A stretch of 64,000 nucleotides of DNA. Source: Thermodesulfobacteriota bacterium. Lineage in GTDB: Bacteria; Thermosulfidibacterota; Thermosulfidibacteria; Thermosulfidibacterales; B14-G1. The DNA lies in NCBI GenBank assembly GCA_024274915.1, contig JAJSAC010000012.1, forward strand, positions 1 to 64,000, read 5' to 3'. The translations under genes were made by a program, and so were the position numbers. Position 1 is the stretch's first letter; every line of letters begins with the position of its first letter. Shown in pieces: positions 1 to 64,000 of this stretch. The notes below the pieces were generated by a model. The model was not told where the DNA came from. It ran no database searches and saw only the letters and a list, made by a program, of their open reading frames with translations.

Positions 1-2
1 AA

Positions 3-224
3 GAAGGGAAACCCTATTACCAGCTTTCGGCCATGGCCAAGCTTTTCGCCTCCGACGTGGCCATGAAGGTGACCAGAGAAGCCATCCAGGTTCACGGTGG
101 ATACGGCTTCACCGAGGAGTACCCCGTAGAGCGCCACTACAGGGACGCCAAGATCACCGAGATCTACGAAGGCACCTCAGAGGCTCAACGCCTCACCATC
201 GCCAGGAACCTGTTGAAGGGGTAA
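3..224 (+). CDS. Acyl-CoA dehydrogenase, C-terminal fragment (truncated by window start)
   Basis: [44 protein letters not shown] is the C-terminal acyl-CoA dehydrogenase signature; frame is open to the window edge. Confidence 0.95.
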
Positions 225-232
225 AAAAGATA

Positions 233-271
233 CGGGAGGGAAGGCCATTTTTCTTCCCTCCCGAAATTTTT
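233..271 (+). terminator. Rho-independent terminator
   Basis: CGGGAGGGAAG / CTTCCCTCCCG perfect 11-bp stem, 9-nt loop, followed by AAATTTTT. Confidence 0.85.
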
Positions 272-322
272 GGGAAAGGCATGTTGACAAATTCACAAGG
301 TGATATTAGAGGAAGGAGAGGT

Positions 323-340
323 AATGAGTGAGCACTCATT
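323..340. promoter_or_regulatory. Candidate TetR-type (FadR/fatty-acid regulator-like) operator upstream of etfBA
   Basis: AATGAGTG-AG-CACTCATT perfect inverted repeat, 25 nt before the etfB ATG; TTGACA at 284-289. Confidence 0.5.
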
Positions 341-364
341 CATTTTTGGTGAGGAGGTAACACC

Positions 365-1159
365 ATGAAAGTAGTGGTATTCTGCAAATCCGTGCCCGAC
401 ACGGAGACCCGGGTGAAGCTCAAGGACAACCGACTGGACAAAAGCGAGATAAAGTACATTCTCAACCCCTACGACGAGTTCGCCGTGGAAGAAGCCGTGC
501 GGATGAAAGAGGCTGGCAAAGTAGACGAGGTGGTTGCCATCTCCATGGGACCTGAGAGGGCCAGAGAAGCGCTGCGCAGTGCCTTGGCCATAGGTGCCGA
601 CAGGGGTATCCTCATCAAGGACGACGTCCTGGATGGCTCCGACACCTACGTCACAGCCAAGGTCCTAGTAAAGGCCCTGGAAAAGGATGGTGCAGAATAT
701 GGGATGCTCCTCTTCGGCCAGCAGGCCATCGACGGCGACACCTGGCACGTGCCCGGCCAGGTGGCCGAGATGCTGGGCCTCCCCCAAGCCGGCTCCATCA
801 TCAAACTAGAAGTAGACCCCGACGCAGGCAAGGCTGTAGCCAACAGGCTAGTGGAAGGAGGAGAAGAAGTCCACGAGATGAGCCTCCCCTGCGTGGTCAC
901 CTGCCGCAAAGGGCTCAACGAGCCTCGCTATCCCTCCCTCCCCAATATCATGAAGGCCAAAAGGAAACCTATCCAGGACTATTCCATTGCTGATCTGGAC
1001 CTATCCCCTGAAGAAGTGGGCAAAGCCGGATCTTTCACCGAGGTCCTTTCTTACTCCCTACCCCCCAAGAAAGAGGCAGGAAGAAAGGTGGAGGGAGAAC
1101 CTGAAGAGGTGGTCCAGGCCCTGGTCAAGTTCCTCAAAGAAGAAATCAAGGTTATTTAG
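365..1159 (+). CDS. etfB: Electron transfer flavoprotein beta subunit
   Basis: [14 protein letters not shown]..., [46 protein letters not shown]. Confidence 0.95.
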
Positions 1160-1170
1160 GGGGTGATAAG

Positions 1171-2157
1171 ATGAGTGTTTGGGTGATTGCAGATCAGAGG
1201 AACGGTGCCCTCAGGAAACCCGCTTTTGAAGCCCTCTCCGAAGGCAGAAGGCTGGCGGACCAACTGGGAACCAACATGGAGGCAGTACTCCTAGGCCACA
1301 ACGTAGAAGGGCTGTGCAACGAAATCGCCTCTTACGGCGCCGACAAGGTCTACCTCATAGACCACGAACTGCTCGCCTCTTACAATCCCCCCGCCTACGC
1401 CAGGGCCATTGGCGACCTCATCAAAGAGAAACGGCCTCAGATTGTACTCATGGGCGGCACCATGACAGGAAGGGATCTGATGCCCCGCGTCGCCGCCAGG
1501 GTAGGTGCTGGCCTGGCCCCCGATTGTATCAAACTGGAAATCGTGGACGGCAAATTGAAGGCCACCAGGCCTGCCATTGCTGGCAAGGTGAGGGTAGAGA
1601 TAGGCTACAAATCCGACATCCAGATAGCCATCCTCCGGCCCAACGTATTCGAGAAACTGGAACCCAACACCTCCAGATCGGCAGAGGTAGAAAAGGTTTC
1701 CCTCGAACCCTCAGACCTTGATACCAAGCAAAAGCTAGTGGAGTTCGTCTCCAAAGAAACAGGCAGGCCTGAACTCACAGAAGCCGAAACCATCGTCTCC
1801 GGCGGCAGGGGAATGAAGGCCCCCGAAAACTTTGCCATCATCGAAGAACTGGCTGATCTCCTAGGCGCTGCCGTGGGAGCCAGCAGGGCCGCTGTAGACG
1901 CTGGCTGGAGGCCCCAAAGCGATCAGGTGGGCCAGACGGGTAAGACCGTATCCCCCAACCTTTACATCGCGGTGGGTATATCAGGCGCCATACAGCACCT
2001 GGCAGGAATGTCCTCCAGTAAGTTCATCGTAGCCATCAACAAAGACCCCGATGCTCCCATCTTCAACGTGGCCGACTTCGGCGTAGTAGGAGACCTATTC
2101 AAAGTGGTGCCTCTCCTCACCGAGGAGATCAAGAAAATCGAAGCCCAGGAGGGTTAG
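1171..2157 (+). CDS. etfA: Electron transfer flavoprotein alpha subunit
   Basis: C-terminal ETF-alpha FAD motif [45 protein letters not shown]. Confidence 0.95.
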
Positions 2158-2169
2158 CGGGAGGATGGC

Positions 2170-4161
2170 ATGATCAATCCCCAAGAGATCACCCGGCACG
2201 TTTACTGGAACATACCCCTTTTGTTCAAGATCCTGGTCTATGTAGGCGGCCTGGGCGCCATAGCCCTGGCCGCCTGGGCCGTCTACCAGAGGCTCCAGAT
2301 CTGGAAGAAGGGGAGAGATGAAGAGAGAAAAGACAATCTGAAGGAACGCTTCATCTTCGCCGCCAAGAACATCTTCCTCCACACCCGAATCCTCAAGGAC
2401 CAGTATCCAGGCATCATGCACCTGGCCATCTTCTGGGGATTCCTGGTCCTCTTTATAGGCACCATCCTAGTGGCCATTGAAGCAGACGTACCCTTCGTTC
2501 ACTTCTATTATGGCGTCTTTTACCTCTTAGTCTCTTTGGCCCTGGATATGGCTGGATTGGTCCTCGTAATTGGTGTTTGTATGGCCCTTTACAGGCGCCT
2601 CAAAGAAAAACCCGATAGGCTCCAACCCGAGAAGACCGAAGATAACCTCATCCTATATCTCCTCCTGGCAGTGGCTTTGACGGGCTTCCTGACGGAAGCC
2701 GTACGCATTGCAGCCCAAGGATTCCCCCGATTCGAGCTTTACTCCCCCGTAGGTTTTCTTCTGGCTATTCCTCTAAACATCATCGGGGTTAACGGCACCC
2801 TGGCCCATCGCCTCTTCTGGCTCATCCATATGGTCTGTTCCTTCGCTTTCATCGTCTACATCGGCTACTCCAAGCTCCTCCATATAGCGGTGACCCCTGC
2901 CAACATCGTTTTCAGAGACAGGAGATCCTACGGGGTTGTAGATCCCATCCTCGACATGGAGGAGGCCGAGAGCTTCGGCCTTACCAAGATAGAAGAGCTC
3001 AGCTGGAAACAGCTCATGGACCTAGACGCCTGCATGAGATGCGGACGCTGCCAGGAGGCTTGCCCCGCCCACAACACCGACAAGCCATTATCCCCCAAGA
3101 ACCTCATCCAAGACTTGAAAGAGCACATGAATGAGCGCCTGGTCCAGAGCAAAGATCCCGAGGAGTACACCCCCTACCAAAAAATCTCCGACGACGTATT
3201 GTGGGCCTGTACCACCTGTGCCGCCTGTATGGAAGAGTGCCCTGCTTACATTGAACACATCGACAAGATTATCGAGATGCGCCGGTATCTGAGCCTCATG
3301 GAAGGCCGCATCCCCGAAGAGCTGAACCAAACCTTCCGCAATATGGAGAACAATTACAACCCCTGGGGCGTGGGTTTTGCCAACAGAGCCGATTGGGCTG
3401 AGGGGCTGGACATTCCCATCCTCTCGGAGAAGGGCTCGGCGGAGTACCTCTTGTGGGTGGGATGTGCCGGGGCCTATGATGACCGGTACAAGAAAGTCCT
3501 CAAGGCCCTGGTAGAAATCCTCAGGGCAGCCAATCTAGACTTCGCCATCCTGGGTACCGAAGAAAAGTGCTGCGGTGACTGGGCCAGAAGGCTGGGCAAC
3601 GAGTACCTCTTTTGGATGATGGCCACTGAGAACGTGGAGATCCTCAACGGCTATGGTGTCAAAAAGATCATCACCGCCTGCCCCCACGGCTATCACACCC
3701 TCAAAAACGAGTATCCCCAGTTCAGCGGCAACTACCAGGTGGTCCACCACACCCAGCTCATCGCCCAACTCCTGGAAGAAGGCAAAATCTCCCTCAAGAA
3801 GACCCTGGAAGGCACCTTCACCTACCACGACTCCTGCTATCTGGGTAGGCACAACCACGTTTACGACGAACCCAGGAAGATCCTACAAAGACTGGGCCTG
3901 AGCCTCAAAGAGATGGAGAAGACCCGGGAAAAAGGCTTCTGCTGCGGAGCGGGTGGCGGTCGCATGTGGCTGGAGGAGAAGATCGGTACCCGTATCAACT
4001 ACGCCCGCTGTGACCAGGCCCTGGCCGTAGAGCCCCAAGGCATCGCCACCGCCTGCCCCTTCTGCCTCACCATGTTCGACGACGGCCTCAAGGCCAAAGA
4101 CAAGATAGAAGAAATCCAGCTGAAGGATATTGCAGAACTGGTGGCCGAAGCTATAAAGTAG
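2170..4161 (+). CDS. Membrane-bound FeS oxidoreductase (NarI-like TM domain + two 4Fe-4S + CCG domains), ETF:quinone oxidoreductase type
   Basis: N-terminal TM helices; CMRCGRCQEACPA, CTTCAACMEECPA; CCG-type motifs EEKCCGDWARRLGN and GFCCGAGGGRMW. Confidence 0.9.
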   Translation: MINPQEITRHVYWNIPLLFKILVYVGGLGAIALAAWAVYQRLQIWKKGRDEERKDNLKERFIFAAKNIFLHTRILKDQYPGIMHLAIFWGFLVLFIGTILVAIEADVPFVHFYYGVFYLLVSLALDMAGLVLVIGVCMALYRRLKEKPDRLQPEKTEDNLILYLLLAVALTGFLTEAVRIAAQGFPRFELYSPVGFLLAIPLNIIGVNGTLAHRLFWLIHMVCSFAFIVYIGYSKLLHIAVTPANIVFRDRRSYGVVDPILDMEEAESFGLTKIEELSWKQLMDLDACMRCGRCQEACPAHNTDKPLSPKNLIQDLKEHMNERLVQSKDPEEYTPYQKISDDVLWACTTCAACMEECPAYIEHIDKIIEMRRYLSLMEGRIPEELNQTFRNMENNYNPWGVGFANRADWAEGLDIPILSEKGSAEYLLWVGCAGAYDDRYKKVLKALVEILRAANLDFAILGTEEKCCGDWARRLGNEYLFWMMATENVEILNGYGVKKIITACPHGYHTLKNEYPQFSGNYQVVHHTQLIAQLLEEGKISLKKTLEGTFTYHDSCYLGRHNHVYDEPRKILQRLGLSLKEMEKTREKGFCCGAGGGRMWLEEKIGTRINYARCDQALAVEPQGIATACPFCLTMFDDGLKAKDKIEEIQLKDIAELVAEAIK

Positions 4162-4173
4162 CCCACCGAGGAG

Positions 4174-4197
4174 GGGGGAGGTTTCCCCTCCCCCTTC
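4174..4197 (+). terminator. Hairpin terminator
   Basis: GGGGGAGG-TTTCC-CCTCCCCC then TTCTAT. Confidence 0.6.
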
Positions 4198-4231
4198 TAT
4201 ACTCTTTCGAGGCTAAGAAGGAGGCAATACC

Positions 4232-4507
4232 ATGAGCGCTGAGCTGAACCTAGACAACCTGGAGCCTGTGAAAAGGTTCATGGACGAGCTGAAAGAGCTT
4301 TACCCTGCCCCCTGGCACTACCACGAAGTGAGGATCCAGGCCCCTGATGGAAAGGAGTACGTCATCTTCCCCCCCGAAGGTAGGGCCGACACTATCACCG
4401 TCCTCTGTGAAGAGACGGGCCACGCCGAGTGGTTCCACCACCTGGAAGAGGTCTGCGAATACTTGAAGAAGAAGGGAATCACCAAGCTCCCCTCGGTAGA
4501 GCACTGA
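4232..4507 (+). CDS. Uncharacterised 91-aa protein
   Basis: RBS AAGGAGG upstream; intact ORF in an otherwise empty interval; no family recognised. Confidence 0.7.
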   Translation: MSAELNLDNLEPVKRFMDELKELYPAPWHYHEVRIQAPDGKEYVIFPPEGRADTITVLCEETGHAEWFHHLEEVCEYLKKKGITKLPSVEH

Positions 4508-4661
4508 AAAGGACAACGTCCCCTTCTGCAGCGCCCTCCTAAGATGGGCGGCTGGTTGTTTTTCCTCTTTCATCTGTCCCCCTGACCCTTAGGTAAGTCG
4601 TTGACAAAGGGGGACAATATCCCCATAGTGATTTCACTCCAGCTCCTATAAGGAGGAGGGA

Positions 4662-5204
4662 ATGAAGAAGATCCCTTTGTCCCTCAACATGGTAATCCTC
4701 CTATGCCTAGCCTTTCTCTTTCTTCCGGGCTGTCAAAAAGAGCTAACGGCTCCCAACGGTCTCACTTTCTCCTTTATCAGTGACTATAAAAACTGGCCCC
4801 TCATCTCTTTCAACTATCGTCAGGACCTCAACGAACTCCACATGATTCTGGGCAACCGTACAGCCCTGGAAGGCTACCTCAATGGTACCCCCCAGAACGG
4901 AAAACCCTTCACCGATGGATCTGTGCTAGTGAGGCTCATATTCACAGCCCGTCCCAATCCCAACTTTCCCCAAGCCTTAGAACCCATAGGTCTCCAACGG
5001 CTAGACTATATGCTGAAAGACGCCGAACGTTTCAAAGGAACGGAAGGTTGGGGATACGCCAGTTTCATCTACGATGCAGAGAACCGAACCTTCAAGCCCT
5101 TTGGGAAGGATGCCTCCTTTGCCCAGGAGTGCCTCAACTGCCACAGGCTGGCCAAAACCAGGGATTACATATTCACCTCTTACACTCCTAAAGCTCCTAA
5201 ATAG
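4662..5204 (+). CDS. Cytochrome P460-like lipoprotein
   Basis: Lipobox FLPGC; C-terminal single haem site CLNCH in P460-type context (GYASFIYDAENRTFKPFGKDASFAQECLNCH). Confidence 0.75.
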   Translation: MKKIPLSLNMVILLCLAFLFLPGCQKELTAPNGLTFSFISDYKNWPLISFNYRQDLNELHMILGNRTALEGYLNGTPQNGKPFTDGSVLVRLIFTARPNPNFPQALEPIGLQRLDYMLKDAERFKGTEGWGYASFIYDAENRTFKPFGKDASFAQECLNCHRLAKTRDYIFTSYTPKAPK

Positions 5205-5256
5205 ACCCCATTCCACCCTAAAGGTCCTCCCTCAATTTAGTGAGGCCAAAAAGGTT

Positions 5257-5285
5257 TTGACCTGAAAAGATTCAAGGTCTATAAT
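5257..5285 (+). promoter_or_regulatory. Sigma70-type promoter of acyl-CoA dehydrogenase operon
   Basis: TTGACC - 17 nt - TATAAT, 41 nt before ATG. Confidence 0.75.
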
Positions 5286-5325
5286 ATTCGCCGCAAAAGA
5301 CTGCCATCCTGGGGAGGTACCTAAG

Positions 5326-6471
5326 ATGGACTTTGAACTTAAAGAAGAACACAAACTTCTAGTAGAAATGACCCGGAACTTCACCGACAACGAGTTGATA
5401 CCTATAGCCCCTGAAATAGACGCCAAGGAGATATTCCCAAAGGAGAACTTGAAAAAGATGGCCGAGTTGGGTCTCATGGCCATGACGGTACCAGAAGATT
5501 ACGGTGGCTCAGGCATGGACACCGTGTCCTTTGCCCTGGCCATGATGGAGGTAGGCAGAGGTTGCGCCTCCACGGCTGTCACCATGTCCGTCACCAACAT
5601 GGTAGCTGAAGGCATCTTCCGCTTTGGCAACGAGGAACAACGAAAAAAGTACATCCCGCCCATTGCCACCGGCGAATACGCCGCTGCCAGTTTTGCCTTG
5701 ACCGAACCTTGGGCAGGCTCCGACGCTGGCGCCATCAAGACCACAGCCATACGAGACGGCGATTACTACATCATCAATGGTGAAAAAGTGTTCATCACTT
5801 CGGGGGCCTATGCAGGGGTCATCATGGTGGCCGCCGTCACCGACAAGAGCAAAGGCAAACACGGCATCTCTGTCTTTCTGGTGGAGCAAGATACTCCTGG
5901 ACTCACCATCGGTAAAGCCGAAGAAAAGATGGGCCAGAGGGGCTCCAACACTGTGTCCCTCGTTTTCGAAGACTGCCGGGTGCCCGCCGAGAACCTTCTG
6001 GGGCAGGAAGGAGACGGTTTCAAAATCATGTTGGCCGACCTGGACGGAGGCCGTATCGGCATCGGCTCCCTGGCCTGTGGCGTCATGAAGGCTTGCCTGG
6101 AAGAGTCCATCAAATACTCCAAAGGCAGGGTCCAGTTCGGTAAACCCATCGCCGAGTTCCAGGCCATCCAATGGATGATCGCCGATATGGCTACAGATCT
6201 TGAAGCTGCAAAGAACATGGTGCTACGGGCCGCCTGGCTCAAGGATCAAGGAGTACGCTTCACACAAGCCGCCAGCATGGCCAAGCTCTTTGCCACCGAG
6301 GCGGCCAACAGGGCAGCTTACAAAGCCGTCCAAATCCACGGCGGATACGGATACACCCGGGAGTTCCCCGTTGAGCGCTTCTACCGAGACGTCAGGGTCA
6401 CAACCCTTTACGAGGGGACTTCAGAAATCCAGAGAATAGTGATCGCCAGAAACATCCTGGGCAAACTTTAA
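5326..6471 (+). CDS. Acyl-CoA dehydrogenase
   Basis: ASFALTEPWAGSDAGA, QFGKPIAEFQAIQWMIADM, QIHGGYGYTREFPVERFYRDVRVTTLYEGTSEIQRIVIARNILG. Confidence 0.96.
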   Translation: MDFELKEEHKLLVEMTRNFTDNELIPIAPEIDAKEIFPKENLKKMAELGLMAMTVPEDYGGSGMDTVSFALAMMEVGRGCASTAVTMSVTNMVAEGIFRFGNEEQRKKYIPPIATGEYAAASFALTEPWAGSDAGAIKTTAIRDGDYYIINGEKVFITSGAYAGVIMVAAVTDKSKGKHGISVFLVEQDTPGLTIGKAEEKMGQRGSNTVSLVFEDCRVPAENLLGQEGDGFKIMLADLDGGRIGIGSLACGVMKACLEESIKYSKGRVQFGKPIAEFQAIQWMIADMATDLEAAKNMVLRAAWLKDQGVRFTQAASMAKLFATEAANRAAYKAVQIHGGYGYTREFPVERFYRDVRVTTLYEGTSEIQRIVIARNILGKL

Positions 6472-7010
6472 TGGGGAAAAAACTCAAAGAAGGTTACATC
6501 CAGATATATACGGGCGACGGGAAAGGCAAAACCACCGCCGCTTTGGGCCTAGCTTTCCGGGCCATCGGACATAATTACAAAGTCTTCATGATCCAGTTCA
6601 TGAAGGGGTGCATCCAATATGGCGAGTTGGAAACGGCCAAACGATTGGCTCCTTACATGACCATCGTCCAAATGGGTCGAGACACTTTTGTGAACAAAGA
6701 CAACCCCGATCCTGTAGATGTGGAATGGGCCCAGAAAGGAGTGGCCCTGGCCCACGAGGTGATGGAGCGAAACGAGGTGGACATCCTCGTCTTAGACGAG
6801 ATCAACGTAGCCGTGGACTACGGCTTGGTAAGCCTGGAGCAGGCCATAGAGCTCATGGAAAAGAAGCCCAAGGACATGGAGCTCATTATGACGGGTCGTT
6901 ATGCCCACCCCGAGTTGGTGAAAAGGGCCCATCTAGTGACAGAAATGGTGGAGATAAAACACTACTACTCCCTACTAGGGGTAGACTCCCGGGAAGGGAT
7001 AGAACGGTGA
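6471..7010 (+). CDS. cobO: Cob(I)yrinic acid a,c-diamide / cob(I)alamin adenosyltransferase (CobO/BtuR family)
   Basis: GYIQIYTGDGKGKTTAALGLAFRAIGH, VLDEINVAVDYGLV, MTGRYAHPELVKRAHLVTEM. Confidence 0.93.
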   Translation: MGKKLKEGYIQIYTGDGKGKTTAALGLAFRAIGHNYKVFMIQFMKGCIQYGELETAKRLAPYMTIVQMGRDTFVNKDNPDPVDVEWAQKGVALAHEVMERNEVDILVLDEINVAVDYGLVSLEQAIELMEKKPKDMELIMTGRYAHPELVKRAHLVTEMVEIKHYYSLLGVDSREGIER

Positions 7011-7093
7011 AACAACAGGAGCGGAGGGGCTAGTACCTTGACAACTTGGCTCCACGAAAGAGCGGAGAAAAACTTGGGCAAGGAGGGGCACAG

Positions 7094-8809
7094 ATGTCTA
7101 CCAAAACAAAAGAGAAGGCGGGTCTCTTCAGCGAGGAGAAACTGGAAGAAGTAGTAGAGGCCCAGAGAAAATGGGAAGAAGGGCCTTTAGCACAAGAGAT
7201 CGACAAGCACCCTGAGCGTATGCCCCGCTTCAGCACTATCTCAGACCTGGAGATAAGCCGACTCTACACCCCTCGAGACATCCCCAACTTTGACTATCTA
7301 AAAGATCTCAATTTCCCCGGCTGCTACCCCTTCACCCGGGGTGTCCATACCACCATGTATCGGGGGCGCCTTTGGACCATGCGCCAATTCGCCGGCTTCG
7401 GCACCCCCGAGCAGACCAACGAGCGTTACCGTTACCTCCTGTCCATCGGCCAAACAGGCCTCTCCATGGCCTTTGACTTTCCTACCCTTTACGGCCGTGA
7501 CTCCGATGACCCCATGGCTCGGGGTGAGGTAGGCAAGTGCGGCGTGGCTGTAGACACCCTGGCCGATTTTGAGATCATCTTCAAAGGCATCCCCATGGAC
7601 AAAATCACCACCTCCATGACCATCAATCCCCCTGCCATAGTCCTCTTGGCCATGTACATCGTGGCTGCCGAAAAGCAGGGGGTCTCCCAGGACAAGATAG
7701 GCGGCACCGTCCAGAACGATATGCTCAAGGAGTTTATCGCCCAGAAGACCTGGATCTATCCCCCCCTCCCCAGCCTCAGACTGGTAAGGGACATCGTGGT
7801 TTACTGCACCAACCACGTCCCCAAATGGAATACTATCTCCATCTCAGGCTATCACATCAGGGAGGCAGGGGCCACGGCTGTCCAAGAGCTAGCCTTCACC
7901 TTAGCTGATGGTATAGAGTATGTGAAAATGGGGGTAGAGGCCGGCCTGGATGTGGATGCCTTTGCCCCCCGCTACTCCTTCTTCTTCGACAGCCACATGG
8001 ACTTCTTCGAGGAAATTGCCAAGATGAGGGCTGCCAGGCGCATGTGGGCAAAGATCATGAAGGATCGCTTCGGGGCCAAGAATCCTCGCTCCTGGTGGAT
8101 GCGCTTCCACACCCAGACAGCCGGCTGTTCTCTCACTGCCCAACAGCCTCTGAACAACATTGTGAGAACGGCCATAGAGGCCCTGGCAGCGGTTCTGGGC
8201 GGCACCCAATCCCTCCACACCAACTCCATGGACGAAACCTGGGCTCTGCCCACGGAAGAAGCTGTCACCGTGGCCCTGAGAACTCAGCAGATCATTGCTT
8301 ACGAATCGGGAGTGGCAAACACCATCGATCCCCTCGGCGGTTCCTACTTTGTTGAGGCCCTCACGAACGAGATGGAAAGGAAGGCCTGGGATTACATAAA
8401 CAAGATAGAAGACTTGGGTGGCATTATCCCAGCCATTGAAGCAGGTTATCCCCAGAAGGAGATCACCGAGGCCGCCTTCCGCTACCAGCAGCAGCTAGAG
8501 ATCAAAGAGAAAGTCATTGTGGGTGTCAACGAGTTCATCATGCCCGGGGAAGAACTGCCCATCGAAATCCTAAAAGTAGACCCCGAAGTGGAACGGGTCC
8601 AGATGGAGCGTCTCAACGAGGTGAGGAGAAAGAGGGACAACTCCAAGGTGAAGAGGACGTTGGACCATTTGCGGGACGCCGCTGCCGACGAGAAAGAAAA
8701 CCTGATGCCCATCATCATAGACCTAGTGAGGGAGTATGCCTCCATTGGAGAGATTATGGGAGCCATGAAAGAGGTCTTCGGGGAGTATAGAGACCCCGGG
8801 TACTTCTAG
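7094..8809 (+). CDS. B12-dependent acyl-CoA mutase large subunit (methylmalonyl-CoA mutase family; residues match isobutyryl-CoA mutase)
   Basis: [57 protein letters not shown]; start chosen at ATGTCTACC (ORF extends to 7046). Confidence 0.93.
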
Positions 8810-8818
8810 GAGGACGGC

Positions 8819-9634
8819 ATGAAAGAGAAGCTCTACACCCTACAAGAAGCCGTCTCCAGTTTCATCAATGATGGAGACGTGGTGGCCGTGGGAGGCGTGG
8901 GGCGAAACCGCTCCCCCATGGCCCTAGTGAGGGAGATCGTCCGCCAGGGTAAAAAGGACCTCCACATTGTAGGCCGGGAAAAGGGGATGGACTTCGACAT
9001 GCTCATCGGAGCAGGCTGCGTCCGCAAAGTCTCCTTTGCCCTGGTGAGTCTAGAAGAGTTTGGCCTGGCCATGAACTTCCGGCGTAAGGCCCAGACAGGG
9101 GAAATCGAGCTGGACGAGCACGCATGTAACTCCGTCATCACCTCCATACGAGCCGCTGCCATGGGACTACCTTTCCTGCCCTTGAGGGGAATGTTGGGCT
9201 CCGACGTCTTCAGGGTGAGCAAGAGTCTCACTGAGATCAAGTGCCCCTTCACGGGAGAACCCCTGGCGGCGGTGAAGGCTATCAAGCCTGACGTCACCAT
9301 TATCCACGCCCACCAGGCTGATAAGTTTGGAAACGTGCGCATCCAGGGATCGCCTTTTGAAGACATTCTCAAAGCCTGGGCAGCCGAAAAGACCATCGTG
9401 ACAGTGGAGGAGATCATTGATCACGAAGAGATCCGCAACAATACCCACCTCACCACCATCCCCCATATCTACATTACAGCTGTGATCCATCAACCCAAAG
9501 GGGCCTGGCCTGCATCCTGTGACCGGTATTATGATAGTGACAGGGAAGAAGTGAAGACCTATGCCCAGGCCATAAAGACCCCCGAAGGCTTCCAGGAATA
9601 CCTGGACCGGCGGGTGCTCAATAGGAGGGATTAA
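8819..9634 (+). CDS. CoA-transferase family I, alpha subunit-like (glutaconate CoA-transferase GctA-like)
   Basis: INDGDVVAVGG..., RAAAMGLPFLPLRGMLGSD, CPFTGEPLAAVKAIKPDVTIIHAHQADKFGNVRI. Confidence 0.85.
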   Translation: MKEKLYTLQEAVSSFINDGDVVAVGGVGRNRSPMALVREIVRQGKKDLHIVGREKGMDFDMLIGAGCVRKVSFALVSLEEFGLAMNFRRKAQTGEIELDEHACNSVITSIRAAAMGLPFLPLRGMLGSDVFRVSKSLTEIKCPFTGEPLAAVKAIKPDVTIIHAHQADKFGNVRIQGSPFEDILKAWAAEKTIVTVEEIIDHEEIRNNTHLTTIPHIYITAVIHQPKGAWPASCDRYYDSDREEVKTYAQAIKTPEGFQEYLDRRVLNRRD

Positions 9635-9637
9635 GAG

Positions 9638-10411
9638 ATGGCAGACTACACCGTGGCTGAACTTATGGCCGTTTGCCTGGCCAGGGAGATAAAGGACAGA
9701 GATCGGGTCCTTCAAGGGCTTTATTCCCCACTTCCCATTATGGCCTGCCTCTTGGCCAAGAATTTCCATGCCCCCAACATGGTCCACATCAACACCGCCG
9801 ACGTGATAGACCCCGAACCTACGGAGGTGCCCTTCTCAACGGCTGGTCCCGCCCTCCAAGAGCGAGCAGTGGCCTATCTCCCTCTGTGGCAGACCTTTGA
9901 CCTGGCCCAGCAGGGTAAGTTGGACCTCATCTTTCTGGGAGCAGCCCAAGTGGACAAATATGGCAACACCAACCTGAGTGTCATTGGACCCTATGAAAAA
10001 CCCAAAGTGAGGCTCCCAGGAGGAGCCGCCTCAGCCCATCTGTGCGCCATCATGGACGCAGTGATCTGGATCCCCAGACACAACGCCCGGGCCCTGGTAG
10101 AAAAGGTAGACTTCATCACAGGCCAGGGCTACCTCACCGGTGGCAAGGCCAGGGAAGGGGCGGGCATCCCCAAAGGAGGCCCCCGTAAGGTGGTGACCAA
10201 CCTGTGTATTATGGACTTCGAGCCCGAGACCAAGGCCATGAGATTGGTTTCCATCCACCCAGGCGTCGCTTTGGAAGAGGTAAAGGAGAATACGGGCTTC
10301 GAACTCATCGTCCCTGACAAGGTGGAAACTACGGAACCGCCGAACAAAGAAGAACTGGAGTTCATGAGGCAGATAGATCCCAAAGGGGTTAGAGAACTGG
10401 AGTTCCATTGA
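9638..10411 (+). CDS. CoA-transferase family I, beta subunit-like (GctB-like)
   Basis: [77 protein letters not shown]. Confidence 0.85.
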
Positions 10412-10478
10412 TTGCTGGGAAGACAGGCTATATGAAATAACCCATAAAAAAGAAAAACAACCCTTGGGGAGGCAGGCA

Positions 10479-10898
10479 ATGGAAGGTACGGAGAGGAAAG
10501 TGAAGATCCTGGTAACTAAACCCGGATTGGACGGTCACGACAGGGGGGCCAAGGTGGTGGCCAGAGCCCTGAGAGACGCCGGTTTTGAGGTGATCTACAC
10601 GGGACTCCACCAGTCCCTGGACCAGATAGTTCACGCTGCTATGGAAGAAGACGTGGATGCCATAGGAATCAGCATTCTATCCGGAGCCCACATGTACGTC
10701 TTCCCCACCCTTATCAACATGCTTAAGGAACAAGGTCTGGACGATGTTGTGGTCTTTGGAGGGGGGATCATCCCCACCGACGACATCCCCGAACTGGAAA
10801 AGGCTGGGGTGAAAAAGGTCTTCCTGCCCGGCACTCCCCTGGAGGAGATCATCGATTGGGTGAAAGAAAACGTGAAGCCCAGGGCCGTGAGCTTTTAG
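10479..10898 (+). CDS. B12-binding small subunit of acyl-CoA mutase
   Basis: [38 protein letters not shown] (DxHxxG base-off motif), [13 protein letters not shown]; start at ATGGAAGG (ORF extends to 10464). Confidence 0.94.
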
Positions 10899-10927
10899 GA
10901 CCATCCATTCCTCTCCCCTGCTCCACT

Positions 10928-10960
10928 CAAGGGCGCTTCTTGACGGGAGGCGCCCTTTAA
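10928..10960 (+). terminator. Candidate terminator hairpin
   Basis: AAGGGCGC ... GCGCCCTT inverted repeat. Confidence 0.5.
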
Positions 10961-11052
10961 GACAAAAAGAGAGACCTCCTGGTCTCGGATCCGCCAAGAA
11001 CCACCGCCCACGTCCAGACCCAGGGGAGAGAGGAGACACGAAAGGGAGAACA

Positions 11053-12027
11053 GTGAAGAGGTGGAAGAATATGGGCCTTATTGAGGAAGTGATCAAGGGA
11101 AACCCCAGGGCAGCCGCCAGAATCATGAGGCTGATAGAAGATGATGTTCCAGAGGCCCGAGAGGCCCTTAAAAAACTCTATCCTTACACGGGCAAGGCCT
11201 ATATCATTGGTATCACCGGTCCCCCTGGGGCTGGCAAGAGCTCCCTGGTAGATCGCCTGGTGGAAGAGTTCCGAAAGCAAGGCAAAAAGGTGGGTGTAGT
11301 GGCAGTAGACCCTACTAGCCCTTTCTCCGGGGGCGCCATCCTCGGTGACAGAATCAGGATGCAGCGTCACAGCACCGATCCCGAGGTCTTCATCAAAAGC
11401 CTGGCCACCAGGGGACACCTAGGGGGCCTCTCCAAGGCCACTGACGACATCATCCAGGTCATGGACGCCATGGGCAAGGATGTTATCATCGTGGAGACAG
11501 TGGGAGTAGGTCAGGACGAAGTAGACATTGTCAAAACGGCAGACACGACCATGGTGGTCACCGTTCCAGGACTAGGAGATGACATCCAAGCCATAAAGGC
11601 GGGCATCCTGGAAATCGCTGATCTCTTTGTTGTAAACAAAGGGGACAAGCCCGAGGCGGACAAAACGGTGAGAGAGTTGGAAATGATGCTGGACATGAGC
11701 GCTCCTCGAGAAGATGGATGGAAGCCTCCCATCCTAAAAGTGAGTGCCACAAAGGGAGAAGGGATCAAGGATACCATGGAAGCCTTGGAGAAACACAGGA
11801 AATTCCTGGAGACCTCGGGACGCTTCGAAAGCTATAGGAAAGACCGGGTAGCCCATGCCTTCGAGAATCTCCTCAGGGACAAGCTCTTCCACATGGTTAT
11901 GAGCAAACTGAAGGAGAACGGGACCTACGATAAGCTCTTGGAAGATATGTTTTCAAAAAGGAAGGACCCCTACTCCGTCATAGAAAAATTGCGCTGTCAG
12001 TGTGTCCTGGACACAGAGAACAACTAG
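11053..12027 (+). CDS. meaB: MeaB/ArgK-type GTPase, mutase chaperone
   Basis: ITGPPGAGKSSLVDRL, VVAVDPTSPFSGGAILGDRIRM, ATRGHLGGLSKAT, ETVGVGQDEVDI, NKGD. Confidence 0.95.
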   Translation: MKRWKNMGLIEEVIKGNPRAAARIMRLIEDDVPEAREALKKLYPYTGKAYIIGITGPPGAGKSSLVDRLVEEFRKQGKKVGVVAVDPTSPFSGGAILGDRIRMQRHSTDPEVFIKSLATRGHLGGLSKATDDIIQVMDAMGKDVIIVETVGVGQDEVDIVKTADTTMVVTVPGLGDDIQAIKAGILEIADLFVVNKGDKPEADKTVRELEMMLDMSAPREDGWKPPILKVSATKGEGIKDTMEALEKHRKFLETSGRFESYRKDRVAHAFENLLRDKLFHMVMSKLKENGTYDKLLEDMFSKRKDPYSVIEKLRCQCVLDTENN

Positions 12028-12090
12028 CCCCTTTACAAGAGCCTAAAAAGGCCCTATGCTAAGATTAGAAGCGCTTTCAAGGGAGGGAAG

Positions 12091-12378
12091 GTGATGCACA
12101 AAATCAGCGGCGTGATCCTCACTTGCAACATCTGTGGAGAAAAACACAAAGAAGAAGTGACTACAGAGAAACTGACTGATTGGTCCAAAGGCTCTGTAGA
12201 GCCCTTATTTGTATGCCCCAACTGTGGAGACGATGGGCTTGTACATATCAACAATGCCCACCTGAAAGTACTGGCCAAATATATTGATCTATACAATGCC
12301 CTGGTGGACTCCGTTAACCTAGAGCTCGAGAAACTCAACCGCCACGGGGTATGGGTGGAGTTCGAACCGGAAGATTGA
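12091..12378 (+). CDS. Zinc-ribbon protein of unknown function
   Basis: CNIC...CPNC pairs; intact ORF. Confidence 0.65.
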   Translation: MMHKISGVILTCNICGEKHKEEVTTEKLTDWSKGSVEPLFVCPNCGDDGLVHINNAHLKVLAKYIDLYNALVDSVNLELEKLNRHGVWVEFEPED

Positions 12379-12424
12379 CAAAGAGAAAGTCATTCCCACC
12401 ACCATTGATTCTCCTTGCTTCAGT

Positions 12425-13642
12425 TCAGCGGGATCTGGCCCCCTGGAACAAGCCGGCGACCTCGTCTAGAATGGCTTCCGCTATTGCTTCCTTGGACATG
12501 AGGGGCAGGTGACGAAAGGTACCGTCTCTTTTCACTATCACCACCCGGTTGGTATCCGTAGCAAAACCCACGGTCACCTCATTGGCCACGATCATATCCA
12601 GGTTCTTCCTGGCCAGCTTGGCGGAAGCGTTCTCCAGAAGATCCTGGCTCTCGGCAGCAAAACCGACTAGGATCTGGTGTCCCTTATTTTCCCCCAGGGT
12701 AGCCAGAATATCGGGATTGGCCTCCAGCTCGAGGAAGAACTGCTCCTTACCCTCTTTCTTGAACTTAGCCCCCTCTTCGGTCAAAGGCTTAGGTCGAAAA
12801 TCAGCCACTGCAGCTGCCTTTATCACCACGTCAACGCTTGAATAAAGGTCCATAACTCTCTGATACATCTCCACGGCAGAGGTAACAGGTATGTATTCTA
12901 CTCCCCAGGGAGGCTCCAAATGGGTGGGACCCGACACCAGATAAACTCTGGCGCCCCTCCTTCTTGCCTCCTGAGCTATGGCAAAGCCCATCTTCCCCGA
13001 CGAAGGATTACTTATGAAACGTACAGCGTCCAGATACTCCCTGGTAGGCCCCGCCGTCACTAAGAAGGTTTTACCATAAAGGTCCTTTTGATAAAGGAGA
13101 TCCAAAATCCTCTCCAAGATGTGAAGGGGCTCAGGAAATCTACCAGGACCGTAATCTCCACAGGCCAACTCCCCCTCAGGAGGTTCCAAGACCACCACTC
13201 CTCTCTTCCTCAGAATCTCCAGATTCTCCTGGGTGGCGGGATGGAGATACATCTGGGTGTTCATAGCAGGAGCCACCAGGGTGGTGCCATCGTAGGCTAG
13301 ATAAAAGGTGGAGAGAAGATCGTCGGCTATCCCCCGGGCCATCTTGGCCAAGATGTTGGCTGTGGCAGGCGCTATGACCAAAAGGTCAGTCTCCTGGGCC
13401 AGGGCCACGTGTTCCACCCTGTCGGGGACCACAGCCTCAAAAGTATCCACCCTAACCTGGGCCTGGGAAAGGGTTTGGAAGGTGAGGGGAGTAACAAAAC
13501 GGGTGGCGTTGGGGGTCATGATAACCCGTACTTTGAGTCCAGCCTTGATCCCAAGTCTCACCAGCTCAGCTGCCTTGTAAGCCGCTATGCCCCCCGTCAC
13601 CCCCAAGGTGACCCTTTCACCCTCAAGTTTCATTCTCCCCAC
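12425..13642 (-). CDS. coaBC: Bifunctional phosphopantothenoylcysteine decarboxylase/phosphopantothenate-cysteine ligase
   Basis: [63 protein letters not shown]. Confidence 0.95.
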
Positions 13643-14181
13643 CTCCTGAAAAGGGTGTGATCCAGTCCCAAATGGTCCAGAACCTTTCCAAGAATAAAGG
13701 CTTCCATGTCATCAATGCAACGGGGACCATGGTAGTAAGTGAGAACAGGAGGTAAAATTACGGCCCCGGCTCTGGCCAAAGCAGCCATATTCTCCAGATG
13801 GATGAGGTTCAAAGGCGTCTCCCTCGGCACCAAAACCAGGGGCCACCTCTCCTTTAAAGCCACATCGGCGGCCCTCTCAATGAGGTTGGAAGAGATCCCC
13901 GCCGCAATCCTGCCTAGGGTTCCCAGAGAACAGGGAATAATGACCGTCCCAGCAAGACGGAAAGAACCCGAACTCACCGGGGCATCTAGGGCCTCCATGG
14001 ACCAAACCCTCACACCACGGGGAAAATCCAAATCCACTCCCTCCCCAGAGGCAATAGACCGGGCCTGGGGAGTGAGGGAGAGATGGACAGTACCCCGGGA
14101 GGCCAACTCTCCCACCAAACGCACCCCAAGTTTAACCCCACTAGCCCCCGTGATACCCACAAAAAAGTCCATAGCGCTCAA
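13630..14181 (-). CDS. ubiX: UbiX-family flavin prenyltransferase
   Basis: [65 protein letters not shown]. Confidence 0.88.
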
Positions 14182-15521
14182 TCGAAAAGGGGATTCATCA
14201 CCAAGCCGGTGATAAGCTTAGGATAGAAGTAGGTGCTCTTTTGAGGCATGGTTTCACCGGCCCTAGCCACCCTCCAGACTTCATCCACAGAAGGTGCCTT
14301 GAGGAAAGCCGCCAAAGATCCCAATCCCCTCTCCACGTCTTCCAGGGCCCGTCGGGCATCTTTGTAGTAACCCAGTCTACCCTCGTCCCTCACCTCCCGG
14401 GGAGAGACGCCTAAAACCTTTTCCAACAACAGCTCATGGAGAAGAACGACATCCAGTTCCCTCATGGGGGGAGGCAGATGGGAAAGCTCCCTGTCCAGAT
14501 CCACTTCTTTTCTCAAGGTGATCAAGAGAAAGGGACCACCCGAAAGGTGGAGGCCAAAGGAGTGGGAGGAGGCTTTATCTAAGGCAGAAAGTAGGGCATC
14601 CAGATCCTCGTAAAAAGTCACCCTCTCAAAATACCTGGCCAGCCGTCTCTCCAACTCCTCCGCCGGATAAGGCAGGTCCCCCTTAACCACCCTGTGGGTG
14701 GGCAAAACCAAAAGCCCAGGATCCTTCATGCTCACCAGGGCCATCATAACAAAGTTGTAAGGTTCGTTTCCCCGGTGACAGGGGTTGGCTTCAGCCCTCT
14801 CCTTTTTATACTGAAGGGCCGTTTCATAGCGATGATGGCCATCGGCAATAAGGATGGGCTTGGTCCCGAAGGCCCCTCCTATACTCTCCACCAGGGACCT
14901 GCTCAACAACCAAAACTCGTGTACCACTCCTGCCTCGTCTTCAAAGCGACAGAAAGGGGACATCCCACCGGCAGCATCCTTCAAGAAAGCGAAGACCTTT
15001 CCATCTTCATCGGGAAAAAGCCCGAAAATGGGGCTAAAATTGACTCTACACTCCCGAAGGAGCTTTAGCCTATCCTCTTTGGGTGCGGAGAGAGTCCTTT
15101 CGTGGGGAAGGATCACACCTTCGGAAAAATCCATCAACCTCACCCTGGCAAAGAGAGCTGTCCTTATCCACTTACGACCCAGAGCAGAGAACCTTTGCCT
15201 ATAAAGATAAAAACGATCCTGGGTGTCCAGAACGAGGACTTTCTCTTCAATCCACTGCTCCAGCAAAGCCCGAGCCCGAGTGTATCTGCTGTTAGAAGGA
15301 GTGTCTTGAGGTGTCTCTTTTCCTAGAATCAACCTCACCACGTTATAGGGACTTCTCTGATAAAGCTTTTCTTGTTCCTCGGGAGATATGATGTCATAAG
15401 GAGGAGCCACCACATCTTCTATCTTTACCTTCGAAGTGTTGTAGAGCAAACCTTTGAAAGACAAGACCTCTGCCATTACACCTCCCTGTCTTTTGAAAGG
15501 ATGGAGGGAGAAATAGCACAC
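14178..15521 (-). CDS. DUF1015 family protein
   Basis: [67 protein letters not shown]. Confidence 0.88.
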
Positions 15522-15541
15522 ACATTTCCTTCATTGCAACG

Positions 15542-15576
15542 AAAAAAGGAGAAGGCCCTCCTTGCCGCCTTCTCCT
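15542..15576 (-). terminator. Rho-independent terminator of the 76-aa gene
   Basis: Minus strand AGGAGAAGGC-loop-GCCTTCTCCT followed by TTTTTT. Confidence 0.8.
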
Positions 15577-15599
15577 CTATCAACAAACTCTTTTACAGC

Positions 15600-15830
15600 T
15601 CATTCAACTTCAGGTTCAGGCTCCTGTTTCTTCCTCCTGGGAGTGGTACCTGCAAGCTGAAGGAGATCACTTACTTGCTTGTCTTTTAAGGCCTCAGCCA
15701 CCAGAGACCTGATAACTCTTCCAATCTTTCTCTGGTCCCCACCACAGACTGCATTTATCACCCTGTAGTGCTTCTTCTCCAGTTTTATGCAAACCTCCTC
15801 AAACCTTGCACCTCCTCTTCTATTCGCCAT
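15600..15830 (-). CDS. Small uncharacterised 76-aa protein
   Basis: Own terminator; candidate promoter (TTGACT-17-TATTAA on minus strand around 15868-15896); basic/helical composition. Confidence 0.65.
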   Translation of the reverse strand: MANRRGGARFEEVCIKLEKKHYRVINAVCGGDQRKIGRVIRSLVAEALKDKQVSDLLQLAGTTPRRKKQEPEPEVE

Positions 15831-16061
15831 ATCCCAACCCCCTAAAACTATTTTTCAAACTTTTAATATAAGACCACTTCCAATAAGTCAAGGGTGTAGA
15901 AAAAAATCTCAAAAGAAAATCTTCAAGAAAGAACCTTCAGATCATCACATAAATAGCGATCCACAACTAAAACTCACACCCTAGAACCCCTTCAGAACCA
16001 GAATTAAGAGGATGTTCCTCATTAGAGGATACTGAAAGATGCTATAAATCCTATAAGATAA

Positions 16062-16487
16062 TTAAAAGGAATACAACTCTTCTCCCCAAACATCCACCCA
16101 ATTACCTTGCAACACCCTCTCGGCCCTCTCAGGATCATCAACCTCGACGATGAGGATGGTTCTATCCCCTGTACCTAAGCAAGGATACATATTGGCCACA
16201 TTTATGTGGGCCTCTTTTAAAGGCCTTAGGATGGCATTGAGGCCACCAGGATGATGGGGAGCTTCAGCGGCTATCACGGGAATTATTTCTATTTCATAGC
16301 CGTGACTTCTCAAGACATTGGCCGCTTTCTCGGGATTGTCCACCACGATTCTTATGGCCGTCTCCTTTTCGTCTATCTCAGAAACGCTGAAAGCAATGAT
16401 ATTCACTTTCTCTTCACCCATTAACGAGCTAATTTTGGAAAGCATCCCGGGTACATTGGCAAGCTTGAAATATATTTGCTTAACCAT
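16062..16487 (-). CDS. ACT-domain protein
   Basis: Two ACT-like repeats: VPGMLSKISSLMGEEKVNIIAFSVSE ... HHPGGLNAILRPLKEAHINVANMYPCLG. Confidence 0.8.
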   Translation of the reverse strand: MVKQIYFKLANVPGMLSKISSLMGEEKVNIIAFSVSEIDEKETAIRIVVDNPEKAANVLRSHGYEIEIIPVIAAEAPHHPGGLNAILRPLKEAHINVANMYPCLGTGDRTILIVEVDDPERAERVLQGNWVDVWGEELYSF

Positions 16488-16489
16488 CT

Positions 16490-17029
16490 CTACTCTCCTC
16501 CTATACTCTGATATCCCGCTAATAGGGCCTCCCGGTTTAATTCTATAACCCCAGGTTTATCTACAAAAACTTTTCCTACCACTTCCTGGGCCGTTTCCAG
16601 TTTCACCAGGGGAGTCCTCTTCAAAAAAGCTCCTAACATCACCATGTTGGCAGCCCTATCGTTACCAACCTCCAGAGCCAACGTATTAGCGGGGACTTCA
16701 TACAAAATGACATCTCCCCTCAGAGGGCGAAAGTTAATGAGATCACTGTTGACGTAAATCATGCCCCCAGACTGAATCTGGTTCTGGAACCTCTCCAAAG
16801 AAGGATTGTTCATGATGACTGCCACATCAGGGGAAGAGGCCACGGGAGAAGCGATCTCCTCATTGGAGACAGAAACCACGCAGTTGGCCGTCCCACCCCT
16901 CATCTCAGCCCCATAGCTGGGCAGATAGGTCACATGCTTCCCCTCCAGCATAGCCGAGTAAGCCAACACATATCCCATGAGGAGGACCCCCTGTCCCCCA
17001 AAACCCGCAAAAACCGTTTTAATCAGCAA
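16490..17029 (-). CDS. 2-oxoacid:ferredoxin oxidoreductase gamma subunit
   Basis: FAGFGGQGVLLMGYVLAYSAMLEGKHVTYLPSYGAEMRGGTANCVV. Confidence 0.92.
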   Translation of the reverse strand: MLIKTVFAGFGGQGVLLMGYVLAYSAMLEGKHVTYLPSYGAEMRGGTANCVVSVSNEEIASPVASSPDVAVIMNNPSLERFQNQIQSGGMIYVNSDLINFRPLRGDVILYEVPANTLALEVGNDRAANMVMLGAFLKRTPLVKLETAQEVVGKVFVDKPGVIELNREALLAGYQSIGGE

Positions 17030-17774
17030 GGCTCCCCCCTTCTATCTCCTTGAACACCCCCAGGGGATAGTGTTTTACCATCTCTTCCTTGACCCACTCA
17101 AAAGCCCTAGGAGGTGACATCTTCCAATTGGTGGGGCACGGAGAAAGGACCTCCACAACGGAGAACCCCAACCCCCCCATCTGGGCCTCAAAGGCTTTAC
17201 GAAGGATCCTCTTGGTTTTGAGAACATGGGCCGGATCATGGAGAGATGTTCTGGCAGCATAGGCCGTACCTTTAATCCGGGCCAACACCTCGGTAAAGTT
17301 TATAGGAAATCCCTCCCGAGAGGAGTCCCTGCCCCGGGGAGTGGTAGTGGTCACCTGTCCCAAGATGGACGTGGGGGCCATTTGCCCCCCTGTCATGCCA
17401 TAAACAGCATTGTTGACAAAGATGGCGGTGATTTTCTCCCCCCTGTTGGCAGCATGGATGGTCTCCGCCGTGCCAATGGCGGCGATGTCACCGTCCCCCT
17501 GGTAAGTGAAGACCAACCTGTCGGGGAGCACCCTCTTGATACCCGTAGCCACCGCCGCTCCCCTTCCATGGGGAGCCTCTCCCATATCCACGTCGAAGTA
17601 GTTGTAAGCCAGTACAGCACAACCTGCGGGAGGCACCCCTATGGCCCTATCTATAAGGTCCATCTCTTCTATCACCTCCGCCACCAACCGATGGAGAATG
17701 CTATGACCACATCCGGGGCAGTAATGGAATGGAACCGGCTTTAGTGCCTTGGTGCGAGAAAATACCTTCTTCAT
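17019..17774 (-). CDS. 2-oxoacid:ferredoxin oxidoreductase beta (TPP-binding) subunit
   Basis: YCPGCGHSILHRLVAEVIEEM, YQGDGDIAAIGTAETIHAANRGEKITAIFVNNAVYGMTGGQMAPT. Confidence 0.93.
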   Translation of the reverse strand: MKKVFSRTKALKPVPFHYCPGCGHSILHRLVAEVIEEMDLIDRAIGVPPAGCAVLAYNYFDVDMGEAPHGRGAAVATGIKRVLPDRLVFTYQGDGDIAAIGTAETIHAANRGEKITAIFVNNAVYGMTGGQMAPTSILGQVTTTTPRGRDSSREGFPINFTEVLARIKGTAYAARTSLHDPAHVLKTKRILRKAFEAQMGGLGFSVVEVLSPCPTNWKMSPPRAFEWVKEEMVKHYPLGVFKEIEGGSLAD

Positions 17775-18847
17775 GACGTCCTCCGGGACAGGACCAACCT
17801 GGAAAAGACCCTAGCCAGTTCCTGGGGATTGGGCACCACCCCCCCGGGTCTGGCATAAGAGAGAAGCTGGGGACCATTCCCCAGGGCTATCTTCACGTCT
17901 TCGATCATCTGACCCGCATTGAGCTCGAAGACAACAAAGGTATCTACGCCCCTCTGATAAAGACCCCTCAATGCCTGAAATGGAAAGGGCCATAGAGTGA
18001 TGGGTCTGAAAAGCCCCACCTTCACTCCCTCCTTACGGGCCCTCTTAACAGCCCCCTTGGCAATCCGGGCAGCGGTACCGAAGGCCACCACCACCATTTC
18101 TGCATCCTCCAGCATAAACTCTTCCCAAAGAGGGCATTCCCTTTCCACCTGCTGATACTTCCTGACCAGTTTCCAGTTGTGCTCTTCCATATCATTCACG
18201 TCTAAGATAAGGGACCGAAGAATGCGGCTGGGCCGCCCTTTAGCCCCAGTGAGAGTCCAGTTCTTGGAAGGCAGATCTTCTAAAGGCCTCATGGGCGGAA
18301 AACGGACAGGTTCCATCATCTGGGCAACCATCCCATCCCCCAAGATCAACACCACCATCCTATACTTGTCGGCCAAGTCAAAGGCCCTATAGGTGAGATC
18401 CACCGCTTCCTGAACAGAAGAGGGGGCCAAAACTATTTGACGATAATCACCGTGGCCACCCCCCCTGGTGGCTTGGAAATAGTCAGACTGAGAGGGGGCA
18501 ATATTGCCCAATCCCGGGCCTCCCCTCATCATGTTCACCACCACAGCCGAAAGTTCCTGCCCCGCCATAAAAGAGAGCCCTTCCTGCATGAGGCTAATGC
18601 CCGGGCTGGAGCTGGAAGTCATCACCCTCGCTCCAGCCATGCTAGCCCCCAGCACCATATTAATAGCTGCCAGCTCGCTCTCCGACTGGAGGAAAGTGCC
18701 TCCCACTTCGGGCAGCCGCCTGGACATATACTCGGGAAGCTCGTTTTGGGGGGTGATGGGATAGCCGAAGTAGTACCTACAACCAGCCCTTATGGCCGCC
18801 TCACCAATGGCATATGTGCCCCTCATCAACTCCAGTTCTTCACTCAC
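17771..18847 (-). CDS. 2-oxoacid:ferredoxin oxidoreductase alpha subunit
   Basis: GNEA-type core: AAIRAGCRYYFGYPITPQNELPEYMSRRLPEVGGTFLQSESELAAINMVLGASMAGARVMTSSSSPGISLMQEG. Confidence 0.94.
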   Translation of the reverse strand: MSEELELMRGTYAIGEAAIRAGCRYYFGYPITPQNELPEYMSRRLPEVGGTFLQSESELAAINMVLGASMAGARVMTSSSSPGISLMQEGLSFMAGQELSAVVVNMMRGGPGLGNIAPSQSDYFQATRGGGHGDYRQIVLAPSSVQEAVDLTYRAFDLADKYRMVVLILGDGMVAQMMEPVRFPPMRPLEDLPSKNWTLTGAKGRPSRILRSLILDVNDMEEHNWKLVRKYQQVERECPLWEEFMLEDAEMVVVAFGTAARIAKGAVKRARKEGVKVGLFRPITLWPFPFQALRGLYQRGVDTFVVFELNAGQMIEDVKIALGNGPQLLSYARPGGVVPNPQELARVFSRLVLSRRTS

Positions 18848-19052
18848 GATACACCTCTATAGCTACCTCGGGACAGATGACAGCGCACAAAGTACAAGCC
18901 GTGCACTCACCGTCATCTGATTCAAATACCACCACGTAATACCCCTTAGCATTCAACTCCTTCGTAGGCTTTATAAGGCCCCTAGGGCAAAACTCTACGC
19001 AAAGGATGCACCCTTTACACAAACCCTCATTTATAACGATCTTTCCTGCCAT
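18840..19052 (-). CDS. 2-oxoacid:ferredoxin oxidoreductase delta (ferredoxin) subunit
   Basis: CKGCILCVEFCPRG ... CTACTLCAVICPE; start at MAGKIVINEG supported by promoter position. Confidence 0.9.
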   Translation of the reverse strand: MAGKIVINEGLCKGCILCVEFCPRGLIKPTKELNAKGYYVVVFESDDGECTACTLCAVICPEVAIEVYRE

Positions 19053-19079
19053 GGCCCCCACCCAAAGATTATGAAGGCT

Positions 19080-19119
19080 GGGATACAAACAAGCACCCCA
19101 ATTGTCAAGGGTCCTTGAC
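19080..19119 (-). promoter_or_regulatory. Promoter of the oxidoreductase operon with palindrome at -35
   Basis: Minus strand TTGACA (19108-19103) -17- TATCCC (19085-19080); GTCAAGG-GT-CCTTGAC palindrome 19104-19119. Confidence 0.55.
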
Positions 19120-19154
19120 GAAAGGTAGGGGGGAAGTTATATTTGACCCCGCAT

Positions 19155-19229
19155 TGGGAAGTCGTCTAATCGGCAGGACGGCGGACTCTGGATCCGCTAG
19201 TGGAGGTTCGAGTCCTCCCTTCCCAGCCA
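19155..19229 (+). tRNA. tRNA-Gln (anticodon CTG), CCA encoded
   Basis: Acceptor TGGGAAG/CTTCCCA, anticodon loop GACTCTGGATCC, T-arm GGAGGTTCGAGTCCTCC, encoded GCCA. Confidence 0.95.
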
Positions 19230-19232
19230 GGC

Positions 19233-19309
19233 GGTCCCATCGTCTAGCCCGGTTAGGACACCGGCCTCTCACGTCGGCGGCAGGGGTTCAAATCCCCTTG
19301 GGACCGCCA
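19233..19309 (+). tRNA. tRNA-Glu (anticodon CTC), CCA encoded
   Basis: Acceptor GGTCCCA/TGGGACC, anticodon loop GCCTCTCACGTC, T-arm AGGGGTTCAAATCCCCT, encoded GCCA. Confidence 0.95.
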
Positions 19310-19355
19310 ATATTTTATAGTTTATAGCCTTCCAATCGCCTTGGCGCCGATCAAG

Positions 19356-20342
19356 TCACCTTGGGCTGTTTTTTCCCTTCTTCGCCGATATTGTATCGGC
19401 TTCGATGAAGATCTGGCGAGCCTCTGGAACGACCTCTCTAATGCTTCTCTCCAAGCGATCTATCAAGGCCTCCAGTTCTCTCGCCGACAGGTCATCATCG
19501 AAATCCAGGTTCACCGTCACCAGGAGGCTGTCGGGTCCCAGCTGCATGGTGAGAATATCTCCCACTCCCTCTATGTGGCCACAACTTCGGAGAACTTCCC
19601 TTACCCGGGCCACCTTCTCCTTCCGGGCCGCCTCCCCAATGAGCAGATCCCGAGTCTTAGCGGCCAAGAAGAAAGCCACCCCCGCCAAGAGAAAACCTAT
19701 GGCCAGGGAGGCAACGCCATCAAAGACGTAGTTTTCTGTGGCATGGGCTAAAAAAACCCCCACAAAAGCTATAACCAAGCCCAAAAGGGCAGCGCTGTCC
19801 TCGAATAGGACCACCACCAGGCTCACGTTCCCCGTGGTTTTGATGGCTTCCCAGAGCCCCTCCTCTCCCACTCCCTTTTTGAATTCCCGAAAGGCTACCG
19901 TGAGAGAGGCAGCCTCCATGACAAAGGCCACCCCCAACACCAGGTAAATCCAAAGGATGCCCTCCAGGGGATGGGGGTGAAGAAGCTTTTTGACCCCCTC
20001 ATAAAAGGAGACCACAGCCCCCACAACGAAGATCATGACGGCCACCATGAAGGACCAGAAGTACTCCTCTTTTCCGTAGCCGAAGGGGTGTTTTTCGTCG
20101 GGGAGACGCTGGCTCCGGCGGAGTCCCACCATGAGAAGGACCTCGTTACCCGTATCCGCCAGGGAGTGGAAAGCCTCTGCCAACATGGCGGAACTGCCGC
20201 TCACCGCAGCCACAATAAACTTGCTCACAGCAATGGCAGTGTTGGCCAGCAGAGCAGCCCAGACAGCCTTATGGGAATCGGTTCTACGGCTCATTGTTCC
20301 CCCTCTAGATGGATTATATCGGCCCGAGAATGGAAGGAACAA
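19356..20342 (-). CDS. Cation diffusion facilitator family transporter
   Basis: MLAEAFHSLADTGNEVLLMVGLRRSQRLPDEKHPFGYGKEEYFWSF; CDF TM architecture; start within ORF uncertain. Confidence 0.92.
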   Translation of the reverse strand: MFLPFSGRYNPSRGGTMSRRTDSHKAVWAALLANTAIAVSKFIVAAVSGSSAMLAEAFHSLADTGNEVLLMVGLRRSQRLPDEKHPFGYGKEEYFWSFMVAVMIFVVGAVVSFYEGVKKLLHPHPLEGILWIYLVLGVAFVMEAASLTVAFREFKKGVGEEGLWEAIKTTGNVSLVVVLFEDSAALLGLVIAFVGVFLAHATENYVFDGVASLAIGFLLAGVAFFLAAKTRDLLIGEAARKEKVARVREVLRSCGHIEGVGDILTMQLGPDSLLVTVNLDFDDDLSARELEALIDRLERSIREVVPEARQIFIEADTISAKKGKNSPR

Positions 20343-20420
20343 GAACTAGCTCCAACCTTTGCAGTTTGGTAAACCCAAAGAGAACCCCTTTCTCTCTGGG
20401 TTCAAGACCCAACCCAGGCC

Positions 20421-20846
20421 TCACCAGCCCCTTCTGCGTCCCCGGCCTCGACCCATGCCACCGCCAGGGCCCCTTTTCCGGCCCACGCCTCGGTCCCTAC
20501 CACGGCCTATGCCCCTTCCGCCACCTGGACTCCCCACGACTCCTCCCCGCTTCGGCCAGGGGGAGGGAACGTTGCTCAGAGCTCCCATGCCCTCATGGCC
20601 CCAAAAACTCGACCACCTCTGGGGAGGGCCTGCTCTCCAAACCCAGGGCACAGCATCTCCGAAAGAGACCAGGGAAATGGCCTCCACGGGACACACCTGA
20701 ACACATGTACCGCAGCCCCGACACACACCAGGGTCAATGAATGCCTTCTTTTCTTTACCTTTTCCTTGAAGTCTAATGGCTCCAAAACCACAAACTTCCA
20801 CACACTTGGCACAACCGATGCATTTCTCCTGATCCACCTGATACAT
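20421..20846 (-). CDS. Ferredoxin (2x4Fe-4S) with Gly/Arg-rich C-terminal tail
   Basis: CIGCAKCVEVCGFGAI ... CRGCGTCVQVCPVEAI, tail GGGRGIGRGRDRGVGRKRGPGGGMGRGRGRRRGW; start chosen at MYQVDQEKC. Confidence 0.8.
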   Translation of the reverse strand: MYQVDQEKCIGCAKCVEVCGFGAIRLQGKGKEKKAFIDPGVCRGCGTCVQVCPVEAISLVSFGDAVPWVWRAGPPQRWSSFWGHEGMGALSNVPSPWPKRGGVVGSPGGGRGIGRGRDRGVGRKRGPGGGMGRGRGRRRGW

Positions 20847-20953
20847 GCCATCTCCTCCTAATACTAATAGCGCCTCAAACCCAAGGGTGAATGAACAAAA
20901 AAACACGTAAACCCTTTTCTCCTTTTACCCATTGGCATCTTGCCTTTCTCTCC

Positions 20954-21535
20954 TCACATCCCAAACCTATTCCTGTGATAGTAGCCCGAGTAGAGGGCAC
21001 CTACAGGGTTATGGGCCAGAACCCTGTCCTTCACCACCACCGTAGTCACGGGAGCCTGGGAATACACGGTGAAGAGGATGTCATGGCCCACGCACAGACC
21101 CACTACGAGATTGAGCTGGGTTCCCGCCTCGTTGAGAACACGGGCCTGGCCCATGGAATTGCAGATGGCCTCATAGCGCCCAGGCTTGATGGGCCTGAAG
21201 TCCAGCTCCGACTTCCCAATGCCTCCCATCTTGCAGCACACAGAGGTTACTCGAAACCCCTCCTTCTCCAGAATCCTCTGGAGGGTCTCGGCCTCGCCGC
21301 CCATACCCACACAGAAAGCTATACCCAAATGGCGGTAGCCCATGCGTCGTGCAAACACCACCACCTCTTCCACCCGGCACCACTTCATGTAGCCGTCGCT
21401 CTCGATGGACGTAGCCACCCGGGACATATGGGTGTCCCGGGGCCGGGATTTGTAAGCCTCCAGGTCCTTCTCCCTGGTCCCAAAGCAGTCTTTGCCCTGG
21501 TAGCAGACCTTGTCTTTGCAGTAGGCACACTTCAT
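20954..21535 (-). CDS. DUF1847-family Cys-rich protein
   Basis: [66 protein letters not shown]. Confidence 0.85.
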
Positions 21536-21545
21536 TTCCTGCTCC

Positions 21546-22436
21546 TTAGCCTCCGGCCTCCACCTTTTCTCCCACCTTTTCCAGGATCCCTTCCACGATG
21601 GACTGAAAGGCCCTGGCTGCCAGGGAATCAGGGGCCGCTTCCACCAGGGGCTTTCCTTCGTCCCCCAATTCCACTACCCGGGGATCCAAGGGAATCCTGC
21701 CCAAAAAGGGGACCCCCAGTTCCCGGGCTGCCCTCTCGCCACCCCCCATTTTGAACAGCTCAATAACCTCACCGCAGTGGGGGCACACCAGGCCGCTCAT
21801 GTTCTCCACGACGCCTAAAACGGGCACGTTCAGCTTCTTACTGAAATTCACGCTCTTCCTGGAATCTAGCAGAGCCACGTCCTGAGGGGTGGTAACGATA
21901 ATGGATCCGTCCATCTCCCTGATGAGCTGGGCAATGGAGAGGGGCTCATCCCCTGTGCCGGGGGGCAGATCCACCAAAAGGAAATCCAGATCCCCCCAAT
22001 TCACCTCACTCAAAAACTGACGCAAGGCCCCCATCTTGAGAGGTCCCCTCCAAATGACAGGAGTGTCCGAATCGTGGAGGAGGAAGCTCATGGAGATCAC
22101 CCTGAGCCCCGGCCTAACTTCCAATGGCTCTATGCCCTCAGGACTCATAGCCAACCGCCGGCCCTCTACCCCCAGCATGAGGGGGATATTGGGACCGTGG
22201 ATATCAGCATCCAGCAGACCTACCTTATAACCCCTCTGGGCCAGGGCCCAGGCCAAGTCAGCAGCCACCGTAGATTTGCCCACTCCCCCCTTCCCGCTCA
22301 TAACCATGATGCGGTGCTTTATCCTGGAAAGCCGGCCCTTCAGGAGTTCTTCCTGATGCCGTCTTTGGTCCTCGGCATCGCAGACCGAGGCTGCTTCACA
22401 GGTAGAACAGACCTTCCTCTCGCCACACTCAGCCAT
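21546..22436 (-). CDS. mrp: Mrp/NBP35-type P-loop ATPase (FeS carrier family)
   Basis: [66 protein letters not shown]-terminal [16 protein letters not shown]. Confidence 0.93.
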
Positions 22437-23302
22437 CACTCCACCTCCAGCATTTTCTCCCAAATTTCCCTTATGAAAGCTGCCAGTTCACCATCCCCCT
22501 CCACAGGGGCTTTGCCCTGCACCTGGATCCGGGGAATCTCCCGGGAAAAAGGAATTTTCCCCACCACATCAACACCCTTTCCCCGGCACCAATCTTCTAT
22601 CTCCTGGGTACGCTCGGGGTTGATGTCGTACTGATTTATGCAAACCTGGACCCGGGCCTGAAAATGGGTGGCCAGCTCTACCACCCGACCCAGATCATGC
22701 TGACCTGCCGGGGTGGGCTCCGTAACCACCAAGACTTGAGCCACCCCTGTCATGGAGGAGATGACGGGACAGCCTATGCCAGGAGGACCATCTATAAGAA
22801 CAAGCCCATATCCTGTCTCCTGGGCAAGCTCCTTAGCCCGGTTCCTGATAACCGTAACCAACTTGCCCGAATTCTCCCCTCCGGGGTAGAGGCGGGCATG
22901 GGTCATGGGACCTCCCCGACTGTTGGAGAGAAACCACACCCCCGCCTCCCTGTCCCTGAGAATCACCGCGTCGTGGGGACAGGCGAAGTAACACAGGGCA
23001 CATCCCTCACAGGCCAAGGGACTCACCTGGAAGTCAGAGGATATGGCGTCGTATCGGCACAGCTCCCGGCACACCCCACAGCTATCGCACTTGTCGGTGT
23101 TTATTCTGGCCACCTTCCCTCCTACGAACTTATGGGCCTCCACCACCTGGGGCCTGAGGATGATATGGAGATCAGGGGCGTCCACGTCAGCGTCCACCAC
23201 CACCTTTTCAGGTGGTAAGAGGGCAAAAGAAGAAGTGAGGGTGGTTTTCCCGGTACCACCCTTGCCACTCACCACCAGGATCTCCCGAAATCCATTGTTC
23301 AT
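22436..23302 (-). CDS. MinD/ParA-type ATPase with inserted 2x[4Fe-4S] ferredoxin domain
   Basis: [34 protein letters not shown]...[29 protein letters not shown]. Confidence 0.92.
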
Positions 23303-24156
23303 GACTCCTCCCTCTCCTTGGCCGTCTCCAAGGTGGCCAGAAGTTCCAGGAACCCTTCGGACAGAGAAGGTTCAGCCTCCACCAGGGGTACCCCCAAGGA
23401 ATAGGCCCGGGCCCAGTCACTGTTGTAGGGCAGGGAAAGAAGGAGGGGAATCCCCTCCGCAGCCAGATGACGTCTCAACCTATCGTCCCCCAGCCCCGCC
23501 TTGTTCTCCACAACACCAAAGGGTATATCCAGATCTTCCAACAGCTCTTCCACCAGGAGATAATCATGGAAACCGAAGGGAGTAGATTCGGCCACCACAA
23601 GACAAAAATCTGAGCCTTTCACCGTCTCCACGAATGGGCAAGCCACCCCTGGGGGAGCATCCAAGATGACTAACGGGGCATCCTGGGGGACCCTTGCCTT
23701 TACCTGACGTATGAGAGGAGGAGCCATGGGTTCCCCCACGTTTAGGCACCCTGCCAGGTAACCCACCTCCTCTCTCCTGCCTCCCTGGACGAGGCCGATT
23801 GACCTGGTGGTCTCAGAAATGGCCTTTTGGGGACACACATAGGTACAGGTGCCACACCCGTGACATAACCGGTCGAAGACCACCACCTTATGAGGCAGCA
23901 CCATAATGGCACGGAACTGGCAGGCCTGGGAACAGGCCTTGCAGTAGTCACACCGCCCCTCGTCCACCACGGGCAGAGGCAGGGTGGCCTCCTCCTCCCA
24001 CTCCACGTGGGGATGGAGGAGGAGGGCCCCGTTGGGCTCCTCCACATCGCAGTCCACAAAGACGGCCTGGCCCGCCGCCAGGGCCAGGCTCACCGCCACG
24101 CTGGTCTTGCCCGCCCCTCCCTTACCACTGGCCACGGTGAGAATCATGTTCTCCAA
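23299..24156 (-). CDS. MinD/ParA-type ATPase with inserted 2x[4Fe-4S] ferredoxin domain (paralogue)
   Basis: VASGKGGAGKTSVAVSLALA, CDYCKACSQACQFRAI...CHGCGTCTYVCPQKAI, DAPPGVACPFVET. Confidence 0.92.
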   Translation of the reverse strand: MENMILTVASGKGGAGKTSVAVSLALAAGQAVFVDCDVEEPNGALLLHPHVEWEEEATLPLPVVDEGRCDYCKACSQACQFRAIMVLPHKVVVFDRLCHGCGTCTYVCPQKAISETTRSIGLVQGGRREEVGYLAGCLNVGEPMAPPLIRQVKARVPQDAPLVILDAPPGVACPFVETVKGSDFCLVVAESTPFGFHDYLLVEELLEDLDIPFGVVENKAGLGDDRLRRHLAAEGIPLLLSLPYNSDWARAYSLGVPLVEAEPSLSEGFLELLATLETAKEREES

Positions 24157-24169
24157 ACCTCAAGGGGGT

Positions 24170-24763
24170 TCACGACCCCTTCTCCTCCTTCTCCAGCTCT
24201 TGGAGTCTCCGGGTGATATACTCCAGTCGTCCTTTGATGAATTCCATCTCCTCCCTCAAGGCGATCATCTCCTCCTCCTTGTCGGAGAACCCCGGGGAAG
24301 ATGGCATGGCACCAAAGCCACCCATGCGCCCCATACCTCTACCCATACCCCGACCCATACCGGCGCCGCCCCCAGGACCCATACCCCCGCCGGGTCCCAC
24401 GCCCATATGGGCAGGCCCGGTGGCCTGGGCTGGCGAGGGCTGGAATTTTCCAGCCTTGAAGGCCTCCACCGCCTCCCTCACTGTCATGCCTTGGACACCC
24501 ATCACCACCCGGATTCCCGCTGCCGCTAGGGCTGATGCGGCATTGGGGCCCAGATGGCCCGTGATCACCACCTGGGCCCCCCTCTCGGCCACCAATTGGG
24601 CAGACTGGATACCCGCCCCTCCCACGGCACCCACGCTGGGATTGGCCACGGACTCACCATCCATGGAATCGGTGTCAACAAAAACAAAATAGGCCGCCCG
24701 GCCAAACCGGGGATCCACCTGGGCATTGAGCCCAGCACTCATAGCCGTGACACACACCTTCAT
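24170..24763 (-). CDS. NifX/NifB-C-like (dinitrogenase iron-molybdenum cofactor) domain protein with Gly/Met/Arg repeat and coiled-coil tail
   Basis: NAQVDPRFGRAAYFVFVD ... VVITGHLGPNAASALAAAGIRVVMG; tail GMGPGGGAGMGRGMGRGMGRMGGFG ... EEEMIALREEMEFIKGRLEYITRRLQELE. Confidence 0.85.
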   Translation of the reverse strand: MKVCVTAMSAGLNAQVDPRFGRAAYFVFVDTDSMDGESVANPSVGAVGGAGIQSAQLVAERGAQVVITGHLGPNAASALAAAGIRVVMGVQGMTVREAVEAFKAGKFQPSPAQATGPAHMGVGPGGGMGPGGGAGMGRGMGRGMGRMGGFGAMPSSPGFSDKEEEMIALREEMEFIKGRLEYITRRLQELEKEEKGS

Positions 24764-24794
24764 GGTTCACTCCCTCCTTTTTCCTTCTCTATGA

Positions 24795-24848
24795 GTGAAT
24801 GGGTGGACGGGACTTGGCTTCTCTTTTTTCCCTCTTTCACCCATTCAC
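24795..24848. repeat. Inverted repeat between the MerR-NifX and NifX-like genes
   Basis: GTGAATGGGTG (24795-24805) and CACCCATTCAC (24838-24848), 32-nt loop. Confidence 0.6.
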
Positions 24849-24850
24849 CT

Positions 24851-25549
24851 TCACTCTTTGTGCCACTGTCCCTCTTTCCCGCAACTCTTTTCATGGGGAT
24901 GACACAGGCTCTCCTCAAACTCCTCACCAGACAGGAGGGCCCTCAGCACTTCCAACACCTTCCCCTTGGCCCCTGTGACAGGTTCCACACCCCACTGGCG
25001 GAAGACCTCTGCCGCCCTCATGCCCATACCCCCACTCACTACCAGGTCCGCCTCTTCGTCCCTGACGAAACCGGGCACTAGACCGGGACCACGGACTTGG
25101 GCAAAGGGGTTTTCTTTAACCTCCACAGACACCACCTCTCCATCGGGGTCCAGATCTACAAAGGTGAAGAAACGGGCCCTCCGAAAATGGGAAGCTACCT
25201 GGGCCTCCAGGCCCCCGTCGTCTTCTGTGGCAAAGGCTATTCTCATCTTCCACCTCCCATGGATTTTGTACCAGGAGCAGAGCTCCCTCTTCTTCACAGG
25301 ACACTTTAGAACCCTCCAGCAGGGGGCTAGGGAAAAGAGGCGCTTGATACCGGCAATGTTTACTCCCTCCTCTAGGAGGGCCCGGATGCAGCGAAGGCGG
25401 TGGAGGTCACTCTCAGAGTAGTAACGCTTTCCACCAATGCGCCGGGGAGAGATGAGCCCCTCCTCCTCGTATATGCGCAGGGTCCTGGGATGGACCCCCA
25501 GCATCTCGCTCACCACGCCAATGGGATAGACCGGCTTACTCCATTCCAC
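24851..25549 (-). CDS. MerR-family regulator fused to a NifX-like domain
   Basis: PIGVVSEMLGVHPRTLRIYEEEGLISPRRIGGKRYYSESDLHRL then CW..C...C region, then MRIAFATEDDGGLEAQVASHFRRARFFTFVDLD...; GTG start with AGGAGG 5 nt upstream. Confidence 0.88.
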   Translation of the reverse strand: MEWSKPVYPIGVVSEMLGVHPRTLRIYEEEGLISPRRIGGKRYYSESDLHRLRCIRALLEEGVNIAGIKRLFSLAPCWRVLKCPVKKRELCSWYKIHGRWKMRIAFATEDDGGLEAQVASHFRRARFFTFVDLDPDGEVVSVEVKENPFAQVRGPGLVPGFVRDEEADLVVSGGMGMRAAEVFRQWGVEPVTGAKGKVLEVLRALLSGEEFEESLCHPHEKSCGKEGQWHKE

Positions 25550-25572
25550 GACCGCCTCCTAAAGCCTGAGGT

Positions 25573-25603
25573 TAAATATGACTTGACAATCGAATTGTCA
25601 AGT
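25573..25603 (-). promoter_or_regulatory. Promoter and overlapping operator of merR-nifX operon
   Basis: Minus strand TTGACA (25601-25596) -17- TATTTA (25578-25573); perfect palindrome ACTTGACAAT-CGA-ATTGTCAAGT (25581-25603) covers the -35 and most of the spacer. Confidence 0.8.
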
Positions 25604-25703
25604 GACTGGGGCTAAAACTTTCGAGCAGAAAAAGAGAAACCAGACAAGGTAGATGGATCCTGGTTCTAGAATTTCGCCCCAGATCAAAATATCCCCTGAA
25701 AAC

Positions 25704-28235
25704 CTATCGACCCTTTCTAAAAACGATACCTTCTTCGGGGATGTGCTCCCACTTTAGTTCCATGGGCACGGGGGTGGCTTTCCAGATGTGCTGGCAGTAC
25801 TCATTGATGGATCGGTCCGATGAGAACTTGCCCATGCGGGCCACGTTGAGGATGGATATCCTGGTCCAGCGGTCCTTGTCCATGAAAACCTGAGCCACAT
25901 GATCCTGGCAATCCACGTAGGACTGATAGTCGGCCAGGAGCATGTAGCGGTCGCGATGAAGGAGGGAATCTACCAAGGGCTTGAAGAGCTGGACATCTCC
26001 CTGGGAAAAGTGGCCCGAAGAGACGAGGTCCAGGGCCGCCCTGAGCTCGTGGTTGTTCTGGTAATAATCCATGGGGTGATAACCCGAGGCCTTGAGGGCC
26101 ATGACCTCCTCAACGTTGAGGCCGAAGAGAAAGAAGTTTTCGGATCCCACGGCCTCCCTGATCTCCACGTTGGCCCCGTCCAGGGTGCCGATGGTAAGAG
26201 CACCGTTCATGGAGAATTTCATGTTCCCCGTGCCCGACGCCTCCTTACCCGCCAGGGAGATCTGCTCCGAAAGGTCGGCCATGGGATAGACCAGGTGACC
26301 CATCTTCACGTTGTAGTTGGGTATGAAGACCACCTTGAGACGGCGCCTCATTTGGGGGTCGTTGTTAACCACCTGGGCCACAGAGTTGATGAGCTTGATG
26401 ATGAGCTTGGCCATGGAGTATCCTGGGGCCGCCTTGCCACCAAAAACAAAAGTCCTGGGGGTAATGTCCATGTCGGGATTGGCCTTGAGGCGGTTGTAGA
26501 GGGTGATGATGTGGAGAACATTGAGGTGCTGACGCTTGTACTCGTGGATGCGCTTCACCTGAACATCGAACATGGAGGCGGGATCGATGAGGACCTCGTG
26601 GGCCATGGCCCTCCTGGCCACCTCGTCCTTGTTCTCCTCCTGGACCTTCTGCCATTCCTCCCGGAAGCCGGCATCGTCGGCCATGTTCTCCAGTTCTCTG
26701 AGCTGAAAAAGGTCTGTGATCCAACCCTGGCCAATGGCTTGGCTGATGAGACAGCTCAGCCTGGGATTGGCCACCATCATCCAGCGCCTGGGAGTGACAC
26801 CGTTGGTGACATTGAGGATCTTCCCCGGCCACAGCTCCTGGAAGTCTCGGAGGGTGGAGCTCTTCAATAGCCCGGTATGAAGCTCAGCCACTCCGTTGAT
26901 GGCGTGGCTCCCCACGCAGGCCAGATGGGCCATGCGCACGAATCTGCCTCCCGTCTCGTCTATGATGGACATGCGGCGGAGCTTGGGAGTGTCTCCGGGA
27001 AACCGGACCCTCACCTCTTCTAGGAATCGGCGGTTTATTTCGAAAGTGATCTCCAAATGTCTGGGCAACAGGGCGCCGAAGAGGTCCAGGGACCACCTCT
27101 CCATGGCCTCAGGCAGGAGGGTGTGATTGGTGTAGGAGAGGACTTTGGTGGTCACCTTCCATGCCTCCTCCCATCCCATGCCGTGCTCGTCCATAAGGAG
27201 GCGCATGAGCTCGGGCACAGCCAGGGCGGGATGGGTGTCGTTGAGCTGGACGGCAAAGGCCTCGTGAAAGTTGACCAGGCTCTTATACTTCAATAAGTGG
27301 AAGCGGATCATATCCTGGAGGGAGGCGGAAACGAAGAAGTACTGCTGCTCCAGTCTGAGGCGCTTGCCTCCCATAGGCTCGTCGTTGGGGTAGAGGACCT
27401 TGGTTATTGTCTCCGCCTTCACCTTCTCTTCCACAGCCCCGTAGTAGTCCCCCACGTTGAACTCCTCGAAGTCGAAGGTGTCCACTGCCTCGGCGCTCCA
27501 CAGGCGGAGGACGTTGACGTTGTTCACCCTGTAGCCCGGGATGGGGGTGTCGTAGGCCACGGCATTCACCATGCGGGCAGGGACCCATCTCATTCTGAAG
27601 CGGCCTTCCTGATCTGTGTAGGCCCGGGTATACCCTCCGAAGCCTATACCGTAACAGCCCTCGGGTTTCTTGATCTCCCAGGGATTGCCAAAGTGGAGCC
27701 ATTGGTCGCTCAACTCCTTCTGCCAGCCGTCCTCTATGATCTGGTGGAACATGCCATGCTCGTACCTGATGCCGTAACCTATAGCCGGCACCTGAAGGGA
27801 GGAGAGGGAATCCAAGTAACAAGCAGCCAGACGACCAAGGCCCCCGTTCCCCAGGCCAGGCTCGGGTTCCTGGTCAGCGATATCCCGGATGTTGAGGCCA
27901 GTCTCCTCCAAGGCCTGGACCACCTGCTGGTAGATGCCCAGGTTCACCAGGTTCTTCTCCAGGTGGGGTCCCATAAGGAACTCAGCGGAGAGGTAGCAGA
28001 CAATACGAACCCCCTTGGCTATGAGGTTCTCTAGGGAATTTATGAAGAGGTGCTGCATTCTGTCCCGAATGGTGTAGGCCACAGCCATGTAAAGGTCATG
28101 CATAGTGGCTGTCTCTACAGGTTTACCCTGGCGATAGAAGAGATTGTAGACAATGGCCCTCTTCAGCTCATTCACCTCTTCCTTGCGGGCGCCAACTCCG
28201 GCTTTTCCTGAGTTGCCTTCAAACTCCTTCATCAT
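25704..28235 (-). CDS. glgP: Glycogen/starch phosphorylase
   Basis: EPGLGNGGLGRLAACYLDSL, NGVTPRRW, KRIHEYKRQHLN, SLAGKEASGTGNMKFSMNGALTIGTLDGANVEI; start chosen at MMKEFEG. Confidence 0.96.
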   Translation of the reverse strand: MMKEFEGNSGKAGVGARKEEVNELKRAIVYNLFYRQGKPVETATMHDLYMAVAYTIRDRMQHLFINSLENLIAKGVRIVCYLSAEFLMGPHLEKNLVNLGIYQQVVQALEETGLNIRDIADQEPEPGLGNGGLGRLAACYLDSLSSLQVPAIGYGIRYEHGMFHQIIEDGWQKELSDQWLHFGNPWEIKKPEGCYGIGFGGYTRAYTDQEGRFRMRWVPARMVNAVAYDTPIPGYRVNNVNVLRLWSAEAVDTFDFEEFNVGDYYGAVEEKVKAETITKVLYPNDEPMGGKRLRLEQQYFFVSASLQDMIRFHLLKYKSLVNFHEAFAVQLNDTHPALAVPELMRLLMDEHGMGWEEAWKVTTKVLSYTNHTLLPEAMERWSLDLFGALLPRHLEITFEINRRFLEEVRVRFPGDTPKLRRMSIIDETGGRFVRMAHLACVGSHAINGVAELHTGLLKSSTLRDFQELWPGKILNVTNGVTPRRWMMVANPRLSCLISQAIGQGWITDLFQLRELENMADDAGFREEWQKVQEENKDEVARRAMAHEVLIDPASMFDVQVKRIHEYKRQHLNVLHIITLYNRLKANPDMDITPRTFVFGGKAAPGYSMAKLIIKLINSVAQVVNNDPQMRRRLKVVFIPNYNVKMGHLVYPMADLSEQISLAGKEASGTGNMKFSMNGALTIGTLDGANVEIREAVGSENFFLFGLNVEEVMALKASGYHPMDYYQNNHELRAALDLVSSGHFSQGDVQLFKPLVDSLLHRDRYMLLADYQSYVDCQDHVAQVFMDKDRWTRISILNVARMGKFSSDRSINEYCQHIWKATPVPMELKWEHIPEEGIVFRKGR

Positions 28236-28257
28236 CCCTCTTTCTCCCTTTGAGGGC

Positions 28258-29862
28258 TCAACCATCCAGCCCAATGATCTCCAGCCTGTGCTCCGCCGTG
28301 GGACGGGCCTTGAACGGACCTTGAGTGAGGAGGAACGCCTCCCCTTCCAAGTGGAGCCCTCTAACCAGGTTCCTAGCAGTCTCCTCCCAGCCTTTGTCTC
28401 TTTCTTCCAGGAAGATAGGCCACACCCCGTAGGAGAAGAGGAGATCCTGACAGGTCTTCCTGGATCCGCTCACGGCCAGGATCCAATAGGGCAGGCGGAA
28501 CCTGGTGATGTTTCGGACCGTGGATCCGTCCTCCGTTGGACAAACCACCGCCGCCACGTCCAAGCTCTCTACCATGGAGTTGAGGCTCCAGGCAATGAGG
28601 TCTACCCAGGACTTCCCCCATTTTTGGTCTTATGGGTCAGGGCGAGGCGTTCCGACCGCAGAGATGATAGCTCATAGTTCATAGCTCGTAGTTCATGGTT
28701 CATAGCTCACAGTTGCTATCAGCTATGAGCCATCAGCCATGAGCCATGGGCAAGGGAGGAATGCCCCGCCCTTTCACTTGTTGGAAAGAAAAATCCAGGA
28801 TTCTGAACATGATGCCTTTACCAGGAAGGGAACTTTGGGGGAAGTCCTGAGGTCTACCACCTGGGAGCCAGGGTGGACCCTGGTTCCCAGGATCATCTCC
28901 TGGAACCTCCTCCTTTCCAAGTGGGGTTCCGTGGCTTGGGCAATCTTGGCCAGCATCCTGGTGGCCTCCACTGGGTACTTGCCCATGGCCGATTCCTCTG
29001 AGAGCATGACGGCGTCACTGCCGTCCAGGATAGCGTTGGCCACATCCGTGGCCTCGGCCCTGGTGGGCCTGGGACTTCTGGTCATGGACTCCAGCATTTG
29101 GGTGGCGGTGATGACGGGCTTCCCCCGGGCCACCATGATTCCGTCAGCGGCCTCGACGATATCATCCATCCTGTCCACCACAGAGGAGCGCTCTATCTTG
29201 GCTATGACGAAGGGATCGAATCCCATTTGGTGGGCAGCCCTCCTTACGTCCTCAACGTCCTGGACCTTGCCCACAAAGGACTGGCTCACGGCGTCCACCC
29301 CGTGTTCCAGGGCGAAGGCCAGGCACTCCCTATCCCTCTCGGTGAAGGCGCTGGTGCCCAGGTCCAACCCAGGGACGTTGAGACCCTTTTTAGACCTGAG
29401 TTCTCCCCCAGCCAGAACGGTGCAGAGGATGTCCTGATCCACAATTCCATCTATCACCATCTGGATGAGACCATCGTTCAGAAAGAGGACGTCCCCCCTC
29501 CTCACCACCCCGGGAAGCTGGGCCATGGTGACGGAGACCACCCCCTGGGTCCCCTTCACCTGGCGGGTAGTGAGGGTGAACTTCTGGCCCTCTTTCAACA
29601 CCACAGGTTCATTTTCAAACTCGCCGATGCGCAGTTTAGAACCGGGAAGGTCGGCCATGATGGCCACGGGTATACCCGTCTCATGGGAGGCCAGGCGAAT
29701 CCTCTGGATGACGGCGGCATGGTAGTCGAAATTTCCGTGGGAGAAGTTGAGCTTGGCCACGTTCATTCCCACCTCCAAGAGCTCTTTGAGAACCTCCATG
29801 GAGTCCGAGGCGGGACCTATGGTGCAAACAATCCTGGTTTTTTGTTTTGGTAACTCTCCCAT
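28258..29862 (-). pseudogene. pyk: Pyruvate kinase, interrupted by a 243-bp MITE-like element and lacking about 26 catalytic residues
   Basis: [36 protein letters not shown] and [13 protein letters not shown]...[28 protein letters not shown] upstream of the element; PK C-domain ORF 28258-28575 downstream. Confidence 0.92.
28607..28849. mobile_element. MITE-like element, copy 1 (243 bp), inserted in pyruvate kinase
   Basis: 14-bp perfect TIR CAGGACTTCCCCCA / TGGGGGAAGTCCTG; 9-bp direct repeat AGGTCTACC at 28598-28606 and 28850-28858; no ORF; homologous to 54286-54501. Confidence 0.92.
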
Positions 29863-30197
29863 GAAATCACCCTTATCCGCCCAAAAACAATACCCTCTCC
29901 TTCCAGGACTTTTGTAGTACCCCCTTCCAGGGTCGAGAACTCGGGAAAAGCCCCCCATGGCCAGGCTAACCAGTGGAAGAAAGGGCCCTGTGGATTTCCA
30001 GGCACCTCAGAGGCCCTCTCCACCACAGCCCTGGAAGAAACCTCTCAAGAGTCTTCAATCTTAAGTTTATTAGAAATCCCCAGGTTCCGAAAGCCCGATT
30101 TTAGAGATAATTCGCTACGGTTTTTTCAGTTCCCACATTTGACTTGCTCCACCCCGTGGGACCATAGTGAAGAAAAGCCCCATAGGAGCGAGGACAG

Positions 30198-32095
30198 ATG
30201 AGAAGGATCGTTGCCGTGGCATTCATGGTCTTGATTCTGGCCCCCCTGGCCTGGGCCAGTAAAGAGGGCGGGATAGTCCTCTACGACAGGGTAGAGGTCA
30301 CCTTCTTTAACGACGGTCGTCAGATCTGGAAGGAGGAGAGGGCCGTAAAGGTCCTCAATATGAAAGGGGTAAAGGAGCAAGGAGAAGTGGTATTGCCCTT
30401 CTCCACTAAGCACCAGAGGCTCAAGGTCCTCTACGCTTTCACCAGACTGCCCAACGGCCAGGTCCTGAAGCCCACCAAAGAGGCATACAACATGGTATCT
30501 CCCCCCTTCGAAGCCCAGGCACCCATCTACTCGGACCTGAAATACCAAACCATCTCCATGCCCGGCGTCACCCCCGGGGCCACCATATACTACGGCTTCA
30601 CCCTCAAAACCGTAAAGCCCTACATGAAGGGCCAGTTCTGGGCCGCCAACTACTTCCAGGAGAGATACCCCGTGGAGGAGTCTTCCATGATTGCCCGGAT
30701 ACCCATTGGGCGCAAGGTGAAGATTAAGGCCTATCACATGGAAGTTAGGCCTCAAGTCACTCGGGAGAAGGGCCACGTGGTTTACAAATGGAAGGTGACC
30801 CATGTGCCCGCCCTGGAGAAGGAACCCTCCATGCCTCCTACGGACGAGCTGGCCAAAAGGTGGCCATCACGTCCCTCTCATCGTGGGACCAGGTGGCCAG
30901 GTGGTACCAGTACCTGGCCCGAAAGGCCCTCAAACCCGGCAAAAAGGTGAGAGAAGCCGTTGCCAAGATCGTCACAGGAGCCAGAAACAAGAGAGAGGCC
31001 ATCCGCCGGATCTACAACTTCGTGGCCCAGAACATCCGGTATGTGGGCATGGAGTTTGGCATCAACGGCTACAAGCCCCACAAGGCAGGAGAGGTCCTGG
31101 AAAACCGCTACGGCGACTGCAAGGACCACGCCACCCTCCTTATAGCCATGCTCCGGGCCACAGGGACCAAGGCCTATCCCGTCCTCATTCCTACCCAGGA
31201 GGTGGCCAACCTGGACCCCCAAATGCCCAGGCCCACAGCTTTCAACCACGAGATCGCTGCCGTCGAAGTGGACGGGCGTCTCCTCTTCATGGATACCACC
31301 GCCGAGGTGACCCCTCTGGAGGACCTGCCTGCCGGGGACCAGGGTAGACGGGTCCTGGTGGTGAAAGATGGAGTGGCCCTCCTAGCCAGAACTCCCATCT
31401 CCCCGCCCCAGAAAAACGTAGAAGGCTACAATGGAAGGTTCTCCCTCTCCCCCCGGGGGGACCTGACGGGGACTATGGAGTTTTACTACAAGGGGCTCTA
31501 CGCCAGCATGGAGCGCTACCTCCTTACAGGCTCTACTCCCCAGGCCATCCAACGCCATGTGGAGGGGCTGGCCACCTCCATCTCACCTGGATTCGACGTG
31601 GAAGGTTTCCGCCTCTCTCCCTACAGGGATCTGAACCACAACCAGGTTTCCATCACCCTCACGGGTAGAGACCAACTGTACGCCACCCCCACAGCCCACC
31701 TCCTCATCCTCCACCCCCCAGTCCCCAGCTACCAGAGACTAGCCGGTTTGGTAGCCCCCAAGAAGCGGCACTACACCTACGTGGTGGGTTACAGGATGTC
31801 CAAGGAGTCCAGGGTAACCCTCAAAATTCCCAATGGCTACCACACCTATCTATTGCCCGAGAACTACAGCTACAAGAACGGAGTGGGGGCCCTGGAAATC
31901 TCTTGGAAAAGGCAGGATAGAAAAATTGAGTTCCACAGCCTCTTAATATTGAACAGGGCTTTTATACCCGTCAGGCTCTATGGCCAGCTGAGGGATCTGT
32001 TCAACCTGACGGTGAAGGCCCTGAAGAACCAAGTGATTATACTTAAAAAGACCCCTTACTTGACAGCGGAGGCCATGCCCTTGACGTCAAATTGA
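30198..32095 (+). pseudogene. DUF3857 + transglutaminase-core protein, split by a 1-nt frameshift near 30855-30858
   Basis: Signal peptide and DUF3857 in frame of ORF 30198-30950; transglutaminase core (NRYGDCKDHATLLIAMLRATG) in frame of ORF 30788-32095. Confidence 0.8.
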
Positions 32096-32562
32096 TCCAA
32101 AATCTTGAGGGCTTCACTATAGTCCATGGCCTCAAAACCGACCACGAAGGCCGCAGTAGGATTCTGGGGGGAGAGCTGAACCACGATGCCTCCGCCCTTC
32201 TCCTTCTTATTATAGTTTATACCTGTCCTGAGGCCCTTGTAAGAGGCGGTTTTCATGAGAATCTCTGGGGTCTCCACTGTCATGCCTCCTTGGAAGGGTG
32301 CCCAAGCCATCATGGCCGAACCTCCCACAATGATGGTGGCAGTAAGTCTCTGTTTCCCCTTCTTATTATAGTTCCTGGCAGCCGTGATCATCTTGCCCTG
32401 GGGCCCCCCCACATTTACCCCTTCAGCTTTCTCGGCCACCCAACCGGGGAGCTCTGGCAGAAGCCTGATGAGATCCCTGTAACTCGAGACCCCTCCATAG
32501 GCTACACCCACAAGTATATAGAGAACCAAGATCCCTCCGGCAAGACGCTTCACCATGTTCAC
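32056..32562 (-). CDS. Secreted/membrane-anchored protein of unknown function
   Basis: N-terminal hydrophobic signal LAGGILVLYILVGVAYG; intact ORF; 3' end overlaps convergent gene. Confidence 0.65.
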   Translation of the reverse strand: MNMVKRLAGGILVLYILVGVAYGGVSSYRDLIRLLPELPGWVAEKAEGVNVGGPQGKMITAARNYNKKGKQRLTATIIVGGSAMMAWAPFQGGMTVETPEILMKTASYKGLRTGINYNKKEKGGGIVVQLSPQNPTAAFVVGFEAMDYSEALKILDQFDVKGMASAVK

Positions 32563-33242
32563 CCCTCCTTCATAAGCCGTCTTATAAACTCCACCACTTC
32601 CTCCGGTGAAAGTCCCGTGGTGTCTACTTCTATAGCGTCCCGGGCCTTCATCAGGGGCGCAACAGTGCGGGTAGAGTCCTGGAGATCCCTCTCCCTGATG
32701 GCCCGTTTTATCGTTTCCAAGCTCTGGGGGGTCTCTTCCAGTCCCATTTCCCTAAGGCGCCTCCTGGCCCGCTCTTCCAAGGAGGCCGTGAGAAAGAACT
32801 TCCACCGGGCCTTAGGAAAGACCACCGTACCCGTGTCCCGACCTTCAGCTATCAAAGGGCCCTTTCGGGTAAAGGAACGTTGCAGGTCTAACAGGGCCTG
32901 TCTCACTCCGGGATGGCGGGAGACGTCGGAGGCCCAGCGCCCTGCCTCCTCCCCTCTGATGGCCCGGGTCACGTCCACATCCCCAAGAAAAACCCGCAGA
33001 GAGCCATCCTCACCCCACCTAAAAGAGAGGGTCTCCAGGCGAGGGCATAGAGCAACCAAAGAGTTCTCATCATCCAAGGACACCCCTTCGCGGACAGCCA
33101 GCCACCCCAGGGTCCTGTAAATGGCCCCAGTATCCAAATAGGTCCAATCCAGGCTTTTGGCCAAAGCCCGGGCCGTGGTGCTCTTGCCTGAACCCGCCGG
33201 ACCGTCAATGGCCACCACGGGGTCACTTTCCTCCCTTTTCAT
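32559..33242 (-). CDS. cmk: Cytidylate kinase
   Basis: VAIDGPAGSGKSTTARALAKSLDWTYLDTGAIYRTLG, AEGRDTGTVVFPKA, KFFLTASLEERARRR. Confidence 0.95.
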   Translation of the reverse strand: MKREESDPVVAIDGPAGSGKSTTARALAKSLDWTYLDTGAIYRTLGWLAVREGVSLDDENSLVALCPRLETLSFRWGEDGSLRVFLGDVDVTRAIRGEEAGRWASDVSRHPGVRQALLDLQRSFTRKGPLIAEGRDTGTVVFPKARWKFFLTASLEERARRRLREMGLEETPQSLETIKRAIRERDLQDSTRTVAPLMKARDAIEVDTTGLSPEEVVEFIRRLMKEG

Positions 33243-35625
33243 CCCCTTCCCCCTTCTTCTCCAAAGCAACCCTACGAAATTCTTCCAATCTGGCCTCCAC
33301 CAGGGCATGAAAAGTGTCTGGGTAGAACTTCCCCTCCCCATCCCTCTCCCCAGGTTCCATACCTGTGAGGAGGGCTATCACCTCATTTACGTGGGACACG
33401 GGATAGAGATGGAACATGCCCTCCTCCACCGCCTTAACCACATAGGGAGAGAGTTGGAGATGATCCAAGTTGGCGGCGGGGAAGACCACCCCCTGATCCC
33501 CCGTGAGCCCCTTCACCCTACAGCAGTGGAAAAAACCCTCGATCTTCTCGTTTATCCCTCCCACAGCCTGGACCATCCCCCTTTGGTCCACAGAGCCTGT
33601 GGCAGCCAGATTCTGGGCCAGTGCCACCTGGGCAATGGCCGAAAGGAGGGCCATAAGCTCAGCCGCCGAGGCGCTGTCCCCCTCCACCATGGAGTAGGAT
33701 TGTTCAAAGGCCAGAGTGGCAGAGAGGGAGAGGGGCCTACCCCTGCCGTACTGATGGCCTAAGTATCCAGAGAGGATGAGGACAGCCTTGTTGAAGATCT
33801 TCCCCGACAGGTCCGCCTCCCTCTCGATGTTCACTATTCCCTTCTCTCCGGCGAAGGCCCGGGCCGTGATGCGATGGGGACGGCCAAAGGAGTAGTCCAC
33901 CAAATCCACCACACTGAGACCGTTACACTGGCCCACCTCCCTACCTTGGGTTTCCACTACAATGATATTCCGCCGGATGTCTTCCTGGAGACGCTCCTCC
34001 AATAGATTGGCCCTGTAGACCTTCTCCTCCAGAGCTTTCTCCACGTCCTCGGCTTCTATCTGGTCCTTTCCAAGGCCCTTGGCCCAGTGATTGGCCTCCC
34101 TCAGCATGCCCACCACCTTGGACATTTGGAGGGATAGCTTCTTCCGATCCTGGGCCAGACGGCAGGTATATTCCAAGAGAGAGGCTGCCCCAGAAGGAGC
34201 CAGGGGCAAGAGAGCGTCCCGCTCCACCAACCTATCCAGGAGACGGCGATAGTCCCTTCTCACCTGGGGGATATTGTCCACCTGGGTATCGAAATCGGCC
34301 TTCACTTTAAAGAGCTCCTCAAACTCAGGGTCCAAGGCCATGAGAAGGTGATAGTGGAGGCGTTCCCCTATGAGGATAACTTTCACATCCAGGGGGATGG
34401 ATTCGGGCCTCAGTGTAGTGACGGGGTGAGGCAACCCCAATTCGTCCATGAGAGGTTGGATGGAGATCTCCCGGTGAACCAATGCCCTCTTCAAGGCCCT
34501 CCATACACCGAGGTTGGCAAAGAGTTCAGGCACCTTGAGGACCAGATACCCCCCATTAGCCCTATGAATGGAACCAGGAACGATCTGCTGGAAGTCGGCC
34601 ACATATACGCCCAGCTCAGCCCGAACCCCTATTCTGCCAAAGAGATTGGTGTAGGTGGGGTGGGTCTCATAAACCACCGGGGCACATGTGAGCCCACCAT
34701 TGTCCACCACCACATTCACTTTGTACTTAGCCAGACTCCTCTCCAGTTGCAGAAGGAGGAGGGGGTTGTCCTGGGCGGCGGGAAACTGGAGGAAGAGATC
34801 TGCCCCCTTCACCAAATCCCCTTTAACAGCCTCCAGATACTCCCTTACCCGGGGCAGATCCTGATACTTTTCCAGCATATCGTCCATATAGTGGTCCACA
34901 ACGAACCGGGCCACCTCCTCCCGAAGCTGAACCACCTTGGCCTGGATCTCCTTGTCCACCTGGCGGAGCTTGCGCAGATACTCCTTCAAGAGGGGTTCAA
35001 ACTCCTTGCGCCTGCTCTCCACCAGCTCCCTGAGATAGGCGTTCTTTAGGATATCCTCTTCCGGCACCACCTTGCCCCCTATAAGGGGAACCACCACAAC
35101 ACCGGCGGGAGAAAACTTAACAGAGAATCCCTTCTCTTCTGCCAAGGAAGCCAGCCCGGCCATAAGCTCTTCCTTCTCCTTCCTTCCCCTCTCCGTCACC
35201 TCGTGGAGCTTCTCCTCAAAGTCCTTGCTTTCGAAAGCCTTGGGCAACTCCCTCTTGAGAGTCTCTATAAGATTATCCATTTCTTGTTGGAGCTCTTTCC
35301 CTGCACCGGGAGGAAGGCTAAGGGCGATGGGGCTCTGGGAATTGGAAAAGTTGTGGACATAACACCAGTCAGGAGGCACGGGCCTCTCCTTACAAAGGCC
35401 CCGAAGAAGCTCCATCACGTAAGTGGTCTTGCCCAACCCCTCAGGACCAGCCACATAGACATTATACCCATCATATCCCATGGAAAGGCCAAAGATGAGG
35501 GCCTTCTGAGCCCGATCTTGACCAATAAAAGGGGCTTCATCCCCTTCTTGGGAAACCACATCTTCTAGGGGACACACCCACCGCAACTGAGAGAAGTCCA
35601 ACTCTTCCATAAGACGGATCTCCAT
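33223..35625 (-). CDS. Lon-like ATP-dependent protease (AAA + Lon proteolytic domain)
   Basis: GPEGLGKTTYVMELL; Lon catalytic EGDSASAAELMALLSA and GGINEKIEGFF. Confidence 0.92.
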   Translation of the reverse strand: MEIRLMEELDFSQLRWVCPLEDVVSQEGDEAPFIGQDRAQKALIFGLSMGYDGYNVYVAGPEGLGKTTYVMELLRGLCKERPVPPDWCYVHNFSNSQSPIALSLPPGAGKELQQEMDNLIETLKRELPKAFESKDFEEKLHEVTERGRKEKEELMAGLASLAEEKGFSVKFSPAGVVVVPLIGGKVVPEEDILKNAYLRELVESRRKEFEPLLKEYLRKLRQVDKEIQAKVVQLREEVARFVVDHYMDDMLEKYQDLPRVREYLEAVKGDLVKGADLFLQFPAAQDNPLLLLQLERSLAKYKVNVVVDNGGLTCAPVVYETHPTYTNLFGRIGVRAELGVYVADFQQIVPGSIHRANGGYLVLKVPELFANLGVWRALKRALVHREISIQPLMDELGLPHPVTTLRPESIPLDVKVILIGERLHYHLLMALDPEFEELFKVKADFDTQVDNIPQVRRDYRRLLDRLVERDALLPLAPSGAASLLEYTCRLAQDRKKLSLQMSKVVGMLREANHWAKGLGKDQIEAEDVEKALEEKVYRANLLEERLQEDIRRNIIVVETQGREVGQCNGLSVVDLVDYSFGRPHRITARAFAGEKGIVNIEREADLSGKIFNKAVLILSGYLGHQYGRGRPLSLSATLAFEQSYSMVEGDSASAAELMALLSAIAQVALAQNLAATGSVDQRGMVQAVGGINEKIEGFFHCCRVKGLTGDQGVVFPAANLDHLQLSPYVVKAVEEGMFHLYPVSHVNEVIALLTGMEPGERDGEGKFYPDTFHALVEARLEEFRRVALEKKGEGDEKGGK

Positions 35626-35734
35626 GCACCCTTTGGTAAAAGGCTATAAGGGAAAGGGTTCCCAAGTCAACCGCTTGGGCAGGAAGGAACACCCCGTTGA
35701 TGGAATTCCCCAGCCTATGATAGGGATGGTAGCC

Positions 35735-37150
35735 ATGGCGGGGAAAATCCGATTCGGAACCGACGGCTGGCGGGGCATTATCGCAGAGGACTTCACCTTC
35801 ACCAACCTCTCAAAAGTGGCCTGGGCTACGGGAAGCTACATGATTCAAAGCTGGCAGGCCTTGGAGAAGGGTGTAGTGGTGGGCTACGACACTAGATTTC
35901 TCTCGCCCGAGGCTGCCAGGCTCACAGCGCAAGTATTGAAGAACATGGAAATCAATGTAGCCCTCTCCCGGGGACCCATACCCACACCCATCCTCTCCTT
36001 CTCGGTTAAAAGAAAGGGCGCTGCTGGAGGCATCATGATCACTGCCAGCCACAATCCATACATATTTAATGGCTTCAAAATCAAAGCCCCCCAGGGGGGC
36101 TCCGCCCCTCCCCAGATGACCAAGGAGGTGGAACGGTTGGTGAAAGAAGCCCCACACATGGCTCAAAACCCCAAAGGAGAGGTGGGTACAGAAGACCTCG
36201 TCTCTCCTTATCTGGCTTGGCTGGAAGAGGCCGTGGACCTGGAAGCCATTGGGAAAGCACCCTATGTGCTTGTTTCAGATGCCATCCATGGAGCTGTAGG
36301 CCACCTCTTCTCCAGGATCCTAACACCCAAGGGAATGACAGTAGAGGTGGTGGCCGGGGAACCCAACCCTCTCTTCGGAGGCAGAGACCCAGAGCCCATA
36401 GAACGGAATCTGGGTCCCCTCATGGCCTATATCAGGGCAATGAAGGGGCGGGCCGTGGGTGTAGCCAATGACGGCGACGGAGACCGGCTGGGCATGGTGG
36501 ATGAGGAAGGATGTTTTGTCTCATCCCACCGTCTCCTGGCCTTGGTGCTGGACCACCTCTACAGAAACCGGAGAATGAGGGGGGATGTGGTAAAGACCTT
36601 TTCCACCACCTCCATGATAGATAGAATGGGAGAGGATTTCGGTATCACCGTTCACGAAACGGCCATCGGATTCAAGTACATCTTGCCCCTCATGTTAGAA
36701 AAAGACATCTTAGTGGGGGGCGAAGAGAGTGGAGGAATAGGGGTGAAAGGCCACATCCCTGAAAGGGACGGCATCTACTCCGCCCTCCTGGTGCTGGAGA
36801 AGATGGCGTGGGAGGGCAAAAGCCTGGCCTCTATGGTGAAGGAGTTGGAGGATAGATACGGTCCCCACATCTATAGAAGGCGGGATCTGAAGATTCCCCA
36901 AGAAAAGGCCCGGGAGATGGTGGATAGGGTATCTTCAGCACCTCCAGGAAAGGTGGGGGCCAGGAGGGTAGAAAGGATCAAGATCCTGGACGGAGTGAAA
37001 CTCCTTTTCCAGGGTGGGGGGTGGCTCCTTTTCAGGGCTTCGGGCACCGAACCCCTCCTGCGTCTCTACTGTGAAGGATCATCCCTCCAAGAAGTGGAAA
37101 CCACACTGGACCATGGAGAAAAGCTTGTCCGTAAAGTCATCCTGCCATAG
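35735..37150 (+). CDS. Phosphoglucomutase/phosphomannomutase family
   Basis: IRFGTDGWRGIIAEDFT, GGIMITASHNPYIFNGFKIK, NDGDGDRLGMVDEEG, GGEESGGIGV, FRASGTEPLLRLY; upstream start uncertain. Confidence 0.95.
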   Translation: MAGKIRFGTDGWRGIIAEDFTFTNLSKVAWATGSYMIQSWQALEKGVVVGYDTRFLSPEAARLTAQVLKNMEINVALSRGPIPTPILSFSVKRKGAAGGIMITASHNPYIFNGFKIKAPQGGSAPPQMTKEVERLVKEAPHMAQNPKGEVGTEDLVSPYLAWLEEAVDLEAIGKAPYVLVSDAIHGAVGHLFSRILTPKGMTVEVVAGEPNPLFGGRDPEPIERNLGPLMAYIRAMKGRAVGVANDGDGDRLGMVDEEGCFVSSHRLLALVLDHLYRNRRMRGDVVKTFSTTSMIDRMGEDFGITVHETAIGFKYILPLMLEKDILVGGEESGGIGVKGHIPERDGIYSALLVLEKMAWEGKSLASMVKELEDRYGPHIYRRRDLKIPQEKAREMVDRVSSAPPGKVGARRVERIKILDGVKLLFQGGGWLLFRASGTEPLLRLYCEGSSLQEVETTLDHGEKLVRKVILP

Positions 37151-37913
37151 CGAGACCCTAGACGCCCTAAAGAAATGGGACCTCAAGGTACTCCAGGGAG
37201 CTAAAGGATACCGGTTCTCCATAGATTCGTTGCTCCTGGCGTCCCTGGCCCATCCCCCCCATAGGGGGCGAGTGCTGGATCTGGGCACGGGATGCGGCAT
37301 CTTGGGCCTAATCCTGGCTCGTCGCTACCCAGGAATTGCAGTGACAGGCATAGAGATCCAACCCCAATTGGCGGAGAGGGCCAGGAAAAACATAGCCTTA
37401 AACGGATTGGAAAATCGTATGGAGATTCTAGAGGGCTCCTACTCCCATATAGAAGGACTGTTGCCCGAGGCCAGCTATCAGTACGTCATCACCAACCCAC
37501 CTTACCGCAAAATGGGCACGGGGAGGCTCAATCCCTTAGAGGAGAAGGCAGTAGCCCGCCACGAGATGTACGGGGGGCTGGACGCCCTATTGAGAGCCGT
37601 ACACTACGCCCTAGTGCCCAAGGGCAAACTGGGCATCATCTTCACAGCAACCCGGACGGTAGACCTCCTCCACCTATGCCGCCTCCACAGCGTGGAGCCC
37701 AAAAGGATACGACTCATCCATCCCTATCCGGGACACGAAGCCCAAAGCATCTTCCTAGAAGGGGTGAAAGGGGGAAAAGAAGGGGAGGTTCGGGTAGAAC
37801 CGCCCCTGTTTATATACTCCTCCCCTGGAGCTTACACCCCCGAAGTGGCAGAGATGCTGGGAGAAGAGGAGAAACAGGCAGAGGCAAGGGTAGAGGCGGA
37901 GGATGAGAAGTAA
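37113..37913 (+). CDS. tRNA1(Val) (adenine-N6)-methyltransferase-like SAM methyltransferase
   Basis: YRFSIDSLLLASLAHPPHRGRVLDLGTGCGILGLILARRYPG, ITNPPYRK. Confidence 0.88.
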   Translation: MEKSLSVKSSCHSETLDALKKWDLKVLQGAKGYRFSIDSLLLASLAHPPHRGRVLDLGTGCGILGLILARRYPGIAVTGIEIQPQLAERARKNIALNGLENRMEILEGSYSHIEGLLPEASYQYVITNPPYRKMGTGRLNPLEEKAVARHEMYGGLDALLRAVHYALVPKGKLGIIFTATRTVDLLHLCRLHSVEPKRIRLIHPYPGHEAQSIFLEGVKGGKEGEVRVEPPLFIYSSPGAYTPEVAEMLGEEEKQAEARVEAEDEK

Positions 37914-37966
37914 GTCTTTTACTATACCTGTTCACTTCACCTCTACCTGGCCCCTCAGGGGTAGAG

Positions 37967-39682
37967 ATGAGAGATAGGGAGTGGCTCATAAAACGGCCCC
38001 ACCAAGGCACGGTGGTCCGCTTGGCCCGGGAACTGGGGATTCCCAGGGCCATAGCATCGGTGCTGGTAAACAGGGGGCTCCAGAAAGCCAAGGAAGCCAG
38101 AGATTTCTTAGAACTTCCCCTTTCTGTGGTGGCTTCTCCATGGGCAATGGAAGGGATGAAACCGGCCGTCGAGCGGATGGAGATAGCAATAAATGAAGGC
38201 GAAAAAACCGTGGTATACGGTGACTACGACGCTGACGGTGTAACAGCCACCGCCCTCCTCCTGGACTACCTAAAATCCCGGGGAGCCCACGTATCCCACC
38301 ATATCCCCCACCGAGTGAAGTGGGGCTATGGCCTCAAGGCCCCTCTAATAGAAGAGCTAGCTGGAGAGAAAGCCCGGCTCCTTATTACAGTAGACTGCGG
38401 CATCTCTAACCACCGGGAGGTAGAGCTGGCCCGGAAATTGGGTATGGATGTCATCATCACCGACCACCACGAACCCCCTCCCCTGTTGCCCCCTGCCACA
38501 GCCATCCTCCACCCCAAACTGGGAAGCTATCCCTTCAGGGACCTGGCAGGAGTAGGAGTAGCCATGAAGCTAGTGGAGGCTCTAGCCCTAAGAGAAAGGG
38601 GAGAAGAAGGGAAGAGCCAGGCATGGCACCGATATCTAGATCTGGTGGCCTTGGGTACCGTGGGAGACATGGCCCTCCTCATGGGGGAAAACCGCTTCTA
38701 CGTCCGTTTTGGCCTCAAGAAGATAAACAAGGCCCCTCGCCCTGGTTTAGCGGCCCTCATGGAGGTGGCTGGTTGTAGAGATAGGACCGTCACCCCCTGG
38801 GAAATCTCCTTCCTACTGGCCCCCCGGGTAAACGCCGCTGGTCGCATGGGAGAAGCAGAAAAGGCTCTAGCCCTTCTCATCTCCCAGGACGAGGGAGAAT
38901 GTCTGGATCTGGCCCAAGAGCTCCAAAGGGAAAACCAGAGACGACAGAGAAGGGAAGAGGAGATTTTGACGGAAGCCTTGGAAATCCTAGACAGGGAGGA
39001 ACCTGGCCCTTTCATCCTGATAGGCAAAAAAGGATGGCACCCCGGGGTCATAGGCATCGTGGCCTCCCGTCTGGCGGAACGCTTCCAAAGGCCCGCTGCT
39101 TTGGTAGCCTTCTTCAAAGATGGATACGGCAGAGGCTCTGCTAGAAGCTACGGTCAGGTAGACATTTACACCATCCTCACCCGCTGCGCTACCCACCTCC
39201 AAGGGCTGGGTGGCCACCGGGCCGCTGCTGGCTTCACCTTAGAGGAGGAAAGGTTCCACATCTTCAAAGAGGCCCTGTGGCGGGAGACAGAACGGCTCAT
39301 TCCTTATCCATTACCTCCCCAACCCCTGGAGATAGAAGGGGAGGTAGAGATGGAAGAACTCAACGGCACCCTTCTTCGAGGGCTAAAGGCCCTGGAACCT
39401 TTCGGAGAGGGCCATCCCGAGCCCCTCTTCCTCCTGAGGGGAATATCGCCCCAGAGGGTGAGGAAAGTGGGGAACAACAACCACTTGAAGTTCGTGGCCG
39501 TAAAAGGAAAGATCGGTATCGAAGCCATCGCCTTTGGCCTAGGCCAACTGGCTGAAGACATGGCCAGGGGACCCGTAGACCTGGCCTTCACCCCAGAACT
39601 CAACCTGTGGAACGGAGAAAAATCCCTCCAGCTCAAAGTGAAGGCCATGAGTAAGGCCTCAGAAGATGAGCACCCTCTCTAA
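37967..39682 (+). CDS. recJ: Single-stranded-DNA-specific exonuclease RecJ
   Basis: VVYGDYDADGVTATALLLDYL, LITVDCGISNHREVELARKLGMDVIITDHHEPP, GLGGHRAAAGFTL. Confidence 0.95.
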   Translation: MRDREWLIKRPHQGTVVRLARELGIPRAIASVLVNRGLQKAKEARDFLELPLSVVASPWAMEGMKPAVERMEIAINEGEKTVVYGDYDADGVTATALLLDYLKSRGAHVSHHIPHRVKWGYGLKAPLIEELAGEKARLLITVDCGISNHREVELARKLGMDVIITDHHEPPPLLPPATAILHPKLGSYPFRDLAGVGVAMKLVEALALRERGEEGKSQAWHRYLDLVALGTVGDMALLMGENRFYVRFGLKKINKAPRPGLAALMEVAGCRDRTVTPWEISFLLAPRVNAAGRMGEAEKALALLISQDEGECLDLAQELQRENQRRQRREEEILTEALEILDREEPGPFILIGKKGWHPGVIGIVASRLAERFQRPAALVAFFKDGYGRGSARSYGQVDIYTILTRCATHLQGLGGHRAAAGFTLEEERFHIFKEALWRETERLIPYPLPPQPLEIEGEVEMEELNGTLLRGLKALEPFGEGHPEPLFLLRGISPQRVRKVGNNNHLKFVAVKGKIGIEAIAFGLGQLAEDMARGPVDLAFTPELNLWNGEKSLQLKVKAMSKASEDEHPL

Positions 39683-40643
39683 AGAAACTCTCATCCTCTC
39701 CATCCTCATCCAACACCTAGGAGAGATCGTCTCAGGGGAAGAGATGGCCCAGAGGGTGGGGGTGAGCCGCGTAGCCCTTCACAAACGGATAGACGCCCTC
39801 AAAAGACAAGGTGTACCGATAAAATCTATCCCTAGGAAGGGATACACACTGATGGAGATTCCAGATCTCCTCATCCCTCCCCTCTTTTTAACTCTACTCA
39901 AAAGCCGGGAAATGGGGAGAAACTACCACTTCCTGGAGCAGACGGACTCCACCAACCGAGTAGCCCGAGAACTGGCCCGTCAAGGAGCCCCGGAGGGTAC
40001 CCTGACGGTGGCTGAGAGCCAAACCCGGGGAAGAGGACGCCAGGGACGCTCCTGGTTCTCCCCAAAAGGAGAAAACCTCTACTTTTCTCTTATCATCAGG
40101 CCTTCCATCTCCATCCTTGAAGTACCCCAAATCACCTTCTTGGCCTCCGTGGCTCTCACCCATGTCATCAGGGAGAGACTGGGGCTAGAGGCCCTGATAA
40201 AGTGGCCCAACGACATATATATTAGAGGGAAAAAGGTGGCTGGCATACTGGTAGAGATGGAGAGCCAAGATGCTATACCCCGGTTTCTGGTGGTAGGGGT
40301 GGGACTCAACGTCAACACCCCTCCCGGAGGCTTCCCTCCCGAAATATCCACCAGGGCCACCTCCCTCATGATAGAAGGCGGAAAAGGACTCTTGAGGGCC
40401 CAGATCCTGGCCTGGTTCATGGAATCCCTGGAAAGCTGGTATCAAGATCTTAAAAAGGGCCACAAAGAGGAATTACTGACGTACTGGAGGCGGTACAACT
40501 ACACTCTAGGGCGTCTGGTGCAGCTGGAAGACGGCCGAGAAGGTTGGGCCGTGGGCATCACACCCCAAGGCTCTCTACTGGTGAGAACCTTGGGAGGCAC
40601 CCTACTGTCCATAGGTGCAGGAGACGTGGAAGTGGTAGAATGA
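39666..40643 (+). CDS. birA: Biotin-[acetyl-CoA-carboxylase] ligase / biotin operon repressor
   Basis: HTH N-terminus; TDSTNRVARELARQGAPEGTLTVAESQTRGRGRQGRSWFSPKGENLYFSLIIRP, IKWPNDI, KVAGILVEME. Confidence 0.95.
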   Translation: MSTLSKETLILSILIQHLGEIVSGEEMAQRVGVSRVALHKRIDALKRQGVPIKSIPRKGYTLMEIPDLLIPPLFLTLLKSREMGRNYHFLEQTDSTNRVARELARQGAPEGTLTVAESQTRGRGRQGRSWFSPKGENLYFSLIIRPSISILEVPQITFLASVALTHVIRERLGLEALIKWPNDIYIRGKKVAGILVEMESQDAIPRFLVVGVGLNVNTPPGGFPPEISTRATSLMIEGGKGLLRAQILAWFMESLESWYQDLKKGHKEELLTYWRRYNYTLGRLVQLEDGREGWAVGITPQGSLLVRTLGGTLLSIGAGDVEVVE

Positions 40644-41773
40644 AAAAAACCCTCTTCTCAAAACTACCCAACGAAGGGGGAAGGACAGTCTCCCACGCAA
40701 GAAAAAGCCTCATACCCTTTCTCCTTCTCTCCCTCTTCCTCCACCTGGCCTTCCTGGCCTTGGCCACCTGGACCCTGGAGAGGGCCCCCACCCCCTTCAC
40801 CACCCCGAAAGAGGAGAGGAAAATAGCCAAAAAGGCCGAAGAAAAGGCCAGGGTTAAAGTTAAAGAAAGGGAAAAGCTAGTTTACGTCAAAATTTTAGAC
40901 ATACCCAAACCTAAAAGGGAAGAAAAACCCCAAAAGGCCCACATCATCGCCCAGTACACCATGAAGAGAAAAGGACCCAAAGGCAAACAGGAAAGGTCCT
41001 CCATATCAGGGGAGTCCAGCTCCCTAAACTTCCAACCGGGACTCCCCATCACCCCTCCCAGCCCCCGCATAACACTGGTGCCGGGCCAGCAGCCCGTAGT
41101 CACTCCAAAGCTGGAGGCCCAGAAGGGGGAAAAAGGCAAAAACCAGAAGAGAAGGCCAAAGCTGGCTGAGAAAGGAGAAAAAAAAGAACCTCTTCCATCT
41201 AAAGGTAAAGGGCAGAAAAAGGAGGCCAAAGAAGGGCAAAAGGAGAAACCGGCCCAGGCCAAAAAGAAGGAAAAAAGCACACAAAAAAGGAAAAAAGTGG
41301 TGAGTGTACTTCCCCAGATGGGGCCCCAGACCAGGATAATTCCGCCCTTACCAAAGAGGAAAATTCCCCTGTTCGATCCTTCCCTCATCAATGAACAGTC
41401 TCATAAAATCGTCCCTCAGATGGGGAAAGGAGAGTCTCAAGAGATCTCTTTGGACACCACCAACTCCAAGTACATCTCTTATTTCAAGCACATCCGTGAC
41501 AAACTCTACCTGGTGTGGCGCTACCCCCTCGAGGCCAGAATGAGTGGTATCCAAGGAGTAGTACACATTCTCTTCGTCATAGAGCGCAGCGGCGAACTCA
41601 CGGAAGTGAAACTACTCAAGAGCTCGGGCTTCTACCTTCTAGACAGAGAAGCAATGAGGGCCCTGAGAGCCGCAGCGCCTTTCGGTCCCTTCCCCCCCGA
41701 CTGGCCCGACAAGGAGCTCCGCATCCGAGCCCGGTTCATTTACCGGATGTTTCGGTCACCCTTCCGCCGATAG
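40640..41773 (+). CDS. TonB-family energy transducer with Lys/Glu-rich linker
   Basis: Single TM near N-terminus; C-terminal YPLEARMSGIQGVVHILFVIERSGELTEVKLLKSSGFYLLDREAMRAL; ATGA overlap with birA. Confidence 0.85.
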   Translation: MKKTLFSKLPNEGGRTVSHARKSLIPFLLLSLFLHLAFLALATWTLERAPTPFTTPKEERKIAKKAEEKARVKVKEREKLVYVKILDIPKPKREEKPQKAHIIAQYTMKRKGPKGKQERSSISGESSSLNFQPGLPITPPSPRITLVPGQQPVVTPKLEAQKGEKGKNQKRRPKLAEKGEKKEPLPSKGKGQKKEAKEGQKEKPAQAKKKEKSTQKRKKVVSVLPQMGPQTRIIPPLPKRKIPLFDPSLINEQSHKIVPQMGKGESQEISLDTTNSKYISYFKHIRDKLYLVWRYPLEARMSGIQGVVHILFVIERSGELTEVKLLKSSGFYLLDREAMRALRAAAPFGPFPPDWPDKELRIRARFIYRMFRSPFRR

Positions 41774-42763
41774 AGTCCAGAGCTTCAAGGCCCTCCTCAC
41801 TTCCTCCATAGTATGCCGGGCCGCCTCCCGAGCCCTACGGGAACCCTCAAGAATGATCTCATCCACCAGAGATGGCCTGGCCTCCAGCTTCTGCCTCCCC
41901 TGGTGGATAGGCTCTAGAACCTCCATAAGGTGGTCGTAGAGGGCCTTCTTACAGTCTATGCAGCCGAAAGCCGCTGTCTTACATCCCTGGACGAGCTCCT
42001 CCCTTTTGCTTTCTGGAGTGAAGGCCCTGTGTAAATCGAAAACGGGGCATTTTTCCGGATCGCCTGGATCCGTGCGCCTCTTACGCTGGGTATCGGTCAC
42101 CATGGGACGGATCTTGTCCCATATCACCCGAGGTGAATCAGAGAGATATATAGCATTCTCGTAACTCTTGCTCATCTTTCTGCCATCCACCCCGGGCACC
42201 TTGGGTGACTCGGTGAGTTTAGGCTTGGGCTCGGGGAAGAGATTCCCATAGAGATAGTTGAACCGCCTGGCTATCTCCCGGGTGAGTTCCAAATGGGGCA
42301 ACTGATCCACCCCCACAGGCACGTAGTGGGCCTTGTAGATGAGAATATCGGCAGCCTGGAGCACAGGATAACCAAGAAAACCATAGGTGGCCAGGTCTTT
42401 ATCCTTCAGCTCCTGGCGGATCTCCTTATAGGTAGGATTGCGCTCCAGCCAGGATACGGGAGTGATCATGGAAAGGAGGATGTTGAGCTCAGCGTGTTCC
42501 AACACCAAGGACTGGAGAAAAAGGACACTCCGCTCCGGATCCAGACCCGCCGCCAACCAGTCTATAGCCATCTCCCGACAGTAGTAGGCCACCTCCGAGG
42601 GATCGGCATACTCCGTGGTGAGGGCATGCCAATCGGCTATAAAATAGAAACATTCGTATCCTTCTTCCTGGAGATCTACCCAGTTTTTCAGGGCCCCCAA
42701 GTAGTTGCCCAGATGGAGCACCCCCGTGGGCCTCATTCCGCTCAACACCCTTCTCATGTCCAT
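41756..42763 (-). CDS. trpS: Tryptophanyl-tRNA synthetase
   Basis: LSGMRPTGVLHLGNYLGAL, YPVLQAADILIYKAHYVPVGVDQLPHLELTREIARRFN, GRKMSKSYENAI. Confidence 0.96.
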   Translation of the reverse strand: MDMRRVLSGMRPTGVLHLGNYLGALKNWVDLQEEGYECFYFIADWHALTTEYADPSEVAYYCREMAIDWLAAGLDPERSVLFLQSLVLEHAELNILLSMITPVSWLERNPTYKEIRQELKDKDLATYGFLGYPVLQAADILIYKAHYVPVGVDQLPHLELTREIARRFNYLYGNLFPEPKPKLTESPKVPGVDGRKMSKSYENAIYLSDSPRVIWDKIRPMVTDTQRKRRTDPGDPEKCPVFDLHRAFTPESKREELVQGCKTAAFGCIDCKKALYDHLMEVLEPIHQGRQKLEARPSLVDEIILEGSRRAREAARHTMEEVRRALKLWTLSAEG

Positions 42764-42848
42764 CCCCCTCTCCCAATCTGCACGAGAAGGCTACTTACTA
42801 CAAAGACAGGTCTTTTTGAAGGGGATAGAGGGGAATAAATAGAGGATG

Positions 42849-44747
42849 TCAAGATCCACCGGTCCCCCAGCCCGGTTCCGGGATCTCAATGGCCCCCTTC
42901 ACCCAAGGCTCCAAAAGCCTATCCCTTAAGATCCACCCCCTTGAGTCCTCCCTCAAATCCAGAGACCCTATCACCACCTCTAAGCGCTTCTTGCCCCCTG
43001 GAAGCACAGAAATACGCCCCACAGCCACGGGGCCCACCACCCTCACCACCTCCAGCCCCTTCCGCCGGGCTACCTGAAGGATGGCGGCCTCTAGGCTCCT
43101 ATTCTCCGCCTCCATGGGAAGGAATAGACGACGCACCCGAAAGGTCTCCAAGACCCGGGGAATCAGAGATGCTCGAGAGGGAATCACCCTGGACACCACC
43201 AGGCCATCCAGTTCCTTCACGTCCCTCCGGAGAAGGGTGTTTCTGAGGGAGCTCCAAGCACCAAACCCCCTTACCACTCCCGCATCCACCAAAACCTGCT
43301 CCTCTCCCTGGAATAGAAGAGCCCTCCCCCTTTTGCCCATATCTAGGAGAAGAATCCCTTGGGAACGGGGAACGAAGAAGAGCATGAACACCATAAAAGG
43401 CAAGGCCCAAGCCCATCTCTTGCCTCGCCTCACCAGAAAGAAGGTGCCCAGCCCCAGAACCACCAAAACCGAAAAAAAGAGGGCCTCTCGCTGGGTGACC
43501 CACTGGGACACCCCTGGCAGAGAGGACAGGAGGGTTAACCCTTTTATAAATAAAGATATAAGAACCTTCTCCAAGAAGAGTACCCACCCCTGTAGGAAAG
43601 GGAAAGGAGTCAACAATAGATGGAAAAGGCCCAATATCACCAGAAGTCCGGCGGGCACAACAAAGAGAAGATTGGCCAGGGGTGAATAGGGAGAGAAGCG
43701 GTGGAAGTGATAGAGAATAAGGGGTAGGGTGAAAAGGGGCACTAGAAAAGCCATGGCCACGTACCCACCCAACCCTGCCCTCCACCCTTCCAGAGGCTCC
43801 ACCAACCTGATAACCACCAACACCCCCAACATGGCAGCAAAAGTGAGCTGAAAACCCACCTTAAAAATCACCAAGGGGTTGACCAGGGTCATGAGGAAAA
43901 AGGCCAGAACCAGGGCGCCCTCTAGACTTCTGTCTCGGTTCAAGAAGCGGGCCACCACCCAGCAGGCGATCATAACAAAGGCCCGGAGGGCCGAGGGAGG
44001 CATCCCCGTGACCAAGAGGTAGAAGAAGAGCAAAAAGAGGGCCGGTATCAGAGCCAGCCTGGAAGGGAGCCACGCCATAGAGGAGGGAGGGTAGAAAAGG
44101 GCCCCTGTTTTTAAGAACAACCTAACAATTGTGTAAAGGAACAAGAACACCACACCCATATGAAAACCGGAAACGGCCAGGAGATGACCAAGGCCTGTGG
44201 AGGTGAAGAGGCTTCTGGTCCCCCAATCCATCCCCTGACGAAAACCCAGCACCAAGGAGGAAACCACTGCCCCGGCCTCTTCCCCCAGGTCCTCCTTCAA
44301 ACGAGCCACACCCCAAGCCGCAAAATCCAGAGGAATCTGACGATAGAAGGGCAAAACCCTGGCCTTCAGCAACTCCCAATCCCTCACGTAAAGGGGAAAA
44401 ACAATTCCCCTCCGGGTGTACCAGGCCTCCCTGTCCATTCCATCGGGATTGCGAAACCCCCTCATGGACATCACCCGGCCCCTCACCAGAATCAGATCCC
44501 CTGGACGTGGGGCGTCTCCCCGTCCATGGAGCTCAGCTAAGAAGGGAGTAGCGAGGAGCACCTTATAGCTTTTTCCCCTTTTGAGGGGCAAGGAAACTAC
44601 GGTTCCTTTGAGGTTTGCCCAAGAACCAACAGGATGGGCATGGCGATAAGAGTAGAGCCGATTTTTTGCGATATAAACCCTGAAGAGGGAAATTGAATAG
44701 AATAGGAGGATCCCCCCTATTAGAAGGAGTTTCCCTTTCCTATTCAC
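42849..44747 (-). CDS. comEC: ComEC/Rec2 family competence membrane protein
   Basis: GLGHLLAVSGFHMGVVFLFLY, PPSALRAFVMIACWVVARFLNRDRS. Confidence 0.9.
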   Translation of the reverse strand: MNRKGKLLLIGGILLFYSISLFRVYIAKNRLYSYRHAHPVGSWANLKGTVVSLPLKRGKSYKVLLATPFLAELHGRGDAPRPGDLILVRGRVMSMRGFRNPDGMDREAWYTRRGIVFPLYVRDWELLKARVLPFYRQIPLDFAAWGVARLKEDLGEEAGAVVSSLVLGFRQGMDWGTRSLFTSTGLGHLLAVSGFHMGVVFLFLYTIVRLFLKTGALFYPPSSMAWLPSRLALIPALFLLFFYLLVTGMPPSALRAFVMIACWVVARFLNRDRSLEGALVLAFFLMTLVNPLVIFKVGFQLTFAAMLGVLVVIRLVEPLEGWRAGLGGYVAMAFLVPLFTLPLILYHFHRFSPYSPLANLLFVVPAGLLVILGLFHLLLTPFPFLQGWVLFLEKVLISLFIKGLTLLSSLPGVSQWVTQREALFFSVLVVLGLGTFFLVRRGKRWAWALPFMVFMLFFVPRSQGILLLDMGKRGRALLFQGEEQVLVDAGVVRGFGAWSSLRNTLLRRDVKELDGLVVSRVIPSRASLIPRVLETFRVRRLFLPMEAENRSLEAAILQVARRKGLEVVRVVGPVAVGRISVLPGGKKRLEVVIGSLDLREDSRGWILRDRLLEPWVKGAIEIPEPGWGTGGS

Positions 44748-44833
44748 CCTTTTCCACCTCGAAAAGTCTTCCGACTTTTCGAGGGAAGTCTACTCTTGAA
44801 CCCCGAAAAGCTCCACCACCCTTCGAAGGCCCC

Positions 44834-45121
44834 CTATTCTTCCACGAACTTCAGCTTTTTGCTGGGCTTAAACCTGACCACCTTCTGGGGAGGTATGGGG
44901 ACCTCCTCTCCCGTCTTCAGGTTCCGCCCTTTGCGCCTCTTGGACTGGTACACCTCAAAAGAGCCAAACTTACGGATGATAACGTCCTCTCCCTGGCTCA
45001 GGGCTTCAATCACCGTCTCCAAGACGGTGTTAACAGCCCTATCCGCCTGGGCCCTGGTGTATCCCAGCTCCTCCATGACCCTGGCTATGATGTCAGACTT
45101 GATCATCTTTCCCTCCTTCAC
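44834..45121 (-). CDS. HU/IHF family DNA-binding protein
   Basis: [84 protein letters not shown]. Confidence 0.95.
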
Positions 45122-46200
45122 TCCATACCCAGCCTTCTCAACTCCTCCGCCTGGCTGTGGGCGATCAAAGCCCCAATGATTTCATCCAGGTCGCCGTCCA
45201 ATATGGCTTCTAACTTATGGAGAGTCAATCCTATTCTATGGTCAGTGACCCTGTTCTGAGGAAAATTGTAAGTGCGAATCCTCTCGCTACGGTCCCCTGT
45301 GCCCACTTGGGACTTTCTATCCCGGGCAATCTTCTCCGCCCGCTCCCTCTCCATCATGTCCTTCAACCGGGCCCTAAGAATCCTCATGGCCTTCTCCCGG
45401 TTCTTGTGCTGGGAACGCTCGTCCTGACACTGCACCACAATACCGGTGGGAATATGGGTGATTCGCACCGCTGAGTCGGTGACATTGACGTGCTGGCCTC
45501 CTGGACCACTGGCCCTATAAACGTCTATCCTGAGGTCATCGGGATTGATCTCCACCTCCACATCTTCAGCCTCGGGCAGCACAGCCACGGTGACTGTGGA
45601 GGTATGGATCCTGCCCCCCGACTCCGTCTCAGGCACCCGCTGGACCCGATGGACCCCGCTCTCAAACTTCAGCCGAGAGTAGGCCCTCTTACCCTCTATA
45701 AGGACGATGGCCTCCTTGACCCCCCCCAGCCCTGTCACATTTAGATCCATGGGAGTGAACTTCCACCCCTGGCGCTCAGCGTAGCGCTGATACATCCTGA
45801 AGAGCTCGGCGGCGAAGAGAGCTGCCTCCTCACCCCCAGCTCCCGCCCGGATCTCCAGGAAGATATTCTTCTCATCGTTGGGATCCCTGGGCAGCAGAAA
45901 GCGCTTCAGTCGCTCCTCCAACACCTCCGCCCGCCCCTCTAGCTCCCTCAGTTCCTCCCGGGCCAACTCCCTCAGTTCCTCGTCCCCTTCCCTAAGTAAC
46001 TCCTGGGCCTCCTCCTCCCGGCCTGCCACCTCCTTCCACTCCCTAAAAGTGGAAACCAGGGGGGCCAAAGATTTGTGCTCCTTGGCCAGGCGCTGGTAGC
46101 GCTCGGGATCGGAAAAGAGCCGGGGGTCGGCCAGACTCCTCTCTAGCTCTGCAAACTTCTTCTCTATCTCCTTTAGCCTCTCAAGAATCACTGGATCCAT
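45118..46200 (-). CDS. prfA: Peptide chain release factor 1
   Basis: [67 protein letters not shown]. Confidence 0.97.
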
Positions 46201-46874
46201 GCGAACTCTTCCCTCACCTCGTCCATCTTACCGCAGCTGAAACTCCCCTCCGGGCAGGGTCCCCTGATACAGGGGGGACCGGCATCTTGAAAGATGACGG
46301 GGGCCACCCTCTTGCAAAGCCTGAGCATCTCTTTGGCCATGGCTCGGATCTCCCACTGGGCCCTCCTGCAACACCTCAAAGAGAAAAAGTGTAGAAGTTC
46401 CCGGGCATTCATGGTGACAATGATCTTGGTTTCACACCCCGAGGGGAGGAGATATCGGGCATCCTCTTTGGGGATACCCATATCCAATAGACGACTATAA
46501 GCCTCCCGGCAGGTATCCATCACCTGTGCAAAGAGCTTCCTGGCCTCACCCTTCTCCTCCACCGTGGGGGGAAGAATGTACTCAAAATCCCCCTCTGCCA
46601 CGTAGCGCTGACTTTTCTGGGAATAAGAGGCAATGCGATGGCGCACCAATTGATGGGTAGTGACCCGGGATATGCCCTCTATGCCGAAGGTGAAGGAGGC
46701 ATGCTCCAGGACGGAATGGTGTCCCGAGGCCTTTATCTGCTCGACGAGCCTACCGAGAGAGGCACCCTCTTCTCTCACGATTTCCCGGATCCCCTTGGAA
46801 GAGTAACATAACCGGGCAGCAGTATAGACCACCCCCTCCGGATGGGGGGTGTAAGCCAAAAGTTCTACCTCCAT
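46188..46874 (-). CDS. thyX: FAD-dependent thymidylate synthase
   Basis: [42 protein letters not shown]. Confidence 0.95.
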
Positions 46875-46884
46875 AGAACACTGA

Positions 46885-47094
46885 TCACTTGTCCAGGCCG
46901 TACTTCTTCCTGAACTTCTCGGCCCGGCCCGTCACCTCTCTGGCCTTTTGCCTTCCGGTATAGAAAGGGTGACACTGGGAACAAACGGCCACATGAAGGG
47001 TGTCGCCTTTGGCCGTAGACCGGGTCTTGAAGGTGTTGCCACAGGCACAAGCCACTTCCACTACGTGGTAATCGGGATGAATTCCCTCCTTCAT
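46885..47094 (-). CDS. rpmE: 50S ribosomal protein L31 (Cys-containing, zinc-binding form)
   Basis: [43 protein letters not shown]. Confidence 0.96.
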
Positions 47095-47170
47095 TCTCTC
47101 TTACCTCCTTTTCTCAACGAATCGGCAGAAGAAGATAAAGGGAAAAGGCCAATCTTTCAAGTGAAAAAGC

Positions 47171-48628
47171 TTATCCCGGAGCAACCAGCCCTTTGGCCAT
47201 TCCATAGAGCTCTAGATACCTCTTGGCCGAAGCCCCCCAGGAAAAGTCACACTCCATGGCCCTCTTCACCAAAGTCCGCCACCTACCCCTATCCCCGTAC
47301 ACCCTGTGGGCCCTCTGGATAGCCGCCAAAAACTCCCCGGGCTTGAAAGCCTTGAACACAAAACCGTTACCCTCCCCTGTAGTTGGGTCGTACTCCTGAA
47401 TGGTATCGGCCAGCCCCCCCGTAGCCCTGACCACAGGTATCGTGCCATAACGGAGGGCTATCATCTGGCCCAAACCACAGGGTTCATAGCGGCTGGGCAT
47501 GAGGAGAAGGTCACATCCAGCATATATCCTCGAAGCCAGAACATCGCTGTACCCGATGTTAATGGAGACCATACTTCTGTACCTGTCCTGGAGCTCCAGG
47601 AGCACGTCGTGGTAACGCTTCTCCCCTGAACCTAGGATGATGAGCTGTATTCCCATGGACACCATATCCCCCACCACAGCGTGAACGAGATCCACTCCCT
47701 TCTGCTCCACCAAACGTCCCACCATGCCTGCCAGGGGAGCATCTACGGTCTCTAGCCCCTTCTCCTCCCTGAGTCGGACCTTATTTTCGTACTTGGCCTC
47801 CAGATGCTCCTTATCATAGTTCACGTATATCTTGGGATCGGAGGCAGGGTCCCATTCCTCGTAGTCTATACCATTTATCACCCCAAAAAGGCGATCAGAT
47901 TTTTTACGAAGTACCCCATCGAGACCGTAACCGAAACGCTCGGTCTGGATCTCCCTGGCGTAAGTGGGACTGACGGTACTCACCACCTGGGAAAAGATGA
48001 TACCTCCCTTCAGGTAGTTGACATTACCATAATACTCCAGGGCCTCCATGTGAAAGAGAGACCAGTCCAGACCGATGCTGGGGAGGACCTCCTTCTGGAA
48101 GACCCCTTGATACGCCAGGTTGTGGATGGTGAAGACAGTACCCACCCCCTCGAAGTCTGGATCGCTCCTGTAGTGGTGTTCTAAATAAACAGGGACCAGA
48201 GCTGTCTCCCAATCGTTACAGTGAATTACATCCACCCTCAAACTCAACGCCTTAACGGCATCCAGCACAGCTCTTGAAAAAAAAGCGAAACGATAGGGAT
48301 TGTCAGGATAATCCCCCTCTGGAGTTCCATAGGGATGGTCCCTGTAGAAGTACTCCCGATAATCTACGAGATAGACCGGCACCCCATGGACCGCCGTCTT
48401 CCATATGCCCGCCTTCCTCTCTTCACCGTCCATCCAGATAGATAGGGCCACCCCCGTATCTTCCAGCTCAGAACCACGTTTCTCCCAGATCTGCTTGTAG
48501 AGGGGCAGGAAAACCCACACATCCTCACCCAAACCTGCCAGGGCCTTGGGTAAAGACTCGGTCACATCTGCCAGCCCACCTACCTTGGCCAAAGAGGCCA
48601 TCTCCGACGAACAAAAGGCTATTCTCAT
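47171..48628 (-). CDS. glgA: Glycogen synthase
   Basis: SEMASLAKVGGLADVTESLPKAL, TIHNLAYQGVF, PSRYEPCGLGQMIALRYGTIPVVRATGGLADTI. Confidence 0.95.
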   Translation of the reverse strand: MRIAFCSSEMASLAKVGGLADVTESLPKALAGLGEDVWVFLPLYKQIWEKRGSELEDTGVALSIWMDGEERKAGIWKTAVHGVPVYLVDYREYFYRDHPYGTPEGDYPDNPYRFAFFSRAVLDAVKALSLRVDVIHCNDWETALVPVYLEHHYRSDPDFEGVGTVFTIHNLAYQGVFQKEVLPSIGLDWSLFHMEALEYYGNVNYLKGGIIFSQVVSTVSPTYAREIQTERFGYGLDGVLRKKSDRLFGVINGIDYEEWDPASDPKIYVNYDKEHLEAKYENKVRLREEKGLETVDAPLAGMVGRLVEQKGVDLVHAVVGDMVSMGIQLIILGSGEKRYHDVLLELQDRYRSMVSINIGYSDVLASRIYAGCDLLLMPSRYEPCGLGQMIALRYGTIPVVRATGGLADTIQEYDPTTGEGNGFVFKAFKPGEFLAAIQRAHRVYGDRGRWRTLVKRAMECDFSWGASAKRYLELYGMAKGLVAPG

Positions 48629-49131
48629 TCCCCTCTCTCCTTCTTCAACAGCATACTCTTCAAACGCCGCCTTTTAATGGGCCCCAAACGGTCTATAAAG
48701 AGGATGCCTTCCAAATGATCTATTTCATGCTGAAACATGCGGGCCAGAAGACCCTGTGCCTCCCAAACCCTTTCTCTACCATCCAGATCGATCCCCTTTA
48801 CCTCCACCCGTGCATAGCGCTTCACCCTCTCCCTAACACCAGGTACGCTGAGACAGCCCTCCTCTTCCACCGTCTCCCCTTCGTATGCGGTGATTACAGG
48901 ATTGATGAGACAGTGGGGTTTCCTTTGGGGAAACTCTGGATCAGAGAGGTCGAAGACTATGAGCCGGATGTTTTCCCCAATCTGGGGAGCGGCCAGGCCA
49001 ATACCGGGGGCCTGGTACATGGTCTCCAACATGTCCTCCACCAGCCGAACCAAGGCACCGTCCAGCTCCTTCACGTCCCTACTCTTCTTGTAAAGCAAGG
49101 GATGGGGAAAAGTGAGGATGGATCTAACCAT
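48625..49131 (-). CDS. def: Peptide deformylase
   Basis: GIGLAAPQIG, EEGCLSVPG, FQHEIDHLEGILFIDRL. Confidence 0.97.
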   Translation of the reverse strand: MVRSILTFPHPLLYKKSRDVKELDGALVRLVEDMLETMYQAPGIGLAAPQIGENIRLIVFDLSDPEFPQRKPHCLINPVITAYEGETVEEEGCLSVPGVRERVKRYARVEVKGIDLDGRERVWEAQGLLARMFQHEIDHLEGILFIDRLGPIKRRRLKSMLLKKERGE

Positions 49132-49494
49132 TCAGCTCCCCTTCCCTCCCCCTTGGTCCTCTTCCTGAGAAGAGGACTCTTCCCCTTGAGCCCCCTTTGC
49201 TCCCCCCTGTTCCCTCAAGGCCTCTATCTTTGCCTCCACCTCCCGGATTTCATCTCTTATACTCTTGATCTCCTGAAGGAAACCTTTAACCACTTCGTCT
49301 TCTTCCACCCGGTCCCTATCCAGATCTAAAAGATATTCCACTCTCTCCCCTAATCGGGTGTGGAGGCGGGAGATCTTCTTCTCCAAACCGCCCTTCCTCA
49401 GCTTCAGGCGGGTTGTTTCCAGAGCTGAAGTGCCCCTCTCCTTCACCTTTGTCACCCAGCTCTCCAGGTCCCTCACAAAACCATCGCCCCCCAT
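49132..49494 (-). CDS. Coiled-coil protein of unknown function
   Basis: Intact charged helical ORF; start at MGGDGF. Confidence 0.6.
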   Translation of the reverse strand: MGGDGFVRDLESWVTKVKERGTSALETTRLKLRKGGLEKKISRLHTRLGERVEYLLDLDRDRVEEDEVVKGFLQEIKSIRDEIREVEAKIEALREQGGAKGAQGEESSSQEEDQGGGKGS

Positions 49495-49589
49495 AATTTC
49501 CACCTCCTTTTTCTTGAACAACGGCTACCAGGGAATTACAAAGAAAGTCAACTTAGCGCTAACATAATCTATGGCTGGAGGACCAGAAT

Positions 49590-51806
49590 ATGCAAGGGTC
49601 CATAACACCTCAAATGATCAAAGACCACAACCTCACCATGGAGGAGTACCAACGGATTGTGGAGATTCTGGGCCGGGAGCCCAACCTGACGGAACTGGGC
49701 ATCATATCCGTAATGTGGAGCGAGCACTGCTCCTACAAAAGCTCCCGGGTCCACCTGAAGAAGCTACCCACCCGAGCCCCGTGGGTTATTCAGGGGCCAG
49801 GAGAGAACGCCGGTGTCATCGCCGTAGATGAGACTTGGGCCGTAGCCTTCAAGATGGAAAGCCACAATCACCCATCCTACATTGAACCCTTCCAGGGAGC
49901 GGCTACAGGGGTGGGGGGCATCCTAAGGGACATCTTCACCATGGGAGCTCGTCCCATCGCCTCCTTGGACTCCCTCCGTTTCGGTACCCTGGACAAACCA
50001 AGGAACCGTTACATCCTGGAAGGGGTAATCTCAGGTATTGCCTGGTACGGCAACTGTATTGGCGTCCCCACGGTAGGGGGGGAGGTCACCTTTGCCTCCT
50101 GCTACGACGGCAATCCACTGGTAAACGTGTTCAACCTGGGCCTGGTGAGGCAGGACAAAATCTTCAAGGCCAGGGCCGCTGGAGTGGGTAACCCTGTCAT
50201 CTATGTGGGTTCCAAGACGGGCAGGGACGGCATCCACGGTGCCACCATGGCCTCAGAAGAGTTCAGCGAGGACTCGGAAGAGAAGAGACCCAACGTCCAG
50301 GTGGGAGACCCATTCACCGAGAAGCTACTCATGGAAGCCTGCCTGGAAGCCTTCCAGCACGATTGGATCGTGGGCATCCAGGACATGGGAGCAGCAGGGC
50401 TCACTTGCTCCACCAGCGAGATGGCCTCCAAAGGGGGGGTGGGCATTGAGATAGACCTGGACAAGGTTCCCCAGCGAGAGGAAGGCATGACGGCCTACGA
50501 GATCATGCTTTCCGAGTCCCAGGAAAGGATGCTCCTGGTGGCCAAGAAGGGAACAGAGAGCAAGGTGATCGAGATCTTCAAAAAGTGGGGCTTGGACGCC
50601 GTGGTTATAGGTCAAGTCACCGACGACAGCCTGGTGCGGGTGTGGCACAAGGGAGAGGTGGTGGCCGAGGTTCCCGCCCTGTGCCTTACGGAGGACACCC
50701 CCGTCTATGACCGGCCCCAGGAGAAGCCCGCCTATCTGGATGAAGTCCAGACGCTAGAAGAGAAAGATATCCCTGCCCCCCCCGACATGAAGAAGGTCCT
50801 TCTAAAACTCCTGGGCCACCCCAACATAGCCAACAAGCGGTGGATTTACCGTCAGTACGACCATATGGTTAGGATAAACACCGTGGTCCTGCCAGGATCT
50901 GATGCCGCCGTCATCCGTATAAAAGGCACGGACAAGGCCGTGGCCCTTTCTTCAGACTGCAATCCCCGCTACTGCTACCTTGATCCCTACCTGGGGGCTC
51001 AACAGGCCGTGGCTGAGGCTGCCAGGAACGTGGCATGCTCCGGGGCCCTGCCCCGGGCCATCACAAACTGCCTCAACTTTGGCAACCCCGAAAAGCCCCC
51101 TGTCATGTGGACCTTTGCCCGAACCGTGGAGGGTATGGCCGAGGCTTGCCGGGTGCTGGAGACCCCCGTCACCGGCGGCAATGTCAGCTTCTACAACGAG
51201 ACCATGGGTAAGGGGATCTACCCCACCCCCACCATCGGGATGGTGGGCATCCTAGATCGGGTGGAAGACCGGGTGACCCAAGGGTTCAAGAGCCCTGGAG
51301 ACCAGGTGGCCCTTCTGGGGGAGAACAGGGGCCACCTGGGGGGCACCGAATACCTGGAGTTCATCCACGGAAAGGTTGCAGGTAAACCCCCGGCAGTGGA
51401 CTTGGAGTATGAAAGACGCCTTCACCGCCTCCTGGTCATCTTGGCCCGGGAAGGGCTCCTTCGCTCGGCCCACGACATCTCCCACGGTGGTTTAGCCGTC
51501 ACTCTGGCCGAGTGCTGCATTTCAGATGAGACACCCGTGGGTGCCTGGGTGGAGCTGAAAGACCACATACGCCCGGACGCCCTCCTCTTTGGAGAAGATC
51601 AGGGCCGGGTGATCCTCTCCCTTAGCCCAGAAAATCGGGGAAAAGTGGAGGTCCTGGCCCAAAAACACCGGATACCCTTCCAGGCTCTGGGCACCGTGGG
51701 GGGAGACACCCTAACCATCTCATGGCCCCAAGGCAAACTGGAATCCACCCTCAAAGAACTGATAGAGACCTGGAACCGGGGCCTCACCCAGTGGCTGGAA
51801 AAATGA
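49590..51806 (+). CDS. purL: Phosphoribosylformylglycinamidine synthase II
   Basis: [73 protein letters not shown]. Confidence 0.97.
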
Positions 51807-51928
51807 GAAAAGAGCCCCTATACCGCAATCTAAGCAATACTGTCCGGTGCTGCACCCAGTGCTGGCCCACCACGCCAGGAAACACCTCCAATCTCCAAGG
51901 CCATATCCACAAAGGAGGGGAATCGTGA
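51803..51928 (+). CDS. Candidate 41-aa small protein (RCCxxCW motif), coupled to purL and the MBL gene
   Basis: [45 protein letters not shown] overlap with purL stop and GTGA overlap with next start. Confidence 0.4.
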
Positions 51929-52623
51929 CCATCAAAGTGGTCTTTGAAAACCGGCCCCATCACCCCCGATGCATCCCCATGTGGGGGTTCTCCTGCTACA
52001 TACCCCAGTACAAACTCCTTTTCGACACCGGATCCACCGGAGCTGTGCTCTTACGCAACATGGAGATCCTGGAAATCACGCCCTCAGAGATTGAACGCAT
52101 CGTTCTCTCCCACTTCCACTGGGACCACACAGGCGGCCTCTTAGATCTCCTCCAGCTCCACGGGCAGAAAGAGGTTTTCCTCCACTCCGACTTCTCCCTC
52201 ACCTTCGCCAGCGAAGCGGAGAATCTGGGAGCCAGGGTGGTTATAGAAGACCGTCCAAAAGAACTGACCCCCGGCGCCATCACCACGGGCGTCTTGACAG
52301 GACCCCTCATCGAACAAGGGCTCCTCGTCCATGGTCCCAAGGGATGGGTCCTCCTCACAGGCTGTGCCCATCCGGGAATTGTGACCATGGTTAAAGCAGC
52401 CACAGAAGTGGCAAAAGAACCCGTATACCTGGTCATGGGAGGGTTCCATCTCCTCGGCCTCTCTCCCTCCCAAGTGGCTGGTGTGGCCCGTCAACTACTG
52501 AGCCTTGACGTGGCCCTGGTGGCCCCGTGCCATTGCACAGAGGACAAAGCCATAGAAACCTTTGCCGGCATCTATGGAGAGCGTTGTCTCCTTGTGGGAG
52601 CCGGATCGGTGATGGAGGTGTAA
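51925..52623 (+). CDS. MBL-fold metallohydrolase
   Basis: FDTGSTGAVLLRN, VLSHFHWDHTGGL, VLLTGCAHPGIVTMVKAA; GTG start preceded by AAAGGAGGGG. Confidence 0.88.
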   Translation: MTIKVVFENRPHHPRCIPMWGFSCYIPQYKLLFDTGSTGAVLLRNMEILEITPSEIERIVLSHFHWDHTGGLLDLLQLHGQKEVFLHSDFSLTFASEAENLGARVVIEDRPKELTPGAITTGVLTGPLIEQGLLVHGPKGWVLLTGCAHPGIVTMVKAATEVAKEPVYLVMGGFHLLGLSPSQVAGVARQLLSLDVALVAPCHCTEDKAIETFAGIYGERCLLVGAGSVMEV

Positions 52624-52624
52624 A

Positions 52625-53314
52625 ATGAAAACCGCAAAAAAGGCCCTACCCCTTTTTCTGGCCCTAGCCCTATTCTCCTGCATGGCCTATTCCCCGAAAC
52701 CCCATCCTTACCCACCCCCTCCCCCCTGGAAAGCCCATGTCTCCCCCCTCTTGCTCTATCCCAGCCTAGTCCATCTCCACAAAACCCAACGGGAAAAGGC
52801 AGTCCACCTCTACAACCTCACCAGACACACCCTCCACGTAGAGGTGAAGTCCCTCTGCAAGAGACTGAAACTCGACAGCCCCCGGTCCTTAACCCTGCCA
52901 CCCATGGGCTCGGTGCCCCTGGTCTTCCATTACGCCAAAAAGCCTAGGAAACGCCTGTGCAATATGAAGATTAAAGGGCAGGGAAGAATGGCCCACAGGG
53001 TGGAAATTCTAAAGGTAGCGTGGAAGGTGGGCAAATCTCCCCAGGAGAAAGACAAAAGAGTGATCACCCTGCCCTCCCTCCTCAGAAGTGACGACCCATG
53101 GCTGTGGCTGGTGAATCCCCACAAACACCAGGCCAAAGTGGACCTAAGCCCCCCCTGGGGACTCAGGATTCACCCCGACAAGGTGAAGATACCCCCCTAT
53201 AGGGTCAAAAGGGTGAAGCTGGTGTGGCAACCCTACGGTAGCAGTGGCTCCCTGTATCTGAAAGTCAAAACCAGAGACCGGAAATATCACTTGAAGGTGG
53301 ATGTCCTGCGATAA
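52625..53314 (+). CDS. Putative lipoprotein of unknown function
   Basis: Lipobox-like LALALFSC; beta-rich, no family recognised. Confidence 0.65.
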   Translation: MKTAKKALPLFLALALFSCMAYSPKPHPYPPPPPWKAHVSPLLLYPSLVHLHKTQREKAVHLYNLTRHTLHVEVKSLCKRLKLDSPRSLTLPPMGSVPLVFHYAKKPRKRLCNMKIKGQGRMAHRVEILKVAWKVGKSPQEKDKRVITLPSLLRSDDPWLWLVNPHKHQAKVDLSPPWGLRIHPDKVKIPPYRVKRVKLVWQPYGSSGSLYLKVKTRDRKYHLKVDVLR

Positions 53315-53321
53315 TCCTTAA

Positions 53322-53363
53322 GGATAGGGGCCCACTACCCTTAGAAGGAAAGGGCCCCTATCC
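53322..53363. terminator. Bidirectional hairpin between convergent genes
   Basis: GGATAGGGGCCC (53322-53333) / GGGCCCCTATCC (53352-53363), 12-bp perfect stem; no clear T-run. Confidence 0.5.
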
Positions 53364-54230
53364 GCCTACAGCCCCATCCTGAATAGGTCTAATGTAAGTA
53401 ATCCGATCTATGCGGAAGGTCTTCACACGGCCCTCGGGGGTACACAGGGCCTTGAGGTAGTGGACCTTACCGGTGGAGAAGAGGGCCAAGGGAGAAATAC
53501 ACCGCCGACCTTGGACATCTCCACCGTCATAGAAGATCTCCAAGGCCTTCCCCTCCCTCACCGCAAGAAGGAGCCTCTCCACCCGGCTGTCTCTCCTACC
53601 CACCTCGTCCCAACGGGCCTGGTAGCGGAGCATGGAGTCAGGTGGACCAAAGAGGGAAAAGAGCTCAGATACCCTATCATAGGGCCCCAACCCCAACTTT
53701 TTCATCATACCTGTGAATATGTAGGCCGTATGCTTGGCATCGGCTAAAGCCCTATGGCAGCCCTTAAAAGGACTCCTCCACACATGGATAAGGTACGAGA
53801 GGCTGTGGTCAGCCACCTCAGGAAAATGGCGGCGGGATATGCGACGGGTGTCCAGCACAGGATTATCCAACAGAGATATACCTCTGCGCTGGAAGTTTAT
53901 GGAAAGTACCTTGAGATCAAAAGAGGCGTTATGGGCCACCAAGATACTTCCTTTCACAAAATCTTTAAACCTGTGGGCCACCACACTAAAGGGGGGGGCA
54001 TGGCGAACCATAGTATTGTCTATTCCGTGGATCCTCACCACCTTTTCAGGAATTGACACGGGGGGCTTTACCAGACTTACGAAGGTGTCCACCATCCTCC
54101 CATCCCGTATCTTAGCCGCCCCTAGCTCCACCACATGGGACAAGGGTGAGAGCCCCGTAGTCTCCGTGTCAAAGACCACTATGGGCACATCTTTTATGAG
54201 CAGAGACTCCAACAGCCTCCTCCTTTCCAT
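53358..54230 (-). CDS. DnaQ-family 3'-5' exonuclease fused to a WYL-like C-terminal domain
   Basis: VFDTETTGLSPLSHVVELGAAKI, LVAHNASFDLKVL, HRALADAKHTAYIF; C-terminal REGKALEIFYDGG...RCISPLALFSTGKVHYLKALCTPEGRVKTFRIDRI. Confidence 0.85.
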   Translation of the reverse strand: MERRRLLESLLIKDVPIVVFDTETTGLSPLSHVVELGAAKIRDGRMVDTFVSLVKPPVSIPEKVVRIHGIDNTMVRHAPPFSVVAHRFKDFVKGSILVAHNASFDLKVLSINFQRRGISLLDNPVLDTRRISRRHFPEVADHSLSYLIHVWRSPFKGCHRALADAKHTAYIFTGMMKKLGLGPYDRVSELFSLFGPPDSMLRYQARWDEVGRRDSRVERLLLAVREGKALEIFYDGGDVQGRRCISPLALFSTGKVHYLKALCTPEGRVKTFRIDRITYIRPIQDGAVGG

Positions 54231-54285
54231 ATATCCCCACCAGTACCATACTCCCCTATCTCCCGGTGATTCAAGGGAAGAATAC

Positions 54286-54501
54286 CAGGACTTCCCCCAG
54301 TTCTACCCTCAGATGGCAGGGCGGGGCGTTCCGAGCGCAGAGATGATAGCTCATAGCTCGTAGTTCATGGTTCATAGCTCACAGTTGCTATCAGCCATGG
54401 GCAAGGGAGGAATGCCCCGCCCTTTCACTTATCTGAAAGGTAAAGTCTAGGATTCTGAACGCCATACCTTCACCAAGAAGGGATTTTTGGGGGAAGTCCA
54501 G
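54286..54501. mobile_element. MITE-like element, copy 2 (216 bp), intergenic
   Basis: TIRs CAGGACTTCCCCCA / TGGGGGAAGTCCAG (13/14); direct repeat GAAGAATAC at 54277-54285 and 54501-54509; extended similarity to 28607-28849. Confidence 0.9.
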
Positions 54502-54522
54502 AAGAATACAGAAATTCACTCC

Positions 54523-55263
54523 TCAACCTGGCACTCCATTGTTATTCACTAGCTCCAGGACCTGGATAAGACGAGATATGGTATGATGGGGCTTGGGCAG
54601 GTGACTCGGATATCCCTTCCCCTCTGGGTCATAATGCACAGCACCCATGCCCACCCTCAAAGCACCTAACACATCGGCCTCCGGGGTGTCCCCCACGTGA
54701 AGGGCGGCCTCGGGCTTCACACCCATATGATAAAGGGCCATACGAAAGATCTCTGGCCTAGGCTTTCTAAACCTCACCTCTGAAGAGAAGAGTAGCACTT
54801 TAAATTTGGGATAGACCCCGTAGTGTTTAAGCAAAGCGCGCTCGATCTGTCCATGAATGGTATTGGAGATAATGGCCAGCTTCACCCCCCGCCTCTCCAA
54901 CTCCCCCAGAGTTTCCATAGCCCCAGGCAGTGGACCGGGCAACCTCTCAAAAACCGCCTTTACGTAAGCCTTTTCCAAAACGTCCAACGGGGCATTCCCC
55001 ACCCCCAGATAGGCCACAGTCCGTCTGATCACCTCGTCCAGGGGCACCTCTAAGCCCGATGTCTCCCTCTCCAAGTTCATTTACACCACCACTTCATAAA
55101 AGGCCTCCTCCACCTTCTCGGGAGGCACCCCTAATACTTGGGAAAAAGATTTAACCCGGAGTCTTCTCACCTCTTCCAATTCCTGAGGCGACAGAAAACC
55201 AAAGAGGGTCTCCCAGAAATCGAAAGTGACCGCCTCTATCCCACCCACTCTCTTCCCTCCCAC
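54523..55263 (-). pseudogene. HAD-family hydrolase split by an in-frame TAA at 55081-55083
   Basis: ORF 55081-55263 has motif I (VTFDFWETLFGF); ORF 54523-55080, same frame, has motifs II-IV (LAIISNT, RKPRPEIF, HVGDTPEADVLGA). Confidence 0.8.
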
Positions 55264-55269
55264 ACCATC

Positions 55270-55911
55270 TCATCTAACCCCCACAGAAAAGAAATAAAAA
55301 CCAAAAACCAAGAGGACCAAGGCACAACCCTTTAGAAGCCACGAATAGGTCTTGGCCCCCATAAACCTCCTCCCCGAAGCCACCAGACCGGAAACCAGAG
55401 AGTACCATGCCAGGTCTGCCATGATGTGCCCCACATAGAAAACCAGCACCCCCCTCCACCCCTCCTTCAAGGCAATAGTGAGATATGCCAAACCGATGGT
55501 GGCCCACCAGAGGAACCAGTATGGATTAGAAAGGCTGGTTAGCACACCCTTCACGGGCAAATCCCTCCATCCGACATCGCTGGCTTCCTTGTCTCCGGGA
55601 GAAAAGGGCACCAAAGAGTCCCTATAAGTCTGCCAAGCCAACCAAAGCAAGACCCCCCCTCCCCCCAGCCCCAAAATTCTAGCAGCCAAAGGTCCCCTGA
55701 GAGCCTCCCCAAGGCCCAACACTACCGCCACCACCACGGGGATCTCCAAGATGGCATGGCCCAGGACAATGAGGGGACCTACCTTGAAGCCCCTTCTGGC
55801 TGACTCTGCCAGGGTGATGGTGAGAACGGGACCCGGGGAAGCCGCCCCCGAAAAGGCCACCAAAAAGGAACCCACAGCTATAACAGTCAATCCCTCCACC
55901 ATATCCCTCAA
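55270..55911 (-). CDS. LysE-family translocator
   Basis: FLVAFSGAASPGPVLTITLAESARRGFKVGPLIVLGHAILE; 6-TM profile; SNPYWFLWW. Confidence 0.88.
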   Translation of the reverse strand: MRDMVEGLTVIAVGSFLVAFSGAASPGPVLTITLAESARRGFKVGPLIVLGHAILEIPVVVAVVLGLGEALRGPLAARILGLGGGGVLLWLAWQTYRDSLVPFSPGDKEASDVGWRDLPVKGVLTSLSNPYWFLWWATIGLAYLTIALKEGWRGVLVFYVGHIMADLAWYSLVSGLVASGRRFMGAKTYSWLLKGCALVLLVFGFYFFSVGVR

Positions 55912-56072
55912 AAAAACCTAAGCTCAGATTTCTACCAGATGGAAAAGGGGGAAACCAGAGGCCTACAAAAAAACCACGCTAAGGAACGATACAACTAATA
56001 AAATCTGTTTTTGTTTATTGATATTTACAACAACTTGTTCTATCATGTTTCTAACAGACAGAAGGAACAAAT

Positions 56073-57473
56073 ATGAAAACCTTATCGAGAGAAACCAAAC
56101 GCAATATCAAAAAATCCCGGCCCTATCCCATCCGGAGCAGCTTCTCCTCAACCCTTTACGTCCTTTGGGCCATCCTTCTAGCCCTGGGGGCCCCCCTGGG
56201 ATGGCTCATCATGGAAAGAGCTCTAAATCTCACTGCACCATCCCCCTACAGGGACGTACTCTACACCTACATCACCCTGGGTACAGCCCTGGCATTCGCC
56301 ATCTTTGCGGGCATCACTATGACCCGGATGGAGAGAGAAAAGAAACTCATCCATGAACTCTCAAGATCCCAGGCAGAGTTGGAAAAAAAGGAAGAAATAG
56401 CCTACCACGAGTTGGAAATCACCAAGGAGAGAATGCTCAAGATCAGCCAGCTGGGAGCACTAATAGGCCAGTCCACCAAGGAAGAAGAGGTCTACTATAA
56501 ACTGGCCCACGCTGCCCACGTGGCCCTCAACTTCGACAGGGTTATGGTGTACAAGAGAAAGGCAGAAGGGCTAGTCATTGTGGAAGCCCGGGGGATAAAG
56601 ATGAAGAACAAGGAGGAGGAAAAGGCCTTAGAAAACCTGACCATACCCTGCTCCCCAGATGCAGGGGCAGTGGGAATAGCGTGCCAGGAGAACCGGGCCC
56701 TGATCTTTGCTTCGGAAGATTTCATCCCTCCCAAATACCGTCTAAAACCCCCTTTTGATCAAATCAGGGCCATCCGCTCCCGATCCTTCCTCCTGGTGCC
56801 TGTGAAGATAGAAAGGGAGAGATACGCCAGGGCCATCGTAGCCGCCGACAGAAAATATAAAAGGACTGATGTCACCAGCGACGACTTGGTCTCTTTGGAG
56901 ATCCTGGCCGACATAGCTGGCACCACCCTGGCCCGTCTGAAGGTAGAAAAAAAGCTGGAGGTCCTAGCCACCACCGATGGCCTCACCGGTATCCTAAACC
57001 GCCGCACATGGATGGAAATGGCTGAGAAAGAACTCTCTAGAGCCCTAAGATATAGATATCCCTTCTCAATAATTATGTTAGACATAGACGATTTCAAGAC
57101 AGTCAACGACACTTGGGGGCACCAGGCGGGAGACAAGGTACTACAAACCATTGGATCCATTCTGAGAAAGAATTCCAGGAAGGTAGATCTACCGGGAAGA
57201 TACGGCGGAGAGGAGTTCGTTGTACTCCTTCCCCACACAGAGGGCGAAGTGGCTCTCTCGGTGGCTGAAAGGATGCGGCAAGCCATAGAAATAGCCAATA
57301 TGGAGATTTCCCAGGAGGTCACTGCAACCTTCGGGGTGTCATGGTTCAACCCCGAGACACCGGACTCCACCCTAGATCAAATTCTCCTCAGAGCGGACAA
57401 GGCCCTTTACCAAGGGAAACATATGGGTAAAAATAGAGTGGTAGCCAGCTGGGATATTTCCACGGGAGGGTGA
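56073..57473 (+). CDS. Diguanylate cyclase (two TM helices, GAF, GGDEF)
   Basis: TTDGLTGILNRRTWMEM, LDIDDFKTVNDTWGHQAGD, RYGGEEFVVLLP; RKVD I-site five residues upstream. Confidence 0.93.
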   Translation: MKTLSRETKRNIKKSRPYPIRSSFSSTLYVLWAILLALGAPLGWLIMERALNLTAPSPYRDVLYTYITLGTALAFAIFAGITMTRMEREKKLIHELSRSQAELEKKEEIAYHELEITKERMLKISQLGALIGQSTKEEEVYYKLAHAAHVALNFDRVMVYKRKAEGLVIVEARGIKMKNKEEEKALENLTIPCSPDAGAVGIACQENRALIFASEDFIPPKYRLKPPFDQIRAIRSRSFLLVPVKIERERYARAIVAADRKYKRTDVTSDDLVSLEILADIAGTTLARLKVEKKLEVLATTDGLTGILNRRTWMEMAEKELSRALRYRYPFSIIMLDIDDFKTVNDTWGHQAGDKVLQTIGSILRKNSRKVDLPGRYGGEEFVVLLPHTEGEVALSVAERMRQAIEIANMEISQEVTATFGVSWFNPETPDSTLDQILLRADKALYQGKHMGKNRVVASWDISTGG

Positions 57474-57474
57474 G

Positions 57475-58041
57475 ATGAAGAAGAAAAGGGTGAGTTTCCC
57501 CACGGGAGGCCCCCAGAACACCGAGAAGACCTTGGAGGTGGCCAGGGCCGTGGCCCTCGAAAAGGGTATATCCCACGTGGTGGTGGCCTCCACCCGGGGA
57601 GAAACGGGCCTGAAAGCTGCACGGATCTTCAAGGGCACTGGCATCAAGGTGATCGTGGTGACCCACAACACAGGTTTCAAAGAGCCTGGTGAACAGGAGA
57701 TGGACCCCGCTGTGAAGGAAGATCTGGAGAGGGAAGGGGTCACCGTCTACACGGGCACTATGGTCCTGCGGAACCTGGGCACAGCCATAAGGGATCTGCA
57801 AGGCTACTCCCAACAAGACCTTGTGGCTAACACCCTAAGGATACTGGGAGAAGGGGTAAAGGTCTGCGCCGAGATGGCCGCCATGGTGTGCGACGCGGGA
57901 CTGGTTCCGCCCCAGGAGATCATAACTGTAGCGGGCACCCGAACAGGAGCCGACACGGCGGCGATCATTCTGGCCCAGCCTTCAAACCGTTTCTTTAAGA
58001 TGAAAATCCGAGAACTCCTGGCCAAGCCCTGGGACTGGTAG
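57475..58041 (+). CDS. Stand-alone pyruvate-kinase alpha/beta-domain-like protein (COG1751-type)
   Basis: [70 protein letters not shown]. Confidence 0.8.
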
Positions 58042-58043
58042 CC

Positions 58044-58577
58044 ATGAAACGAGCCCTCCTCATGGGCAGATTTCAGCCTTTCCACCTGGGACACCTCCAG
58101 GTGGTGCGCGATATCCTTGAGGAGTTCCCCCAACTCATCGTGGCTGTGGGCTCCGCCACCTTTAACTATCTGGAAAAGAGCCCTTTCACGGCAGGGGAAA
58201 GGATCTGGATGATCCACGAGGCCCTGGCGGAGGCTGGCCTGGACATGAGCAGAGTCTACATCACCGCCTATCCCAACATAGAGAACAACGCGGCCTGGGC
58301 CGCCCATCTCCAATCCCTCCTTCCCCCCTTCCAAGTGGCCTTCACGGGTAACGCCCTGCCCCATATCCTTCTCAAAGAGGCGGGCATTGAAGTGAGGCCC
58401 TTGGAGATGATCAACCGAGAACTCTACTGCGCTTCCGAAATCCGTCGTCGCATGCTGGAGGAAGAAGACTGGGAATCTCTAGTACCCCCTGCCGTGGCCA
58501 GAATCATAAATACCATCGGAGGAGTTGAAAGACTCAAATTCATTGTGAAAGGCGAGTCGGATCCCCTCCACTGGTAG
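58044..58577 (+). CDS. nadM: Nicotinamide-nucleotide adenylyltransferase, archaeal NadM type
   Basis: [33 protein letters not shown]-like region [23 protein letters not shown]. Confidence 0.88.
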
Positions 58578-58587
58578 GAGACAGAAC

Positions 58588-59808
58588 ATGACAGGAGCGG
58601 TTGTCACCGTGGGCGACGAACTGGTCCAAGGACTAGTCTTGGATACCAACGCACCTTACCTGGAAGAAAAACTGCTGGAGCTGGGTTTTCAGCCCCGTCT
58701 ATCAGCAAGCGTCAAAGACAACCAGGAAGACCTTTGCCAGATCCTGGGGCTGGCCACCCTAAAAGCCCGGGTGATTCTGGTATGCGGAGGGTTGGGGCCC
58801 ACGGAGGACGATCTCACCCGGGAGGCCATTGCCCATTTTTGCAACGCTCCCCTAGAGTTTCACGAGGGGGCCTGGAAGTGGATCCAAGACAGGCTGGCCG
58901 CCAGGGGACGCTCCCCCCTCCCCTAACATCAACGACAAGCATACTTTCCCAAAGGCGCCACCCTATTCCCCAACAGGGTGGGAACGGCCTGGGGGTTCGC
59001 CGTTAACTACGAAGACCGGTGGATAATAGCCCTACCAGGGGTGCCCAGGGAACTCAGGGCCCTTACGGAAGGGGCAGTGATCCACTTCCTCAAAGACCGG
59101 TTTCCTCAAACCACCTCCCAAGAACTGCGCGTTCTTAAAACTTTTGGGCTGAAAGAATCTGAAGTGAATGCCCTCCTCAAAGACATACTGAAGGCCCATC
59201 CCAGCACGGGCCTCATGGTGAGGGATCATGGCGAAGTCCACGTTCGCCTCTGCGGTCCTCCCAAAGAGGTGAATGACTTGGCCAAAGAGGCGAAAAAGAG
59301 ACTGGGCTACTACCTTTACGGAGAAGGTGAAGATACCCTGGAGAAGGTGGTAGGCCACCTTCTGAAAGAGAAGGGCCTCACCGTCTCCACTGCCGAGTCC
59401 TGCACGGGGGGGATGCTGGCCCACACCATCACCAACGTGCCTGGAAGCTCTGACTACTTTTGGGGCGGCTTCATAACTTACACCGACGATATCAAGCATA
59501 AACTCCTGGGGGTGCCCCTAGAGGTACTGAAACATCATACCGCTATCAGCCCAGAAACGGCCCAGTGCATGGTGGAAGGGCTGGTGAAGCGAACAGGAAC
59601 AGACGTGGGGATCTCAGTAACGGGTATAGCGGGTCCCACTGGGGGTTCAACGGAGAAACCTGTAGGCCTGGTCTACATAGGCTACCATTTTCCCCAGGGG
59701 ACGGAGGTGGTAGAGTACCGTTTTCAAGCTGACAGGCCGGGAGTTAAAACCTTGGCCGTCAAGTCTGCCCTAGACCACGTGAGAAAAGTTCTGTCCAGAC
59801 GAGGGTAA
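58588..59808 (+). pseudogene. cinA: CinA/nicotinamide-nucleotide amidohydrolase, interrupted by TAA at 58924-58926
   Basis: ORF 58588-58926 has VTVGDELVQGLVLDTNA and CGGLGPTEDDLTREA; downstream in the same frame QAYFPKGATLFPNRVGTAWGF...TAESCTGGMLAH. Confidence 0.85.
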
Positions 59809-59809
59809 A

Positions 59810-60388
59810 ATGCGTGCCTTCATAGCCCTGGAACTCTCACACCAGCTCCGGGAAGCCTTGAGGAAGCTTGTCAACGACCTGAAAACCCGGAACATAAAGG
59901 GAAAATGGGTACCCCCCGAAAACATCCATCTCACCCTCAGGTTCCTGGGTAACATAGAAGAGAGCCAGGCAGAGGCCATTGGACATCTCTTAGAAGATGT
60001 GGCCAGGGGAAATAAATCCTTCCGGATTTCCCTGGAAGGTCTCGGGGCTTTCCCTTATACCACCCGTCCAAGGGTCCTCTGGGTAGGTGTAAAAGAAGGG
60101 ACCCATACCCTCCAGAAGATCTACCAAATCGTGGAAAAGGGGTTGGTTCAGCTGGGACTCCCCCCAGACGACAAGCCCTTCAAACCCCACCTCACCATAG
60201 CCAGATTCAAGTACCCTTCCCTGGAGATGAGGCAGAGAGTCCACAGAACCTGTCAGGAAATGAGAGAAACAAAGTGGGGAGAGATGGAAGTAGAGTCCAT
60301 CATTCTCTTCGAAAGCATCCTATCACCCCAGGGAGCCCGCTACCGGAAGGTGAAGGAGGTCCTCTTCCATAAAGAAACTCCTACCTGA
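59810..60388 (+). CDS. thpR: RNA 2',3'-cyclic phosphodiesterase (2H family)
   Basis: [27 protein letters not shown]. Confidence 0.94.
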
Positions 60389-60404
60389 TTTGTCAGGTCC
60401 ATGG

Positions 60405-60441
60405 AAAAAGGCCGGGGCCTCTTGAGAGGTCCCGGCCTTTT
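60405..60441. terminator. Bidirectional rho-independent terminator
   Basis: AAAAAGGCCGGGGCCTC-TTGA-GAGGTCCCGGCCTTTT between convergent thpR and hppA. Confidence 0.9.
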
Positions 60442-60461
60442 ATTCCCTCCAAGTCCACTCC

Positions 60462-62450
<1,989 letters not shown>

Positions 62451-62451
62451 C

Positions 62452-63105
62452 TCAACCCTCCTTTAAAGATTTTTTCATATCTTCCGCTCCCTCTCCCTCC
62501 CTGAGTTCACTTTCACTATCACCTCCTCCCAATTCACTCTTTTTCTTGTTGACGAGATTCATAGCTCTATCCAAACCTTTTCTCAAGACCGTCTCCACAG
62601 CATCGGCTGCCGAGCGAAGGACAACCACCAGACCTTCCTCCTCTCGAGGAGAAAAGGGGGACAAGAGGAAATCCACGATAGCATCGTGATCGTGCTCTCT
62701 ACCGGGGGGCCTGCCCACCCCTATCCTCAGCCTGGCGAATTCTCCTGTACCCGTCTCCTCCATAATGGAACGGAGTCCCTTATGTCCCCCCGAACCACCC
62801 CCGAACTTGAGTCTCACCACACCAAAGGGCAGGTCTATATCATCGTGGATAATGAGCATCTCGCGGAGGGGAAAGCCCAGGTCTACCCAGGCCTTAACCG
62901 CCTTCCCCGATTCGTTCATGTATGTCTGGGGCTTTACGAGATAGACTCCGTCTGACGAAGCACCATAAAAGGACTGGCAACCGCGGTCCCTCAACTCCAC
63001 CCCCCATCTCCTCGCCAGCAGATCTACCACCATAAAACCAACATTATGCCTGGTGAAGAGGTACCTATTTCCCGGATTGCCTAGCCCCACCACCAGCTTA
63101 ATCAT
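62452..63105 (-). CDS. pth: Peptidyl-tRNA hydrolase
   Basis: [62 protein letters not shown]. Confidence 0.96.
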
Positions 63106-63113
63106 TTAATACC

Positions 63114-63728
63114 CTACTCCTGCTCCTCTTCCTCTTCCTCCTCTTCCTCCTCAGCGGCCTCGGTCTCTCTGACGGCAGGACTCACCACCGTCACTACAGG
63201 AGCAGAGGGATCCTCTTTCACTTCGACTCCCTCGGCCAGGGGCAGGTCTCTGACAAAGAGGGTATCTCCCACGTCTAGGGACGAGATGTCCACCACCAAC
63301 TCCTCAGGGATGTCTTTGGGGAAACACTCAATCTCCACTTCATCCATGAGAAATTCCACAATGCCACCTTTCTTCAAACCAACAGGATCGCCCTCAAACT
63401 TGATGGGAACCATGAGGGTCATGAGCTTACCGAATGTTACCGCGTAGAAGTCCACATGGAGCACGTCCAGGCTCACGGGGTCGGCCTGGACGTCTTTGAT
63501 GATCACCTTCACAGTCTCCCCGTCCAGATCCAGATCATAGAGCTTGGCTTCGCTCCATTCTCCCCTCAACTTATGAACAGAGCCCTTGGCCACAAGGGCC
63601 AGGGGAGTGGCCTCCCTATCAGGACCATAGACCACCCCCGGGACATACCCCTCTCTCCGGAGTTTCCTGGCCACTTCCTTCCCCGTGGCCTCTCTCTTAG
63701 TAGCCCTAAAGATTACCGTCTCTTCCAT
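63114..63728 (-). CDS. rplY: 50S ribosomal protein L25/Ctc with poly-Glu tail
   Basis: RKLRREGYVPGVVYGPDREATPLAL, KVIIKDVQADPVSLDVLHVDFYAV; tail EAAEEEEEEEEEEQE; start at MEETVIF. Confidence 0.94.
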   Translation of the reverse strand: MEETVIFRATKREATGKEVARKLRREGYVPGVVYGPDREATPLALVAKGSVHKLRGEWSEAKLYDLDLDGETVKVIIKDVQADPVSLDVLHVDFYAVTFGKLMTLMVPIKFEGDPVGLKKGGIVEFLMDEVEIECFPKDIPEELVVDISSLDVGDTLFVRDLPLAEGVEVKEDPSAPVVTVVSPAVRETEAAEEEEEEEEEEQE

Positions 63729-63747
63729 AATCGAATCTCGACCTCCT

Positions 63748-64000
63748 TCACACAAATAGAGAACTCACTGACTCTCCCAGGTGAATCCTCCTTATAGCCT
63801 CCGCCACAAGGGGAGCCACTGAAAGAACCTTTACCTTTGTGAAATCCTCCTTCAAAGGTATAGTGTTGGTGACTACCACTTCCCGGAGGGCAGAGGACTC
63901 TATTCTCTCCCGAGCAGGGCCGGAAAAGACGGGATGGGTGGCAGCAGCTATGCACTCCACCGCCCCGTGTTCCAAAAGGGCCTCCACTGACCTAACCAGG
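63748..64000 (-). CDS. prs: Ribose-phosphate pyrophosphokinase, C-terminal part (truncated by window end)
   Basis: [38 protein letters not shown] ... [22 protein letters not shown]. Confidence 0.94.

Follow-up and report, generated by a model that had tools for sequence, protein, structure and literature searches.

The pyruvate kinase (PK) gene in the 64,000 nt of DNA analysed here (the window, located in contig C2 of a 2.03 Mb, 77-contig assembly that is 93% complete) carries two separate lesions, an inserted MITE, a non-autonomous inverted-repeat element, and a 78-bp in-frame deletion. We estimate at roughly 90% the probability that these events, independent of each other, have converted the gene into a young pseudogene and that PPDK, to judge from the gene content, probably handles the conversion of PEP to pyruvate. 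According to this account, a transposase recognising CAGGACTTCCCCCA ends would act in trans to move a MITE without a transposase of its own, and this high-copy element has entered the C-terminal third of the PK gene. Filling-in of a staggered cut generated the 9-bp duplication, and the protein is now truncated within the element, as shown by the anatomy of the element, its copy number and an empty site in a relative. The loss of 78 bp, itself directly visible but only apparently the product of a deletion between short CCGGGG repeats, removes the conserved RGDLGVE loop and the barrel helix that follows it.

A pyruvate kinase gene with two lesions

The 5′-part of the PK gene (28850 to 29862, minus strand) has an ATG at 29862 and encodes the barrel domain (Pfam PF00224, E 1.6e-94), with a frame that enters the element and stops at 28774, ~24 codons in. 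The 3′-part (28258 to 28606, minus strand) encodes the PK_C domain (Pfam PF02887, E 5.5e-11), and the longest ATG-initiated ORF remaining in it is 28575-28258. The two parts share a frame only once the element has been taken out together with one of the duplicated 9-mers; after this removal, a single minus-strand ORF of 450 codons extends from 29862 to 28258 and reads ...QVVDLIAWSLNSMVES..., and an earlier note on this DNA was exact both in these coordinates and in the in-frame joined reading. A functional pyruvate kinase has a continuous barrel plus C-terminal domain in a single frame, and here that frame is interrupted by the element. The glycogen phosphorylase gene, glgP (25704 to 28235, minus strand; Pfam PF00343), is intact and follows the PK stop codon after ~22 bp.

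The element (28607 to 28849) is 243 bp in length, with perfect 14-bp terminal inverted repeats (TIRs) at 28607-28620 and 28836-28849 (CAGGACTTCCCCCA and TGGGGGAAGTCCTG, 100% complementary), and is bordered by exactly matching 9-bp copies of AGGTCTACC, the target-site duplication, at 28598 to 28606 and 28850 to 28858. Its two arms, which share an internal inverted repeat (AGGGCGAGGCGTTCC and GGAATGCCCCGCCCT), enclose a degenerate 7-bp tandem array (28667 to 28748; period 7 in Tandem Repeats Finder) made up of two mutually inverted blocks. It is <500 bp in length and has no transposase ORF; its identity to a consensus built from 34 copies is 96.3%, and a BLAST search of the host genome returned 40 strong matches. 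Short length without a transposase gene, TIRs, a duplication in the 8-11 bp range, high copy number and an empty site in a relative are all features expected of a MITE, and the proposal in the earlier note that a MITE-like element cuts the PK gene is borne out by the TIRs, the 9-bp duplication, the 40 matches and that empty site.

The second lesion was revealed by alignment with the same-genus genome G002, which encodes an intact, 474-aa PK at the same position with neither element nor deletion. At the junction 29121 to 29122 (minus strand), 26 codons (DLGVE...RRG in G002) are missing in frame, corresponding to residues 248-273 in G002 numbering (segment DLGVEMPIERIALAQKSITRKAHRRG) in the catalytic barrel, and positions 249-273 of the Pfam PK model are unmatched in the window's gene. 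This segment is complete in all 82 PK rows compared (G002 counted twice), with Asp 248 and Gln 262 invariant; in characterised PKs this Asp of the RGDLG motif is a ligand of the metal ion. In G002, CCGGGG borders the missing stretch on both sides, suggesting a deletion between short repeats. The complete barrel with an RGDLG(V/I)E loop, expected of a functional pyruvate kinase, is thus lacking by 26 residues and, because these are conserved and include the invariant Asp, the encoded protein should be inactive even without the element. A restored reading frame is not a restored enzyme: removal of the element should give back the former and not the latter, and the ancestral allele that the earlier note considered reconstructable is not recovered by this step, as the 78-bp deletion is still present. 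Some cells in a mixed population may have an intact gene, or the deletion may be a local assembly error.

A gene that is split but functional, with the barrel fragment (28774-29862) active alone or together with the C-domain fragment, is distinctly unlikely. Both fragments are open and, relative to G002, dN/dS is 0.17 for the joined PK gene and 0.15 for GlgP, values that are a rough guide with dS near 1 and synonymous sites near saturation. Similar dN/dS values are, however, also expected if the lesions are recent, and the barrel fragment lacks the 26 conserved residues, including the invariant RGDLG Asp. The closeness of the PK value to that of GlgP argues for constraint over most of the divergence, and so the decay of PK looks recent from these comparisons.

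Where the window has SQVVDL, followed by the element and then IAWSLNSMVESLDVAAVV, G002 reads SRMVNLIAESLDRIVGDLDVAAVV, and directly downstream of its intact PK gene is a glgP that is 79% identical to that in the window. The search for relatives with the element sequence as native coding DNA, proposed in the earlier note, was negative; with an intact, element-free PK in G002, the element is therefore an insertion and native coding DNA is excluded. Repeat-induced misjoins are possible in principle, as at least 30 contig ends are in or beside element copies, and a contig misassembled through such a high-copy repeat could conceal an uninterrupted native gene. But the flanks are parts of one gene, rejoin in frame, have a matching 9-bp duplication and are in the same gene order as in G002, a pattern that a misjoin of unrelated loci would not give, and a chimeric join at the element is consequently very unlikely. 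It is scarcely credible that the element is a translated insert tolerated by the protein, in the manner of the in-frame palindromic elements of Rickettsia (PMC10969869), for although the RNA fold of the 28607-28849 copy is very stable (-104 kcal/mol, z -7.4), any MITE would fold stably on account of its inverted repeats, and the frame stops ~24 codons into the element with none continuing into the C-domain.

A MITE family with recent mobility

With ≤1 mismatch allowed, the terminal repeat has 133 matches in the host genome versus 5 for a reversed-pattern control. Exact target duplications of 8-11 bp flank 19 of the 34 complete copies, and 4 more have a 7-bp or one-mismatch duplication; the control, randomly paired flanks, gave 0 in 2000. 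Most of the 34 are 94-99% identical to the consensus, and the frequent lengths (195, 216, 223, 230, 237, 244, 251 and 258 bp) differ mostly by steps of 7 bp, with the array exchanged for other sequence in a few copies (L050, L055, L056 and L042). The window contains a second copy (54286 to 54501), 216 bp in length with an 8-bp duplication (AAGAATAC), that is intergenic, flanked by ORFs at 53358-54230 and 54523-55080. Judged by their translations, one of these neighbours is exonuclease-like and the other encodes a HAD-like hydrolase. G004, a member of the sister genus, also has elements with the same ends. These results support a MITE family with recent mobility, consistent with the earlier claim that the element is, or recently was, mobile, a claim in agreement with both the family copies and the element-free orthologue at this position in G002.

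For 23 copies bordered by a duplication, the sequences on either side were joined, and continuous frames reappeared in three more genes. These encode a histidine kinase with a HAMP domain that spans the junction after joining (element at L055 1416-1659, G000 C34), a nucleotidyltransferase (PF01909; L002 1502-1745, G000 C36) and a lipoprotein-like protein of 215 aa, when restored, that has no Pfam match (L050 2996-3240, G000 C66). For the rest of the copies examined, joining the flanks revealed no convincing interrupted gene. The family also complicates assembly, and caution is warranted: the contig ends inside or adjoining a copy (e.g. L004, L005, L014, L022, L041 and L054) number at least 30, and the MITE is therefore a major cause of assembly fragmentation.

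The family is new but of a kind already known, and gene-disrupting non-autonomous elements have been described before. By description, the Chunjie MITE of Geobacter uraniireducens (235 bp; ~38 copies that vary over 178-235 bp, one of them inside a metabolic operon; PMC10969869) is similar in size, copy number and variable length and likewise has conserved terminal repeats as well as direct repeats, whereas here a 7-bp repeat array is present and the coding sequence of several genes is interrupted. A minisatellite inside a MITE is shared with BrickBuilt of Porphyromonas gingivalis, in which it lies between a leader and a tail with small inverted-repeat ends (PMC4596501). The BrickBuilt units are, however, 23 bp rather than 7 bp and BrickBuilt is always intergenic in P. 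gingivalis, whereas the present family interrupts at least four coding sequences and has clear 8-11 bp target duplications. Short non-autonomous elements have likewise inactivated chromosomal genes in the case of pyrE in Sulfolobus solfataricus, mcy in Anabaena and, by MITEAba12, hns in Acinetobacter baumannii (PMC10969869, PMC6382973). The present case differs in that the target is the only PK found, in an uncultured lineage, and has a second, independent lesion. The view of gene inactivation by MITEs is unchanged, and the PK gene provides a clear-cut natural example of a process that is already well known.

The search for a transposase

A MITE is expected to take its transposase from an autonomous IS that shares its ends. 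The search turned up no such partner in which these ends enclose a transposase that could be identified, and there is no match to DDE_Tnp_1 (Pfam) in the host assembly. Several contig ends have the MITE terminal repeat followed by a different interior, namely L174 and L177 (G000 C64 and C54) and L175 and L178 (G001 C102 and C123). The G001 version of the C54/C64 ends is 83% identical and then has a short ORF, for which there was no family, plasmid or viral match, and a G004 fragment leads into a right-hand repeat that is degenerate. At a guess, the C54/C64-type ends may be those of the parent IS, which, as a multi-copy sequence, would have been dropped from the bin. Two candidate parents were rejected. 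A 946-bp TIR-flanked stretch in G003 has what we read as an IS3-type OrfA-like fragment and no target duplication, and an IS1634-family IS, with its transposase in G004, has different ends and is nested in two MITE copies. The two MITE copies in which this IS1634-family-like IS appears inserted are at contig ends L168 (G000 C75) and L167 (G000 C63). A promoter scan around the element gave nothing above chance, and the exact 19-base element end is absent from viral contigs.

Probable loss of pyruvate kinase and a possible bypass

A second PK was not found in the host genome, although one could be located in the part missing from the 93% complete assembly. PPDK is able to convert PEP to pyruvate, and the host genome encodes a full-length PPDK (892 aa, 1384 bits to TIGR01828) together with a full-length PEP synthase (819 aa, 1212 bits to TIGR01418). 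That the last glycolytic step is lost or bypassed, as the earlier note took to be implied, is plausible because these two enzymes are full-length and no other PK was found, and it holds to that extent, as a reading of gene content; with PK bypassed, the PEP-to-pyruvate conversion probably falls to PPDK. PK is present in 3 of the 9 genomes of the order, and was not found in G003 and G004 (94-96% complete), both of which have PPDK_N matches. Clostridium thermocellum strains similarly have no PK and encode PPDK (PMC3561251). In both systems a working PK gene is lacking and a PPDK gene is present, but here the PK gene persists as a wreck, and intact and absent states are seen in relatives.

Tentatively, and with less than even confidence, we suggest that this lineage is now giving up pyruvate kinase while keeping PPDK: the gene is intact in one relative of the same genus, carries two fresh breaks here and was not found in the sister genus. 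One agent of the loss would then be this minisatellite-bearing family of MITEs, mobilised by a transposase for which no known family was matched. With one relative intact, a doubly hit pseudogene here and no PK found in other relatives, the locus offers a readable example, from a wild lineage, of the loss of a central enzyme. Within the order (nine genomes), glgP was not found in any member other than the host and G002, and only in these two does the PK-glgP pair (25704-29862 in the window) occur; the genus may have acquired the pair, or other members may have lost it.
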